From: Nitrospinaceae bacterium
GTDB lineage: Bacteria > Nitrospinota > Nitrospinia > Nitrospinales > JACRGP01
Length of the DNA stretch: 64,000 nt
NCBI GenBank assembly: GCA_029261555.1
Contig: JAJDBB010000014.1
Span: forward strand, 1-64,000
Direction of reading: 5' to 3'
Shown: one piece after another, positions 1 to 64,000 of the stretch
Layout: every line of letters starts with the position of its first letter
Position numbering within the stretch: the stretch's first letter is position 1
Translations under genes and position numbers: made by a program
Notes under the pieces: generated by a model
Databases searched by the model: none
Told to the model about the DNA's origin: nothing
The model's input: the letters and a program-made list of their open reading frames with translations, nothing else

Positions 1-391
1 TCAAACAGCGGGTAATTTAGGTTGGATATATTTTATATGAAAACCCCGGGAACCTTGAAGTTTCGGGGTAAATCCAGCGTCAAAAAGCAAAATTTGTCCA
101 TCGGGATTCTATCAAAATCTGGCGGGCTGTCAATATAAAACAGGACATATTCAATGTCGCCCTTAAAACTCGCAATTCTTTAATTTTCCGGAACTAAGGC
201 ATTTAAAAAGGGGAAACACTCCCAAGGATAAAGGTGCGATTAAAAATCAAGCTGGGTACGATTTTTAGATTTTAAAATGGGTAATCTCTCCCAAGCTGAC
301 GACACAAAATTACCCTATACAATAAATCAACAGTATCCACCTAACCTATTGAATAGATTAAAATTTTTTTTCCCAATAAAAGCAGACGCCC

Positions 392-3226
392 TCAATTAAA
401 TAACGCCTTAACATCGGAAACTTGGCGCAAAGCGTCGGGCGGGGGAGCCTCCTCGTTCTTTTTGGATTGCATGAGGACGGCCATGCGCGGGGTTTGGGGA
501 TTGCTAAAAATCTCCCGCGCCAGTTTTTGCACGGCTTCTTTCGTGGTTTTCTCCGTCTCCTGAATCAGTTTTTTCTTGTAGGCGAAATCGCCGTCCTCGC
601 GGGTGGCGAGATAATAAAGTTCTCCCATATCCTCGCTCATCGTTTCGCCCTTTTTCCTGAATTTCAGCAGTAAGCTTTCGCGGTGTTTTTCAAAGTCCTC
701 GTCGCTTAGACCGTCAAATAATTTATTGACCCCGCCAAACCACGCTTCCACGCGCCGCTCCAACTCAAACGGACTGTGGTTGGCCGACTGGATGATGAAT
801 TTCAAAAACACCCGATCCTCCAAACGGCGGTAAAAACTCCACACCAGATAACCAAGTTGCTGGTTGGTGCGCATTTGGGTGTAAAAATCGCTCTCAATGA
901 CAGCCGCCACCAATGAAGCGTTCACCTGGCGTGAAAATTCCTTTTCTCCTACCTGAATGGTATAGGACAGGGAATTATTGTTGTCCTCCACCTTTCGGGA
1001 AAATTCAACGTCTCGACCGGCCCCCAATACCTCAATTTCAGGCTCGAATCTCTCCGATTCGGGCAAAGGACGGCTTTTGATTTTGCCGAATAAATTGTTC
1101 AGGCTCTTACGGATAGATTCTTCCGTCATGTTCCCATAAGCCATCCCGGTCACATGCACGCGCTCGTACAGCGTATTGGCAAAGTCCCGGACGTCCTGGA
1201 GCGTCACGGGTTCCAGGGCCTTGACGATTTCTTCCTCGCGGTACTGTTTCTTTTTCCAGATCAGGCCGGAATAATACGATCCCCGACTGTAAGCCTGGCC
1301 CAGCTTGCGGTTTTTATAGCCGCGAAGCATGGCTTCCTTTATATCGGTAAACTTTTGTTCGTCGATACTGGGATTCATCAGGTTGGAAGCCGCAAGATTA
1401 GTCAGGTCGGAAATCCTTTCGGAGTATCCTCCTACCGTGAAGACCATGCCCTTTTTTTCTAATCCCAGTCCATAAGAAAGCCCGGCAAGCCGGATGGGAT
1501 AAACTTCCTCGTTCAGGCTTTCGGAAACCGCGGCGGCGTACAGTTTTGCGCGCGCGTAATTGTCGACCGTGTCGTACGCTCTTGGCGTTTCAATTTGCAG
1601 TTTCATAAACGCCTTGGGCTGATTGAACCGGTGATCGAACTTGAAGTACACTTTTCCCAGAGGATTGTCCCACACCAAGTGAGGATCTTCCTCGTACAGT
1701 TTTAAATTGTGAGGGATAAATTTATTGGGAGTGGGATAGGAAATACCGGAGAGTTTTACCGGGCGCTCCAGCCTATCAAACGCCTCGCCTCCCACCTCGG
1801 TCAGGGAATATTCTGCGTCGTAATACGAGGCCTTATGATCCGTCTCCAGGGAATTGGTTTGTAAAACAACCAGCATGTTTTCCGGGTTCAACGTGTCCAA
1901 AACGGCGGAATAGGTCTGCGGGTCGAATTTTTTATACAGATATGGCAGGGTCTCGACGTCCGCCAGCTTAAAGTCGAACATCAACGCTGATTTTCCCGCA
2001 ATGTAGCCCATGCCTTCGTCCTTGTCCTTCCAATCGAAGTCGATTTGGGCCATGGTCTGGTTTTCCTTGAAGGTGTATTCTCTAATCCCACCCTTCCGGA
2101 CCATATCAATATAGGAGAATATCATCTCCATAATTCGTTCGTACTCAGCCACGCCCTTTTTCGTGAGGGTTACGGAGATGGACATCGAATTGATATTGGG
2201 ATGACTGTACCCGCCGCCGGCGGAAAGCCCCATAGCCAGGCCCTCCTCCTTTAGTTTGGAAAGCAGGGATCCCTTGCCCTCATGGCCCAAAATCGAACCG
2301 ATGATGGACGCGGGTTTGCTGTCTTGATGGTCGATCAAATGGATGGTGGGGAACTCCAGGCTCAACTGGCGAATGTCCTTGATCGTCTTGATTTTTAGTA
2401 AGCGGTATTTGCCCTTCAGAGGACGGCGAAAATTGGAATCGATTTCAGGAAGCGAAACTTCAAACCGGGGGACGTCCGCGAAATGTTTTCTGACCAGCGC
2501 CTCCTGCTCGTTCAACGGCAGGCTGGACAACATCGCGAGCTTCATGTTGGCCGCGCTGTAATAGGTCTCGTAAAACTTTTTTAACGCGGGCCGATTGTCT
2601 CCCGCCAGGGTCGATTTGTTTCCGGTCCCAAAATTGGAGAGCGGGTGGCCCGGCTCGGAAACCAACCCTTTCACAAAACTTCCTCTCCAACCGTCGTTTA
2701 ATTTGTTCTTATCGTGCTCGCTGGAAACGGCGTTGACCTCGCGTTCCGCGTAAGTGGGATTGAACAGGGGTTCCTTGAAAAACTGGCTGAACCGGTCCAG
2801 CGCCCCGTCGAGCGCCTCATGGGAAATCTGAAAAAAATAGTTAGTGACTTCGGAAGAAGTGTAAGCGTTGCTGCCACCGGAATTTTCATTCAAATATTTT
2901 TTGTAGGCGTCCACTGCGGGATATTTTTTGGTGCCGAGAAACAACATATGCTCCAGGTAATGCGCCAGCCCGAATTTTTCCTTCGGGTCGTATAAATGCC
3001 CCGTTCCCACCGCCAGCGAAGCCGCGCTCCGGTGTACCTCCGGATCGTATTCCAATAAAACGTCCAGTCCGTTAGGAAGAGTGAGAATGCGGGTTTGGCG
3101 GTCGTCCGCCAGGGAAACCCCGGAGAGTACTAGCAGCCAGATGAGCAGAATTACCGTGAGCTTGGAATATAATTTTAAACGGGACACCAAAAGCCTCCAT
3201 GGGAAATCGGTCGAGAAGAAGCGCAA
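392..3226 (-). CDS. M16 family metallopeptidase (insulysin / protease III-like)
   Basis: 944 aa ORF with N-terminal signal-like segment and HYLEHMLFLGT (inverted zinc motif HxxEH), plus insulinase-type C-terminal region. Confidence 0.93.
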   Translation of the reverse strand: MRFFSTDFPWRLLVSRLKLYSKLTVILLIWLLVLSGVSLADDRQTRILTLPNGLDVLLEYDPEVHRSAASLAVGTGHLYDPKEKFGLAHYLEHMLFLGTKKYPAVDAYKKYLNENSGGSNAYTSSEVTNYFFQISHEALDGALDRFSQFFKEPLFNPTYAEREVNAVSSEHDKNKLNDGWRGSFVKGLVSEPGHPLSNFGTGNKSTLAGDNRPALKKFYETYYSAANMKLAMLSSLPLNEQEALVRKHFADVPRFEVSLPEIDSNFRRPLKGKYRLLKIKTIKDIRQLSLEFPTIHLIDHQDSKPASIIGSILGHEGKGSLLSKLKEEGLAMGLSAGGGYSHPNINSMSISVTLTKKGVAEYERIMEMIFSYIDMVRKGGIREYTFKENQTMAQIDFDWKDKDEGMGYIAGKSALMFDFKLADVETLPYLYKKFDPQTYSAVLDTLNPENMLVVLQTNSLETDHKASYYDAEYSLTEVGGEAFDRLERPVKLSGISYPTPNKFIPHNLKLYEEDPHLVWDNPLGKVYFKFDHRFNQPKAFMKLQIETPRAYDTVDNYARAKLYAAAVSESLNEEVYPIRLAGLSYGLGLEKKGMVFTVGGYSERISDLTNLAASNLMNPSIDEQKFTDIKEAMLRGYKNRKLGQAYSRGSYYSGLIWKKKQYREEEIVKALEPVTLQDVRDFANTLYERVHVTGMAYGNMTEESIRKSLNNLFGKIKSRPLPESERFEPEIEVLGAGRDVEFSRKVEDNNNSLSYTIQVGEKEFSRQVNASLVAAVIESDFYTQMRTNQQLGYLVWSFYRRLEDRVFLKFIIQSANHSPFELERRVEAWFGGVNKLFDGLSDEDFEKHRESLLLKFRKKGETMSEDMGELYYLATREDGDFAYKKKLIQETEKTTKEAVQKLAREIFSNPQTPRMAVLMQSKKNEEAPPPDALRQVSDVKALFN

Positions 3227-3342
3227 GAACTTGCGTTGCGGAAAATTGAATATTCTTAAATTATACCTGTCTGAACGAGCGGTATGAAAATTTTTTATTG
3301 TCGCCGATGAGGAGGTTCTATGGATCCGCGCACAAAAAAAAA

Positions 3343-3360
3343 GCCCGCCGGAGGCCGGGC
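3343..3360 (-). terminator. Putative rho-independent terminator of the EamA transporter gene
   Basis: GC-rich inverted repeat gcccg..cgggc, followed on the minus strand by a long T-run (a-run ~3333-3342 on plus). Confidence 0.6.
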
Positions 3361-3393
3361 CTTGGTTAGAATCTTTTTAGAAAAGCCCAACCC

Positions 3394-4287
3394 TTATCTG
3401 CCAATCAGAAAAACACCAATCACAATCAAAACTGAGGCAATAAGCCTTTGTTTGCCAAATGGTTCCTTCAACTTCCAGCATCCCCAGACGACAACAAACA
3501 TCACACTGATCTGACGAAGCGCAACCACGGCGCTCACGCTTTCAAACTGCAAAACAACGCAAATAAGTCCATAAGAACCCACCGTCGCCGCCCCGGCCAG
3601 CAAGCCGGTTTTCCACTCCTTCTTCCAGGCGCTAAAAACAATTTCCCTGGGGTTGCGTATAAATATAAACGCGAGGCAGAGAGAGAACCCCACCAGCGAT
3701 TCCATAAAGAAGAATAAAAAACCATTGAGAACGGGCTGGTCGGGATAGGCGGTTAGAAAGGCGTCCATGCCGCGTTTGTCCACCAGACTATAGGAAACTA
3801 CCAGCGCCAGAGTCACGAACGCCCACCGCAAATCCTTATGAATTATGGCGTCGAACAAATCTCTAAATCCTCTGACTAAATGCCCCTTAAAATGTAAGGT
3901 GTAAATGGCAAGAAGTATGAGGACAATGGCAAAGAATGACGCCCCGGTCAGTTTCTCTCCTAATAATAGCCAGGCGAACGGGGGCACGAATACCGGGGCG
4001 GACCGGGCGATAGGATAAACGTATGAAATATCCTGCGTGTTATAAGCCTTGGACAAACTTAAGATGTAAACGCCGTGCAGGACTCCGGAAATGACGCTCC
4101 AAAAAATAATTTCGCGCGGAAAAGAAAGCGCGCTGTTGAAACTCAAAAACAGAACGCCAAACGCCATGATCCAAATCCCTTTTAATCCGGAAAAAAATTG
4201 CGACTCCGCACTTTTTTGGGTCACAATATTCCAAAAGGCGTGAAAAAAGCTGGACAGCAATATCAGGGCTATACTTAACGAGGACAA
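3394..4287 (-). CDS. EamA/DMT-family transporter
   Basis: 297 aa, ~10 hydrophobic helices, typical DMT sequence (LSKAYNTQDISYVYPIARSAPVFVPPFAWLLLGEKLTG). Confidence 0.85.
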   Translation of the reverse strand: MSSLSIALILLSSFFHAFWNIVTQKSAESQFFSGLKGIWIMAFGVLFLSFNSALSFPREIIFWSVISGVLHGVYILSLSKAYNTQDISYVYPIARSAPVFVPPFAWLLLGEKLTGASFFAIVLILLAIYTLHFKGHLVRGFRDLFDAIIHKDLRWAFVTLALVVSYSLVDKRGMDAFLTAYPDQPVLNGFLFFFMESLVGFSLCLAFIFIRNPREIVFSAWKKEWKTGLLAGAATVGSYGLICVVLQFESVSAVVALRQISVMFVVVWGCWKLKEPFGKQRLIASVLIVIGVFLIGR

Positions 4288-4426
4288 ACAGCCGATCTCC
4301 TTTATAAGTTATCCGCGCCAGACGGCGGATTGGTAAACATTCCAAATATTTAAAGTCTAGTTTACGCACCGGTTGCGGCAAAGCAAAATAAAAGGCGCCT
4401 CTAAAAATTAACTATGGCAGGGAGCG

Positions 4427-4445
4427 GCCCTTATGCAATAAGGGC
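4427..4445. other. Perfect hairpin (gcccttat-gca-ataagggc) in the intergenic region
   Basis: 8-bp perfect stem with 3-nt loop read directly; no following T-run. Confidence 0.5.
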
Positions 4446-4494
4446 TAGCCAGTTGCCGTAAGAAAAAACATCCAATCATCAGAGATTTCCTTAA

Positions 4495-4842
4495 ATGATT
4501 CCTAAAATCGCCTTCACCCATTATTGCGTTTCCGATATGAACCGGGCGCTGGAGTTTTACCAGGACGTTCTAGGGTTAAAGTTGGAGTTGAAAGAAGGCG
4601 AATGGTCCGAGTTCCTGGTCGGCGGGCAACGGTTGGCCTTATATTTAAAAGAGGACGGGATCGAAAAGTCCGGCGGCGCGGTGGTGTGGTTCCACGCAGA
4701 CCCCATAGAACAAACGGTTTCCGAGTTGAAAAATAGAGGCGCTCTCTTCGATCAGGACGTCCGTGAATTTCCCTACGGTAAGACAGCGACTTTTCTCGAC
4801 CCTGATGGAAATTTACTTGGTTTATATCAACCTCCCAAATAG
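4495..4842 (+). CDS. VOC family (glyoxalase/dioxygenase-like) protein
   Basis: 115 aa; RALEFYQDVLGL ... TATFLDPDGNLLGLYQ is a typical VOC fold signature. Confidence 0.88.
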   Translation: MIPKIAFTHYCVSDMNRALEFYQDVLGLKLELKEGEWSEFLVGGQRLALYLKEDGIEKSGGAVVWFHADPIEQTVSELKNRGALFDQDVREFPYGKTATFLDPDGNLLGLYQPPK

Positions 4843-4944
4843 AGGACGGCATTGTTTTTCCCTTGAAGTTTAGGGACGAAAGGGATAATTTGGTGAAAAC
4901 TTACGAGTTGCGTGTCGCAACCTTTTCATCAATTTACAAATACC

Positions 4945-5460
4945 ATGGCCAATCCTTTAACTCACTTTAATGAAGAAGGCCGGGCGCGGATGGTCGACGT
5001 CACCGATAAAGACGTCACAGGAAGAACCGCGACCGCCCAGGGCGTCGTGCACATGCAACCCGCCACTTTGAAGTTGATTAAAGGCGGCGATATCAAAAAG
5101 GGCGACGTCTTTGCCGTGGCCCAGGTCGCGGGAATCATGGCGGCGAAAAAAACCTGGGATATCATTCCCATGTGCCATCCCCTGCCTCTGACGAGCGTAA
5201 ACATAACGTTCTCGGACCGTGCTGAACCCGACCCAAACACGGGTTTAAGTTCCATACGAATCGAAGCCACCGCCAAGGTCACGGGCCAAACCGGCGTTGA
5301 AATGGAAGCGCTCACCGCAGTCTCCGTCGCGGCCCTCACGATTTACGACATGTGCAAGGCCGTGGACAAGGGAATGATTTTTAACACTATCGGGTTGACG
5401 CATAAGGACGGCGGCAAGTCTGGATTGTTTCAACGCGAATTACCGGGAAACGGCAAATGA
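4945..5460 (+). CDS. moaC: Cyclic pyranopterin monophosphate synthase MoaC
   Basis: [33 protein letters not shown]...[15 protein letters not shown]...[31 protein letters not shown] at 4945 preferred over upstream GTG at 4912. Confidence 0.96.
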
Positions 5461-5708
5461 TCACCATTAAATATTTTGCCAATTTAAAAAGCATCGTGGG
5501 GCGGGAAGAGGAAAAACTCGATCTCGGTCCAGAAACCACTTTGCTGAAAATCAGCGAAGCCATCAGCCAACACTCGCCGAACATGGGAGAATTGATCCGG
5601 GAAAAGAAAGTCATGGTCTCCGTCAATATGGAAGTGATCCCGCCCGACGCGGTGATCCGCGACGGAGACGAAGTGGCCCTTCTCCCGCCTTTCTCCGGCG
5701 GCCTTTAG
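5457..5708 (+). CDS. moaD: Molybdopterin synthase sulfur carrier subunit MoaD (C-terminus GGL)
   Basis: 83 aa ubiquitin-like protein, [17 protein letters not shown]; overlaps moaC stop and precedes moaE. Confidence 0.92.
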
Positions 5709-5722
5709 TCTAAGAGGATAAA

Positions 5723-6163
5723 ATGACCACCGCCACAGCAGAATGGAAAATAAGAATCCAGAAGGAAGATTTCAACGTCAACGATGAAATTGAGGCCATG
5801 AAAAAAGTCTCCAGAAATATAGGAGGCGTGACTACTTTTCTGGGAACCGGACGCGAAATCTCCAAAGGCGAAACCATCTCGAAGCTCAATTTCGAACATT
5901 ACCCCGAGATGGCCGAGAAGAAACTGGAAGAGCTTCGTCAAAAGGCCATCAAGGATTTTGGTATCATCGATATGAGCATCATCCACCGCATCGGCGAAAT
6001 CGATATCGGGGAAAACATCGTTCTCATCATTGCCGTATCTGAACATCGCGGCGAAACCTTCAAAGCCTGCGAATGGGCCATTGCGGAACTCAAACGCACG
6101 GTTCCCATCTGGAAACGCGAAACCACCGGATCAGGAGAAGTCTGGGTTTCCCCCACTCCCTAG
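5723..6163 (+). CDS. moaE: Molybdopterin synthase catalytic subunit MoaE
   Basis: 146 aa; NIGGVTTFLGTGRE...LNFEHYPEMAEKKLEEL...HRIGEIDIGENIVLIIAVSEHRGETFKACEWAIAELKRTVPIWKRE. Confidence 0.95.
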   Translation: MTTATAEWKIRIQKEDFNVNDEIEAMKKVSRNIGGVTTFLGTGREISKGETISKLNFEHYPEMAEKKLEELRQKAIKDFGIIDMSIIHRIGEIDIGENIVLIIAVSEHRGETFKACEWAIAELKRTVPIWKRETTGSGEVWVSPTP

Positions 6164-6435
6164 GGTCAGGACTCACTAATTATGTACAATTCTGTTGACC
6201 AAGAAGAACAAAGACACAAGGAAAGCAAGCGCAAGCATAGCGAAAGCTACGCTAAACTTGTTTGACGCCGTAGATTTGTTCTTCTTGGCCAACCTTTACA
6301 AGGCGCCGCAAATTTTCACGCCTGTTTGCTCAATCCGCTTGAACATAGCCAAGGCTATGCCCGGCGCGGTTTTCACAAACATCCATTAAAAATTTGGCTG
6401 GCGCAGAATGGACATAATTAGTGAATCCTGACCCT
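6162..6435. mobile_element. MITE/REP-like non-autonomous repeat element with terminal inverted repeats
   Basis: 6162-6185 agggtcaggactcactaattatgt vs reverse complement of 6412-6435 agggtcaggattcactaattatgt (23/24); internal inverted repeat 6194-6212 / 6275-6293 (18/19); internal perfect hairpin catagcc-aa-ggctatg 6344-6359. Confidence 0.8.
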
Positions 6436-6507
6436 GGCCCCGCGTCAGAAGCCGGCTTCCCAGACGCATCCCACTAAAAAACTTCCACGCCTCCCCAACG
6501 GTGACCA

Positions 6508-9210
6508 ATGCTGGACTCCCTACCCCCAGGAACCGTCGTCCTCGCGGAAACCGCCCTCCAATCCCGATGGCTAATAAACCTTTTCAATAAAAAACGGCGA
6601 TCCGAGGGACGCTCCGTCTGGACGACGCCGCAAATCCTTCCTCTGCGATCCTGGCTAAAAAATCTCTGGATGGATTCCTGGCCGGATCAATTTGTCCTTT
6701 CCGATTTACAAAGCGCGAAATTGTGGGAAAGCATTATCAACCTGGATCCGGACTTCAAATCCAGCGATCTGCTGCGCCTCAAGGGGGCGGCGGCACAGGT
6801 CGGGCAGGCTTGGAATCTAGTCGCCCGATATGAAATCCCTCTGGAAAGCGCTCAGTTTGTCTGGACGCCCGAAACTGAAATCTTTTACCGTTGGGCGCGC
6901 AGGTACAAACAAAGGTTGGGGGAGTGGCGGGCGCTGGACGCCGCAACCTTGCCGCGCCGTTTTATAGAGCCCGCCGCAGAAAAAAAATTCCCGTTGCCGG
7001 ACTCCATTATCTTCTACGGTTTTCGGCGCCCCTACCCTCAACTCCAGTCCCTTGCCAGTTTTTTAAAAAAACAAAACGTAAAAATCCAATTCGTCCCTGC
7101 TCCTCCCCAGGACATTTCCGGATCGCCTGATTCAAAAAAGAGAAACGACGAAGACTTCGGCGTCCGGGAGTTTAAAGACGCCAGGGAAGAATGCGTCCAA
7201 TGCTCGCGTTGGGTCCGGAACGAATACGGCTCCGGAAAAACCATCGGCGTTGCGGTTTGCGACCTGCCGACCTACGCGCCTCTTCTGCAAAAAGAATTGA
7301 GCGCGGAGTTGGTTCCACGCTCCGTCTATCCCTGGGAAGAATTCGACCTGCCCTTCAATTCGTCCCATGGAGAAGCCCTCTCACAGGAACCCGCCGTCCA
7401 TTTGGCGCTGGCCCTTTTGTCCGCAAACAATGAAACCGTGTCCAGTTATCTCGCCTCCACAATTTTGAACACACCCTTTCTCTCCGGCGCCGAACGGGAA
7501 AAAGAAAAAAGAAACCAGATCGATCTGGCTCTCAAAAAGGAAGGACTGGTTTCGATTCCCTTGAGCAAGATTCGCGAACTGGCAAAAAAAAACGCCTGCG
7601 CCCGGTTGGAATCCATCCTGGATTCCTGGAAAATTTTCATTCGATTCCCAGGCGGCGGATCGCTTCATTACTGGACGCATGAAATCTCGCGATTCCTGAA
7701 AAGCCTCGGTTGGCCCTGGGATTCCAACACAGGAGCTAAACAAACTTACGTAAAAAATATTTATCGCGTATGGACCCAATGCCTGGACGGTTTTGCCAGC
7801 CTGGACAATTTATACGGAAACGTAGGCAGGACTCAGGCCGTCGATCTTTTAAGCGAACTGGCTAGGGATAACGTTTTTCAACCGGAGCGCGAATGTAAGG
7901 ACGTTCAGGTCGTCAACCTCGACGAGACCTACGGTTTGAAATTTGACCGCTTGTGGATACTCGGATGCCATGCAGACGCCTTGCCCTCCATGCCCGAGCC
8001 CAATCCTTTCATTCCTTTTCATCTACAACAGTCCCTTAATATCCCCCGCTCTTCCGCCTTGTGGGAACTTGAAAAATCCGAAAATTTATTAGATTGGATT
8101 TTGGAATCCTCCTCCGGCGCGGTTTTCAGTTATCCCGCCTGGGACTCGAATTCAAAGTTTCTCGCCAGTCCGCTTTTAAAAAAACTCGGGCCTCCGGAAA
8201 GAAATCGCCTCATCACTGCGTCAAATAAACTGGTCGACAAAATATCCGGCTCGGCGGAGCTTGAAACCTGGAACGACGGCGCCCACATTGTTTTGTTGGA
8301 GGAGGAGCGCCGACAAATCGCCGAAAGAAAATTGCCCGGCGGGCATAAGCTTTTACAAAACCAAACCCAATGCCCGTTCCTGGCTTTTGCCCACCACCGC
8401 CTTGGAGCTATAAAGCGGGAGGCGCCAGAAATCGATTTTGAAAACCGGCAAAGAGGAACATTGGTTCATAAAGTATTGGACCTGTTTTGGAAACAAACCA
8501 AATCCCGGGCCAACCTGGAACTCCTGACGAACGACGATCAACTCGCAGCGAAAATCAGAGAATGTATCGACCAGGCACAACGATCTTTCGCCGACGTTTT
8601 AGCGGGTCAAAAAGAATTTGCCGCTCTGGAGAACGAAAGAATATTTGATCTTGCGACGACCTGGTTGACCCGCGAACTGGAGAGGCCGGATTTTGAAGCG
8701 GTGGAATGCGAATACCAGATCGATGTAAACGTCGGCGGAATTGAACTGGTATTAAAAATCGACCGCATGGACAAAACAGAAGACGGATTGACCGTTTTGT
8801 TGGATTACAAGACGGGGTCTACCCTGACTCAAAAAGATTGGTTCCAGTCGCGCCTGCAGGAAGTTCAACTTCCCTTATACAATTATCAAATACGTCCTCA
8901 CCTGGCGGCTATCGCTCATATCCAAAAAGAAGAAAGTAAAAGTAGGTTTTTATTTTTTGGAGACCCCGCTTCGACCCTTCCCGGAACTCAAATTAATTAT
9001 CAGGAAAAATGCAAAGGAATGACGTTTATCGAATTGACGGAACACTGGAACGAGCAGGTAATAAGCCTCGCGGAAGAATTCAAAACCGGAGTTTTAAACG
9101 TCGATCCTTTTAATTATTTCAAAACCTGCGAGACCTGCGACCTTCAGACCCTGTGCCGCGTTGAAGAGCGCAAGCTGGCCCTGCGCGGCGTGATGGAGGA
9201 GAAGGAATGA
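6508..9210 (+). CDS. AddB-like / PD-(D/E)XK nuclease family protein (DNA double-strand break repair)
   Basis: 900 aa; C-terminal RecB-type nuclease region (RGTLVHKVLDLFW ... LLDYKTGS) and Cys cluster CETCDLQTLC; overlaps the downstream UvrD-like helicase. Confidence 0.85.
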   Translation: MLDSLPPGTVVLAETALQSRWLINLFNKKRRSEGRSVWTTPQILPLRSWLKNLWMDSWPDQFVLSDLQSAKLWESIINLDPDFKSSDLLRLKGAAAQVGQAWNLVARYEIPLESAQFVWTPETEIFYRWARRYKQRLGEWRALDAATLPRRFIEPAAEKKFPLPDSIIFYGFRRPYPQLQSLASFLKKQNVKIQFVPAPPQDISGSPDSKKRNDEDFGVREFKDAREECVQCSRWVRNEYGSGKTIGVAVCDLPTYAPLLQKELSAELVPRSVYPWEEFDLPFNSSHGEALSQEPAVHLALALLSANNETVSSYLASTILNTPFLSGAEREKEKRNQIDLALKKEGLVSIPLSKIRELAKKNACARLESILDSWKIFIRFPGGGSLHYWTHEISRFLKSLGWPWDSNTGAKQTYVKNIYRVWTQCLDGFASLDNLYGNVGRTQAVDLLSELARDNVFQPERECKDVQVVNLDETYGLKFDRLWILGCHADALPSMPEPNPFIPFHLQQSLNIPRSSALWELEKSENLLDWILESSSGAVFSYPAWDSNSKFLASPLLKKLGPPERNRLITASNKLVDKISGSAELETWNDGAHIVLLEEERRQIAERKLPGGHKLLQNQTQCPFLAFAHHRLGAIKREAPEIDFENRQRGTLVHKVLDLFWKQTKSRANLELLTNDDQLAAKIRECIDQAQRSFADVLAGQKEFAALENERIFDLATTWLTRELERPDFEAVECEYQIDVNVGGIELVLKIDRMDKTEDGLTVLLDYKTGSTLTQKDWFQSRLQEVQLPLYNYQIRPHLAAIAHIQKEESKSRFLFFGDPASTLPGTQINYQEKCKGMTFIELTEHWNEQVISLAEEFKTGVLNVDPFNYFKTCETCDLQTLCRVEERKLALRGVMEEKE

Positions 9211-12200
9211 CCTCCCCAATCGCCGATCAATTTCAACGCCAAAAAGCTCTTGACCCAACAACTTCCTTCATCGTCCAGGCTCCAGCAGGTTCCGGGAAAA
9301 CGGAATTGCTCATTCAACGGTTTCTCAAGTTACTGTCAGGGGTCCGGCGTCCGGAACAAATTCTTGCCATGACCTTCACCAGAAAAGCGGCGGGGGAAAT
9401 GAAGTCCAGGGTCATGGAAGCCCTCGATCGGGCCGCCGCCGGGGAGACGCCGGAACTGGAACACGAAACAGTCACTTTCAATTTAGCTAAAAAGGTTTTG
9501 GAAAGAAATCGGGAATTTGGCTGGCGGCTTCTTGACAACCCGGCGCGTCTGAAAATCATGACCATGGATTCATTTTGCGCCGCGCTGACCTGTCAACTTC
9601 CCACCCTATCTGGCCAAGGGGCGGCGCTTTCAATCGAAGAACAAGCTCAGGAATTGTATCGGGAAATCGCCCACGCCCTTTTGGAAAAGGTAGAGGAAAA
9701 CAGCGAAACCGGCGTGGCCGTGCAGACCATTTTAAAGCATGTGGACACCAACAAAAATTCATTCATTGACCGGGTGATCCATTTATTGGAAAAACGCGAT
9801 CAGTGGATGACTTATTTTTTTGAAAATTTTAAAATAGGAGACCGCTTCCAACAAGATCAGGAAGCGGTTTTAAATGGGTTGGTGACTTCTGTTTTAAAAG
9901 AAACCGCCGACTCCATACCCAAAGAAAAGATCGGCTCATTGGTAAAGTTCGCCGCCTACAGTGGCGACAATTTATCAGCCAACGATCTAGGCTCCTGTTT
10001 ACAAGGATTGGTTAGCCTTCCCGGAACGGATGTTTCTGGTCTGGATCAATGGCGCGCGCTCGCGTCTCTTTTGCTTGTAAAAGACGGTTCGGATTATAAA
10101 TGGAGAAAACAAGTTGGCAATAAGATTGGGTTTCCTTCCGGAGATAAAGACAATAAAAAAGTAAAAAAAGAATTTTCGGAATTTCTTTCTTCTCTGAACG
10201 GCGAGAATAATTTCAAGCTCCATTTGGCGAGAGCGTTCGACTTGCCCGACCCTCAATTCTCCGAACAGGAATGGAAGGTTTTAAGCTCCACCCTTTTGCT
10301 TCTGCCAAAAATTGAAACGACCCTGCGCCGAATTTTTCAACAACGCGGTAAAACGGATTTTTCCGAGCTGGCCCTATCCGCCCTCAAAGGCTTGGGTTCA
10401 GCGGACGACCCCTCCGACCTGTTGCTAAAACTGGACAACCGGATAGAGCATATCCTGGTGGACGAATACCAGGACACCTCCTACAAACAAAAACTCCTGT
10501 TGGAAAAATTGACCGCCGGGTGGAGCGCCGAGGACGGTCGAACCTTATTTATCGTGGGCGACCCCATGCAGTCCATTTACCGCTTTCGCGACGCGGAGGT
10601 GGGATTGTTTCTGGAGACCCGCGACGCCGGGTTCGAAAATTTCCCGCTCCAGTCTCTGGTGCTGGAGACCAATTTTCGCTCGCAAAAAAAGATCGTCGAC
10701 TGGGTCAACGCCTGTTTCAAAACTTTATTCCCGAAAAATGACAACCAGGATTTGGGCGCCATTCAATATTCAGGCTCGGCGTCGATTCATCCCGAATTCG
10801 ATGTTGAAGGCGCGGTCCTGCATCCTTGTGCGGATGATAAAGGGATCGACGAGGCTGGACAAATTACCCAAACGATCCTCAATATCAAAAATGAAAATCC
10901 CTCGGCTTCCATAGCCATTCTGGTGCGCGCCAGATCCCACTTGAAAGAAATCGTTCAGCGTTTCAAGGAAAGCGCCGTTCCCTTCAGGTCCGAGGCCATC
11001 GACTCCTTGACCAGCAGACCGCACGTCCAGGATCTCCAGGCCCTCCTGAAAGCCCTGATGCTTCCTTTAGACAGGATTTCCTGGTTGTCTATTCTAAGAG
11101 CGCCCTGGTGCGGTTTATCTTTGAAGGATATCCACGCGCTGTGCCTGAACAGTGGGCAAAAGCCTGTATGGGATTTATTGAACGATCAAAGTCATATAGA
11201 AAAGCTTGGACCCGACGGACAGGCCCGCGTCAAGCGATTCAATGGCGTCATGGAAAAAGTTCAAAAGTCCGCGGTTTCAACTCGTATGGGAGATTTAATT
11301 GAAGCCTGCTGGACGGCGCTTGGCGGCCCGGCCTGCGTGAACGCCGAGGATCTTGCGGACGTGGAAATGTTTTTCGCCAAAGTTCGCGAGGTTTTGCGCG
11401 ATGAAGACGCCAGAACCCTCCACCATTTCGACCGCGCCATTGAAAAGCTATACGCTAACCCAACGGTGGAGGATGAAAATGCAGTGCAAATCATGACCAT
11501 GCACAAAGCCAAGGGGCTGGAGTTTGACTATGTACTGCTTCCCGGCCTAGGCGCTCGAAAAGGCGCGGAAAAACCTCGCCTGATCCATTGGATGGCCCAC
11601 GGCAAGGATTTATTGCTGGCGCCCAGCAAGGAAACCGGAGGCGAGCCGTCAAAAGTTTTTGATTTCCTCAAAAGCCTGGACAGGCAAAAAGAGGAATTTG
11701 AAACTCTGCGTCTACTTTACGTTTCCGCCACCCGCGCCAGGAGCCAGCTTCACCTGTTCGGTCATGTCCCCGCCAGAGACGACGAACCCTATCCCGTCAA
11801 ATCGTCATTGCTGGGAAAATTATGGCCTCATGTGGAAAGCGATTGGAAAAAAATACAAGCCGATTTAAAAATCAAAATAAGTCCATCTGAAAGCGTAGCG
11901 CAAAAACTGGATCAAAGTATCCAGCGTCTTCCGGCAAATTATATCCTTCCCGAAGTCGCCGGCGACGGGGATCCCGATTCTCAGACAAAGGAATCGATAA
12001 ACGAAGAAGCCCCGGATTTCCAATGGGCGGGCAATCAAGCCCGCGCCTTGGGAAACGTGCTCCACCGCGTTTTTTGCGACATGGCGGAGCATGGATTGGA
12101 ATCCTGGCCCGTGGAAAGAGTTCAAAAACTGAAACCGCAAATAACCTCGGCCCTGCTCTCGGAAGGTCTCGCGCCCTATCAGGCAAGGGCGGCGTTAAAG

Positions 12201-12554
12201 CAAGCGCTGACCGCGCTGACACAAATTCTCGAAGATGAACGAGGTCGCTGGATTTTAACCGACCACAAGGACCATCGATCCGAGTATCAATTGACTGGCT
12301 GGAATGGAGAAGAGTTTTTCAAGCGAGTGATCGACCGGACCTTCATCGACGAAAGCGACGCGCGGTGGATCGTCGATTATAAAACCGGTCGACATGAAGG
12401 AACCGAACTGGAAGAGTTTTTTAAAGAAGAAAGCGACCGTTATCGCGAACAGTTGAACATTTATGAAAACCTGCTCCGCATGGAGGGCGAGACCCGCCAA
12501 ATAAAAAAGGCGCTTTACTATCCTATGCACCAACGCCTGGTGGAAGTCGAATGA
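9207..12554 (+). CDS. UvrD/RecB-like (AddA-like) ATP-dependent helicase/nuclease
   Basis: 1115 aa; Walker A APAGSGKTELLIQRFL, LVDEYQDTSYKQ, VGDPMQSIYRFRDAEV, MTMHKAKGLEFDYVLLPGL, C-terminal nuclease motif WIVDYKTGRH. Confidence 0.93.
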   Translation: MTSPIADQFQRQKALDPTTSFIVQAPAGSGKTELLIQRFLKLLSGVRRPEQILAMTFTRKAAGEMKSRVMEALDRAAAGETPELEHETVTFNLAKKVLERNREFGWRLLDNPARLKIMTMDSFCAALTCQLPTLSGQGAALSIEEQAQELYREIAHALLEKVEENSETGVAVQTILKHVDTNKNSFIDRVIHLLEKRDQWMTYFFENFKIGDRFQQDQEAVLNGLVTSVLKETADSIPKEKIGSLVKFAAYSGDNLSANDLGSCLQGLVSLPGTDVSGLDQWRALASLLLVKDGSDYKWRKQVGNKIGFPSGDKDNKKVKKEFSEFLSSLNGENNFKLHLARAFDLPDPQFSEQEWKVLSSTLLLLPKIETTLRRIFQQRGKTDFSELALSALKGLGSADDPSDLLLKLDNRIEHILVDEYQDTSYKQKLLLEKLTAGWSAEDGRTLFIVGDPMQSIYRFRDAEVGLFLETRDAGFENFPLQSLVLETNFRSQKKIVDWVNACFKTLFPKNDNQDLGAIQYSGSASIHPEFDVEGAVLHPCADDKGIDEAGQITQTILNIKNENPSASIAILVRARSHLKEIVQRFKESAVPFRSEAIDSLTSRPHVQDLQALLKALMLPLDRISWLSILRAPWCGLSLKDIHALCLNSGQKPVWDLLNDQSHIEKLGPDGQARVKRFNGVMEKVQKSAVSTRMGDLIEACWTALGGPACVNAEDLADVEMFFAKVREVLRDEDARTLHHFDRAIEKLYANPTVEDENAVQIMTMHKAKGLEFDYVLLPGLGARKGAEKPRLIHWMAHGKDLLLAPSKETGGEPSKVFDFLKSLDRQKEEFETLRLLYVSATRARSQLHLFGHVPARDDEPYPVKSSLLGKLWPHVESDWKKIQADLKIKISPSESVAQKLDQSIQRLPANYILPEVAGDGDPDSQTKESINEEAPDFQWAGNQARALGNVLHRVFCDMAEHGLESWPVERVQKLKPQITSALLSEGLAPYQARAALKQALTALTQILEDERGRWILTDHKDHRSEYQLTGWNGEEFFKRVIDRTFIDESDARWIVDYKTGRHEGTELEEFFKEESDRYREQLNIYENLLRMEGETRQIKKALYYPMHQRLVEVE

Positions 12555-12576
12555 ACCGCGAATAACGCTCTAATTG

Positions 12577-15213
12577 TCATGAAGCCTTTTTAAAAACGAA
12601 GCGGTTGTTTTCTATTTCACACCGGATAGAATCCCCATCGTAAAATTCTTCTTCCAAAATTTTCATAGCCAGCGGGTCCTGTAGGTATTTCTGAATCGCA
12701 CGCTTTAGAGGACGCGCGCCAAATACCGGATCGTAGCCTTTATCTGCAAGGGTTTGAGTTGCCTCGCCGCTTAACGAGAGGGTCATCCGCCGCTCCGCCA
12801 ATCGCTCCCTCAAATAGCCCAACTGAATTTCTACAATACTCGCAGTTTGCTCGCGAGTCAGGTTGCGGAAAACAATAATATCGTCGATCCGGTTTAAGAA
12901 CTCAGGGCGAAAGTAGTTTCGCAATTCCTGGCGCACGCCTTCTTGAATACCTTCATATTCTCGTTCCCAAGCGTCCTTGGCGACTTCACCCTTATCCTGG
13001 AGCTTGGCCATTTGCATACCCGCGTCCTGGATCAGTTTTCCCGCCAAATTGGAGGTCATGAGGATCACCGTGTTTTTAAAATCCACCGTTCTCCCCTGCC
13101 CGTCCGTCAGGCGACCATCGTCCAATATTTGCAGGAAGACATTAAAAACGTCCGCATGAGCTTTTTCGATTTCATCGAATAGCACAACCGAGTAGGGTTT
13201 TCGACGGACCTGCTCGGTCAGGTAACCGCCCTCGTCGTATCCCACATATCCTGGAGGAGCGCCTATGAGCCGGGCGACGGTGTGCTTTTCCATGTATTCG
13301 GACATGTCGACGCGAATCACGCTCTGCTCGTCGTCAAACAAAAATTCCGAAAGAGATTTTGCCAGTTCGGTTTTTCCAACCCCCGTGGGCCCCAGAAACA
13401 TAAACGTTCCGATGGGCCGATTGGGGTCCTGCAATCCCGAACGAGACCGGCGAATAGCATTGGAAACCAGTCGCACCGCCTCGTCTTGCCCTATCACGCG
13501 TTGATGCAAATGTTCTTCCATTTTGAGAAGACGGTCTTTTTGCGATTGTAAGATTTTATCGACGGGGATCCCGGTCCAACGCGTTACCACGGTTGCAATT
13601 TCCTCTTCGCCGACCTCCTCGTTCAACATTCTTTTACCGGATTGAAATTCAGACAGCTTTTTTTCAAGTCCCTCAAGTTCTTCGGCAAGGCGCGGCAAGG
13701 CGCCGTATTTCAATTCCGCCGCATCTTCCAGATTTCCTTCGCGCTCCGCCTTTTCGGCCTCCCGTCGGGCGGTTTCAATTTTTCCCTTGAGAGCCCGCCT
13801 TTCCTCGATGATTTTCTTTTCGCTTTTCCATTGTTCAATCGATTCCTCGCAGGAATTTTTTAAATTTGAAATTTCCTTTTCCAGAACTTCCAGACGGATT
13901 TTGGAATCCGGATCGCTTTCTTTCTTCAGAGCCTCGCGCTCAATTTCCAGTTGAGTGATTTTTCTTTGCTGGGCGTCGATTTCCGCAGGCATCGAATCAA
14001 TCTGCATGCGCAGGCCGGACGCGGCTTCGTCGATCAGATCGATCGCCTTATCCGGTAAAAACCGGTCGGGAATATAACGATGCGACAGGCGCGCGGCGGC
14101 TAGAATCGCGGCGTCCTGAATTCGTACGCCATGATGCACTTCGTACTTTTCCTTCAAACCGCGCAAGATGGAAACCGTATCTTCCACCGACGGCTCCCCC
14201 ACAATAATGGGTTGGAAACGTCTTTCCAGCGCTGCGTCCTTCTCAATATGCTTGCGATATTCGTTGAGAGTGGTGGCTCCGACGCAATGCAACTCACCCC
14301 GGGCCAACGCCGGTTTCAGCATATTGGAAGCGTCCATGGAACCTTCCGCAGACCCGGCCCCCACTAGAGTATGCAACTCATCGATAAAGAGAATGATTTC
14401 ACCGTCGCTCTGTCCGATCTCCTTGAGCACGGATTTCAAACGATCCTCGAACTCGCCCCGGTATTTGGTCCCAGCTACCAGAGAGGCCAAATCCAGCATG
14501 ATGATCCGCTTGTCTTTGAGACCTTCCGGGACGTCCCCATGCACGATGCGTTGAGCCAATCCCTCGACAATGGCGGTTTTGCCTACGCCGGGTTCACCGA
14601 TCAAAACGGGGTTATTTTTGGTTCTTCGAGACAACACCTGGATCACCCGCCGGATTTCCATATCGCGCCCGATAACGGGATCAAGTTTTTCCGACTGGGC
14701 GCGTTCGGTGAGATCGATGCAATATTTCTCCAAAACCTGATACTTTGATTCGGGGTTTTGATCGGTTACCTGTTGATGGCCGCGAACGGCCAGTAAAGCT
14801 TTCAGCAAACCATCGCGATCCACTCCGAAAGATTTAAAAACCTTTCCTGCGCCGGAATTTGGGTTTCCAGCGACTGCCAATAGAACATGTTCCGCGCTGA
14901 CAAACTCGTCTTTTATTTGGCGGGCCTCCTCGAAAGCCTTGTCGAAAATTCCCTTAAGCGTCTGGGAAATATAAACCTGGCCGGAACCGCTAACGTGTGG
15001 AAATTTTTTGATATTTTCTTCCAGGCCTCGATTCAAACCTGCGCAATCGACGCCCATTTTTTTTAAAACCGCTTGAGCGATTCCTTCGGGATCGTTGAAT
15101 AAACAGGCAATCAGGTGTTCGTCTTCCAGAGCCTGGTGGCCTTTTTCCTCGCATAAAGACTGGGCGTCGGCTATCGCTTCCTGAAGCTTGATGGTAGTAC
15201 GGTCGAATCGCAT
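12577..15213 (-). CDS. clpB: ATP-dependent chaperone ClpB
   Basis: [18 protein letters not shown]...; two AAA domains ([37 protein letters not shown]), middle coiled coil; ATG at 15213 preferred over ORF start 15282. Confidence 0.97.
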
Positions 15214-15304
15214 GGCTGGGTTTCCTTTCAGACAAAAATTGCTTCCTGAAAAGGAAATAAAACCGAAAAGGAGCCTTGTCAAGCTTTGGAGGGATTTTTA
15301 AAAC

Positions 15305-15322
15305 GCCCGAAACGCTTCGGGC
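15305..15322 (-). terminator. Putative rho-independent terminator downstream of trxB
   Basis: gcccgaa-acgc-ttcgggc perfect 7-bp stem with flanking A/T runs on both sides. Confidence 0.75.
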
Positions 15323-15366
15323 ATTTTTTGAAAGATAGGGAAGAGGAGGGAATTGGGAATTGAAAT

Positions 15367-16320
15367 TTATTCGATTCCCTGGGCGGCGAGCCAGCGTTCC
15401 ACTTCCAGGGCGGCGGCGCACCCGGCTCCTGCGGCGGTGACGGCCTGTCGGTATTTATGGTCGTGGACGTCGCCTGCGGCAAAGACGCCTTCGCAGCTGG
15501 TTTCCTGGGTTCCGGGTTTGACCTTGATATAACCGGTTCCGTCGAGATCGATCTGTCCCTCAAAAATTTTGGTATTGGGGACATGGCCAATGGCGTAAAA
15601 CAATCCCGCAAGTTCGATCTCCTTTTCTTCCTTGGTCTTTACGTTCTGGATTCGGGCGCCGGTCAAAAAATCTGTTCCTATCGAGTCTATTAAAACGGAA
15701 TCCCAGACCATTTCAATCTTTTCGTTTTTCAGAGTGCGCTCCGCCATTATTTTGGAAGCGCGGAGTTCGTCGCGCCGATGGACCATATAAACTTTCGAGC
15801 CGAACTTGGTTAAATACATGGCCTCTTCGCAAGCAGTGTCCCCACCGCCGATAACCATCAACGGTTGGTTGCGGAAAAACGGCAACGCGCCGTCACAAAC
15901 CGCGCAGGCCGACATTCCGTTGTTCCAGAGTTTCTCTTCGTTGGGCACACCCATGCGCCGGGCTGTGGCCCCGGTGCAGATGATCACGGAATGCGCCAGT
16001 TTTTCGGTTTTATCGCCTTTGATGCGAAACGGGCGTTGGCTGAAGTCGACTTCCTGGACGTCTTCCTGAACCATTTTGGTTCCAAAACGTTCCGCCTGTT
16101 TGCGGAACAGTTGCATCATTTCGGGTCCGTTGACCCCATCGGGGAATCCCGGATAGTTTTCGACGTCCGTGGTGGTGGTCAATTGTCCGCCTGCGGAACC
16201 GCCCATGACGTAGCCCTCGTACATGAAGGGAGCGAGGTTGGCGCGCGCGGAGTAAATGGCCGCGGTGTGCCCAGCGGGTCCGGACCCGATGATGGCGATT
16301 TTTTCTACGGGGTCTGACAT
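15367..16320 (-). CDS. trxB: Thioredoxin-disulfide reductase TrxB
   Basis: 317 aa; IIGSGPAGHTAAIYSARA, CAVCDGALPFFRNQ redox motif, AAGDVHDHKYRQAVTAAGAGCAAALEVERWL. Confidence 0.96.
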   Translation of the reverse strand: MSDPVEKIAIIGSGPAGHTAAIYSARANLAPFMYEGYVMGGSAGGQLTTTTDVENYPGFPDGVNGPEMMQLFRKQAERFGTKMVQEDVQEVDFSQRPFRIKGDKTEKLAHSVIICTGATARRMGVPNEEKLWNNGMSACAVCDGALPFFRNQPLMVIGGGDTACEEAMYLTKFGSKVYMVHRRDELRASKIMAERTLKNEKIEMVWDSVLIDSIGTDFLTGARIQNVKTKEEKEIELAGLFYAIGHVPNTKIFEGQIDLDGTGYIKVKPGTQETSCEGVFAAGDVHDHKYRQAVTAAGAGCAAALEVERWLAAQGIE

Positions 16321-16335
16321 TGAAACTGATCCTTT

Positions 16336-17085
16336 CTATGGTCGAGAGTGCGCGCATCGAAAACCGACGTCGCTGTAACTGAAATCGGGAAACCGGCTCA
16401 CTCTGTCGGATGCTCTAATGAAATGGCGGGCGGAATTCCACGATCCGCCGCGCGCTACTTTTTCTTTTCCCTCGGCGGAGCCTTTGGGATTATCCGCAAC
16501 GCTCTGGGTTTGGTAGGGGCCGTACCAATCGGCGACCCATTCATAAACGTTGCCGAGCATGTCGTGCAAACCCAGCGAATTGGCTTTTAACGATCCCACA
16601 AACTGCGGCGAGCCGCTGTTGTAGTTCAATCCGAAATGGGCGCCGCCCAGATCGTCCGCTTGCGCGGCGACTTCCCATTCCGTTTCGGTGGGCAAACGCG
16701 CGCTTCGCCAATGGCAAAAATCCGCCGCGTCCTTCCAGCGGACAAATACAGCGGGTTGTTTCATATAGGAAAAATCCTTGGGCCGACTTTCGTGCAAATC
16801 ATTGGGTCGGCATTTAGACTCGACCACACATTCATAATACTGCTCGTTGGTAGCCTCGTACTTATCAATACTGTAGGCGTCCAGCTTCACCTTATGCGGC
16901 GTCTCGTCGGCGCACCAATCGGAACCGCTCTGCCGGTCCCAACAATATGTATCCCCAATGGAGTATTCGCCGCCCGGAATATCAATCATGTCCGAAGCCG
17001 GGACTTCCGCTCCGACAAGCGGCGCCGAAAACAAAAGCGCCGCCAAAGCCAGTATTCCTTTAGAAAGCATCCGATTCATTTTCAT
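16336..17085 (-). CDS. Formylglycine-generating enzyme/SUMF1-domain secreted protein
   Basis: signal peptide, MIDIPGGEYSIGD, RLPTETEWEVAA, GNVYEWVADWYGPY, VARGGSWNSARHFIRASDR, DVGFRCA. Confidence 0.9.
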   Translation of the reverse strand: MKMNRMLSKGILALAALLFSAPLVGAEVPASDMIDIPGGEYSIGDTYCWDRQSGSDWCADETPHKVKLDAYSIDKYEATNEQYYECVVESKCRPNDLHESRPKDFSYMKQPAVFVRWKDAADFCHWRSARLPTETEWEVAAQADDLGGAHFGLNYNSGSPQFVGSLKANSLGLHDMLGNVYEWVADWYGPYQTQSVADNPKGSAEGKEKVARGGSWNSARHFIRASDRVSRFPDFSYSDVGFRCAHSRP

Positions 17086-17091
17086 TGGAAA

Positions 17092-18423
17092 TTATTTTTT
17101 ATCCAGTTCCTTTAAAATCCGGCTCTGAATTTTTTGATAGTTTGCGGGAAGATTGATGGGTTTGAAAGCGTAATCTGACCGTACGCCTTTAATTTTTTTA
17201 GCATGGTAATTGTAGAGAAACTCGGTGAACTTTAGTCCGTTGGCCGTGGAAATAACAACCACCTTGTCCTTTTTTTTGATCACGCCTCGCTTGGCAAGCT
17301 TTTCCGTAACCGCCAGTGCGACGCCGGTATGCGGGCAGCATAAAAGCCCCGTCCGGTTCCCTTTGCCTGCGGCGTTTGCCAGTTCCTCTTCAGTCGCTTC
17401 TTCCACAATTCCGCGAAAGGCCTTCAACGCGCGAATGGCTTTATTGACGCTGACCGGGTTGCCAATCTGAATGGCGCTGGCCTGGGTTTTACGCGCTCGA
17501 ATGGGTTTGAAGTTCTTAAACTCATTCTTAAAACTGCGGTACAACGGGTTGGCGCGCTCCGCCTGGGCGCATACAAGGCGGGGAAGTTTATTTATCAATC
17601 CCAATTCCTTGAGCATCAGGAACCCGTTACCAATCGCGCTGACGTTGCCAAGATTGCCGCCTGGAACGACGACAAAATCTGGAACCTCCCAATCGAATTG
17701 CTGGACCAACTCAAAACTGATGGTTTTCTGTCCTTCAATTCGCAGGGAATTCATCGAATTGGCGAGGTATATATTATTTGTGGAACACACTTCCTGAACC
17801 AGTTTCATGCATCCGTCGAAATCCGTATCAAGGGACAAAGTCATAACGCCGTGGGTGATTGGCTGAATGAGTTGGGGAAGCGAAATTTTATTTTTCGGGA
17901 GAAAGACGATTGCTGGAATCCCGGCCACGGCGCAATAGGCCGCCAGCGCGGCGGAAGTGTCTCCCGTGGAGGCGCAGGCCACGGCGCGAATTTCCTTTCC
18001 CTCGCTGATCATCTGCTTGACCATTGAAACCAGAACCGTCATTCCCAGGTCTTTAAACGATCCCGTGTGGGCCATACCACATTGCTTGATCCATAAATCA
18101 TCCAACCCGATTTGGCTTCCCAGCCGGTCGGCCCAGAATAGATTGCTCCCGCCTTCATAGGTAGAAACAATATTTTCATTTTTCAGGTTGGGGCAAACCA
18201 GCTCCTTTTTGCCCCACACGGAACTGCCGTAAGGCCATTCGTGTTTGCGGTACCTTTTCTCGAACAAGTCTCGCCACTTTTTCGGCTTCCACTTTTTAAG
18301 CTCATCCATGTTGTGCTTGACTTCAAACAAGTCGCCGCAGTTATCGCAACGGTACTTGATTTCGTTGAGGGCAATCTTTTCTGGACAGCCGTTGATGCAT
18401 TGAAACCAAGAGTTGGGTTTCAT
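17092..18423 (-). CDS. thrC: Threonine synthase (with N-terminal zinc-ribbon-like Cys motif)
   Basis: CINGCPEKI...YRCDNCGDLFEVKH; PLP motif HTGSFKDLGMTVLVS; CASTGDTSAALAAYCA; ATG at 18423 directly after hom stop. Confidence 0.94.
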   Translation of the reverse strand: MKPNSWFQCINGCPEKIALNEIKYRCDNCGDLFEVKHNMDELKKWKPKKWRDLFEKRYRKHEWPYGSSVWGKKELVCPNLKNENIVSTYEGGSNLFWADRLGSQIGLDDLWIKQCGMAHTGSFKDLGMTVLVSMVKQMISEGKEIRAVACASTGDTSAALAAYCAVAGIPAIVFLPKNKISLPQLIQPITHGVMTLSLDTDFDGCMKLVQEVCSTNNIYLANSMNSLRIEGQKTISFELVQQFDWEVPDFVVVPGGNLGNVSAIGNGFLMLKELGLINKLPRLVCAQAERANPLYRSFKNEFKNFKPIRARKTQASAIQIGNPVSVNKAIRALKAFRGIVEEATEEELANAAGKGNRTGLLCCPHTGVALAVTEKLAKRGVIKKKDKVVVISTANGLKFTEFLYNYHAKKIKGVRSDYAFKPINLPANYQKIQSRILKELDKK

Positions 18424-18425
18424 GT

Positions 18426-19736
18426 TCAGTTTTCCACTCGTATGAAGTTTGATTTTTGGCAAACGACCTCTAACCGGTCGATTTCACTCAAGGCGGCGCG
18501 GACGTTCTTCTCGACAGCCCGATGCGTCATGATAATCAGAGGAACGCCTTTCCCCTGCGGATCGCGTCCTCTTTGAATAACGGATTCAATACCGATGGAA
18601 TGATCTCCCAGAATTCCCGAGATTTTTGAAAGCACGCCCGGTTGATCCAACACGCTGAAACGTAGAAAATATTCCGATTCGACGGCTTCAATATTCTTTA
18701 GAGGAATTTCTCCGACGTGTTTTCCCTGGTAGGATTGTGCCGGAAGCCTGTCTTTGGCGCCGGAAATAATGTTGCGGGCAATTTCCACGACGTCGCCAAC
18801 GACGGCGCTCCCCGTGGGAAGCGACCCGGCTCCATGTCCCACCAAAATATTTTCCTCCATATAATTATCGCAAACGCGGACCGCGTTTAAAACCCCGTTG
18901 ATGTTGGCCATGGAATGGCTTGCAGGAATCATGGCTGGATGCACGCGAACGTCCAACGCTGAGCCGTCGTATTTTGCGATCGCCAGCAGCTTGATGCGAT
19001 AGCCAAATTCGCGCGCGCATTGTATGTCCTCCGGAGCAACTCTGGTTATTCCCTCGACGCAAATATCCTCCATGGCAATCCGTGCGCCAAACGCCAAGCG
19101 CGCAAGCAGGATGATTTTATGGGCGGAATCCATTCCCTCGATATCGAAAGTGGGATCGGCTTCGGCAAAACCTTTCTCCTGCGCCTCCTTGAGAGCCGTA
19201 TCGAAGTCGCAATTTTCATCCGACATTTTGCTGAGTATGTAATTAGCCGTGCCGTTCACGATTCCTTCGATCACGCTAATATCGTTGGCGACCATGGCTT
19301 CTTTAAGGGAACGAATAATGGGAATGGCGCCGCCGACGGAGGCTTCGAATCCAATATTCAAATGTTTGTCTTCCACGGCGGAAAAAATCTCGTCGCCGTG
19401 TTTGGCCACTAAAGCCTTATTGGCCGTGACCACGTGCTTTCCCTTTTCAAGGGCTTTTAAAATAAAAGTTCGCGCCGGTTCGTAACCGCCGACCAACTCG
19501 ATAACAATATCGATTTCAGGGTCGTCAAAAATCTCGTCCGCCTTATCGGTCAGAACGCCCGGAGCCACGGCCACTCCGCGGTCGGTCGTGATATCCAGAT
19601 CGGCAATTTTGGCAATTTCGAGCGTGGCCCCCAGTCTCTTCTCCAGGGTCTCCCGACTCTGAGTAATGATCTTCACCACGCCGGCTCCAATTGTTCCAAA
19701 CCCAATCAAGCCAATTTTTATCGTTTTCTTATTCAT
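18426..19736 (-). CDS. hom: Homoserine dehydrogenase with C-terminal ACT domain
   Basis: 436 aa; IGLIGFGTIGAGVVKII, VVTANKALVAKHGDEIF, FEASVGGAIPIIRSL; ACT-like C-terminus. Confidence 0.96.
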   Translation of the reverse strand: MNKKTIKIGLIGFGTIGAGVVKIITQSRETLEKRLGATLEIAKIADLDITTDRGVAVAPGVLTDKADEIFDDPEIDIVIELVGGYEPARTFILKALEKGKHVVTANKALVAKHGDEIFSAVEDKHLNIGFEASVGGAIPIIRSLKEAMVANDISVIEGIVNGTANYILSKMSDENCDFDTALKEAQEKGFAEADPTFDIEGMDSAHKIILLARLAFGARIAMEDICVEGITRVAPEDIQCAREFGYRIKLLAIAKYDGSALDVRVHPAMIPASHSMANINGVLNAVRVCDNYMEENILVGHGAGSLPTGSAVVGDVVEIARNIISGAKDRLPAQSYQGKHVGEIPLKNIEAVESEYFLRFSVLDQPGVLSKISGILGDHSIGIESVIQRGRDPQGKGVPLIIMTHRAVEKNVRAALSEIDRLEVVCQKSNFIRVEN

Positions 19737-19753
19737 AAGTTCACGTCTTAGTT

Positions 19754-20920
19754 TTATAACAACTCGCGGATGCCACGAATCGCCTGGCGAGTCCGATGCT
19801 CGTTTTCTACCAAGGAAAAGCGGACAAACTCATCGCCGCCTTCGCCAAAACCAATCCCTGGGGATACGGCCACCTTGGCCTTGTCCAAAAGAAGCTTGGA
19901 AAATTCCACCGATCCCAAATGCCGAAGCTTCTCAGGAATTTGCGCCCAGACAAACATGGTGGCTTTGGGCGGTTCCACGGTCCACCCGATCCGGTTGAGT
20001 CCCTCGCATAAAACGTTTCGTCGGTTGTAATACGTGTCGCGTATACCCTCGACCCATTCGCGCGGCCCGTTCAGCGCAATCACTCCCGCAATTTGAATGG
20101 GGGTGAACATTCCATAATCCTGATAGCTTTTCAGTCGGGTGAGCGCATGGATGAGTTCGCGATTGCCGACGGCAAAGCCCACGCGCCAACCGGGCATGTT
20201 GTAACTTTTGGACAGGGTAAAAAATTCCACGCCCACGTCCTTGGCGCCGGGAACCTGCAAAAAACTGGGCGCCTTATAGTCTTCGAAAACGATGTCCGCG
20301 TAGGCAAAATCATGAATCACAATTAAATCGTGTTCCTTGGCGAACGCCACCACTCTTTCAAAAAACTCGATATCCACCACCTCGGTGGTCGGATTGTGCG
20401 GGAAGTTGATTACCAGGGCCTTTGGGCGCGGCCAGGTCCTTTTAAAAGCCTCCAACAGCGCTTCAAAGAAATCCGTATCCTTATTCAAAGGAACATTGAT
20501 AACGTCGCAATTGGACAAAATAAAAGCGTAGGTGTGAATCGGATAAGTGGGCGTGGGCACCATGATGGAGTCGCCGGGACCCGTGATGGCCACCGCCAAA
20601 TGTGAAATTCCTTCTTTGGAGCCGATGGTGGCAATGGCCTCGGTATCCGGATCCAGTTCCACCGAATAATTACGCATGTACCAATCGGTAATGGCCAGGC
20701 GGAGTTTATATACGCCCTTTGAAAGGGAATAGCGGTGGCTTTGCGGTTTCCGGGCCGCCTCGATCAGTTTATCGACAATGGGGTCGGGCGTCGGCTGGTC
20801 CGGATTGCCCATTCCAAAGTCGATAATGTCTTCACCCTGGCGACGGGCCTTAAGCTTCAACTCATTAATGATGTTGAAAACGTAAGGGGGCAACCGGTTG
20901 ATTCTGGGAAATTCCCGCAT
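19754..20920 (-). CDS. Class I/II PLP aminotransferase, AlaC-like
   Basis: 388 aa; [67 protein letters not shown] lysine motif. Confidence 0.9.
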
Positions 20921-21273
20921 GATTGGAAGGCCTTATCTATTGCTTACAAAAACAGCATGAATTTAAGAGGCTTATATAGGCGAGAGGTCATACTCTTCCC
21001 AAACAATAATAAAAACTCGCGTAAGATAGCACAATTCCCCGAAAGCGGCAAGGCAGGGAAAACGCCAATCTTCGACTAAAAACCGGGCTTCCACCGCTCT
21101 GTAAGAGAGTTTCAAAAATATTTCCGGGGCTAAAAAAATATTTTAGTCGCCATTCCAGAGACGTCTTTTTTCTTGATTCGCGGCGCGGGCAAAGAGTAGT
21201 ATTCCCTTTTGGATTAACCGCCCATATTACCCATTCCCATCAAAGCAAATCCTCTGATTTATCGGCAAATTTT

Positions 21274-22074
21274 ATGGACTATGCGAATACGATTCTCCTG
21301 GGAATCATCCAGGGACTCACGGAATTTTTACCGGTCTCCAGTTCGGGCCATCTGATATTAGCGCCCGTGGTTTTTGGCTTTAAGGACCAGGGGTTGGTGA
21401 TGGACGTCATCCTGCATCTGGCCACCCTGCTGGCGATAATCATTTTTTTCCGCCAGGACCTGGCAAGTATACTGAAAGCCATATTTAACCCCAATGGAGA
21501 CCCTGCCTACAAAAAATTAGGTTGGAGCATCCTGATTGCCACCATCCCGGCGGGAATCGTCGGCTTGCTTCTTGAAGATTGGATCGAATCCAATTTGCGC
21601 AGTTCCACTTTCGTTGCATGCAACCTGATTTTCTGGTCGCTGGTTTTTTGGATTGCGGACAGAAAAGCCGCAAACGCCCCGACCTCGGACGTCCGCGAAT
21701 TGAGTTTTGCCCAGGTATTTTTTATCGGTTGCGCCCAGGCGGTGGCGCTTTTGCCGGGAACTTCACGCTCGGGAATAACCATCGCAGCGGGTTTGTTTGG
21801 CAATTTGTCCAGAGAGACGGCGGCCCGGTTCTCTTTCTTACTGGGAACGCCCATTATTTTAGCTGCGGGAACGCATAAATCCCTGTTAATTTTTACGGCG
21901 TCGGGAAACCATTTGGACGTTGGGATGGGGGAACTGGCGACGGGATTTTTAATCACCTTTGCGGTGGGTTATCTTTGCATAAAGGTTTTGCTGAACGTCG
22001 TGAAACGCTTCGGCCTTTTGCCCTTCATTATTTATCGAATTCTACTCGCCTCGTTGATTTTAGTTTTTTATTAA
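21274..22074 (+). CDS. uppP: Undecaprenyl-diphosphatase UppP/BacA
   Basis: 266 aa; LLGIIQGLTEFLPVSSSGHLIL and LLPGTSRSGITIAAGLFGNLSRETAARFSFLLGTPII. Confidence 0.97.
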   Translation: MDYANTILLGIIQGLTEFLPVSSSGHLILAPVVFGFKDQGLVMDVILHLATLLAIIIFFRQDLASILKAIFNPNGDPAYKKLGWSILIATIPAGIVGLLLEDWIESNLRSSTFVACNLIFWSLVFWIADRKAANAPTSDVRELSFAQVFFIGCAQAVALLPGTSRSGITIAAGLFGNLSRETAARFSFLLGTPIILAAGTHKSLLIFTASGNHLDVGMGELATGFLITFAVGYLCIKVLLNVVKRFGLLPFIIYRILLASLILVFY

Positions 22075-22095
22075 GCCCCAAAAATTTGCATAAAA

Positions 22096-22125
22096 AAAGC
22101 CGGTCGGGAAAACCCGACCGGCTTT
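22096..22125. terminator. Bidirectional rho-independent terminator between convergent uppP and the secreted-protein gene
   Basis: aaagccggtcggg-aaaa-cccgaccggcttt, perfect 13-bp stem with A/T runs. Confidence 0.9.
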
Positions 22126-22157
22126 ATTATTTTGTTCCCGCAGGAACGAAACGATGA

Positions 22158-22571
22158 TTAGTTACAGGTTACGTTCATCGGAATCGTGCCGGTGTTGGTG
22201 ATACGAACTTCGCCGCTGATGTCGCCAATGCTGTCGCCACGGCTGAAATTATTCTGACCTTTCAAGGTAACTTTCTTCGCGCCCATGCTGTGATACTCCT
22301 GGGTATGCGCCTTGCTGTTAGGTCCTTTTCCGGGGATACCTTGCTCGTCATTTCCCAAAGTAATCGGAATCGTCGTGAAGTTGGAAGACTTCCAGATCAC
22401 TGCATTTGCATTTTCGCGATCTGTTGAATGCGATCCATTAGCTTCCAGAGTGATGGAACTGGCGTTGTTGCAACTCGTTTTGCCGCCCGGAGCCAAAGAC
22501 CCGGCTGATGCGCTTGATGCGAAACAGAATACAGCAAAAACGACAATGCTAACCAAAACAGTTTTTTTCAT
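22158..22571 (-). CDS. Small secreted protein of unknown function
   Basis: ATG at 22571 gives MKKTVLVSIVVFAVFCFASSASA signal peptide preceded by GGGAGGATGAAG; mature ~115 aa with two Cys; no family recognised. Confidence 0.75.
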   Translation of the reverse strand: MKKTVLVSIVVFAVFCFASSASAGSLAPGGKTSCNNASSITLEANGSHSTDRENANAVIWKSSNFTTIPITLGNDEQGIPGKGPNSKAHTQEYHSMGAKKVTLKGQNNFSRGDSIGDISGEVRITNTGTIPMNVTCN

Positions 22572-22662
22572 AGCTTCATCCTCCCTACCCAAGTTAAGAT
22601 TTAAAAACATTATAAAAGACTGTTCGAGGTAAATACCTGTAAGGTCCACCCCCATTTAACAA

Positions 22663-22783
22663 ATTCCAATATGGAATACAGGTCACGTTTATTACCGCTC
22701 AACTTAGCCTTTGGAAACGCAAAAGACAACCATAATCCAGCGCTTTTCTTCCCTAGGCTAAATGTCGGGGTAAGTATACCCCT
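22663..22783. promoter_or_regulatory. Cluster of short palindromes upstream of the secreted-protein gene
   Basis: attccaatatggaat (22663-22677) and ggggta-agta-tacccc (22768-22783). Confidence 0.3.
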
Positions 22784-22976
22784 GTGACCAAACATGTCAA
22801 CATTTTATTTTAAAAATCCACAACTTATTTGTCTTCATATTGGCGGTGTTTTTCTAAGGAACCTTCAAAGCAAATAAAATCAATTTCCTTACTTATTTTT
22901 AGGCCGAAAATATTTTAAAATACCTTAAAATTCAATGTGTTATTCAGATAGCGCTTCAAAGCCCACACCCTCCATT

Positions 22977-24341
22977 CTATAGCCATGACGTATTTTTTAA
23001 TAATTCCCCTTGGCCAATAGTTCTCGAACCCTCATTGGCCCCCAAGGTCACTTTCCCCTCCAAAACCGCCGAACCTTCAAAAGTTATATCCCCCTCCAGC
23101 GTCAACGATTCCAAGTTTATTATATCGGGGATCGATTTAAAGCGGGAATTATACCCATCCAGCCGGTCGAACGGAGCGCCAAAGTTGACGTTCGGCAACT
23201 CTTTAATTGTCCGTTGAGAATTGATCCGCATGCGGCCTTCGTCAAGCTCGAACAGGTTGGACTGAACCAGGAACAAATCGCTGGTCCTTTTAACGGGACG
23301 GAACCTTTCCCTGGGAACCAGCAACCCCACTGCGCCTGGGAAAAATTCAATGGCGGCGCCGATCGCGGTTTCCAATTGAACAACGTCGACCCCTCCCACC
23401 GTTTTATTATTGACGATCAGCTCCAGCCCCAAGGCCCCCCGCTCTAATTTTTTCGCAAGGCTCCGTAGATTGATCCAGATATTGTTCGTGCTGAAAGTCG
23501 AAAATTTCTCCACATTGCAAAACTCGTCGACGCGCTCTTCTGGAACCTGGGCGATTTCCAACAGCCGCAAACGATCTCCTTCATTATAAATCGTTCCGCC
23601 CTTCACGTCGGCCAGGGTTTTCGGCGTCAACTCCATTAAAAATGGAACGTCATGCTCTATCATATAGGTCAGGATTTTTTCATCCCAAACGGCGCCGAGA
23701 TTATCCGAATTGGAAAGGAATAAAATGTCCCGGCCCTGGCGCAACCAGTTATCCAGAAGTCCCCGGTTGGCAATGCAATGATAAAAGTCGCCGTGTCCCG
23801 GCGGGTACCAGGCTTCTCTGCCAAATTCTTTTTCGTCCAGCAGGCTCCCGTCGGTTTTTTGAATTCTGGGAAACCGGCTCTGCTCAAACGCTTCAATACT
23901 CAGCAAACCGCTATAGCTTTCCAAAGCTCTTGCCGTTTCCGCCTGAGTGTAAAAACTGTTCATTAATACGAGCGGAATTTTCGTATTATATTTCCGGTTG
24001 GCGGCGACAAGCTGATCGACCATCAGGTCCAAAAAAGTTTTACCTTCCTTGACCACGATTAAAGACTTGGGTCCAGAACATCCCATGGACGTCCCCAAGC
24101 CCCCGTTCAATTTGCAAACAACCAGCCGGGAAAGATAGTTCTCCAATTGGGCGGAATCCGGCGACGGCAGATTGTCCCAACTCAACATCTCGCTCGCATG
24201 AGGCGACTGGATGGACTCCCACTCCGCAACCTTTGCGGGTCCCTGCTGAAACTTTTTGTATAAAGACAAAAAGTATTCGGCCTCTGGACCCTCAAGGCCT
24301 ACCTCGGATAACTTTTTTAATAAACTTTCCATTTTTAACAA
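22977..24341 (-). CDS. UTP--glucose-1-phosphate uridylyltransferase, eukaryotic-type UDPGP family
   Basis: 454 aa; KLNGGLGTSMGCSGPKSLIVVKEGKTFLDL, HGDFYHC, C-terminal beta-helix-like segment. Confidence 0.92.
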   Translation of the reverse strand: MLKMESLLKKLSEVGLEGPEAEYFLSLYKKFQQGPAKVAEWESIQSPHASEMLSWDNLPSPDSAQLENYLSRLVVCKLNGGLGTSMGCSGPKSLIVVKEGKTFLDLMVDQLVAANRKYNTKIPLVLMNSFYTQAETARALESYSGLLSIEAFEQSRFPRIQKTDGSLLDEKEFGREAWYPPGHGDFYHCIANRGLLDNWLRQGRDILFLSNSDNLGAVWDEKILTYMIEHDVPFLMELTPKTLADVKGGTIYNEGDRLRLLEIAQVPEERVDEFCNVEKFSTFSTNNIWINLRSLAKKLERGALGLELIVNNKTVGGVDVVQLETAIGAAIEFFPGAVGLLVPRERFRPVKRTSDLFLVQSNLFELDEGRMRINSQRTIKELPNVNFGAPFDRLDGYNSRFKSIPDIINLESLTLEGDITFEGSAVLEGKVTLGANEGSRTIGQGELLKNTSWL

Positions 24342-24470
24342 ATTGTACGATTGGAGTTTAATCTCGGCGCTATAATAAGCGGAATCACTGACAGTCTGAT
24401 TAGGAAATGAATTTCGCGCCGATCTCGGCGACGATTTCCTTATACCTCAACTTTAGGCGAAAGACGAGCC

Positions 24471-26948
24471 GTGGACAAAAAAACTTGGGCCAATCTTCAT
24501 CAATGCTTCCGCGAAAACTCCGCGGAAGCGTTGCAACAGTCCTTTCAGTTTCATTTGAGGTACACCCAGGCCAAGGACGAATACTCTGCCACGGCCCACG
24601 ACCTCTACAACAGCATCGCCTACGCCGTGCGCGACCGCCTGGTCGACAAATGGACCGAGACTCAGGAATCCTATTACGACCAGGACGTCAAGCGCGTTTA
24701 CTTTTTGTCCATGGAATATCTGGTCGGACGCACCCTGTCCAATTACATGATCGACCTGGAAATCCGCCCGGAAATCAAACAAGCCTTGAAAGCGCTGGGG
24801 CATGAGTTGGAAGAAATCGAAGACAACGACGTAGAGCCGGGGCTCGGCAACGGGGGCCTGGGCCGCCTGGCCACCTGTTTCCAAAACTCTCTGGCTACCT
24901 TGAGCCTGCCTGCATGTGGGTACGGCATCCGCTACGAATTCGGGATTTTCTACCAGAAAATCCGCAACGGTTTTCAAACGGAAACTTCCGACAACTGGAA
25001 CCGGCGCGGCAATCCCTGGGAAATCCCCCGCCCCGAACTCATGTTCCCGGTAAAATTTTTTGGAAAAGTTGTGGAGTCCAAAAGCCCAACCGGCCAACCC
25101 GTGTACGAGTGGGTGGACGCCCGCGATGACGTGATGGCGATGGCCTACGACATTCCCGTCCCCGGTTATAAATGCGAAACCGTGAACACGCTTCGTCTGT
25201 GGAGCGCAAAATCGACGCGCGAACTGGATTTTGAATTTTTTAATACCGGGGATTACTTGCGCTCCGTCAGCCTTAAAGCGGATACGGAAAATATTTCCAA
25301 GGTTCTTTATCCCAACGACAATATCGACCAGGGAAAGGAATTGCGCCTGAAACAGGAGTACTTTTTCGTTTCGGCTTCTCTGCAGGATATCATCCGGCGC
25401 TACAAAAAAAACCATCCTACCTTCGATCAGTTCAGCGAGAAGGTTGCAGTTCAACTCAACGACACGCATCCCTCCCTGGCGGTTCCCGAATTGATGCGCC
25501 TACTGATCGACGTCGAAAAACTCAGTTGGGAGCGCGCCTGGAAAATCACCGTCGAAACTTTTGGTTTCACCAACCACACCATTTTGCCCGAGGCCATGGA
25601 AAAATGGCCGGTGCATCTGATGGAATACCTGCTTCCCCGGCACCTGCAAATCATTTACCAGATCAACGACCATTTCCTCAAACAGATTCGCGCCGACTTT
25701 CCCGGCAACGACGAATTGGCCCGGCAAGTATCCATCGTCCAGGAAACTCCCGAGAGATCCATCCGCATGGCCCATCTGGCCATTGTGGGAAGTCATAAAA
25801 CCAACGGAGTGGCCCGCCTGCATACCGAGATTTTAAAGAACCGCGTGTTCAAACCTTTCTACCAAATTTTCAGCGACCGCTTCCACAACAAGACCAATGG
25901 AATCACCCCCCGCCTGTGGCTAAAAACCTGCAATCCGGAGCTTGCGGAATTGATCACCAGCATTATCGGCGACCAATGGATCACGCAGTTGGATGAACTG
26001 AAAAAGCTCGTTCCTCTGGCCGATGACGCCGCCTTCCGCGAACAATGGGCGACAATAAAAATGAACAACAAAAAGAACCTGGCGAAATACATCGACTGCC
26101 TGTTAGGAATCAGCGTCAACGTCGATTCAATCTTCGACGTGCAAATCAAACGCATCCACGAATACAAACGGCAACTCTTAAATATTCTCCACGTCGTCGC
26201 GCTTTACAACCGCATCAAGGACGGCAAGGGCGACGGACTGGTTCCCCGCACCGTGATATTTTCCGGCAAGGCGGCGCCGGGGTATCATCAGGCGAAACTC
26301 ATCATCAAACTGATTCATAGCGTCGGAGACAAAGTAAACCATGACCCGGACGTCGGCGACCTTTTAAAAGTCGTTTTCATCCCCAACTACTCCGTATCCA
26401 AAGCGGAAAAAATTATCCCGTCAGCCGACCTTTCGGAACAAATTTCCACCGCCGGATGGGAGGCCTCGGGCACGGGCAACATGAAGCTAGCCTTGAACGG
26501 CGCCCTGACCATCGGGACCCTCGACGGCGCAAACATAGAGATCATGGAGGAAGTTGGAAAAGAAAATATTTTCATCTTCGGCCTGGAGGTTGAAGACGTT
26601 CAAAAACTGGACCAGGACGGCTACCAGCCGCGCGATTTTTACGACAAGAACCAGACGCTCAAACGCGCGCTGGAAATGATCCGCTCCGGTCACTTTTCTC
26701 CGGAGGATCCCGCCCTCTTCCACCCCATAGTCAACGCGCTTTTGAGCGGCGACACATTCAAAGTCATGGCCGATTTCGAAGCCTATTGCCAATGCCAGGA
26801 AAACGTTGCAAAAGAATATGCCGACCCAAAACTCTGGTTCAAAAAATCCATCCTCAACAGCGCCAATATGGGGAAATTTTCCAGCGACCGGACCATCCAG
26901 GAATACTCCCGGGACGTCTGGAACATACAACCCGTTCGCCGCTCCTAA
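24471..26948 (+). CDS. glgP: Glycogen/starch/alpha-glucan phosphorylase
   Basis: 825 aa from GTG start; VYFLSMEYLVGRTLSNYM, EPGLGNGGLGRLATCF, VQLNDTHPSLAVPELMR, PLP motif EASGTGNMKLALNGALTIGTLDGANIEI. Confidence 0.97.
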   Translation: MDKKTWANLHQCFRENSAEALQQSFQFHLRYTQAKDEYSATAHDLYNSIAYAVRDRLVDKWTETQESYYDQDVKRVYFLSMEYLVGRTLSNYMIDLEIRPEIKQALKALGHELEEIEDNDVEPGLGNGGLGRLATCFQNSLATLSLPACGYGIRYEFGIFYQKIRNGFQTETSDNWNRRGNPWEIPRPELMFPVKFFGKVVESKSPTGQPVYEWVDARDDVMAMAYDIPVPGYKCETVNTLRLWSAKSTRELDFEFFNTGDYLRSVSLKADTENISKVLYPNDNIDQGKELRLKQEYFFVSASLQDIIRRYKKNHPTFDQFSEKVAVQLNDTHPSLAVPELMRLLIDVEKLSWERAWKITVETFGFTNHTILPEAMEKWPVHLMEYLLPRHLQIIYQINDHFLKQIRADFPGNDELARQVSIVQETPERSIRMAHLAIVGSHKTNGVARLHTEILKNRVFKPFYQIFSDRFHNKTNGITPRLWLKTCNPELAELITSIIGDQWITQLDELKKLVPLADDAAFREQWATIKMNNKKNLAKYIDCLLGISVNVDSIFDVQIKRIHEYKRQLLNILHVVALYNRIKDGKGDGLVPRTVIFSGKAAPGYHQAKLIIKLIHSVGDKVNHDPDVGDLLKVVFIPNYSVSKAEKIIPSADLSEQISTAGWEASGTGNMKLALNGALTIGTLDGANIEIMEEVGKENIFIFGLEVEDVQKLDQDGYQPRDFYDKNQTLKRALEMIRSGHFSPEDPALFHPIVNALLSGDTFKVMADFEAYCQCQENVAKEYADPKLWFKKSILNSANMGKFSSDRTIQEYSRDVWNIQPVRRS

Positions 26949-26957
26949 TAATTTCTT

Positions 26958-27587
26958 ATGATTATTTTTAATAAAAATATTTACCAGCCCCGGCCCGACC
27001 AGCTCGATCCCCTGCATATGGAAAATGCGGACAATCCTAACTTTAATCTCAATCCTTATGATTTGTTTCTGACCGTGTTGACCCAGGACCGACGCCTGTT
27101 CATTGGCCTGGACCGCATGGACAAAACCGAATTGGATGAAAAAATGCCAATCATTTTTCCAAACGCATCGCGTTTCGGCGACCTCGACGTGTTGAACCAA
27201 CTTTCCAGACGCCTGCTGGAAGCGCTTGTCGACCGGTCGCGCTGGTACGAAATGAACTCCTATCACGCCTGCTATCTATACGACGCCCTGTTCAGCATGG
27301 TGGAGGACTACAGCTACTCCGACTTGGCGGAGCGCATGGAAATTTTCCCTGAGCATGGAGGCGAGGCGATCGATTTAAATGCGTTCATCAACGAGTACTT
27401 TTTAAACACGCTGTTTTTGGTCCACCCCGACCGGTTCGACAAGCTTAGCCCGGAAGAACTCGAAGAACGCTATCGTCAGAATCCCTGCCTGTTTGCCGTC
27501 GTCAACCGGCTCACCCCCAGTCCCGAGGAAATCCTGTTGACCCAGCACACGACCAACCCCTACGAACCGGAGCAACCAAACAATTGA
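26958..27587 (+). CDS. Uncharacterised protein, paralogue A (homologous to 28225..28842)
   Basis: 209 aa; shares NIY, L(N/D)PY(D/E), (F/Y)PNA..(R/K)FG, W(Y/H)EMN(S/A)YH.CYLYD.L, YF.NT.FL..PD.F..LS, CLF.V(V/I)N.L.P with the downstream paralogue. Confidence 0.85.
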   Translation: MIIFNKNIYQPRPDQLDPLHMENADNPNFNLNPYDLFLTVLTQDRRLFIGLDRMDKTELDEKMPIIFPNASRFGDLDVLNQLSRRLLEALVDRSRWYEMNSYHACYLYDALFSMVEDYSYSDLAERMEIFPEHGGEAIDLNAFINEYFLNTLFLVHPDRFDKLSPEELEERYRQNPCLFAVVNRLTPSPEEILLTQHTTNPYEPEQPNN

Positions 27588-27597
27588 GGATAAAAAA

Positions 27598-28020
27598 TTG
27601 AAATACCCCAAAAGTCCTTATGAAAAAGAAGGCGGACTGTACCACTTCCCGCGCATGCTGGATAAAATTCGCATGCATGAAAAAGGGGAACTGAACGCCT
27701 CCTACGACCCTCGGCTGGGAAAGGGATTCGATTATTTTTTATGCAAGTTTCTGGGCGTGGAATATCAAGACGTCATCGAACAGGGGAAGGCGGGTCAAAC
27801 GGATACCGACATTCTTGAATGGTGCTACGAAACCGGAAGGCGGAGAGACGAGTACGATTGCATGCTGTTCAACAAGTTCTTACAGAAACTCGGTTGGCGC
27901 GACGAAGACAACGGAATCACCGGGCGGCTTAAGAATTACAAAAGGGATCTCAACCTTGAACGCGACGATATAGAAACCATCTTCGACCTCATCGAAGTTG
28001 ACGAGAAAAGAAAAGATTAA
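27598..28020 (+). CDS. DUF5069 family protein
   Basis: 140 aa from TTG start; SPYEKEGGLYHFPRMLDKIRMHEKGELNASYD...ILEWCYETGRR resembles DUF5069 pattern from memory. Confidence 0.75.
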   Translation: MKYPKSPYEKEGGLYHFPRMLDKIRMHEKGELNASYDPRLGKGFDYFLCKFLGVEYQDVIEQGKAGQTDTDILEWCYETGRRRDEYDCMLFNKFLQKLGWRDEDNGITGRLKNYKRDLNLERDDIETIFDLIEVDEKRKD

Positions 28021-28094
28021 GCGCTGGCGAAGGACTCAGCCTGATATCTTGGCCGTCTACCCTGTTAATCCTGTCTAGATTTTTTTTATTGGGA

Positions 28095-28124
28095 CGGCGC
28101 CTACGCCGCCAGCGTCACGCTGGC
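28095..28124. other. Tandem GC-rich hairpins in the glgP-cluster intergenic region
   Basis: cggcg-ccta-cgccg (28095-28108) and gccagcg-tca-cgctggc (28108-28124), just after a T-run (~28079-28087). Confidence 0.5.
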
Positions 28125-28224
28125 CGGCTTGAATCGCGTTGGCAATGATGATAGGCTAATTCTTTGGAAATTGGCCGCCCGCTACGGGTCGCCTTGACGT
28201 CCAAATCTCCCGAGACAAAACGCC

Positions 28225-28842
28225 ATGCTTGTCTTCAAAAATAATATTTACGAAGCCAAAAGCGTTTTCCCCTCCACCGGAACCCAGTCCGACCCGGAGC
28301 TGACTCACGGCCTGGACCCTTACGAATTCATCAAAATTTCCCTGCTCGAAGAAAAAGACGTCGTGCAGTTTGTTGAAAAACAGCCGCGCACCTTCTGGGA
28401 CGAGGACGCGCGCAATTTTTATCCCAACGCCTGCAAGTTCGGGTCGTTCCTCACCTTGCGCAAATTCCTGTTCATTCTGCTTGAAGGGCTGGGCGCCAAA
28501 CCGGCCTGGCACGAAATGAACGCCTACCATTTCTGCTACCTGTACGACGTGCTGAGTCGGAATGCTTTCAACTACAACGCGGACAACCGGGAAGAGCGCA
28601 TCAACTCCCTGCCCCATTTAAACGCGCGTCCGCTGAACTTCAACCTCTTTGTCCGCGACTACTTTTTCAACACGGGATTCCTGACCAGCCCGGACCATTT
28701 CAATTCCCTCTCCGGCGCCGAGAAAAAGGAAAAGGGAATGGACGTACCCTGTCTCTTCTCCGTTATTAACGGACTCAAACCCTGCCTCGATGAAATGGTC
28801 CTCAAGGAAACCCGGGACTACCCCTACACGCTTTACGTTTGA
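28225..28842 (+). CDS. Uncharacterised protein, paralogue B (homologous to 26958..27587)
   Basis: 205 aa; co-linear conserved motifs with paralogue A. Confidence 0.85.
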   Translation: MLVFKNNIYEAKSVFPSTGTQSDPELTHGLDPYEFIKISLLEEKDVVQFVEKQPRTFWDEDARNFYPNACKFGSFLTLRKFLFILLEGLGAKPAWHEMNAYHFCYLYDVLSRNAFNYNADNREERINSLPHLNARPLNFNLFVRDYFFNTGFLTSPDHFNSLSGAEKKEKGMDVPCLFSVINGLKPCLDEMVLKETRDYPYTLYV

Positions 28843-29039
28843 AAAATTTTTATCCATCCCCCGCTTACATTCTTTTTCATCCCCGATAGATGTTAAAATG
28901 CTCTGCGTTTTGATCGAAAAATCGTAGACTCAACAGGAGTAACATCGAATCTTCCCTGTTTAACTTCCGACAAGGAAGACGGGTCGATGTGAAAAATTAT
29001 CGCAAACTGCCCCCACGGCGAGTGGTGGAGGATTAAATT

Positions 29040-30596
29040 TTGAAAAAAGTTGTCACCGCCGGACAGATGCAATCCATCGACCGGCGCGCTATAGATAAAT
29101 ACGGAATCCCCGGCCTGGTCCTTATGGAAAACGCCGGACGCGAGTGCGCCGAGCGTATCTGGCAAAAATATTCCGCCATGCCCGACGGCAAAATTCTTAT
29201 CTTCGTCGGCAAAGGCAATAACGGCGGCGACGGCATGGTGATCGCCCGACACTTATTGAACAAAGGAGCCGAGGTCCGGGTGTTTCTCCTGGCCAAACAT
29301 TCCGAGTTGAAAGGCGACGCCAAAACCCACGCCGACGCGGCGTTCAGTATGGAAGCGCACATCCGGGAAGTCGACGAATCGAAATTAAAATACCTCGACC
29401 ACAGCCTGCGCCATTGCCGGATCGTCGTCGACGCCCTGTTCGGCTCCGGCCTGACCCGGCCCGTCGAGGGGATTTACGAAAAAGTCGTCGACAAGATCAA
29501 TCAGTTTGAAAATTACGTGGTCGCGGTAGATATTCCCTCGGGGATCGACTCCGACAGCGGACAGATCATGGGTCCCTACATAAAGGCCGACCTGACCGTG
29601 GCGCTGGCTCAATATAAAAGGAGCCATTTATTACACCCGGCGGCGGAGGCAATGGGAGAAATTCAACTGGCGGATATTGGAATCCCGCAAGGCGCTGTGG
29701 ACGAGGAATCGGTAGCCCTGTACCGGGTGGAAGAGTCGGACGTGCGCCCCCATTTCAAAAAACGCCGCGCCAATTCGCATAAAGGCAGTTACGGTCACGC
29801 TCTGGTGGTCGCCGGGGCAAGAGGCAAATGCGGCGCCGCAGGACTGGCCGCGTTGGCGGCCTTGCGCATGGGAGCCGGACTCGTCACACTGGCCGTTCCA
29901 GAGTCCTGCCTTGCCGGACTGGAATTCAATCCTCTGGAGGTGATGACAGTGGGCCTGCCGGAAACTCCGGATGGAACCCTGGATGTCTCGGCGGAAAGCG
30001 CCCTGCTGACGCATTGCGAAGGCAAGTCCGCCCTGGCGCTAGGTCCGGGCCTGTCCACTCACCCGCAAACCGCCGCGCTGATAAAAAGTATCCTGCCAAA
30101 AATATCCTGTCCCATGGTAATTGACGCCGACGCTATAAATATCCTGGCGGATAGCCAGGTAGTTTTGTCGCAGTTGCAGGCAGAGACCGTATTGACCCCG
30201 CATCCCAAGGAATTTTCGCGTATTTCGGGTTGGAGCGTCGAGGAAATCCTGAACTCGAAAATCGAAAAGGCGCTAGAGTTTTCGCAAGAATACACGGTCG
30301 GATTGCTCCTCAAGGGCGCCGGGTCTATTCTTGCCTGCCCCTCCGGCGCGGCTTATATCAATTCCACGGGAAACCCCGGCATGGCCACCGGCGGCTCGGG
30401 CGACGTGTTGACCGGCTTCATCGCCGGACTCCTGGCGCAGGGATTCAACGTTCAAGACGCCGCGCTGTGCGGCATGTACCTGCACGGCCTGGCGGGAGAC
30501 GTCTACGCCGAGGAAAACAGCGAGGCTTCCCTCATCGCCGGCGATTTACTGAGAACATTACCCACCGCGATTAAACGCATTCTCAACCAGCCATGA
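29040..30596 (+). CDS. nnr: Bifunctional NAD(P)H-hydrate epimerase / ADP-dependent NAD(P)H-hydrate dehydratase
   Basis: 518 aa from TTG; YjeF N-domain (GKGNNGGDGMVIARHL) and carbohydrate-kinase-like domain (LTPHPKEFSRI, GNPGMATGGSGDVLTGFIAGLLAQG). Confidence 0.96.
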   Translation: MKKVVTAGQMQSIDRRAIDKYGIPGLVLMENAGRECAERIWQKYSAMPDGKILIFVGKGNNGGDGMVIARHLLNKGAEVRVFLLAKHSELKGDAKTHADAAFSMEAHIREVDESKLKYLDHSLRHCRIVVDALFGSGLTRPVEGIYEKVVDKINQFENYVVAVDIPSGIDSDSGQIMGPYIKADLTVALAQYKRSHLLHPAAEAMGEIQLADIGIPQGAVDEESVALYRVEESDVRPHFKKRRANSHKGSYGHALVVAGARGKCGAAGLAALAALRMGAGLVTLAVPESCLAGLEFNPLEVMTVGLPETPDGTLDVSAESALLTHCEGKSALALGPGLSTHPQTAALIKSILPKISCPMVIDADAINILADSQVVLSQLQAETVLTPHPKEFSRISGWSVEEILNSKIEKALEFSQEYTVGLLLKGAGSILACPSGAAYINSTGNPGMATGGSGDVLTGFIAGLLAQGFNVQDAALCGMYLHGLAGDVYAEENSEASLIAGDLLRTLPTAIKRILNQP

Positions 30597-31072
30597 TCTT
30601 TACAACACATAGCGGCGAGGAGACCCAGGATCTGGGGACGCGGCTGGGACGGCTACTGAGTTCCGGCGATATCGTTCTATTATTTGGCGACCTGGGCGCC
30701 GGCAAAACTACGCTCACTCAGGGGATAGCCCGCGGAATGGGAGTGAATCCCGACGAGTACGTGCGCAGCCCCACCTTCACTCTGGTCAACGAATACGCCG
30801 GGAAATTCCCCATTTACCACATCGACCTTTACCGTTTGGACTCGCTGGCGGAAATTGAGAACATCGGACTGGAGGAAACCCTGTTCGGAGGTGGCGTTTC
30901 TATAGTCGAATGGGCGGAAAAACTTTTCCGAAGTCCCGGAGAACCGCCCGGATTGGGAATCACGCAAAGAATAGAAGTGGAAATCTCGTGTCTCGGTGAA
31001 AATGAACGCCGCCTGGAGGTACGGCCCAGGGAAATGGCCACTCAAAGCCATCCCATTTTTTCTTTACAATAA
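30593..31072 (+). CDS. tsaE: tRNA threonylcarbamoyladenosine biosynthesis protein TsaE
   Basis: 159 aa; GDLGAGKTTLTQGIARGMG, SPTFTLVNEY, HIDLYRLDS, VEWAEKL. Confidence 0.96.
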   Translation: MIFTTHSGEETQDLGTRLGRLLSSGDIVLLFGDLGAGKTTLTQGIARGMGVNPDEYVRSPTFTLVNEYAGKFPIYHIDLYRLDSLAEIENIGLEETLFGGGVSIVEWAEKLFRSPGEPPGLGITQRIEVEISCLGENERRLEVRPREMATQSHPIFSLQ

Positions 31073-31147
31073 GCCCACAATGCGGCATAATCTTTGCTAG
31101 GTATGGCAATTGCATATCAAAAAACTATCTTTATATTTAATACGTTA

Positions 31148-31597
31148 ATGATAGATAAGATTCGCAAATTTTTGCTGATATCCGCTTTGGGACTGGTTTT
31201 AATTTCTGCATATTTTCTTTACACAAAGTATCAGACGGTGAAGCTTCCCGTCGAGATCAGGGCCACCCAGGACGGCGTGGACGTGACCATAGAAAACTTT
31301 AAAGTAGTACATGAGGAAGATGGTCATACCGCGTGGGAATTAATAGCAAAATCTGCCAAGATAAATAACGAAAAAAAAGTGACTCATTTAAGCGACGTCT
31401 GGGTGAAGGTGGACGCCAAGAACAAACATGTTTATTGGGTTTCAGCGGACCAGGGAGTTTTGGAAAACGAGACCCAGGATTTTGTTTTGGAAGGAAATGT
31501 AAAATTCACCGCCAAGGCGGATTCCATTATAAACAAATTCAAGAAAAACCAGCCTGAACCACAACCCCTACCTACCCTTGAACAAAAAACACAATAA
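31148..31597 (+). CDS. lptC: LPS export ABC transporter periplasmic protein LptC
   Basis: single N-terminal TM and OstA-like beta segment; directly followed by lptA and lptB; ATG at 31148 preferred. Confidence 0.85.
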   Translation: MIDKIRKFLLISALGLVLISAYFLYTKYQTVKLPVEIRATQDGVDVTIENFKVVHEEDGHTAWELIAKSAKINNEKKVTHLSDVWVKVDAKNKHVYWVSADQGVLENETQDFVLEGNVKFTAKADSIINKFKKNQPEPQPLPTLEQKTQ

Positions 31598-32093
31598 ATT
31601 TATAGCCATTTTAATCTCCGGCCTGATATTTTCCGGCGCCCTTTTTCCAGTTGTTTCCTGGGCGCAAGGTGGTGAAGACGAGGAGTCTCCCATAGAAGTA
31701 GTTTCCGACCGAATGCGCTCCGAGGCCAAGAACGACAAGATCATTTTTTCGGGGAATGTCGTGGCCGATTGGGGCGAATTGGAAATCCGTTGCGACGTCA
31801 TGGAAATTTACAATTCCAGCAAAGGAGAAGGCGGCGCCGATCAGGTGATCGCCATTGGCAACGTTAAGCTTAAAAAGGGAACCCGTCGGGCCGAAGGAGA
31901 CAAGGCTATCTATCTCGACAAAGACCAAAAAGTGATTTTAAGAGGATCCCCTTATGCGACCGCCTGGGAAGAGGACAATATCATTGAGGGCAAGGAAATG
32001 ATTTTTTACCTCGAATCCGACCGTTTTTTGGTCAAAGACCGGGTAAAAATGAAGTTTTTCCCCAAAAAAGACTCTCCTGGAAAGAGCAACTAG
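31578..32093 (+). CDS. lptA: LPS transport periplasmic protein LptA (OstA-like)
   Basis: 171 aa; signal peptide, [41 protein letters not shown]. Confidence 0.92.
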
Positions 32094-32097
32094 CGTT

Positions 32098-32865
32098 TTG
32101 ACTGTGAATAAGCCCGAACCTCAATCCAGGACAATAAGCGGAACAAAAGTCCTACGGGCTGATAATCTGGTTAAATCCTACCGGAGCCGCAGGGTCGTCA
32201 ACAATATTAGTATTGAGGTAAAGCGAGGAGAGATTGTGGGCCTTCTGGGGCCCAATGGCGCAGGAAAGACCACGACATTTTACATGGTGGTCGGCCTGAC
32301 GCGCCCGGACTCAGGAAGGGTTTCCCTGGACGAGGAGGACGTCACTCGTTATCCGATGCACATGCGCGCCCGCAAAGGGGTGAGCTACCTACCGCAGGAG
32401 CCTTCGGTATTCAGGAAGCTGACAGTCGAGGAAAATATCGTTGCGGTTCTGGAATCGTTCAAGCTATCAGATTTTGAAAGAAAAAAGCGCGCGCGGGCTT
32501 TATTGCGGGAACTGAATATTCTGCACATAAGAAACTCGAAGGCCTATTCGCTATCCGGCGGGGAACGCCGACGCGTGGAGATCAGCCGAGCTTTGGCGAC
32601 CTCGCCAAAATTTATTTTGCTGGACGAGCCGTTTGCCGGCATAGACCCCATCGCCGTCGCGGACATTCAAAGTATTATCTCGCATTTGAAGGACCGGGGA
32701 ATCGGCATTTTAATCACCGACCACAATGTAAGAGAAACCCTGACGATTACGGACAGGGCCTACATCATCAACGAGGGAGCCATCATCAGCGCCGGCTTGC
32801 CGGCCCAAGTCGCCCAGGACGAAAAGGTGAAGCAAATTTACCTGGGCGAGCGGTTTTCTTTTTAG
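32098..32865 (+). CDS. lptB: LPS export ABC transporter ATP-binding protein LptB
   Basis: 255 aa from [53 protein letters not shown]. Confidence 0.96.
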
Positions 32866-32877
32866 GGGATTGAGCGT

Positions 32878-34389
32878 ATGGGCATGGAAATGAAGCTGAA
32901 TCTCAAATTGGCTCATAAGCTGGTCATGACCCCTATGCTCCAGCAGGCCATCAAGCTTTTGCCGCTGGCCCGCCTGGAACTCGCCCAACACGTTCAACAG
33001 CAAATCATCGACAATCCGGTTCTGGAGGAGATTCTTGAAGACGAGGAGGAAACTGAAATCGTCGACGAGGATGAAGATTTTCAGGACGGCGCCTCAACGG
33101 AAAATGAAACCAATTCAGAAGAGGAATTGGAAAACTCCAAGGAAGTCGAATTCGACGAAGACAGTATTTCCCAATCGATAGCGGAATCCGAGCTCAACAA
33201 CACCTCCTCCATTACTCAGCAGGAAGTCGAATGGGACAATTATTTCCAGGATAATATCGACCGGGGAAGTTCGGCGGGCGATTACCTGGAAAAACCCTCC
33301 ATTGAAGCCACCTACAAGGTCGACCCCACCCTGAACGACCATTTGCTCTGGCAGTTGAACCTTACGGTCGACAGCGAAAAAGACAAGGTCATCGGGACCT
33401 GCATCGTCTGGAACATTCGGAAAGACGGCTACCTTGATATGGAACCCGCGGAAATAGCCGAGCTCGCGGGGGCCAATGAGGAGGAAGTTCTAAACGTTCT
33501 AAAAATCATCCAAAACTTTGAACCGTTGGGCTGTGGCGCCCGCTGCCTGCAGGAATGCCTGACGATTCAGGCCAGAGCCCTACCCGACCCAGACCCTCTG
33601 GTGTTGGCCCTGATCGACTCCTACCTGGACCGCCTGGAAGACCGAAATTTCCCCAAAATAGCCGCCGAGCTTAAAACGGAACCGGAGGAAATTGCCAGGG
33701 CTTTGGAAAAAATCAGGGAGTTCGATCCCAAACCCGGCTTGTCGTTAAGTTCGGAGGGAATTGATTATGTGATTCCGGACGTCATTGTCGTCAAAACCGA
33801 GGCGGGTTACGATATCGTATTGAACGAGGAAGGCGTCCCAAAAGTCCGGTTGAATTCCTATTATGAAGACCTGCTAAAAAACACCTCGGAGACCCAGACC
33901 AAGGAATTCCTCGACGAAAAACACCGGTCCGCCGTTTGGCTGATTAAAAGCATCGACCAAAGGCGGCAAACAATTTTCAAGGTGGGGAAAAGCATCATCA
34001 AGCAACAAGAGGAGTTTTTGGACCATGGACTTTCATTTTTGAAACCCATGGTGTTGAGGGACGTCGCCTTGGACATTGAAATGCACGAGTCCACCGTCAG
34101 TCGCATAACGACCAATAAATATATCGACACGCCCCAAGGTATTTTCGAGCTAAAATTTTTCTTCCACAGCGGCATTAAATCCTATATTGGAAATAATATG
34201 TCGTCCATCAGGGTCAAAAGCATGATCAAGGATCTTATCGGAGAGGAGAACCCGGAAAAGCCTTATACGGACGATGAAATGGTGCAGGTTTTGATGCGAA
34301 AAAACGCGAAAATCGCCCGGCGGACCATCACTAAATACCGAAAGGAACTAAACATACCCCCGGCAAGCAAACGAAAAAAACTCTATTAA
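32878..34389 (+). CDS. rpoN: RNA polymerase sigma-54 factor RpoN
   Basis: 503 aa; LVMTPMLQQAIKLL N-terminus, acidic region II, RpoN box ARRTITKYRKELNIP. Confidence 0.97.
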   Translation: MGMEMKLNLKLAHKLVMTPMLQQAIKLLPLARLELAQHVQQQIIDNPVLEEILEDEEETEIVDEDEDFQDGASTENETNSEEELENSKEVEFDEDSISQSIAESELNNTSSITQQEVEWDNYFQDNIDRGSSAGDYLEKPSIEATYKVDPTLNDHLLWQLNLTVDSEKDKVIGTCIVWNIRKDGYLDMEPAEIAELAGANEEEVLNVLKIIQNFEPLGCGARCLQECLTIQARALPDPDPLVLALIDSYLDRLEDRNFPKIAAELKTEPEEIARALEKIREFDPKPGLSLSSEGIDYVIPDVIVVKTEAGYDIVLNEEGVPKVRLNSYYEDLLKNTSETQTKEFLDEKHRSAVWLIKSIDQRRQTIFKVGKSIIKQQEEFLDHGLSFLKPMVLRDVALDIEMHESTVSRITTNKYIDTPQGIFELKFFFHSGIKSYIGNNMSSIRVKSMIKDLIGEENPEKPYTDDEMVQVLMRKNAKIARRTITKYRKELNIPPASKRKKLY

Positions 34390-34477
34390 TCGCCTTCCTT
34401 TTGTTGAGCGATTTGTGTAAGCTAGGCGCCCCTGAAAACGCCGAAACAATTTAAAATCCATTCCCAGGAGCAGGTTA

Positions 34478-34807
34478 ATGAAACTAACAGTGACAGGCCG
34501 ACATATTGAGATCACTGAAGGCATCAAGGACCATTTGAATCAAAAAATCGAAAAAACTCTTCCCAAAATGGAAGAGTCTACGGACATTCATATCGCCCTC
34601 GCGGTCGACAAACACAGACACCATGTAGAAGTAACTCTCAAAGCAAAAAACCTGTCGCTTCATAGTAAAAGCGAAACCGACGATCTTTATACCGCCATGG
34701 ATACCGCTCTGGAGAAGATGGACAAACAAATCCGGAAGGAAAAGGACCGCCGTCTCAGCCTTAAAATAAAGCAGGGAACCGAAGAGAAAAAGAATCAACC
34801 TCTCTGA
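34478..34807 (+). CDS. hpf: Ribosome hibernation promoting factor (short HPF/RaiA)
   Basis: 109 aa; MKLTVTGRHIEITEGIKDHLNQKIEK...SETDDLYTAMDTALEKMDKQIRKEKDR. Confidence 0.94.
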   Translation: MKLTVTGRHIEITEGIKDHLNQKIEKTLPKMEESTDIHIALAVDKHRHHVEVTLKAKNLSLHSKSETDDLYTAMDTALEKMDKQIRKEKDRRLSLKIKQGTEEKKNQPL

Positions 34808-34844
34808 ACGTATCCGGCAAAACCTTTCCTCATGTTAGCCAACT

Positions 34845-35309
34845 ATGAAAATCGCTGAGATTTTTCCCAGGGACCATGTCGTTCCGGACTTAAAAGGGAC
34901 CGACAAGCAGGCCATCCTAAGGGAGATGTGCGAACACCTCTCGCAACTCGGACTCGTCGGTGAAACGGAAAAGTTGTTTGACACTCTCATGGAAAGAGAA
35001 AAGCTTGGAAGCACGGGGATTGGGGAAAATGTGGCCGTGCCGCACGCAAAATCCGATTCTACGGACCGTCTGTTGTGCCTTTTTGGCCGCTCCATCGCGG
35101 GGGTGGAATTTGAGTCTCTGGACAAGCGCCCCGTAAACTTTGTTTGTTTGCTGATCGCCCCTCCCCATTCCACTGGCCAGCATTTAAAAGCCTTGGCGCG
35201 CATTTCCCGTCTGCTTAAAAACCAGGATCTGCGAGCAAAAATCCTCCAGGCAAACAACGCGAATGAAATCTATTCGGCATTGATCGATGAAGATTCCAAT
35301 TTTATCTAA
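34845..35309 (+). CDS. ptsN: PTS IIA-like nitrogen regulatory protein PtsN
   Basis: 154 aa; LMEREKLGSTGIGENVAVPHAKSD with phospho-His motif. Confidence 0.94.
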   Translation: MKIAEIFPRDHVVPDLKGTDKQAILREMCEHLSQLGLVGETEKLFDTLMEREKLGSTGIGENVAVPHAKSDSTDRLLCLFGRSIAGVEFESLDKRPVNFVCLLIAPPHSTGQHLKALARISRLLKNQDLRAKILQANNANEIYSALIDEDSNFI

Positions 35310-35393
35310 AAAAATAATTCTCGCAGTTTTTCCGGCCTCCTCCTTTGCCTCCTTTCATGGCCGCCCCCACCGCGCTTCGACGTCGAGGCCTTC

Positions 35394-37169
35394 ATGTTAA
35401 AAGGAATCTCCGTTTCCAGCGGCGTTGCCATAGGCAAAGCCTATTTGCTGGACCGATCCAGAGTTTGCGTGCTGAAAAAGAAAATCCAGCCCCGGAATAT
35501 TGAAAAAGAGATCAACAGATTCCAGGAAGCCATCGACCAATCCAAGCGCCAGTTGCAGGAAATAAAAAACAAAGCGGGAAAGGTGGCCGATAAATACGCC
35601 ATCATTCTCGACACCTACATGCTCCTGCTCGACGACGAGATCCTGGTCAGCGAAACCATCGAAAATATCCGCAGCGAGCAAGTCAACGCCGAATGGTCGT
35701 TGACTCTTGTTTTGAACAAATTCAACACGCTCTTCGAAAACATGAACGACGAGTACCTCAAGGGGAAGCAGGACGACCTGGACCTGGTGGTACACAGGAT
35801 TCTGCGCAACCTTCTAGGACACGATCAGGAAACCCTTGCGGACGTCTCCGAACCTGTTGTGGTCATTTCTCATTCCCTGAGTCCTTCCGATACGCTGACC
35901 ATGTCGAGAAACCACGTTCTGGGAATGGCGACCGAAGTCGGCGGAAAAACCTCCCACATAGGAATATTTTCGTCCGCTCTGGGAATTCCAGCCGTGGTGG
36001 GAATCAAAGACTTGACGTTTAAAGTTAATACGGGCGACCAGGTCATCATCGACGCCATTGAAGGCGAAGTGATCGTCAACCCCGACAAGGCCGTTTTAAA
36101 AACTTACCTGAAGAAAAAGAAAAATTATCAAAACTACGAAAACAAGCTATTGGAGGAAATTGATTTAACAGCCGAAACGCTGGACGGAAGGCCCATTCAT
36201 CTTGCCGCCAACATAGAGATGGAACATGAAATAAAATCGGTGAAGAAATTCGGAGCGCGCGGCGTCGGTTTGTTTCGCACCGAATTCCTATACCTCACCT
36301 CGTCTTCAATGCCTACGGAAAACAGCCTTTTCAACACGTTTAAAAAGGTTATTGAAGGAGCGGAACCCCACCCCGTGGTCATCCGCACTTTGGATATTGG
36401 GGGAGACAAGCTTTTAAAAAATGGCGGGCACGACCGGGAAGACAACCCAGCCCTGGGCTTGCGCGGTATTCGCATGTCGTTGCACGATCCGGAATTCTTC
36501 ATTATCCAGATACGGGCAATTTTGCGGGCCAGTCTCTTTGGCAAAGTAAAAATTCTTTATCCCATGATTTCCAACGTCGATGAAATCGCCCAGGCCAATG
36601 AAATCCTTGAAAAAGTAAAAAAAGAGTTTCTGGAAAATCAAATCCCCTTCGACGACGATATCGAAATCGGCGCCATGATTGAGACGCCCGCCGCCGCCCT
36701 TTCGGTCAAACACATACTGAAAGTCGTCGACTTTATCAGCGTGGGAACCAACGACCTGATCCAATACGTCATGGCGGTGGACCGCACCAATGAAAATGTG
36801 GCGCATTTGTATCAGCCGTTTCATCCTGCAGTCCTGAAAATATTAAAGGAAATTTTTCTGGCCGCCGAGCAATCGAAAAAACCTCTTACCATTTGCGGGG
36901 AATTGGGCGGCGACCCCAGGGCGACCATGCTGTTATTGGGATTAGGGCGGGTGGATCAATTGAGCATGGACCCACATTCTATTCCCAAAGTAAAAAAAAT
37001 AATTCGAAATATCCGTCTCGACCAGGCCAGGGAATTTGCCAATCAGGTTCTGGAAATGTCTTCCATCAAGGAGATCAACCAGTTTATCTCGAAAGAAATG
37101 CGAACGCGCTTTCCCTCGGATTTTGATCGCGACCAGACCTTTGAGGAAAAACCGGGAAAAACCTGTTAG
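35394..37169 (+). CDS. Phosphoenolpyruvate--protein phosphotransferase (PTS enzyme I)
   Basis: 591 aa; LGMATEVGGKTSHIGIFSSALGIPAVVG, GLFRTEFLYL, ISVGTNDLIQYVMAVDRTNE. Confidence 0.96.
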   Translation: MLKGISVSSGVAIGKAYLLDRSRVCVLKKKIQPRNIEKEINRFQEAIDQSKRQLQEIKNKAGKVADKYAIILDTYMLLLDDEILVSETIENIRSEQVNAEWSLTLVLNKFNTLFENMNDEYLKGKQDDLDLVVHRILRNLLGHDQETLADVSEPVVVISHSLSPSDTLTMSRNHVLGMATEVGGKTSHIGIFSSALGIPAVVGIKDLTFKVNTGDQVIIDAIEGEVIVNPDKAVLKTYLKKKKNYQNYENKLLEEIDLTAETLDGRPIHLAANIEMEHEIKSVKKFGARGVGLFRTEFLYLTSSSMPTENSLFNTFKKVIEGAEPHPVVIRTLDIGGDKLLKNGGHDREDNPALGLRGIRMSLHDPEFFIIQIRAILRASLFGKVKILYPMISNVDEIAQANEILEKVKKEFLENQIPFDDDIEIGAMIETPAAALSVKHILKVVDFISVGTNDLIQYVMAVDRTNENVAHLYQPFHPAVLKILKEIFLAAEQSKKPLTICGELGGDPRATMLLLGLGRVDQLSMDPHSIPKVKKIIRNIRLDQAREFANQVLEMSSIKEINQFISKEMRTRFPSDFDRDQTFEEKPGKTC

Positions 37170-37259
37170 AATATTTTATTCATTCCGACTCGCAAAGATT
37201 CATTCCATACCAATCTAATATCATCCCAAACCATCACCGACAAAACAGAGGGGAGTTCT

Positions 37260-38420
37260 ATGAGCATAGGAAATTTTCTATTCACGTCAGAATCCGTATC
37301 GGAGGGCCATCCCGATAAAATTGCAGACCAGATTTCTGACGCCATTCTGGACAGCATACTCGCGCAGGACCCACACGCCCGCGTGGCTTGTGAGACCATG
37401 ATCACTACGGGATTCGCCACCGTGGCCGGCGAAATCAGCACCAATTGCTATATTGAGGTTCCCAGCATCGTGCGGAAAACCATCCAGAGAATCGGATACG
37501 ACCATTCCGAAAAGGGCTTTGACTTTGAAACCTGCGGCGTGTTGGTCTCTTTCGACGAGCAATCCCGGGACATCGCCCAGGGCGTGGACGACGATAAAAA
37601 GGAACAAGGCGCAGGCGACCAGGGAATGATGTTTGGTTACGCCTCCAATGAAACGCGGGAATTAATGCCCATGCCCATCATGTACGCCCACAAGCTGGTG
37701 CGGAAATTATCTGAGTTGAGAAAAAAAGGCGTCCTCCCCTACCTCAGGCCGGACGCCAAATCACAGGTGTCGGTCCGTTACGTAGACGGAAAACCCGTCA
37801 ACATTGAAACGGTCGTCATATCCACCCAGCACGACGCCAAAGTTTCCAACAGCCGATTGAAAGCCGACGTTAAAAAACTGGTCATCGAAAAAGTCATCCC
37901 GGAAAAGTTTCGCGCCAAAAAGATGAAAATCCATATCAATCCAACGGGACGTTTCGTCATCGGCGGTCCTCATGGAGACTGCGGACTCACGGGCCGTAAG
38001 ATCATCGTGGACACCTACGGCGGTTTCTCCCGCCATGGAGGCGGAGCCTTTTCCGGAAAAGACCCGTCGAAGGTCGACCGTTCCGCCGCCTACATGGCTC
38101 GCTACATCGCCAAAAATATGGTGGCCGCAAAAATTGCCGACCGTTGCGAAGTGCAACTCGCCTACGCCATTGGCGTGGCCGACCCGGTTTCGGTTTGTGT
38201 GGACGACTTTGGCACCGGCAAGGTGAACCCAGATTCGCTCGAAGGTCTGGTGCGAGACCACTTCAAATTGAAACCGGCGGACATCCTCAAGACTTTGGAT
38301 TTGCGCAAGCCAAAATACAGCGCCACCGCCGCTTACGGGCATTTTGGCCGCAACGAACCCGGCTTCACTTGGGAAGTTACGGACAAGGCAAAAGCCCTGG
38401 CCAAAGCCGCCGGTATATAA
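37260..38420 (+). CDS. metK: S-adenosylmethionine synthetase
   Basis: 386 aa; [59 protein letters not shown]. Confidence 0.98.
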
Positions 38421-38431
38421 ATCAATCGAGC

Positions 38432-38459
38432 CGGAGCGTTGGGCCGCCCCAACGCTCCG
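38432..38459. terminator. Bidirectional rho-independent terminator between convergent metK and methyltransferase
   Basis: cggagcgttggg-ccgc-cccaacgctccg perfect 12-bp stem followed by ctctttttt. Confidence 0.88.
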
Positions 38460-38489
38460 CTCTTTTTTCAACCGCCTTTACCCTGTCCT

Positions 38490-39230
38490 TCAATCAGTTT
38501 TCCCCACCAATAAATAAGCCGAATTGGCGTAGACCGTTTGGGTCCGCACGATTTCAAAACCCGCCGCTTTCGCCTCCGCAATCATTTCCTCCAGCGTGTA
38601 GGACTTCCAGAATTCTTCCTGCAATTGCCGTTCGATAAATTTCAATCCAAAATGAAGCGTCAGCGGATAGAGCAGGCATTTCTTTATCCAAAACCGACCA
38701 GCTTTATTTTGAGCCTTATCCGACCCCAAACTTTCCCGGATGATATTTTTGGCGTCGTAAGTTATTGAAGGGTTCACCAGAGCCAGTGTGCCGCCGGGTT
38801 TTAGCGCTTCCTTAACGTCCCGCAAAACTTGCGCCCTGACTGCCGGATCGGAAAGCGTGTATAAAGAAAAATGCGCCAGTACGGCGTCCACGCTATTTTT
38901 CTTAATGGCCAGTCCGCAATTCAAATTGGACTGAAAGGGCAAAACCCAAGGCCTCGCCGGTGCGCTTGAATGTCTGGTTCTTAAGCGGTGAAGCCCGGAC
39001 GTCTGAATATCCGTCCCAATATAGCGTCCTAACGCGGACCGTTTTTCCTGAAAAACAGAGAGCGCCTGACCCGATCCGCAACCGACGTCCAAAACCGTCA
39101 TGCCCGCAAAGTCGGGAAGGCAATCGACAGCGGCCCTCATGGACTCCGCATACGACTCCGGAGTCAACAGGTCGTACAAACTCGAAGCAAACCCCAACCG
39201 CCAATAATTATTTTTATAAAATCCTGCCAT
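38490..39230 (-). CDS. Class I SAM-dependent methyltransferase
   Basis: 246 aa; MTVLDVGCGSGQALSVF, LKPGGTLALVNPSI. Confidence 0.9.
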   Translation of the reverse strand: MAGFYKNNYWRLGFASSLYDLLTPESYAESMRAAVDCLPDFAGMTVLDVGCGSGQALSVFQEKRSALGRYIGTDIQTSGLHRLRTRHSSAPARPWVLPFQSNLNCGLAIKKNSVDAVLAHFSLYTLSDPAVRAQVLRDVKEALKPGGTLALVNPSITYDAKNIIRESLGSDKAQNKAGRFWIKKCLLYPLTLHFGLKFIERQLQEEFWKSYTLEEMIAEAKAAGFEIVRTQTVYANSAYLLVGKTD

Positions 39231-39324
39231 CCTTCTTTACCGACATATTCCCTTTCTTGCGAGCTTCCGTAAAAATTAATATAATGATTTCACCAAACGA
39301 GATCATACAAGGGAGTCGGTTTAC

Positions 39325-39762
39325 ATGGCAAAAAAACCTTTTATCAATAAATATGGATTTGTGGAATATCCCTTCCTGCACGATACGAGGAAGATGGGCA
39401 ACTGGTGGTTTTTTAATTTACTGGAGGACTACCTGAAACGGCGGTCGAGACAAAAGCACGGGGCCGAATATACCCGCGACCATATGGACGAAGACATGAT
39501 GTCGTTTCTACACGAAACCAATTTAAAACTTTACGTCCTGCTCCCCTCGGGCATGGGTATGGAGTTCAAGTTGATCGGAAAATTCAAAACGCCTGATATG
39601 ATTGAAATCGAAGATCCGGTGCCCTACATTGAGGAAAAGTTTGGCGGGGGTAAATTTAAAATGAATATTTACCACGAGGGAACGTTCGCTGGGACGGAAA
39701 ACTATAAAACGCACGGCGATCCAAAATGGGTGGAGATCCCGGACGATTCGCCGCTAGCTTAA
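39325..39762 (+). CDS. Uncharacterised 145-aa protein
   Basis: intact ORF with coherent acidic/aromatic composition; no family recognised. Confidence 0.7.
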   Translation: MAKKPFINKYGFVEYPFLHDTRKMGNWWFFNLLEDYLKRRSRQKHGAEYTRDHMDEDMMSFLHETNLKLYVLLPSGMGMEFKLIGKFKTPDMIEIEDPVPYIEEKFGGGKFKMNIYHEGTFAGTENYKTHGDPKWVEIPDDSPLA

Positions 39763-39780
39763 AATATGCCCCGGCGACGA

Positions 39781-40194
39781 CTATAACTGCTCGTCGGGGT
39801 TGATGGGTTTTTGCACCAGGTCGATTTTGGCCGTTAAATCGGAAGGCATCTGGTTGGGACCCTTTCCCAGAGCCTTGGGTTTCTGGTCCCCTTCAATGCC
39901 TATCCAGACATTTCCTTTGGCCACGCGGACAGGATATACCTTTGTGAACAACTCAGGATTCTGCCGACATCCCCCGGTTTCCAAGTCGTAGCGCCATTCG
40001 TGATTGGGGCAAATCACAACGCCTTCCTCGATTCTCCCCTCCCCCAACGGCGCCCCCTTATGGAGGCACTTGTTGGCAACGGCATAATATTTCCCTTTAT
40101 AATTAAATAAAGCGATCTCTTCGTTCTTGGCGGCAACGATGATGGATTTTCCAACAGGAAGCTCTTCTTCTTTTATAACCCGGACAAATTTCAT
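39781..40194 (-). CDS. Rieske [2Fe-2S] protein, NirD-like
   Basis: 137 aa; CLHKGAPLGEGRIEEGVVICPNHEWRYD (CxH...CxxH cluster ligands). Confidence 0.93.
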   Translation of the reverse strand: MKFVRVIKEEELPVGKSIIVAAKNEEIALFNYKGKYYAVANKCLHKGAPLGEGRIEEGVVICPNHEWRYDLETGGCRQNPELFTKVYPVRVAKGNVWIGIEGDQKPKALGKGPNQMPSDLTAKIDLVQKPINPDEQL

Positions 40195-40209
40195 TTTATT
40201 CCCGACCCA

Positions 40210-41598
40210 TCAAGAAGCCTTGGCGTCTTCCGGAGACTCGGTTTCTTTTCCGGTATCCTCGACAAATTCAAATTCGCAATTGGAATAGATCAGGTCGAGC
40301 GCCTTTTGTCCGCGAATTTTCGAGGTGGTGTGAGCCATGGACTCCCGGTTGTTCGTCACCCGCGCCTGGATTTGCTCCAGGGTCTGCTTGGTTTCATCCG
40401 CCAGACGCTGATATTCATGATCCATGTCGCTTTGCGAAACCTGAATTTTTTCCTCGTCCGCTACGGCTTCCAAAATGGAATACCCCTTGGCGTTGAACGC
40501 GGCCTTTTCTCCCCATTCCTTTTTGGCTCGTTCTTCTTCAAACCCGGAATCCTCCCACTTCATTCCGGATTTTTGCATCTGGTATTTCATTCCCTCGACC
40601 ATGAACTTTAATTCGCGTTTTACGGAGGAATCAGGCGGAGTAAGATCGTTGTCTTCGATGAGTTTGTTGAAAATTTCTTCTTTAATTCGAACCTCTTCCT
40701 GATTCTCCTTGAACGCCTGAATGTCGGACTTCACGGCAAGGCGAAACTTCTCAACCGAATCCATGCCAATTTCTTTTCGCTTTACAAGCTCGTCGGTCAA
40801 CTCCGGCAACACCAGTTTTTTAACGTCCTTCAGTCGCACATTAAACAACCCTGTATCGACTTCCTCGTCTTCCTCGCTTCCAGGAATGGGCATGCTGACG
40901 CGTTTAATCTTGTTGTTCCAATCCGTTGGTAAAGCCACCTTGACCTCGAACTCCTCGCCCTTTTTATGTCCGATCAATTGTTGCTCAAATCCCTCGATCA
41001 TTTTTTTCTGGCCAATGCGAACCGAGTAATCCCGGGCGTCGCCGTTTTCCAGGCGCGCCCCTCCTCTTTGGAATCCTTCGAAATCCAGCAAAACGACGTC
41101 TCCCAACTGCGCGGCATGGTCGTCTTCAAAAGGTTCCAGTTCCCCCAACGGCTCTATAATTTTTGCGATGGCGCCGTCCACTTCCTTATCCGTCGCCTTG
41201 AACAATTTACGCTTAAACTTGAGTCCCATATAAGGCTTGAGTTTCACGTCCTCCTTGACGTCCAGCAAAACGGTAAACGAAAGCGGCGCGTCCTTCTTTA
41301 TATTCTTCAGTTCGCCGTGGTCGATCTCCGGCTCGCCCGCCGGGGTGATGCCGGACTCCTTGAGCGCTTTCTCATAATATTCCTGCATCAACTCCTGAAA
41401 CAAACTGCCGAAGGACTGAATCGGCACCTGCTTCTCCAGAATATTTTTTGGAATTTTTCCGGGCCGAAACCCCGGCATCTTAATTTGCTTGTTGACGTCC
41501 TTGTAAGCCTGCTCCACTCGGCTGGACATGACGGTTTCCGGAATCTTGATTTTCAATTTCCGTTTCCGGCCTTCCAATTCGACCACTTCGTATTCCAT
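40210..41598 (-). CDS. tig: Trigger factor
   Basis: 462 aa; MPGFRPGKIPKNILEKQ ribosome-binding signature, FKBP-type PPIase middle domain, long helical C-domain. Confidence 0.93.
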   Translation of the reverse strand: MEYEVVELEGRKRKLKIKIPETVMSSRVEQAYKDVNKQIKMPGFRPGKIPKNILEKQVPIQSFGSLFQELMQEYYEKALKESGITPAGEPEIDHGELKNIKKDAPLSFTVLLDVKEDVKLKPYMGLKFKRKLFKATDKEVDGAIAKIIEPLGELEPFEDDHAAQLGDVVLLDFEGFQRGGARLENGDARDYSVRIGQKKMIEGFEQQLIGHKKGEEFEVKVALPTDWNNKIKRVSMPIPGSEEDEEVDTGLFNVRLKDVKKLVLPELTDELVKRKEIGMDSVEKFRLAVKSDIQAFKENQEEVRIKEEIFNKLIEDNDLTPPDSSVKRELKFMVEGMKYQMQKSGMKWEDSGFEEERAKKEWGEKAAFNAKGYSILEAVADEEKIQVSQSDMDHEYQRLADETKQTLEQIQARVTNNRESMAHTTSKIRGQKALDLIYSNCEFEFVEDTGKETESPEDAKAS

Positions 41599-41628
41599 TA
41601 ATTTCCCTCGACTGATATCAAATTTTTG

Positions 41629-42780
41629 TTAAACGGCAGTTTCCTGTTCTTTCCCAAAACGCTCTTTTATAATCCGGTCAACCTCAGCTTTGAGTTTCGG
41701 CAAAATTTCATCGTACGAATAGGCCCCCAACGGTTCCGGTCCTTGTTTGAGGTTCACCTTGCTGGGACCGCACCAAAGGCCCAGGTCCGCGTCGTCCGTC
41801 TCTCCAGGACCGTTCACCCGGCATCCCATCACCGCGATGGTGAGTTTGTATTTTTCCGCGTAACGGGTCAACTCCCGGACGTCCTGCGCCAGTTCAACAA
41901 ATTTATCGTTCTCGACCCGCGAACAACTGGGACAGGAAATGATATTCAACCGTTCGTTAAAATTTTCTGGAACAGACCGAAACCGGCCCGCGTAAATATC
42001 GTCGATAATCTGCCGTCCAACGGTAATCTCCTCGCCCTTTTCCTCGTTAGGCAGAGTCAGAGAAACGCGAATGGTGTCGCCAATTCCGGCGGAAATCAAC
42101 TGCTCAAACGCGATCCGCGTTTTGATAATGCCTTCAGGCGGCATCCCCGCCTCCGTCACTCCAAGATGTAACGGAACGTCGGGCCGCTCCTTTGCAAAAC
42201 GCTTGTTGGCCTTGATCACCTCTTCCGCGTCCGAATCTTTAAGCGACACGCAATAATTCACAAATCCAAGGTCGTCCAAAATTTTGCAATGGTCGGCGGC
42301 GGAGCGCACCATGGCTTCCACCGAGTCGTCGGGATATTTGGCCAGGTAATCCGGATCGACGGAACCGCCGTTGACGCCGATGCGAATTGCGCAGTCGTTG
42401 TCCTTTGCGGCTTTGACGATAAACTCCACCTTTTCCCGAATGGTTTTGTCCTTATCAAGATGGTACAGATGCCCCGGGTTGTAGCGGATCTTATTCACAT
42501 GGGGCGCCACCTTTTCCGCCAGGCGGTAATTCTCCTGAAGGTCTACGGAAAGAACGGCGTCGGTATGCTTCCGAATTTCCTTGAGCGCTTCCAGATCGCG
42601 CTCGTCGTCAATCGCGATGCGAATCACGTCGGCATGGGCTTTTTCCAAAATTTCAACCTGGCGCCGGGTGGCGGGGATATCTTTTGTTTGCGTGGCGGCC
42701 ATGCTCTGAACAGCAATCGGAGCGTCGCCCCCAATTTCCAGCCTGCCGATTTTTATTTTTCGTGTTTTTCTGGTAATCAT
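41629..42780 (-). CDS. ispG: 4-hydroxy-3-methylbut-2-enyl diphosphate synthase IspG
   Basis: 383 aa; [36 protein letters not shown] Fe-S ligands. Confidence 0.97.
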
Positions 42781-43010
42781 TATATTAGAGAACCCTTAAC
42801 GGTTAAAATCAAAGTCCAGCTTCCTAAATTTTTCGTCTTTCAGACTATCAAAATAACCTGCGGCAAACAAACACAATTGCAAACGCCCCCGTTTATTCAA
42901 GCCTTCCAAACAGGAAAAGGTTTCCATGGGGGGTTTACTTAACGAATGGATAAAATGATACAATTGGTATTTATTTCACAAACTTCACGACCGGTCATAA
43001 TCTATTCGCC

Positions 43011-44873
43011 ATGAAAAAATTATTCCTCCTGCTCGCCCTGAACGTTCTTTTCGCTTCGCCTGCTTTTGCCGAACCGCAACACGGTTTGTCTTTATATGGA
43101 ACCAACGGTTTAAAATATCAACCGGGGCAACCCTACGACTACGCCAACCCAAACGCCCCAAAAGGCGGCCAGCTCACACTGAGCGATTTCGGAGCTTTTA
43201 CCAAGTTGAACCCCGCCTCGTTAAAAGGAGTCATCGCTCCAGGCGTCGGCGGATTCGTTTTTCAAACGCCCATGGACAGTTCCAGCGACGACGACGAACC
43301 TTTTTCGCAATACGGCAATCTGGTTGAAAAAGTGGAACTCGCCGAGGACCGCATGAGCATGGTGTATCACATATATAAAAATGCCCGTTTCTCGGACGGT
43401 CACCCGGTCACGGCGGACGACTTCGTTTTTTCCTTCGAGGTTATCCAGCACCCGGAATACCATCCGGTCTACAAACAATACTTCAAGGATATTAAAAAAG
43501 TCGAAAAACTCGACAAGCATCGAGTGAAATATACTTTTGCGATTTTCAACCAGGAACTTCCCCTGATAACGGGACAGATGTTTATTCTCCCCAAACATAT
43601 CTACGGCGCCGAGGGTAAAAATTTTGGGACCGACTTCGATGAAATTGCCGTCGGAAGCGGACCTTATGTGGTGGACAAATTCGATTTTGGAAAGTACATC
43701 ACTCTCAAACGCAACCCCGACTGGTGGGGCAAGGATATCGCCGCCAATAAAGGCCGCTACAATTTCGACAAGCTTACCTGGAAAGTTTACCTCGATCCCG
43801 TCGCCCAGCGGGAAGGATTCAAAGGCGGAGGGTTTGACGTCATGCTGGTCAACAGTTCGCGCGACTGGGCTTTGGATTTTCAAGGCGACTTCGTAAAAAA
43901 AAGCTATTACATTCGCCGCAAGGTTCCCCACAACCGGGTGGCGGGCATGCAGGGCTACGCCATGAACCAGCGCAACGATTTATTCAAGTCGCGAAAGGTT
44001 CGCGCCGCGATGGCGCTAGCGTTCGATTTTGAGTGGAGCAACAAAAATCTTTTTTATGGCCAGTACACCCGCAACGAATGTTACTTCGACAATAATCCGG
44101 AAATGAAGGCCAAAGGCCTGCCATCCGACGAGGTAAAAAAAATCCTTCTCGATCTTAAAAAGCGATATCCCAAACACGTCCCCAAAACCGTTTTCACCAA
44201 ACCGGTGGGAACTCCCGGCCAGGGGACGTCGAATGAAAAAAACCTGGCGCTGGCTAAGGCTCTGCTGGATTCCGCCGGTTGGAAACCGGGTAAGGACGGG
44301 ATACGTGAAAAAGACGGAAAAAAGTTAGCCTTCACAACGCTTTTAGCCAGTCCAGCTTTCCAGAGAATCACCGAACCTTTTAAGAACAATCTTCGCAAAA
44401 TCGGGGCGGACATGGACGTCAAACTGGTTCAGGTAGCCGAATACGAAGAGAAGTTGAGAAACTTCAAATTCGACATGGTCGTGGCCAGCTATCCCCAAAG
44501 CAGATCGCCGGGCAACGAGCAACGCTACATGTGGGGGAGCGAATCGGCGGACACTCCGGGAAGCCGTAATTTTATGGGAATCAAGAACCCCGCCGTCGAC
44601 GAGTTGATTGAAAAAATTGTCCAGGGAAAAACCCGAAAAGAACTGATCGACTCTATCCAGGCCATGGATCGAATTTTAACGCACCAGTTTTATCTAGTTC
44701 CCCACTGGTATATCGCTTACGACCGAGTGGTCTATTGGAATAGAATTTCCGGCCCAAAAGTCAACGCCTCCCAGGCCAACATCCTGAACAACATTCTGCA
44801 ATGGTGGTGGCTGGATCAGTCCAAAGCCGATAAATTAAAACAGGCGCGAAAAGCAAACAGCGCTGTGAATTAA
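43011..44873 (+). CDS. yejA: Peptide/oligopeptide ABC transporter substrate-binding protein, YejA-like
   Basis: 620 aa; signal peptide, HGLSLYGTNGLKYQ..FDYANPNAPKGGQLTLS, SBP family 5; followed by yejB/E/F. Confidence 0.93.
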   Translation: MKKLFLLLALNVLFASPAFAEPQHGLSLYGTNGLKYQPGQPYDYANPNAPKGGQLTLSDFGAFTKLNPASLKGVIAPGVGGFVFQTPMDSSSDDDEPFSQYGNLVEKVELAEDRMSMVYHIYKNARFSDGHPVTADDFVFSFEVIQHPEYHPVYKQYFKDIKKVEKLDKHRVKYTFAIFNQELPLITGQMFILPKHIYGAEGKNFGTDFDEIAVGSGPYVVDKFDFGKYITLKRNPDWWGKDIAANKGRYNFDKLTWKVYLDPVAQREGFKGGGFDVMLVNSSRDWALDFQGDFVKKSYYIRRKVPHNRVAGMQGYAMNQRNDLFKSRKVRAAMALAFDFEWSNKNLFYGQYTRNECYFDNNPEMKAKGLPSDEVKKILLDLKKRYPKHVPKTVFTKPVGTPGQGTSNEKNLALAKALLDSAGWKPGKDGIREKDGKKLAFTTLLASPAFQRITEPFKNNLRKIGADMDVKLVQVAEYEEKLRNFKFDMVVASYPQSRSPGNEQRYMWGSESADTPGSRNFMGIKNPAVDELIEKIVQGKTRKELIDSIQAMDRILTHQFYLVPHWYIAYDRVVYWNRISGPKVNASQANILNNILQWWWLDQSKADKLKQARKANSAVN

Positions 44874-44918
44874 CCTGAGCGCTATCCTCATTAAAAACGT
44901 CTACACCCTCCCACATTC

Positions 44919-46061
44919 ATGATCAGCTATATCATTCGCAGATTGCTATTCATGTTCCCGACCTTGGTCGGGATCCTCACTATCACCTTCATCGTCATCC
45001 AATTTGTTCCCGGCGGCCCCGTCGACCAAATGAAATCCCAACTTCGCGGCCATAGCGGCGTGTTGACAGAAGCGGGCGGCGGAGCGGCGCTGGACGTCGC
45101 CGGACGAAAACAGGAGGAGCTCGATCCGAAATACCTCGAGCAATTGAAAAAAATTTACCACCTGGACCGTCCTCTATGGGAAAGGTACCTGCGGACCTTG
45201 GTCTGGTATTCCCCTAAACAAAACGACCGACCCTTTATTGAAAAATTTTTCGATTACGACAATTGGGAAGGGTTTCTCGTCTTCAAGTTTGGCGATTCGT
45301 TTTACCGCAACAAATCAGTGCTGGAGTTGATCGTCGAAAAACTTCCGGTCTCCGCTTCCCTGGGCGTGATCAGTTTTTTTACGACTTACATCGTCTGTAT
45401 CTTCCTTGGAGTATTCAAGGCCGTCCGGCACGAATCGACTTTTGATACAGCGAGCAGTCTGGTGGTTTTGATCGGGTACAGCACACCGGGGTTTGTTTTG
45501 GGGATTTTTCTGATTGTTTTTCTGGGGCCGGGCGACGGCGCGGTAGCGCACCTGATTCCGTTGGCCGGTCTCACCTCCGCAGGAGTACCGGGTTATGAAG
45601 ACTGGTCTGCCTGGGAGAAGCTTATCGATTACCTGCATCACCTTGCCGCGCCATTGATCTGCTTCATGGTGGGAAGTTTTGCGACCCTGACCATGCTCAC
45701 CAAAAACGCCGTGCTGGAGGAGATGCGCAAGCAATATGTGCTCACCGCAAAGGCAAAAGGACTCTCCCAGCGCGCCGTCTTGTTCAAGCATATTTTAAAA
45801 AATTCCCTCATTCCTCTGGTCACCGGTTTCCCCATCGGGTTTTTGGCGATGTTTTTTACCGGATCGCTGTTGATCGAACAAATTTTCACGCTCGACGGAC
45901 TGGGCCTTCTTTCCTATCAGGCGGTGATCCAGCGCGATTATCCGATTGTCATGGGAAACCTGTTCATATTTTCGCTGATGGGACTGGTGGGGCAATTGTT
46001 AACCGACGTCTCATACGTTCTCATTGATCGAAGAATTTCCTTCGAAGAATCCCAGGGTTGA
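44919..46061 (+). CDS. yejB: ABC transporter permease YejB-like
   Basis: 380 aa; MISYIIRRLLFMFPTLVGILTITFIVIQFVPGGPVDQM, YVLTAKAKGLSQRAVLFKHILKNSLIPLVTG. Confidence 0.94.
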   Translation: MISYIIRRLLFMFPTLVGILTITFIVIQFVPGGPVDQMKSQLRGHSGVLTEAGGGAALDVAGRKQEELDPKYLEQLKKIYHLDRPLWERYLRTLVWYSPKQNDRPFIEKFFDYDNWEGFLVFKFGDSFYRNKSVLELIVEKLPVSASLGVISFFTTYIVCIFLGVFKAVRHESTFDTASSLVVLIGYSTPGFVLGIFLIVFLGPGDGAVAHLIPLAGLTSAGVPGYEDWSAWEKLIDYLHHLAAPLICFMVGSFATLTMLTKNAVLEEMRKQYVLTAKAKGLSQRAVLFKHILKNSLIPLVTGFPIGFLAMFFTGSLLIEQIFTLDGLGLLSYQAVIQRDYPIVMGNLFIFSLMGLVGQLLTDVSYVLIDRRISFEESQG

Positions 46062-46069
46062 GGCGCGTA

Positions 46070-47392
46070 ATGAAACTGGATTCCGAACTGAAAATAAAAC
46101 TGGCGAAATTCAAGTCCGACAAGCGCGCCTGGTTCAGCTTCCTGTTCCTGTTTTCCCTTTTCGCGATCACCCTGCCGGCGGAAATTCTTTGCAATGTCCG
46201 CCCTCTTGTCATGAGCGTTGGTGGCAAGTTGTATTTTCCCGCTTTTGTCCAATACAGCGAAAAGGAATTTGGCGGGAGCGCCGAAGCGGAGCCGGATTAT
46301 CACTCGCAAAGTTTTCAAAATTTTATCCAGGGCGTTCCTGCAACCAATCAAAATTCCCCCGCTGTCGATTTGAGTGATTTTGACGATGAAGAACCGGCTC
46401 TGGCGGAGGACGATTCGTTTGGCCTTGGATTGGGAGACTTTGAAGATACGGAAACGGCGTCGCCGGAACCGGAGGCTATTTTTACTTTGACGCTGGAAGA
46501 TTTTGAAGAGGAAGACGCCTTTACTGCGAAACCTGAAATTTCCGTCCCTCAGCCAACGGCGGTCCAACACCAGCCAAAAGACGTCTGGTTCCTTTGGCCG
46601 CCGGTGCGTTATGACTACAAATACATTTCCACACAAAGCCGGTCGGGACGCGAGGTATTGGCCTCTCCTTTTGAAACCCGAAGCAAAATCGACAACCAGG
46701 TTATCCTTTCTTCCAGGGTGGACGGACATTACCTGGGAACGGACGACCGGGGACGCGACGTTCTCGCCCGCCTGATCTACGGTTTCAGGATATCGATGAT
46801 CTTTGGAATTTCCCTGGCCATTACCGGAACGCTGGTCGGATGCCTGTTGGGCGGCGTCCAGGGTTATTTTGGCGGGTGGATTGATCTTATCGGCCAGCGC
46901 ATCACGGAAATCTGGGGATCGATGCCCCGCCTTTTCATTCTTATCATCATCAGCTCCTTGCTGACCCGATCAGTCCTTGTTCTTTTCCTGGTGTTGAACC
47001 TGACCGCCTGGATGGGCATCGCCGCATACATCCGCGCTGAATTCCTAAAGGTGCGGAACCTGGAATTTGTGAAAGCGGCGAAGGCCATGGGCGTATCCGA
47101 TTTCAAAATCATGCGTCGCCACATATTGCCCAACTCCCTCACCCCGGTGATCACATTTTTTCCTTTCGAGGTTACGGCGGGAATCCTGGCGCTGGTGAGC
47201 CTGGACTTTTTAAACCTGGGCGTTCCCAGTCCTGCGCCCAGCATCGGCGAATTACTCTCCCAGGGAAAGGCAAACCTGCAGGCGACCTGGATCATCCTTC
47301 CCACCTTCGCGGTTTTGACGATCACTCTCAGCCTGCTCACTTTTGTCGGCGATGGAATCCGCAACGCCTTCGACCCCAGAAAGGCAAATTGA
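46070..47392 (+). CDS. yejE: ABC transporter permease YejE-like, with acidic periplasmic insert
   Basis: DKRAWFSFLFLFSLFAITLPAE, LGTDDRGRDVLARLIYGFRISMIFGI, EAA loop EFVKAAKAMGVSDFKIMRRHILPN; ATG 46070 preferred over TTG 46058. Confidence 0.92.
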   Translation: MKLDSELKIKLAKFKSDKRAWFSFLFLFSLFAITLPAEILCNVRPLVMSVGGKLYFPAFVQYSEKEFGGSAEAEPDYHSQSFQNFIQGVPATNQNSPAVDLSDFDDEEPALAEDDSFGLGLGDFEDTETASPEPEAIFTLTLEDFEEEDAFTAKPEISVPQPTAVQHQPKDVWFLWPPVRYDYKYISTQSRSGREVLASPFETRSKIDNQVILSSRVDGHYLGTDDRGRDVLARLIYGFRISMIFGISLAITGTLVGCLLGGVQGYFGGWIDLIGQRITEIWGSMPRLFILIIISSLLTRSVLVLFLVLNLTAWMGIAAYIRAEFLKVRNLEFVKAAKAMGVSDFKIMRRHILPNSLTPVITFFPFEVTAGILALVSLDFLNLGVPSPAPSIGELLSQGKANLQATWIILPTFAVLTITLSLLTFVGDGIRNAFDPRKAN

Positions 47393-47396
47393 TCGC

Positions 47397-49406
47397 ATGT
47401 TGCTAAAAGTCGAAGACCTCCGCACATATTTTCGCGTCTACCCGAACCAAACGGCCAAAGCCGTGGACGGCGTTTCTCTGGAACTGGAGCAAGGAGAAAC
47501 CCTGGCTCTGGTGGGGGAATCCGGGTGCGGTAAAACGCAGACGGCTTTTTCAATCATTCGGCTGTTAGCCGATAATGGATTCCATCCATCGGGAACGATC
47601 CAGTTCGACGGCCAGGATATTTCCGCTCTCCCGGAAGAGGAAATGCGCGCCGTCCGTGGCAACGATATTTCCATGATCTTCCAGGAACCCATGACGTCCC
47701 TCAATCCCGTGTACCGGGTGAGCAGTCAGTTGGAGGAGCCGCTCCGTATCCACCGACAAATGACCAAGGGGGAAGCGCGGCAACGCGCCATGGAATTGCT
47801 CGACCAGGTGGGAATTCCAGACCCGGAAAAACGGATCGACGATTTCCCGCATCAACTTTCAGGCGGCATGAAACAGCGTGCGATGATCGCCATGGCCCTG
47901 GCCTGCGAACCCAAACTCCTGATCGCGGACGAGCCGACAACGGCTTTGGACGTGACCATTCAGGCGCAGGTATTGAAACTCATGGCCGACCTGCAAAAAC
48001 AAAACGGGATGAGCATTTTACTTATCACCCACGACCTGGGAATCGTGAATCAAATGGCGGACCGTATCGCCATCATGTACGCGGGAAAGATTGTGGAGAC
48101 GGGAACCCGCGAGCAGATTTTTAAAAATATGGCGCACCCCTACACGCGACGTTTGTTCGCGTCTATTCCCAAGCCGGGCCAGTCCAAATTTTATTTGAAC
48201 ACCATTCCCGGTCTGGTGCCTCCGGCGACGGAGTACGGCGAGGGTTGCCTGTTTGCGGACCGGTGTCATTGGGTGATGGACCTTTGCAGAACCAAGGACA
48301 GCCCAATATACGCATTGGACGACGGGCACAAAACGGCTTGTCATCTTTACGAATCGAAAAAATCTCACGAGGCTTTGAACGAACCTCTGGTTCCCGCTCC
48401 GCAAAAAGAAACAAGCGAAGATATTTTGATCGAAATAAATTCGCTCAAAACCCATTTCCCGATTTACAAGGGCGTTTTAAAAAGGGTTTCAAATTACGTC
48501 AAGGCGGTGGACAACGTCGACTTGAGGATAAAGTCGGGTTCCACCCTGGCGCTGGTTGGCGAATCGGGTTGCGGCAAAACCACCCTGGGCGAATCGATTT
48601 TAAGGTTGAACCGGGAAGCGACGGGAGAAGTTATTTTCCAGGGCCAGGACGTCCTACAACTGGAAACGGCTCAATTAAAATCAATACGCAGGCATTTGCA
48701 AATCGTTTTTCAAGATCCCTTCGGCTCCCTTTCGCCGCGCATGACGGTGAGCCAAATCGTGGGAGAAGGATTGGAAGTCCATCATCCGGATTTGAACGCC
48801 GGTCAGCGGGAGAAAAAAATCCTAACGGTATTAAATGAAGTCGGGCTTTCCGCCTCGGCGATGAGCAGATACCCGCACGAGTTTTCCGGAGGACAGAGGC
48901 AAAGGATCAGCATTGCGCGTGCCCTGATTCTCGAACCGGAGTTCATCGTTCTGGACGAGCCGACCAGCGCCCTGGACGTCTCCGTTCAGGCGCAAATCCT
49001 GAATTTACTGCGCGACCTGCAATACAAAAGAAACCTGACCTATTTGTTCATCACCCATAATTTAAGCGTGGTGGAATACCTTGCGGACGAAGCGGCCATC
49101 ATGTATCTCGGTCGTGTGGTGGAATACGCATCGGTTAAGGAACTTTTCAAAAATCCGCGCCACCCTTATACGCAAAAGCTTTTGGCGTCTGTTCCGAGCC
49201 TGGGCGAGCGAAAACCGTTTGAAGACATGGTCGGGGACGTGCCTTCTCCCCTCGACCCGCCTCCCGGATGTTATTTTCATCCGCGCTGTCCGATTTTTTT
49301 AGCGGAGCAGGAAGGATCAACACTGAGAAAGAAATGTCTTTCCAAATATCCTGACAAGACCGCCTCGCAAACCGGTTTTGCCGCTTGCCATGCGCTGAAC
49401 GCATAA
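47397..49406 (+). CDS. yejF: ABC transporter ATP-binding protein YejF-like (two ATPase domains)
   Basis: two Walker A ([30 protein letters not shown]) and two LSGG-type signatures; ATG at 47397. Confidence 0.95.
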
Positions 49407-49468
49407 TTTTTTCCTCTGGATAATTTTTTTTGGTTACAATTTAGTATTGATAAATACCCGCCGATCCC

Positions 49469-50149
49469 ATGAAAACTTATTTTCCACTAATACCAGCAGC
49501 CCTTGTTTTGGGAATGTTTTTTTCGTCCCCTGCTTTGGGGCAGGAAACGGTAGAGATCGACGCCCTGGTTGAAGAGCTTCAACAAAACCCAAACGACGGG
49601 GACAAACAGGCGTTGCTTGGCGTTCTGTATTTAAAATCCGGGGATTATCAAAAGTCCGTCGCGCCGTTGCAACAGGCGTTAACGATCGAACCCGATAAGG
49701 CGCGCGCACATTTTTATCTTGGACTGGCCTACGGGGCGCTTGGCTCGCATAATAAGAAATTGGAGGCGTTCAGGGAAAGTATTCGCCTCGACCCGGGATA
49801 CTCCCCGGCGCAATTTAAAATGGGGGTGGCGTTGGCCGCTGGGTTGCGGCATCAGGAGGCGGTCATCCATTACAAAAAAGCTCTATCGTTAAGCCCGCAA
49901 CATTTCAAAACACAATATTTCCTGGCGCTCTCTCTGTACCAGTCGCATCGCTACCGGGAAGCCATTCCTTATTTGGAGGCGGCGATAAGTTTGCAACCGG
50001 ACTTTGCAGAGTCCCATCATTTGCTCGCGCTGTGCTATGTAAAACTACAACGATTTAAAAAGTCCATCGATCCCCTTAAAACGTTCATCCGTTTAAACCC
50101 CTCTGGCGACCTCGGTTTTCTTGATGAACATTCTGCTTCATTTAAATAG
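49469..50149 (+). CDS. TPR repeat protein with signal peptide
   Basis: 226 aa; repeated A-x-Y-LG/ YL..A..L.P TPR pattern. Confidence 0.88.
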   Translation: MKTYFPLIPAALVLGMFFSSPALGQETVEIDALVEELQQNPNDGDKQALLGVLYLKSGDYQKSVAPLQQALTIEPDKARAHFYLGLAYGALGSHNKKLEAFRESIRLDPGYSPAQFKMGVALAAGLRHQEAVIHYKKALSLSPQHFKTQYFLALSLYQSHRYREAIPYLEAAISLQPDFAESHHLLALCYVKLQRFKKSIDPLKTFIRLNPSGDLGFLDEHSASFK

Positions 50150-50257
50150 CTCTCTCCTCTTTTTATATTTTTTTACGCCCCTTTAAAATTCCTCAAAAGG
50201 TATTATATTTACTTAGAGAAGCTGTAGGTTTCGTTTATTGACGAGGAGGCGAAATTC

Positions 50258-51124
50258 ATGAACGTCTTATATCCTCTTGCCAAGCGCTATATCGCGGGCG
50301 AAGACTTGCCCACGGCGTTACGTTCCATAAAATCCCTTAACCAATCCGGTTACCTTTCGTCCATAGACGTCCTGGGGGAAAACACGACGAATCGGCTCCA
50401 GGCCGAAAGCGCCATGGGCGAATACATCCAAATTTTGAGGCGGGCTGACGCCTTTCCCTTCCCGCTGGACTTGTCCATCAAGGTCACGCAGATGGGTTTG
50501 GACGTCGACAAGGATTTATGCAAAAAAAATATTGAGGCGATATTGAATTCGGCCAATCAGCACACGGTTCGCCTGGACATGGAGGGTTCAGACTACACGC
50601 AAAGAACGCTGGACTTATGCATTGAGCTTCATAAAACCCACAAGCGACTGGGGCAGGCGGTGCAGGCCTATTTACACAGAACCCAAAGGGACGTGGAAGA
50701 TTTGATTCATCAGGGAATTTCCGTGCGGCTTTGCAAAGGCGCCTATAAAGAACCGCCGGAACGCGCTTTAGAATCGATGGACGACGTCCGGGAGAATTTC
50801 AAAAAACTTTCCTTCACGCTTTTAAAGGAAGGATTCATTCCAGCTATCGCCACTCACGACGAGTATTTGATCCAGGAAATTTTAAATTTTGCCGAACGGG
50901 AGAAAATCGACGAACGATCTTTTTATTTTGAAATGCTGTACGGAGTGGGCAGGGACTTGCAAAAACTTTTGCTGGATAAAGGTTTCCAGGTAAGGGTCTA
51001 CGTCCCCTATGGAAAATCCTGGCTTCCCTACACGTTAAGAAGACTGGCGGAACGTAAGGAAAATATCTTGTTCGTGCTGGGAAACTTTTTTAAGGAAACT
51101 TTTGGACTTAGAAAACTGCATTAA
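50258..51124 (+). CDS. Proline dehydrogenase (stand-alone)
   Basis: 288 aa; TVRLDMEGSDYTQRTLDLC, QAYLHRTQRDVEDLI, VRLCKGAYKEP, FYFEMLYGVGRDLQ. Confidence 0.92.
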   Translation: MNVLYPLAKRYIAGEDLPTALRSIKSLNQSGYLSSIDVLGENTTNRLQAESAMGEYIQILRRADAFPFPLDLSIKVTQMGLDVDKDLCKKNIEAILNSANQHTVRLDMEGSDYTQRTLDLCIELHKTHKRLGQAVQAYLHRTQRDVEDLIHQGISVRLCKGAYKEPPERALESMDDVRENFKKLSFTLLKEGFIPAIATHDEYLIQEILNFAEREKIDERSFYFEMLYGVGRDLQKLLLDKGFQVRVYVPYGKSWLPYTLRRLAERKENILFVLGNFFKETFGLRKLH

Positions 51125-51162
51125 CGAAAAACTGAATATTTCCGGAGTTTTTCACCACCCTA

Positions 51163-51423
51163 TTAATCATCATCGTCGTCTTCATCGTAATCGTGGATCA
51201 AATCGTCCAAATTAAACTGCCCCCGGCATTGCCAATTGCGCATGTCGATGTATAGATCCACATCATCAAACTTAGGCTCGAAGGATTCCAGTTTTTTTAC
51301 GGACAATCCGGCGGCTTCGATCTTTCCATAGGATTCATCCCATTCCTCCTGCCCGCCAAATTCCATGACGACGTACAATTTAGTCACGGCGCGAAAGCCT
51401 AAAATATAACGCTGCTTAGTCAT
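51163..51423 (-). CDS. Uncharacterised 86-aa protein with poly-acidic C-terminus
   Basis: MTKQRYILGFRAVTKLYVVMEFGGQEEWDESYG...LIHDYDEDDDDD; starts 3 nt after lipA stop with GGAG overlapping lipA end. Confidence 0.7.
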   Translation of the reverse strand: MTKQRYILGFRAVTKLYVVMEFGGQEEWDESYGKIEAAGLSVKKLESFEPKFDDVDLYIDMRNWQCRGQFNLDDLIHDYDEDDDDD

Positions 51424-51426
51424 TAT

Positions 51427-52323
51427 TTACTCCATTCCAATTCCAGCGGATTGCGCCTGCCGATCCGCTCTGTAAGAACTCCGGACCAAAGGTCCGGCTT
51501 CCACGTGATCAAACCCCAGCGCCTCGCCGATGGCCTTATATTCCGCAAACATCGCGGGAGAAATAAACTCGACAACTCTCATATGATTCCGGGAGGGCCT
51601 TAAATATTGTCCCAAAGATAAAATCCTGCATCCGACGGAGAGCAAATCTTTCATGGTTTGCGCCACCTCGGCTTTCTTTTCGCCCAAGCCTAACATGAGT
51701 CCGCTTTTAGCGACCAACCCAAAACGGCCCGCCGCCGTTTCCAGCGCTTTGAGCGACCAGGAATATTTGCTTTGTGGCCTTGCCCAAGATTGAAGAGACT
51801 CGACCGTTTCGATATTATGGGCCAGAACGTCCGGTCGGGCGTCGCAAACCATTTTCAAATTATCTTCGTTTCCCCGGAAATCGGGAATCAATGCCTCCAA
51901 TTTAAGATCGCCGCAACGCTTTCGAATAGCGCTAAGCGTTTTTGCCCAATGACAGGCGCCGCCGTCGGCAAGATCGTCGCGGTCCACGGAGGTGATCACG
52001 GCATAACGCAAATTGAGTTGGGATAAAATACCGGCTACGTTTTCCGGTTCCTCCGGAGAAGGCGTCGTCAGATCGCCGGTGGGAACGTCGCAAAACCGGC
52101 AGGCGCGGGAGCAGGAGTCGCCAAGAATCATCAGAGTCAGGGTTCCGGCGTCCCAGCACTCCCCAATATTAGGGCAGGACGCTGATTCGCAAACCGTGTT
52201 CAGGCGGGATTTTTCAACCAACGCGCGCAGTTTGAAAAAGCTTTTCTCTTTTGGAAGCGAGGTTTTAAGCCACTCCGGTAAGCGGGCGGTTTCGTTGTCG
52301 GCGCCTTCTTTTTGGCTAATCAT
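51427..52323 (-). CDS. lipA: Lipoyl synthase
   Basis: 298 aa; CESASCPNIGECW and CSRACRFCDV radical-SAM/Fe-S motifs, GLMLGLGE. Confidence 0.97.
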   Translation of the reverse strand: MISQKEGADNETARLPEWLKTSLPKEKSFFKLRALVEKSRLNTVCESASCPNIGECWDAGTLTLMILGDSCSRACRFCDVPTGDLTTPSPEEPENVAGILSQLNLRYAVITSVDRDDLADGGACHWAKTLSAIRKRCGDLKLEALIPDFRGNEDNLKMVCDARPDVLAHNIETVESLQSWARPQSKYSWSLKALETAAGRFGLVAKSGLMLGLGEKKAEVAQTMKDLLSVGCRILSLGQYLRPSRNHMRVVEFISPAMFAEYKAIGEALGFDHVEAGPLVRSSYRADRQAQSAGIGME

Positions 52324-52486
52324 TTTATGAGGGGAAGAAGTTTTAAACTCGATTTAGAATTCCAGCGATTAAACAAGTCAATTTCCTGATTTATAGAAAC
52401 CGAAAAATAGTATAGATTAACTGAAAGGAAAACAGAATTTTATTGTCTACCCCCCGTTAATTTCACAGAGAGTCGCAGTCAGCTTA

Positions 52487-53725
52487 ATGCGAATAATCAA
52501 TAAATATATATTAATAGAACTGCTTAAAATATTTTCAATAAGCGCCGGATTCCTCACCGCCTTGTTGTACATGGATAAAATTTTGTACCTGACGGAGTTG
52601 ATCATCAACCGTGGGGCCTCGTTTTTCGAGGTTTTCCGGATGATCGTTTATATTTCACCTGCGTTTTTGGCGCTCACCATCCCCATCAGCGTGCTGGTCG
52701 CCTCGGTGGCGACGTTCAATCAGTTTTCATCGGACAACGAATGGGTGGCCATGAAAGGAAACGGCTGGAGTTTCCTGGAAATGATGAAACCGGTTTTATA
52801 TTTTTCTCTGATTGCCTACTTGTTCACAAACATTATCATGCTGTACGCCCTGCCCTGGGGCAACCAGTCCTTTAAAAAACTAATTTATGACATCGTCCAA
52901 AAACGCGCCAGCTTTGAAATCAAACCCAACGTCTTCAACAAGGATTTCGACAACCTCATGGTCCTCGTAAAGAAAAAAGAAAACGGGGAAGTTTTAAAGG
53001 ACATATTTATTTCCGACGCGACGGCGACCGAAAACCCCAAAATCATCGTCGCCGAAGAAGGCGTGGTCATATCCAACCCGGATCTGCTTAAAATCCAGTT
53101 ACAATTAAAAAACGGGGCCATCCACGACCTGGGAGAAAAAAAGAACAATTACAAGCTGATGAATTTTGAACGCTACGACCTGACCCTGGATCTGCCCAAT
53201 ACGGAGCGTCTGCAAAATAAGGCCCTGGTGGGAAACCGCGAGCTTTCCATCAAGCAATTACTGAACAAAATCGACGCCGCGCTTCTGGAAGGCCGAACCG
53301 ATTATCCCGCGCAAGTAGAATTGAGCAAAAAATTATCAATCCCGTTCACCTGTTTGATCTTTGGTTTTTTTGGAGCGCCGCTGGGAATCAAATCCAGCCG
53401 CTCGGGCAAATCGGGAAGCTATGCGATCGCCGCAGCGGCCATCGGCGTCTATTATATTGGTTTCGTTTCCGCGCAGAACCTGGGAAGCATTGGCAAACTC
53501 GACCCCTATCTTTCAGTGTGGATCCCCAATATTATCTACCTTGCCTTGATGATTTACATGGTTTACAAAATGCAACGAGAGCTTCCGTTCAAGTGGTTGA
53601 ACAAATTTGGAGATTTTTTTCTTGGCCTGTACGAGGTTTTTCAGAACCTGACTTCCAAATTGACCGCCTTGGAAACCTCGGCGGTTGAAAGCGCGAGCGC
53701 GGCTAAATCGGAGAAAAAATTGTAG
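52487..53725 (+). CDS. LptF/LptG (YjgP/YjgQ) family permease
   Basis: 412 aa; MRIINKYILIELLKIFSISAGFLTALLYMDKILYLTELIINRGAS, FLALTIPISVLVASVATFNQFSSDNEWVAMKGNG. Confidence 0.94.
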   Translation: MRIINKYILIELLKIFSISAGFLTALLYMDKILYLTELIINRGASFFEVFRMIVYISPAFLALTIPISVLVASVATFNQFSSDNEWVAMKGNGWSFLEMMKPVLYFSLIAYLFTNIIMLYALPWGNQSFKKLIYDIVQKRASFEIKPNVFNKDFDNLMVLVKKKENGEVLKDIFISDATATENPKIIVAEEGVVISNPDLLKIQLQLKNGAIHDLGEKKNNYKLMNFERYDLTLDLPNTERLQNKALVGNRELSIKQLLNKIDAALLEGRTDYPAQVELSKKLSIPFTCLIFGFFGAPLGIKSSRSGKSGSYAIAAAAIGVYYIGFVSAQNLGSIGKLDPYLSVWIPNIIYLALMIYMVYKMQRELPFKWLNKFGDFFLGLYEVFQNLTSKLTALETSAVESASAAKSEKKL

Positions 53726-53798
53726 GCGCGCGCCAACAATTAAAAAACATGAAAAAACCAACTAATCAAATTTCCCTGAAATACGAAAGGCTTTCACT

Positions 53799-54254
53799 AT
53801 GAAAACGGCGCGGGATATCATGACTTCATCGGTGGCAACTGTCCATAAGGAAGCCTCTATAAAGGAACTGGCTGATCTTTTTATTAAGCATGAAGTTAAT
53901 GGAATCCCGGTGGTGGACGAGGATAATCGGGTAATAGGGATAGTGACCGAAGGCGATTTGATCGAGCAAAATAAAAATCTTCATGTCCCCACAGTCATTT
54001 CCGTGTTCGACGCGGTAATTTATCTGGAAAGCCAAAACGTTTTTAAAGAAGAACTCAAACGTATCACGGCGGCAAAGGTTGAAGACATTTATTCGAAAAA
54101 AATTGTCTTGGCCAGTCCGGACGACTCGGTGGAAGAATGCGCCGCGCTCATGGCCAATAACGATATCCATACCTTGCCGGTTGTGGAAAACGAAAAACTT
54201 ATCGGGGTGATCGGTAAACTGGATCTTATAAAAGCTCTTGCTCAAAGCCAATAA
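53799..54254 (+). CDS. CBS-domain pair protein
   Basis: 151 aa; ARDIMTSSVATVHKEASIKELADLF..VNGIPVVDEDNRVIGIVTEGDL and second CBS HTLPVVENEKLIGVIGKLDLIKAL. Confidence 0.93.
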   Translation: MKTARDIMTSSVATVHKEASIKELADLFIKHEVNGIPVVDEDNRVIGIVTEGDLIEQNKNLHVPTVISVFDAVIYLESQNVFKEELKRITAAKVEDIYSKKIVLASPDDSVEECAALMANNDIHTLPVVENEKLIGVIGKLDLIKALAQSQ

Positions 54255-54306
54255 ACCGGACTTTCAAATTCATAAGAACCGTTTTTCTACTTAGGGGGCG
54301 TTCGCT

Positions 54307-55413
54307 ATGAAAACCAAACCGCCTGGCTGTTTTCTTGCCGCCCTGATTCTCTTTGTTCTTTTATCAAATTTAACGCCCGTCGTTTCCGCCCAAACTGGAA
54401 GCGCGGAAAAGGGAGTCTCCCCGCATTTGGCCGCGGAATTCATTCATTCCGTGCTTCTGGCGGATCGCACTATTTATTCGGAATATATCGTTGAGCGACT
54501 TTCGAATACGATCGGTTTAAACGCCGATGAAAACTGGCGCGAGAAAGAAACCCTCATGCTTCCCGCTCAATTTTTATCTCACTCCGCCAAGCTCTCAAAT
54601 AAACAAAATACCGGAATGTCTTATCGTTTGATGAGTTTATGGCCTATCAATAAAAATAACGGGCCTGTGTCGGAGTTTGAAAAAGAAGGATTGAAAAAAA
54701 TCCTGAACGCCAATAAAACCTCCTACTCAAAAATTATAAATACCGACGGCAAATTGTTTTACGAAGTCGTCTATCCCGATTTAGCGGTGACTAATTCCTG
54801 CGTCCAGTGCCACAATAATCACCCCGAAAGTCCCAAAAAGGATTTCAAGGTGGGCGACGTCATGGGGGGTATTCATATAAAGTTGGCGCTGGGAAATTCA
54901 GGGGACAAGTTGCAGGGAAGCGGCCACAAGCTGGCTCACAAGGTTGTGGCCAACTATGTTCACTCCATTCTTGAATCCGACAGAACGATTTACTCTAAGT
55001 TCATCGTCAATCGGCTACAAAACAAAAACGTGCTGTTCGCCTCTGAAAACTGGTGGGAAGATAACGCGCTGTTGTTGCCTGCGCAGTTTCTTTTAAACGC
55101 GTCCGGAGTAATAAAAAACTTTAGCCTGGGTCTGGATTTCCGGCTCATCAGCCTTTGGCCCGTCAATCCTCATAATGGACCGGCTAACGAATTCGAAAGA
55201 GCCGGGCTGGAGTCCGTCCTTGCGACGCCGGAAAAACCTTACTTTGGAAAGATCAAAATAGGCGACAAAGAATACTTCCAGGCCGTATATTCCGACCGGG
55301 CAGTAACCCCCACCTGCGTTTCCTGCCACAACGAACACCCCAACAGCCAAAAACACGATTTCAAAATGAACGACGTTATGGGAGGGATTGTGGTGACCCT
55401 TCCGATGCATTAG
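54307..55413 (+). CDS. Secreted protein with two tandem Tll0287-like (DUF3365) domains, each with CxxCH
   Basis: 368 aa; signal peptide; SCVQCHNNHPESPKKDFKVGDVMGGI and TCVSCHNEHPNSQKHDFKMNDVMGGI. Confidence 0.85.
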   Translation: MKTKPPGCFLAALILFVLLSNLTPVVSAQTGSAEKGVSPHLAAEFIHSVLLADRTIYSEYIVERLSNTIGLNADENWREKETLMLPAQFLSHSAKLSNKQNTGMSYRLMSLWPINKNNGPVSEFEKEGLKKILNANKTSYSKIINTDGKLFYEVVYPDLAVTNSCVQCHNNHPESPKKDFKVGDVMGGIHIKLALGNSGDKLQGSGHKLAHKVVANYVHSILESDRTIYSKFIVNRLQNKNVLFASENWWEDNALLLPAQFLLNASGVIKNFSLGLDFRLISLWPVNPHNGPANEFERAGLESVLATPEKPYFGKIKIGDKEYFQAVYSDRAVTPTCVSCHNEHPNSQKHDFKMNDVMGGIVVTLPMH

Positions 55414-55427
55414 TCTTCCCGATAGCC

Positions 55428-57119
<1,692 letters not shown>

Positions 57120-57893
57120 TTAAAAAAATTTCAGAACTTTTGCGATATCTTCCGGACAATCCACTCCAACAGAATGCCGGTTGGTTTTCATCATCTTGAT
57201 CGGAATCCCATTCTCCAATAAACGCAACTGCTCCAATTTTTCGATAGATTCCAGCCGGGATGGAGGCAATTCACAAAACGTCTGGAGACATTCGCGCGAA
57301 TAAGCGTACAACCCGATGTGTTGAAAATTATCCGAATAATCCAGGCCCCCGCTCCCCAGGGAATTGTTTGAAAAAACCTTCTCCCAGGAATCCCGGTGAA
57401 ATGGAATCGGCGCCCGGGAAAAATACAAGGCAAACCCGTTTTTATCCGCAACAACTTTGCAAACATTTGGATCCAGCAAATCGCCGGAACTGGCAATAGG
57501 CGTCATCAATGAAGAAACCTTTAGTTGCGGATCGTCCATAAAAGGCTCTATCGCCAAGTCCACGTTCTCCGGCGGAATGGCAGGCTCGTCGCCCTGAACG
57601 TTGACCACAACCTGGCAATCGAGAGATCGCGCCGCCTCTGCGACCCGGTCGGTTCCCGACAGATGATCCGGCGAAGTCATCACCGCTTTCCCGCCAAAAC
57701 TTACGACTTCCGCGACGATTCTTTCATCGTCCGTGGCCACGATAACCTCGGAAACGCGCCTAGCCCGGGAGACCTGTTCCACTACCCTGCGGACCATGGA
57801 CTTCCCCGAAATATCCGCCAACGGCTTTCCGGGGAACCGCGACGATTCCCAACGCGCGGGTATCACCGCCACAACTCTGGGTTCAGTAGGCAT
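57120..57893 (-). CDS. kdsB: 3-deoxy-manno-octulosonate cytidylyltransferase
   Basis: 257 aa; VVAVIPARWESSRFPGKPLADISGKSMV, VVNVQGDEPAI, IGLYAYSRECLQ. Confidence 0.96.
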   Translation of the reverse strand: MPTEPRVVAVIPARWESSRFPGKPLADISGKSMVRRVVEQVSRARRVSEVIVATDDERIVAEVVSFGGKAVMTSPDHLSGTDRVAEAARSLDCQVVVNVQGDEPAIPPENVDLAIEPFMDDPQLKVSSLMTPIASSGDLLDPNVCKVVADKNGFALYFSRAPIPFHRDSWEKVFSNNSLGSGGLDYSDNFQHIGLYAYSRECLQTFCELPPSRLESIEKLEQLRLLENGIPIKMMKTNRHSVGVDCPEDIAKVLKFF

Positions 57894-59286
57894 GCTTGTT
57901 CAAAAAACCCTTCCACAGGGTCATGACAATAATTTTAATGTCAAACAACCAGGACCAGTTCTTAATATAATACAAATCGTATTCGATGCGTTTTTCCAAC
58001 GAGGTATTGCCGCGCCAGCCGTTGACTTGCGCCCAACCCGTCAGTCCCGCCTTCATTTTTAAGCGCAACATATAGCGCGGAATGGATTTCTTGAAGTCCT
58101 CCACAAAAACCGAACGCTCCGGGCGCGGCCCAACCAGGCTCATCTCGCCTTTCAGCACGTTAAAAAGTTGCGGTAATTCGTCCAGACTCGTCCGGCGAAG
58201 AAACGCCCCGACGCGCGTCCGGCGATGATCGTTCTTCTCGGCCCAAACGGGACCCGCCTCGTCCTCGGCGTTCATCCGCATCGAACGAAATTTATACATA
58301 GAGAAAACTCTACCGTCCAACCCCACCCGATCCTGCCGGAAAAACACGCTCCCCTTGGACTCCAACCGGACCAAAACTGCGATCGACGCCATAAGCGGCA
58401 GGGCGACTGGAATCGCCAACAGGCTGAAGCCAAGGTCCGTCGCCCTCTTGATCGCCAGGTTCCACCCGTAAAGCGGCGAACTGGTAAGACTCACCACCGG
58501 AAGACCGTCGAACTCTTCGACCCCGGACTGGATGCTCATGAATCGCAACAAATCGGGCACCACCTTGACGTCCACCGTTTCTTCTCCCAGGTTATTAAGA
58601 ACCGCTTCCAATCTCTCGTGCGCGCCCAAAGGCAGGGCGATAAAAAGCTTATTGATTTTTAACTCCCGGATTTTATCCCGGACCTGTTCAATAGTTCCAA
58701 CAACGGGGAAATTTTTGAACGTTTTTCCCACCTTCTCCGGATGGCTGGTCAAATAGCCGGAAACGTTAAACCCTATTTCAGGATGCAGATCTATTTTTTC
58801 CGCCACGGTCTGGCCCAGCTCTCCCGCTCCAACGATCAATACATTGGTCAGATTGAGGCCCTTTTCCCTTAACTTCAAAAACAGGGAACGAACCAAAGCA
58901 TGATTCAGGACCAATGAAACGGCGCTGATGAGTCCGAAGTACCCCAGCGCCAGCCGGGAATAAGAAGCGCCTCGATAAAAAAACGAAATCGCCGCAACCA
59001 TGAAAAGAGAGAGAACGACGACCTTGACGATCCTGTAATATTCCGTCAGGCTCGATTTGCCGCCCAACGGTTCATACAGACCACAAAACCGGACGTTCAA
59101 CCAAAACGCCAGGCAAATAACGGGAAAGGCCCATAAATACTGCTCCAGCGGTGGAACGCCCTCCCACACGGGTAAAACATCCAGGTAAAAACGATAGTAA
59201 TACGCCGCCAGCCAGGAAAAAAAGATAACGAGGGTGTCGGAAATAAACAGGGTGGAATTAAAAAGTTGGCCGTATTTCTTCAACAT
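57883..59286 (-). CDS. Undecaprenyl-phosphate sugar phosphotransferase (WcaJ/polyprenyl glycosylphosphotransferase)
   Basis: 467 aa; N-terminal TMs, CoA-binding-like domain, [50 protein letters not shown]. Confidence 0.94.
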
Positions 59287-60446
59287 CGAAGGCTGGGAAC
59301 CTGTTCTTCAATATAGCGTGAAATTTGACTGGCAAACCTTTCTAAATCAAATTTCATGGCATGGGCGCGGATAAGGTCGGGATCGAATAGGGATTCAATC
59401 TTTTCGAAATGTTTTACCGCCAGACAAAGAGATTCAGAGGTGGATTCGTGAAAAAAAACGCCGGTAGGCTGGGCGTCGCTACTCTCAGGAATTGTGGTTC
59501 CGGTTCCGGGCTTCCAAGTTTCCGGATCGGGCGCCACCGTTTCGAGGACGCCTCCCTGCCCAAAGGCTATTACAGGCCGCCCCATGGCCTGGGCTTCCAA
59601 AGGCGTGATGCCAAAATCCTCAACTCCGGGAAAAATGAAGGCCCGGCATCCAGCATAACAGGAGAGAATCTCATCGTCCGTCAAACCGCCCAAAAACTCG
59701 ATGTTAGGCCGGGCAATCGATCGTAAATACGCCTCGTTTGGACCCCGCCCAACGATTTTCAGAGGATACCCCAATTCATTAAACGCTTCAACCGCTAAAT
59801 CTATCCGCTTATAAGGAGCCAATGCCGACACGATCAAAAAATAATCGCCCACCATGCTCCCCGATACCGGCTTGAAAAAATTCCCGTCTACGGGAGGATA
59901 AATCACATCCGATTCCCTGCCGTAACAAGTTTTGATCCGCTTTTGAACAAACTGGGAAATGGCGATGAAGCGGTCCACTCGACGGCTGGTTCGTATATCC
60001 CATTTTTGTAACCAGGGCCGGACGGCGCACATGGCAAGATATACCGATTTTTTCGAGTAAGCGGCGTTGAAATAGACGTCGAACTGATCCCAAATATAAC
60101 GCATGGGGGTGAAGCAATAGCATAGATGCGTGGCGCCCTTATCAGCCTTGGCGGCTTTGGCGACGCAATGGCTGGAACTTAAAATCAGGTCGTAGCCGCG
60201 AAAGTCAAGGCTCTCTATGGCGGCGGGCATGAGAGGGAGATAGTTCCGGTAATGGCGTTCTGCGCCAGGGAGTCGTTGCAAAAAGGAGGTGACGATGCGG
60301 CGGGATTCAATAACGGGAGAGACTTTGCCAGGCAGGTGCAACAGGGTAAAGAGATCGGCTTGCGGGAACAGACGGCAAAAAACTTCGAGACATTTTTCGC
60401 CTCCCCGCATCCCTGTCAACCAATCGTGGACCAGCGCGATTTTCAT
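59280..60446 (-). CDS. Glycosyltransferase family 4 protein
   Basis: 388 aa; IALVHDWLTGMRGGEKCLEVFCRLFP, FIFPGVEDFGITPLEAQAMGRPVIAFGQGG. Confidence 0.93.
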   Translation of the reverse strand: MKIALVHDWLTGMRGGEKCLEVFCRLFPQADLFTLLHLPGKVSPVIESRRIVTSFLQRLPGAERHYRNYLPLMPAAIESLDFRGYDLILSSSHCVAKAAKADKGATHLCYCFTPMRYIWDQFDVYFNAAYSKKSVYLAMCAVRPWLQKWDIRTSRRVDRFIAISQFVQKRIKTCYGRESDVIYPPVDGNFFKPVSGSMVGDYFLIVSALAPYKRIDLAVEAFNELGYPLKIVGRGPNEAYLRSIARPNIEFLGGLTDDEILSCYAGCRAFIFPGVEDFGITPLEAQAMGRPVIAFGQGGVLETVAPDPETWKPGTGTTIPESSDAQPTGVFFHESTSESLCLAVKHFEKIESLFDPDLIRAHAMKFDLERFASQISRYIEEQVPSLRC

Positions 60447-60505
60447 TTCTTGGGGAGGATCGTCTTGTCAAACGGACGGCGAGCCGCCTGGCGGTAAAAG
60501 ATCGA

Positions 60506-61441
60506 TCAGTTGATTTCGCTCAATTTCTTTTGGATTTTAGAACGAACGTCACGGGGCGGGTTGGAATTTAAAGCGGACTCCAGAATATCCAACGCACGAG
60601 CTTTATCGCCCTTGGCGTGATAAACCGTTCCCAACATCAAGCGCGAGTCATGAATCTTGTTGCCGCGCGGATACTTGTTGATAACGGTTTCAAACTGCTT
60701 GATGGCGTCGTCGTGCATATCAAGTTTAAAATAGCTGGCGCCTACCCAATAATGGATGTTGTCCTGTAAATGAACCGGCGGATTCTTTACGGCGTAGTTC
60801 TGAAATAATAAAATCGATTCGTCATAACGGCCTTTAACGTAAGCGTCATGGGCTTTCTTATAATCCGCGGGAATAGCGCCACCTCTGCTTTTAGACCCAC
60901 CCTTCCGATGCGCAGGCTTGCTCATTTTGGCTTCCTGCTGGGCGGTTCGCAGGGTCTGAATTTCCGCGTTCATCATCTCAATCTGGCGTTTTAACTCATC
61001 GACTTCAGGCTCAAGAAACTCAGATTTCCCGGACAGGTTTCCCAAACTCCCTTCAAGCTGTTGCTGGGTGGCCTCCAATCGCGGCTCCAAAGTCTCCAGC
61101 ACCTCTTGCAACTCCCTCACTTTGGTCGTCAGGGCTTCCTGCTGTTTTTGGAGCGACTCGACGTCGGACTGCATTTCTCCAACCTGGGAGGGTTGGTCCA
61201 CACTGGCAAAACCGCCCTCATCCTTCGACCCCTCTTCCGCGAAAAAATCGTCCTCGCTTGGCTTTTTGTCAAACAAGGCTTGATCCTCGAACACCAGATC
61301 CTCGTCTTCATCCGAGGCCCACGGCATATACTGACAGCCGTTCAGTGTGAGACTAAAAACAAACAATGTCGCAAATAAAAGAAAAGGACGTCTGGTCGTG
61401 AACATTTTGTTCTCCATAATTGAGAAGGGTCGATATCTCAT
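60506..61441 (-). CDS. YbgF/CpoB-like TPR outer-membrane lipoprotein (coiled coil + TPR)
   Basis: LTLNGC lipobox, acidic linker, coiled coil, C-terminal AHDAYVKGRYDESILLFQNYAVKNP...HYWVGASYFKL TPR; start may be 61405. Confidence 0.82.
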   Translation of the reverse strand: MRYRPFSIMENKMFTTRRPFLLFATLFVFSLTLNGCQYMPWASDEDEDLVFEDQALFDKKPSEDDFFAEEGSKDEGGFASVDQPSQVGEMQSDVESLQKQQEALTTKVRELQEVLETLEPRLEATQQQLEGSLGNLSGKSEFLEPEVDELKRQIEMMNAEIQTLRTAQQEAKMSKPAHRKGGSKSRGGAIPADYKKAHDAYVKGRYDESILLFQNYAVKNPPVHLQDNIHYWVGASYFKLDMHDDAIKQFETVINKYPRGNKIHDSRLMLGTVYHAKGDKARALDILESALNSNPPRDVRSKIQKKLSEIN

Positions 61442-61562
61442 TAATTTTCAATGAATTATATTCAGTTTATTTTATTTTGTCAATCTAATTTAAAAGCTTG
61501 GGTAAGATTGGTATAATTACTTAAATTTACTAAAATTAATATAAATTAAGAGCCGGTTGTGC

Positions 61563-62768
61563 TCAGGTCCCGGCATCTTCAACCGTGGGAGCTTGGGCAG
61601 GCTTGCCGGATCCGGATTTGATCCTAATCGCCAGTCGCGTCAATGCTTCCGTCGCCTTGTCCATTTCCTCGAGGGTATTGAACTTGCCCACGCTGATGCG
61701 CAGCGAGCGGTCGATCCAGGCGTCCGGAACCCCCATCGCCTTCAATACATGGGACGACGACAGCGCCCCTGAACTGCAGGCAGAACCCGTGGAGACGCAA
61801 ATTCCCTCCAAGTCCAGAGCAATCATCAATGTTTCCCCTGATACTCCGTCAAACCCAATTCCAAGCGTATTGGGTAAACTCAGACTGGATGCGCCGAATA
61901 TTTTAAATTCCAACCCGCTTGTTTCCAATCCTGTCAGCAAACGATTGCGCAAACTTTTCAGGTGGGCCGGGCCGTCGGAATCCAAAAACGCTCCGGCCAG
62001 TTCGGCGGCTTTTCCAAATCCCACGATACCCGCGACGTTTTCTGTGCCGCCTCGGCGCTTTTTTTCCTGACCGCCGCCGGAGACGAGGGAAGCCAATGGC
62101 GGAACGCCGCTCCGAATGAACAAGGCTCCCGCCCCTTTCGGTCCGTTGAGTTTGTGCGCCGAAAACGACAGCAGATCGACGGGAAAATCGTCGACGGCAA
62201 TGGGCATTTTCCCCACGCTTTGCACGGCGTCTGTGTGAAACAAGATTCCGCGTTCGCGCGCAATTGCCCCCAACGCGTGGACGTCCTGCACGGTTCCCAC
62301 CTCGTTGTTGGCGTGATGGATGGAAATCAAAACCGTGTCCTCGGTAATGGCGTCTATGAGGCTTTGCGGATCGACGCGGCAATCGCCGTCCACCGGAAGA
62401 AAATCGATTTTGAAATCCTGCTTCTGCAAATCCCGGCAGGCGTTCAACACCGCCGGGTGTTCCGCCTGGCTGGCGATTATATGTCGCCCTTTATCCCGAA
62501 GCGCCCAAGCCGCGCCTTTGATTGCCAGGTTGTCCGATTCCGTGCCTCCGGCGGTGAAAACAATTTCGCCAGGACGGGCATGGATCAAGGCCGCAACCTG
62601 TTCGCGGGCCTCGTCGAGCGCCACCCGGGCCTTTCTGCCCGCAGAATGGATGCTGGAGGGATTGCCAAAATGCTCTAGCATATAAGGCGTCATCGCCTCC
62701 AACGCCTCAGGCGCCAAAGGCGTGGTCGCGTTGTGGTCCAGATAAATCAAATCGAAAATCCTTGGCAC
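61563..62768 (-). CDS. Cysteine desulfurase, NifS/IscS-like
   Basis: 401 aa; YLDHNATTPL, FTAGGTESDNLAIKG, SFSAHKLNGPKGAGALF, STGSACSSGALSSSHVL. Confidence 0.95.
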   Translation of the reverse strand: MPRIFDLIYLDHNATTPLAPEALEAMTPYMLEHFGNPSSIHSAGRKARVALDEAREQVAALIHARPGEIVFTAGGTESDNLAIKGAAWALRDKGRHIIASQAEHPAVLNACRDLQKQDFKIDFLPVDGDCRVDPQSLIDAITEDTVLISIHHANNEVGTVQDVHALGAIARERGILFHTDAVQSVGKMPIAVDDFPVDLLSFSAHKLNGPKGAGALFIRSGVPPLASLVSGGGQEKKRRGGTENVAGIVGFGKAAELAGAFLDSDGPAHLKSLRNRLLTGLETSGLEFKIFGASSLSLPNTLGIGFDGVSGETLMIALDLEGICVSTGSACSSGALSSSHVLKAMGVPDAWIDRSLRISVGKFNTLEEMDKATEALTRLAIRIKSGSGKPAQAPTVEDAGT

Positions 62769-62865
62769 ATTTTTAGTCTGTGGAGTTTACAGCCAGAGGT
62801 AAAACGCAGAGGGAGACAGTGAGTTTGAATTATGAAAAACAACGAACCTGGCACAAGATCAACGA

Positions 62866-63567
62866 TTAATGCCTATCGGTAAAATGGACAGCTTCTCCCG
62901 TCGGCGAGGCCTTCTTCAACTTATTAACCGTCTCAGTAAGCTCTCGAATTTCTTTTTGCATTTGCGGCAACTTTTCAAGAACGCATTCCAGCGCGCGCGC
63001 AACGGGATCGGGAAAAGCTTCCGGCCCGATGTCGTCCTCCTGAACGGGGCACACTCCGGAAAACACCACCCGGCCCGGAACGCCGATCACCGTGGAATAT
63101 TCCGGCACGTCCTGCAACACCACCGATCCCGAGCCGACCTTGGAGTTTCTTCCAACGGCAATGGGTCCCAACACTTGGGCGCCCGCGCCGATGGTAACGT
63201 GATCGCCAATGGTGGGATGCCGCTTGCCTTTTTTAGAGCTCAAGCCGCCAAGCGTTACCCCGTGATAAATAAAAACGTCGTCGCCAACCTCGGACGTTTC
63301 TCCAATCACCACGCCCATGCCGTGGTCGATGAAAAAACGCCGACCAATTTTGGCGGCGGGATGAATTTCAATTCCCGTAACGCCGCGAGCCAAAAAAGAA
63401 ATGAACCGTGCAATAAAGCGAAAACCCTTATCCCAAAGCCAATGGGAAAACCGGTAAGCAACGATCGCGTGAAAACAGGGATAAAATAGCAAAACCTCCA
63501 GAAAATTCCTGGCGGCAGGATCTTTTTTCAGCGCAACTTGAATGTCTTCCCGGAAACGACTAAACAT
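62866..63567 (-). CDS. cysE: Serine O-acetyltransferase
   Basis: [90 protein letters not shown] at 63567. Confidence 0.95.
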
Positions 63568-63691
63568 TGGCCCAATAAGTTTAAGTATGGAAGTCTTTGT
63601 AAATTTTAAACTATTTGAACAAAGACGGTCAATAACAATCACTTTTTCAGACGCAAGCCCGAGCAGACTTCAAAAAGCGCAAAACAAAAAA

Positions 63692-63713
63692 CCCGTCCAC
63701 CAAAGTGAACGGG
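63692..63713 (-). terminator. Rho-independent terminator of the glycine-zipper gene
   Basis: cccgtccac-caaa-gtgaacggg with A-run upstream/T-run downstream. Confidence 0.8.
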
Positions 63714-63794
63714 TTTTTATTTAGCGCCTGCGGAAAAATCCAAGCTAATCTCAGGGAAATTCCATTCCTTTTTAAATCAAAAAACTTAGGGCGC

Positions 63795-64000
63795 TCAGTC
63801 CAGAACCGTGTGACCGCGGTTGGTCATGCATTTTTTAAAGACGCTTTTGAAATCGCCGTCCCCTTCAAGACCTTCTTTGGCTCCCCCGCCAATGCCTCCA
63901 GCGGCGGCTCCAATAGCGGCGCCTTGACCTGGAGCGCCAACCGCCGCCCCGATGGCGGCCCCTGCCGCAGCTCCAATCAAAGCGCCCACGCCGGCGCCTT
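63795..64000 (-). CDS. Glycine-zipper domain protein, 5' end truncated by window edge
   Basis: frame stays open to the window edge (GAGVGALIGAAAGAAIGAAVGAPGQGAAIGAAAGGIGGGAKEG...); ORF-track start at 63989 is internal. Confidence 0.75.
   Translation of the reverse strand, partial: GAGVGALIGAAAGAAIGAAVGAPGQGAAIGAAAGGIGGGAKEGLEGDGDFKSVFKKCMTNRGHTVLD

Follow-up and report, generated by a model that had tools for sequence, protein, structure and literature searches.

Two short paralogues of an orphan protein superfamily at a conserved place in Nitrospinales genomes

Genes at the locus

The window, by which we mean the whole 64,000-nucleotide stretch of Nitrospinaceae DNA that was analysed, belongs to a 3.05-Mb draft genome in 129 contigs. 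The genes listed in Table 1 are arranged in the order UGP2 (on the reverse strand), glgP, A, DUF5069, B, nnrD/E, tsaE and then a lptC-lptA-lptB-rpoN-hpf-ptsN-ptsI block. Library matches name glgP, DUF5069 and nnrD/E; the UGP2 gene is one that we take to be such by similarity, and the names tsaE, lptC, lptA, lptB, rpoN, hpf, ptsN and ptsI are likewise presumed from sequence.

Table 1. Features of the A/B locus, with positions in the window
Feature	Position	Strand	Length or assignment
UGP2-type UTP-glucose-1-phosphate uridylyltransferase, divergent from the cluster, conserved upstream neighbour	22977..24341	-	ORF; named by similarity
Glycogen phosphorylase glgP	24471..26948	+	PF00343 (1094.6 bits), TIGR02093
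ORF A, one of the two short Nitrospinales orphan-family paralogues	26958..27587	+	209 aa
DUF5069 gene in the A-B gap, genus-specific	27598..28020	+	PF16798, TTG start
Leader 5' of B	28021..28224		B-proximal stretch conserved with the sister species; short dispersed-repeat fragments
ORF B, the other short orphan-family paralogue	28225..28842	+	205 aa
nnrD/nnrE (YjeF) NAD(P)HX epimerase/dehydratase, conserved downstream neighbour	29040..30596	+	PF01256, PF03853

An earlier note on this DNA had described A and B as co-linear homologues flanking a DUF5069-like gene. Both are open reading frames exactly at the positions given there and align end to end with 33% identity (E=8e-39), and the gene between them matches PF16798 with 114.5 bits (cut-off 27; E=5.2e-33) and has GAGG eight bases 5' of its TTG start. 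The close spacings that the note had pointed out are also present in the window, with A beginning 9 nt after the end of glgP and a further 10 nt separating A from DUF5069. A contig search of a public genome collection with A gave a sole match, the Nitrospinaceae sister MAG OFTM44. Against this sister species the dN/dS values are 0.11 for A, 0.125 for B and 0.137 for DUF5069, showing that all three are real protein genes under purifying selection. In the sister species the A-B gap also contains a TPR gene, and the spacing from A to DUF5069 is 128 nt.

The conservation of the leader next to B, together with its repeat fragments, suggests that B probably has its own promoter. Promoter and terminator scans of the locus gave matches at chance level, and an Rfam scan found no RNA element. 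Short stretches of 28022-28129 recur elsewhere in the genome, and 28035-28083 is found also on another contig (G000:C5) with 85% identity. The same genome holds a second full-length glycogen phosphorylase gene (G000:C75:110141-112282). A small secreted-looking protein (MKKTVLVSIVVFAVFCFASSASA...) is encoded at 22158-22655 of the window and at L017:202-612; many relatives carry homologues of it close to UGP2, and in another genome one lies next to a long paralogue of A and B.

The superfamily and its predicted structure

The earlier view of A and B as divergent paralogues of an unrecognised family holds. Neither A, nor B, nor any of the 63 aligned members gave a significant match in Pfam or NCBIfam (best E 0.0026), PHROGs and PADLOC gave no match to A or B below E 0.046, and a sequence search of the PDB found no relative. 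No relatives were found in phages and plasmids, nor did we find a paper on the family in the literature. A and B therefore belong to an orphan superfamily, with relatives found in none of the libraries tried.

The AlphaFold2 model of A, built from 63 homologues, has a mean pLDDT of 90.0 and a pTM of 0.87. It is composed of helices at 33-52, 56-66, 76-91 and 101-120 plus shorter ones, with a few short strands (at the N-terminus, 96-98 and 195-197). The model of a long paralogue (pLDDT 89.7, pTM 0.88) repeats the element order of A over its first 160 residues. For a confident model we regarded a Foldseek E below 0.001 or a TM-score above about 0.5 as indicating a known fold. The best E against the PDB was 1.4 for A and 2.5 for the long paralogue, with TM-scores of at most 0.28, and the best E for A against a viral library was 1.2; for helical proteins such an absence is weaker evidence. 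A new fold is a possibility rather than a result, the comparison covering the PDB and viral models, and no known unrelated family that might claim A and B, the outcome that would have counted against the earlier note, emerged from the profile libraries or from Foldseek against the PDB.

A superfamily profile was built from seven A/B proteins, and the search was extended to a set of 387 related genomes, of which some 310 lie outside the phylum. The superfamily in any form is present in all 65 Nitrospinales genomes and the short A/B genes in 55. Most of the ten genomes lacking the short genes are incomplete, and G030 (97% complete, 1.7 Mb) lacks them too. Beyond the order there are weak matches in two genomes of a neighbouring family of the same class (f7); the relative at L118:7038-7439, outside the order, is a genuine homologue truncated by the contig end (39 bits). 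The profile search gave no match in the other members of the class, and neither the short nor the long profile matched any further genome of the 387, the roughly 310 outside the phylum included.

Searching with A detected paralogues of about 290 amino acids in the window's own genome, and the superfamily contains three such lines. Alignment of 63 short with 39 long proteins by hhalign gave a probability of 99.2% (E 7.8e-20) over 157 columns. A maximum-likelihood tree of 51 proteins recovers A and B as reciprocally monophyletic, with support of 98/98 for the A clade and 98/85 for the B clade, and the long forms make up a separate clade (100/100). The A/B duplication thus predates the order.

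The first long line lies beside hflK-hflC-trkA-trkH and the second opposite a radical SAM gene, some genomes having long forms near both; the third, about 30% identical, lies in several genomes beside nadE, a CBS-domain gene and a phosphomannomutase-like gene. We take these neighbours to be what their names say from a reading of their sequences. The diversity of these contexts disfavours one glycogen-specific role. In many Nitrospinales genomes (L006, L012, L016, L018, L122, L126-L129, L133, L137) a paralogue of this length is directly upstream of hflK-hflC, followed by TrkA/TrkH-type potassium uptake genes. Another is divergent from the radical SAM gene, which has a CNLKCNYCF motif (L015, L017, L062, L119-L121, L123, L130, L135, L136), and has a lysine-rich C-terminus in several genomes. 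The CBS-linked paralogue occurs in two copies in the window's genome, L134 (G000:C24) and L165 (G000:C57), possibly through duplication or an assembly mixture.

The hallmarks of A and B are an N-terminal ML-x-F-K-x-N-I-Y, the W-x-x-M-N-x-Y-H block, a conserved C-terminal E191/L194/P201-Y202 and a location flanked by UGP2/glgP and nnrD/E. The earlier note had called a longer block, W-E-M-N-x-Y-H-x-C-Y-L-Y-D, invariant. This is correct for W96, N100 and Y102, which are invariant in the 63 short proteins, with H103 and D109 conserved at about 98%; it fails for C105, conserved at 73% in A and 91% in B, and for the E before M-N, which is not conserved. In the model of A, N100 stands immediately before helix 101-120, and in that of the long paralogue its counterpart N106 stands immediately before helix 107-130. 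Because this is a helix-capping position, we read the conserved block mainly as a putative folding core. A ligand core, as the earlier note had suggested, is also possible, since K5, N7, H103, D109 and E191 are strongly conserved within A/B. Most long forms have Y at the position of H103, so this candidate catalytic residue is not kept across the superfamily.

Neighbours of the A/B pair

To find which genes travel with A and B we surveyed the A/B loci of 55 Nitrospinales genomes, 57 loci in all, labelling neighbours by homology. At the 36 intact loci, defined as those with A and B on one contig, the gap between the two holds an opposite-strand glutathione peroxidase gene in 24 cases (assigned by PF00255, E=7e-40), is empty in 10 and holds DUF5069 in 2. 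The latter two, G000 and G004, are both of the window's genus. An open reading frame of about 190 amino acids in the gap of other genomes had been considered as a shadow ORF; this was rejected, as it is the real opposite-strand glutathione peroxidase gene. Two families of the order carry the gene there in most of their genomes (e.g. L058:8177-8755, L068, L069 and L071-L073).

The flanks of the pair are more constant than its gap. Downstream, nnrD/E is present at 46 of the 48 loci that no contig end interrupts, and the gene directly upstream is UGP2 at 33 of the 57 loci and glgP at 14, with UGP2 upstream of glgP at several further loci. The stable frame of the pair is a divergent UGP2 gene upstream and nnrD/E downstream. 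Loci with glgP directly upstream of A or B are scattered over six genera (g1, g3, g7, g8, g13 and g15), so the adjacency may well be ancestral and later lost. G008 and G045 (96% and 97% complete) both carry A and B, and no PF00343 match was found in either genome.

DUF5069 is present in 57 of 78 genomes of the phylum, mostly at other loci, to whose copies the window copy is 23-27% identical, and none was detected in two genomes with A and/or B, G012 and G022. We found no paper in the literature that names it. In the A-B gap DUF5069 is a passer-by confined to one genus, rather than a conserved partner of the pair. The earlier note had joined A, DUF5069 and B in a functional unit coupled to glycogen degradation, and had made conserved linkage to DUF5069 and glgP in related genomes the measure of this idea; the survey shows that the linkage is not conserved for DUF5069 and largely not for glgP, and it supports neither the unit nor the coupling.

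The pair is not always complete. Across the 57 loci we found no obligate co-occurrence: A is alone in 8 genomes of genus g7, which includes genomes 94-97% complete, and in G011, and B is alone in G002 and G022. Neither gene therefore strictly needs the other.

Possible roles and comparison with known systems

The reading that we favour, tentatively, is that A and B may be soluble, non-catalytic helical domains for docking or regulation, with one partner for each paralogue; solubility, partner binding and the non-enzymatic role are all inferred. What it builds on is the homology, antiquity, selection, synteny and restricted distribution of the family, and confident models without a fold match. 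A and B are the two short members of a Nitrospinales superfamily, duplicated before the order diversified, each predicted to form a compact, nearly all-helical domain with a few short strands, and they have stayed in tandem at one fixed spot on the chromosome, with UGP2 (often joined by glgP) on one side and nnrD/E on the other. Each of A, B and the three long lines would be dedicated to a different partner protein, and DUF5069 and the glutathione peroxidase gene would be interchangeable occupants of the gap, outside the machine. The helix N-cap position of N100 fits a structural rather than a catalytic role. Against the docking reading, the conserved polar set K5, N7, N100, H103, D109 and E191 would also suit an active site, and A and B have each been separately lost, B at the locus in g7 and G011 and A in G002 and G022, so that their role is not essential in all lineages.

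The main rival of the docking-domain reading would make A and B subunits or isoforms of an unrecognised enzyme of sugar-nucleotide or NAD(P)H metabolism, with that polar set, whose residues are about 87-100% conserved in each of the two proteins, as its active site. The constant neighbours UGP2 and nnrD/E argue for such an enzyme, as does the nadE, CBS-domain and phosphomannomutase-like company of the third long line. We nevertheless consider it rather unlikely, given that the HflK-linked long forms have Y in place of H103, the nadE-linked form has lost W96 and N100 sits at a helix N-cap. In addition, the constant downstream block from tsaE to ptsI is a housekeeping one with no metabolic theme, so the proximity to metabolic genes may be plain synteny.

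If A and B could work only together, as a dedicated A:B heterodimer, this would explain why a reciprocally monophyletic pair has been kept in tandem across the order, and why certain positions are specific to the A or B subfamily (44 D/E, 67 F/Y, 116 E/F, 119 S/N and 120 Y/H); the single-gene loci, above all those of the nearly complete A-only genomes of g7, make it improbable. That A, DUF5069 and B are one unit, transcribed with glgP and controlling glycogen degradation, is very improbable and largely refuted by the survey: the 9-nt and 10-nt spacings, the glgP adjacency in six genera and the glycogen deposits known from Nitrospina gracilis (PMC3578206) speak for it, while DUF5069 occupies only 2 of 36 gaps with a wider, TPR-containing arrangement in the sister species, the opposite-strand gene in 24 of 36 makes a shared simple A-B operon unlikely there, and A/B genes persist in genomes with no match to PF00343 (G008, G045) or no DUF5069 detected (G012, G022).

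A broader proposal, which we regard as somewhat doubtful, is that the fold of the superfamily is unlike that of any solved structure and that the superfamily is an innovation defining the Nitrospinales clade. Each genome would keep about four to five of the paralogues, every one of them tied to a cellular system of its own. These systems would be sugar-nucleotide metabolism and NAD(P)HX repair, HflKC-Trk membrane functions, the radical SAM gene and NAD synthesis.

The Nitrospinota include the most abundant nitrite oxidisers known from the marine water column (PMC10839748). A superfamily that occurs in each Nitrospinales genome sampled, and that in the genomes searched was not found beyond the class Nitrospinia, offers a good handle on lineage-specific biology, and is a candidate for a new structure. 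The locus also illustrates how tight same-strand spacing in one genome can mislead, in that the glgP-A-DUF5069 arrangement is genus-specific and the place of A/B beside UGP2 and nnrD/E is ancient. What we see here is an orphan family that deserves a name rather than a glycogen system, and we propose the name Nitrospinales A/B orphan superfamily.

In comparison with known systems, DUF5069 (PF16798) shares with A and B its strand and, in the window's genus, its place between them, but is unrelated in sequence, A and B having no Pfam match, and is not linked to them outside that genus. The 14 loci with glgP directly 5' of A or B resemble glgP operons; the difference is that A and B show no match to any glycogen enzyme and are retained in genomes where glgP is undetected. 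The long paralogues are about 85 residues longer than A and B, with an extra helical C-terminal part, other neighbours and a clade of their own, yet they are homologous to A and B over the first 157 or so columns and share their predicted order of elements, including W-x-x-N-x-Y followed by the central helix.
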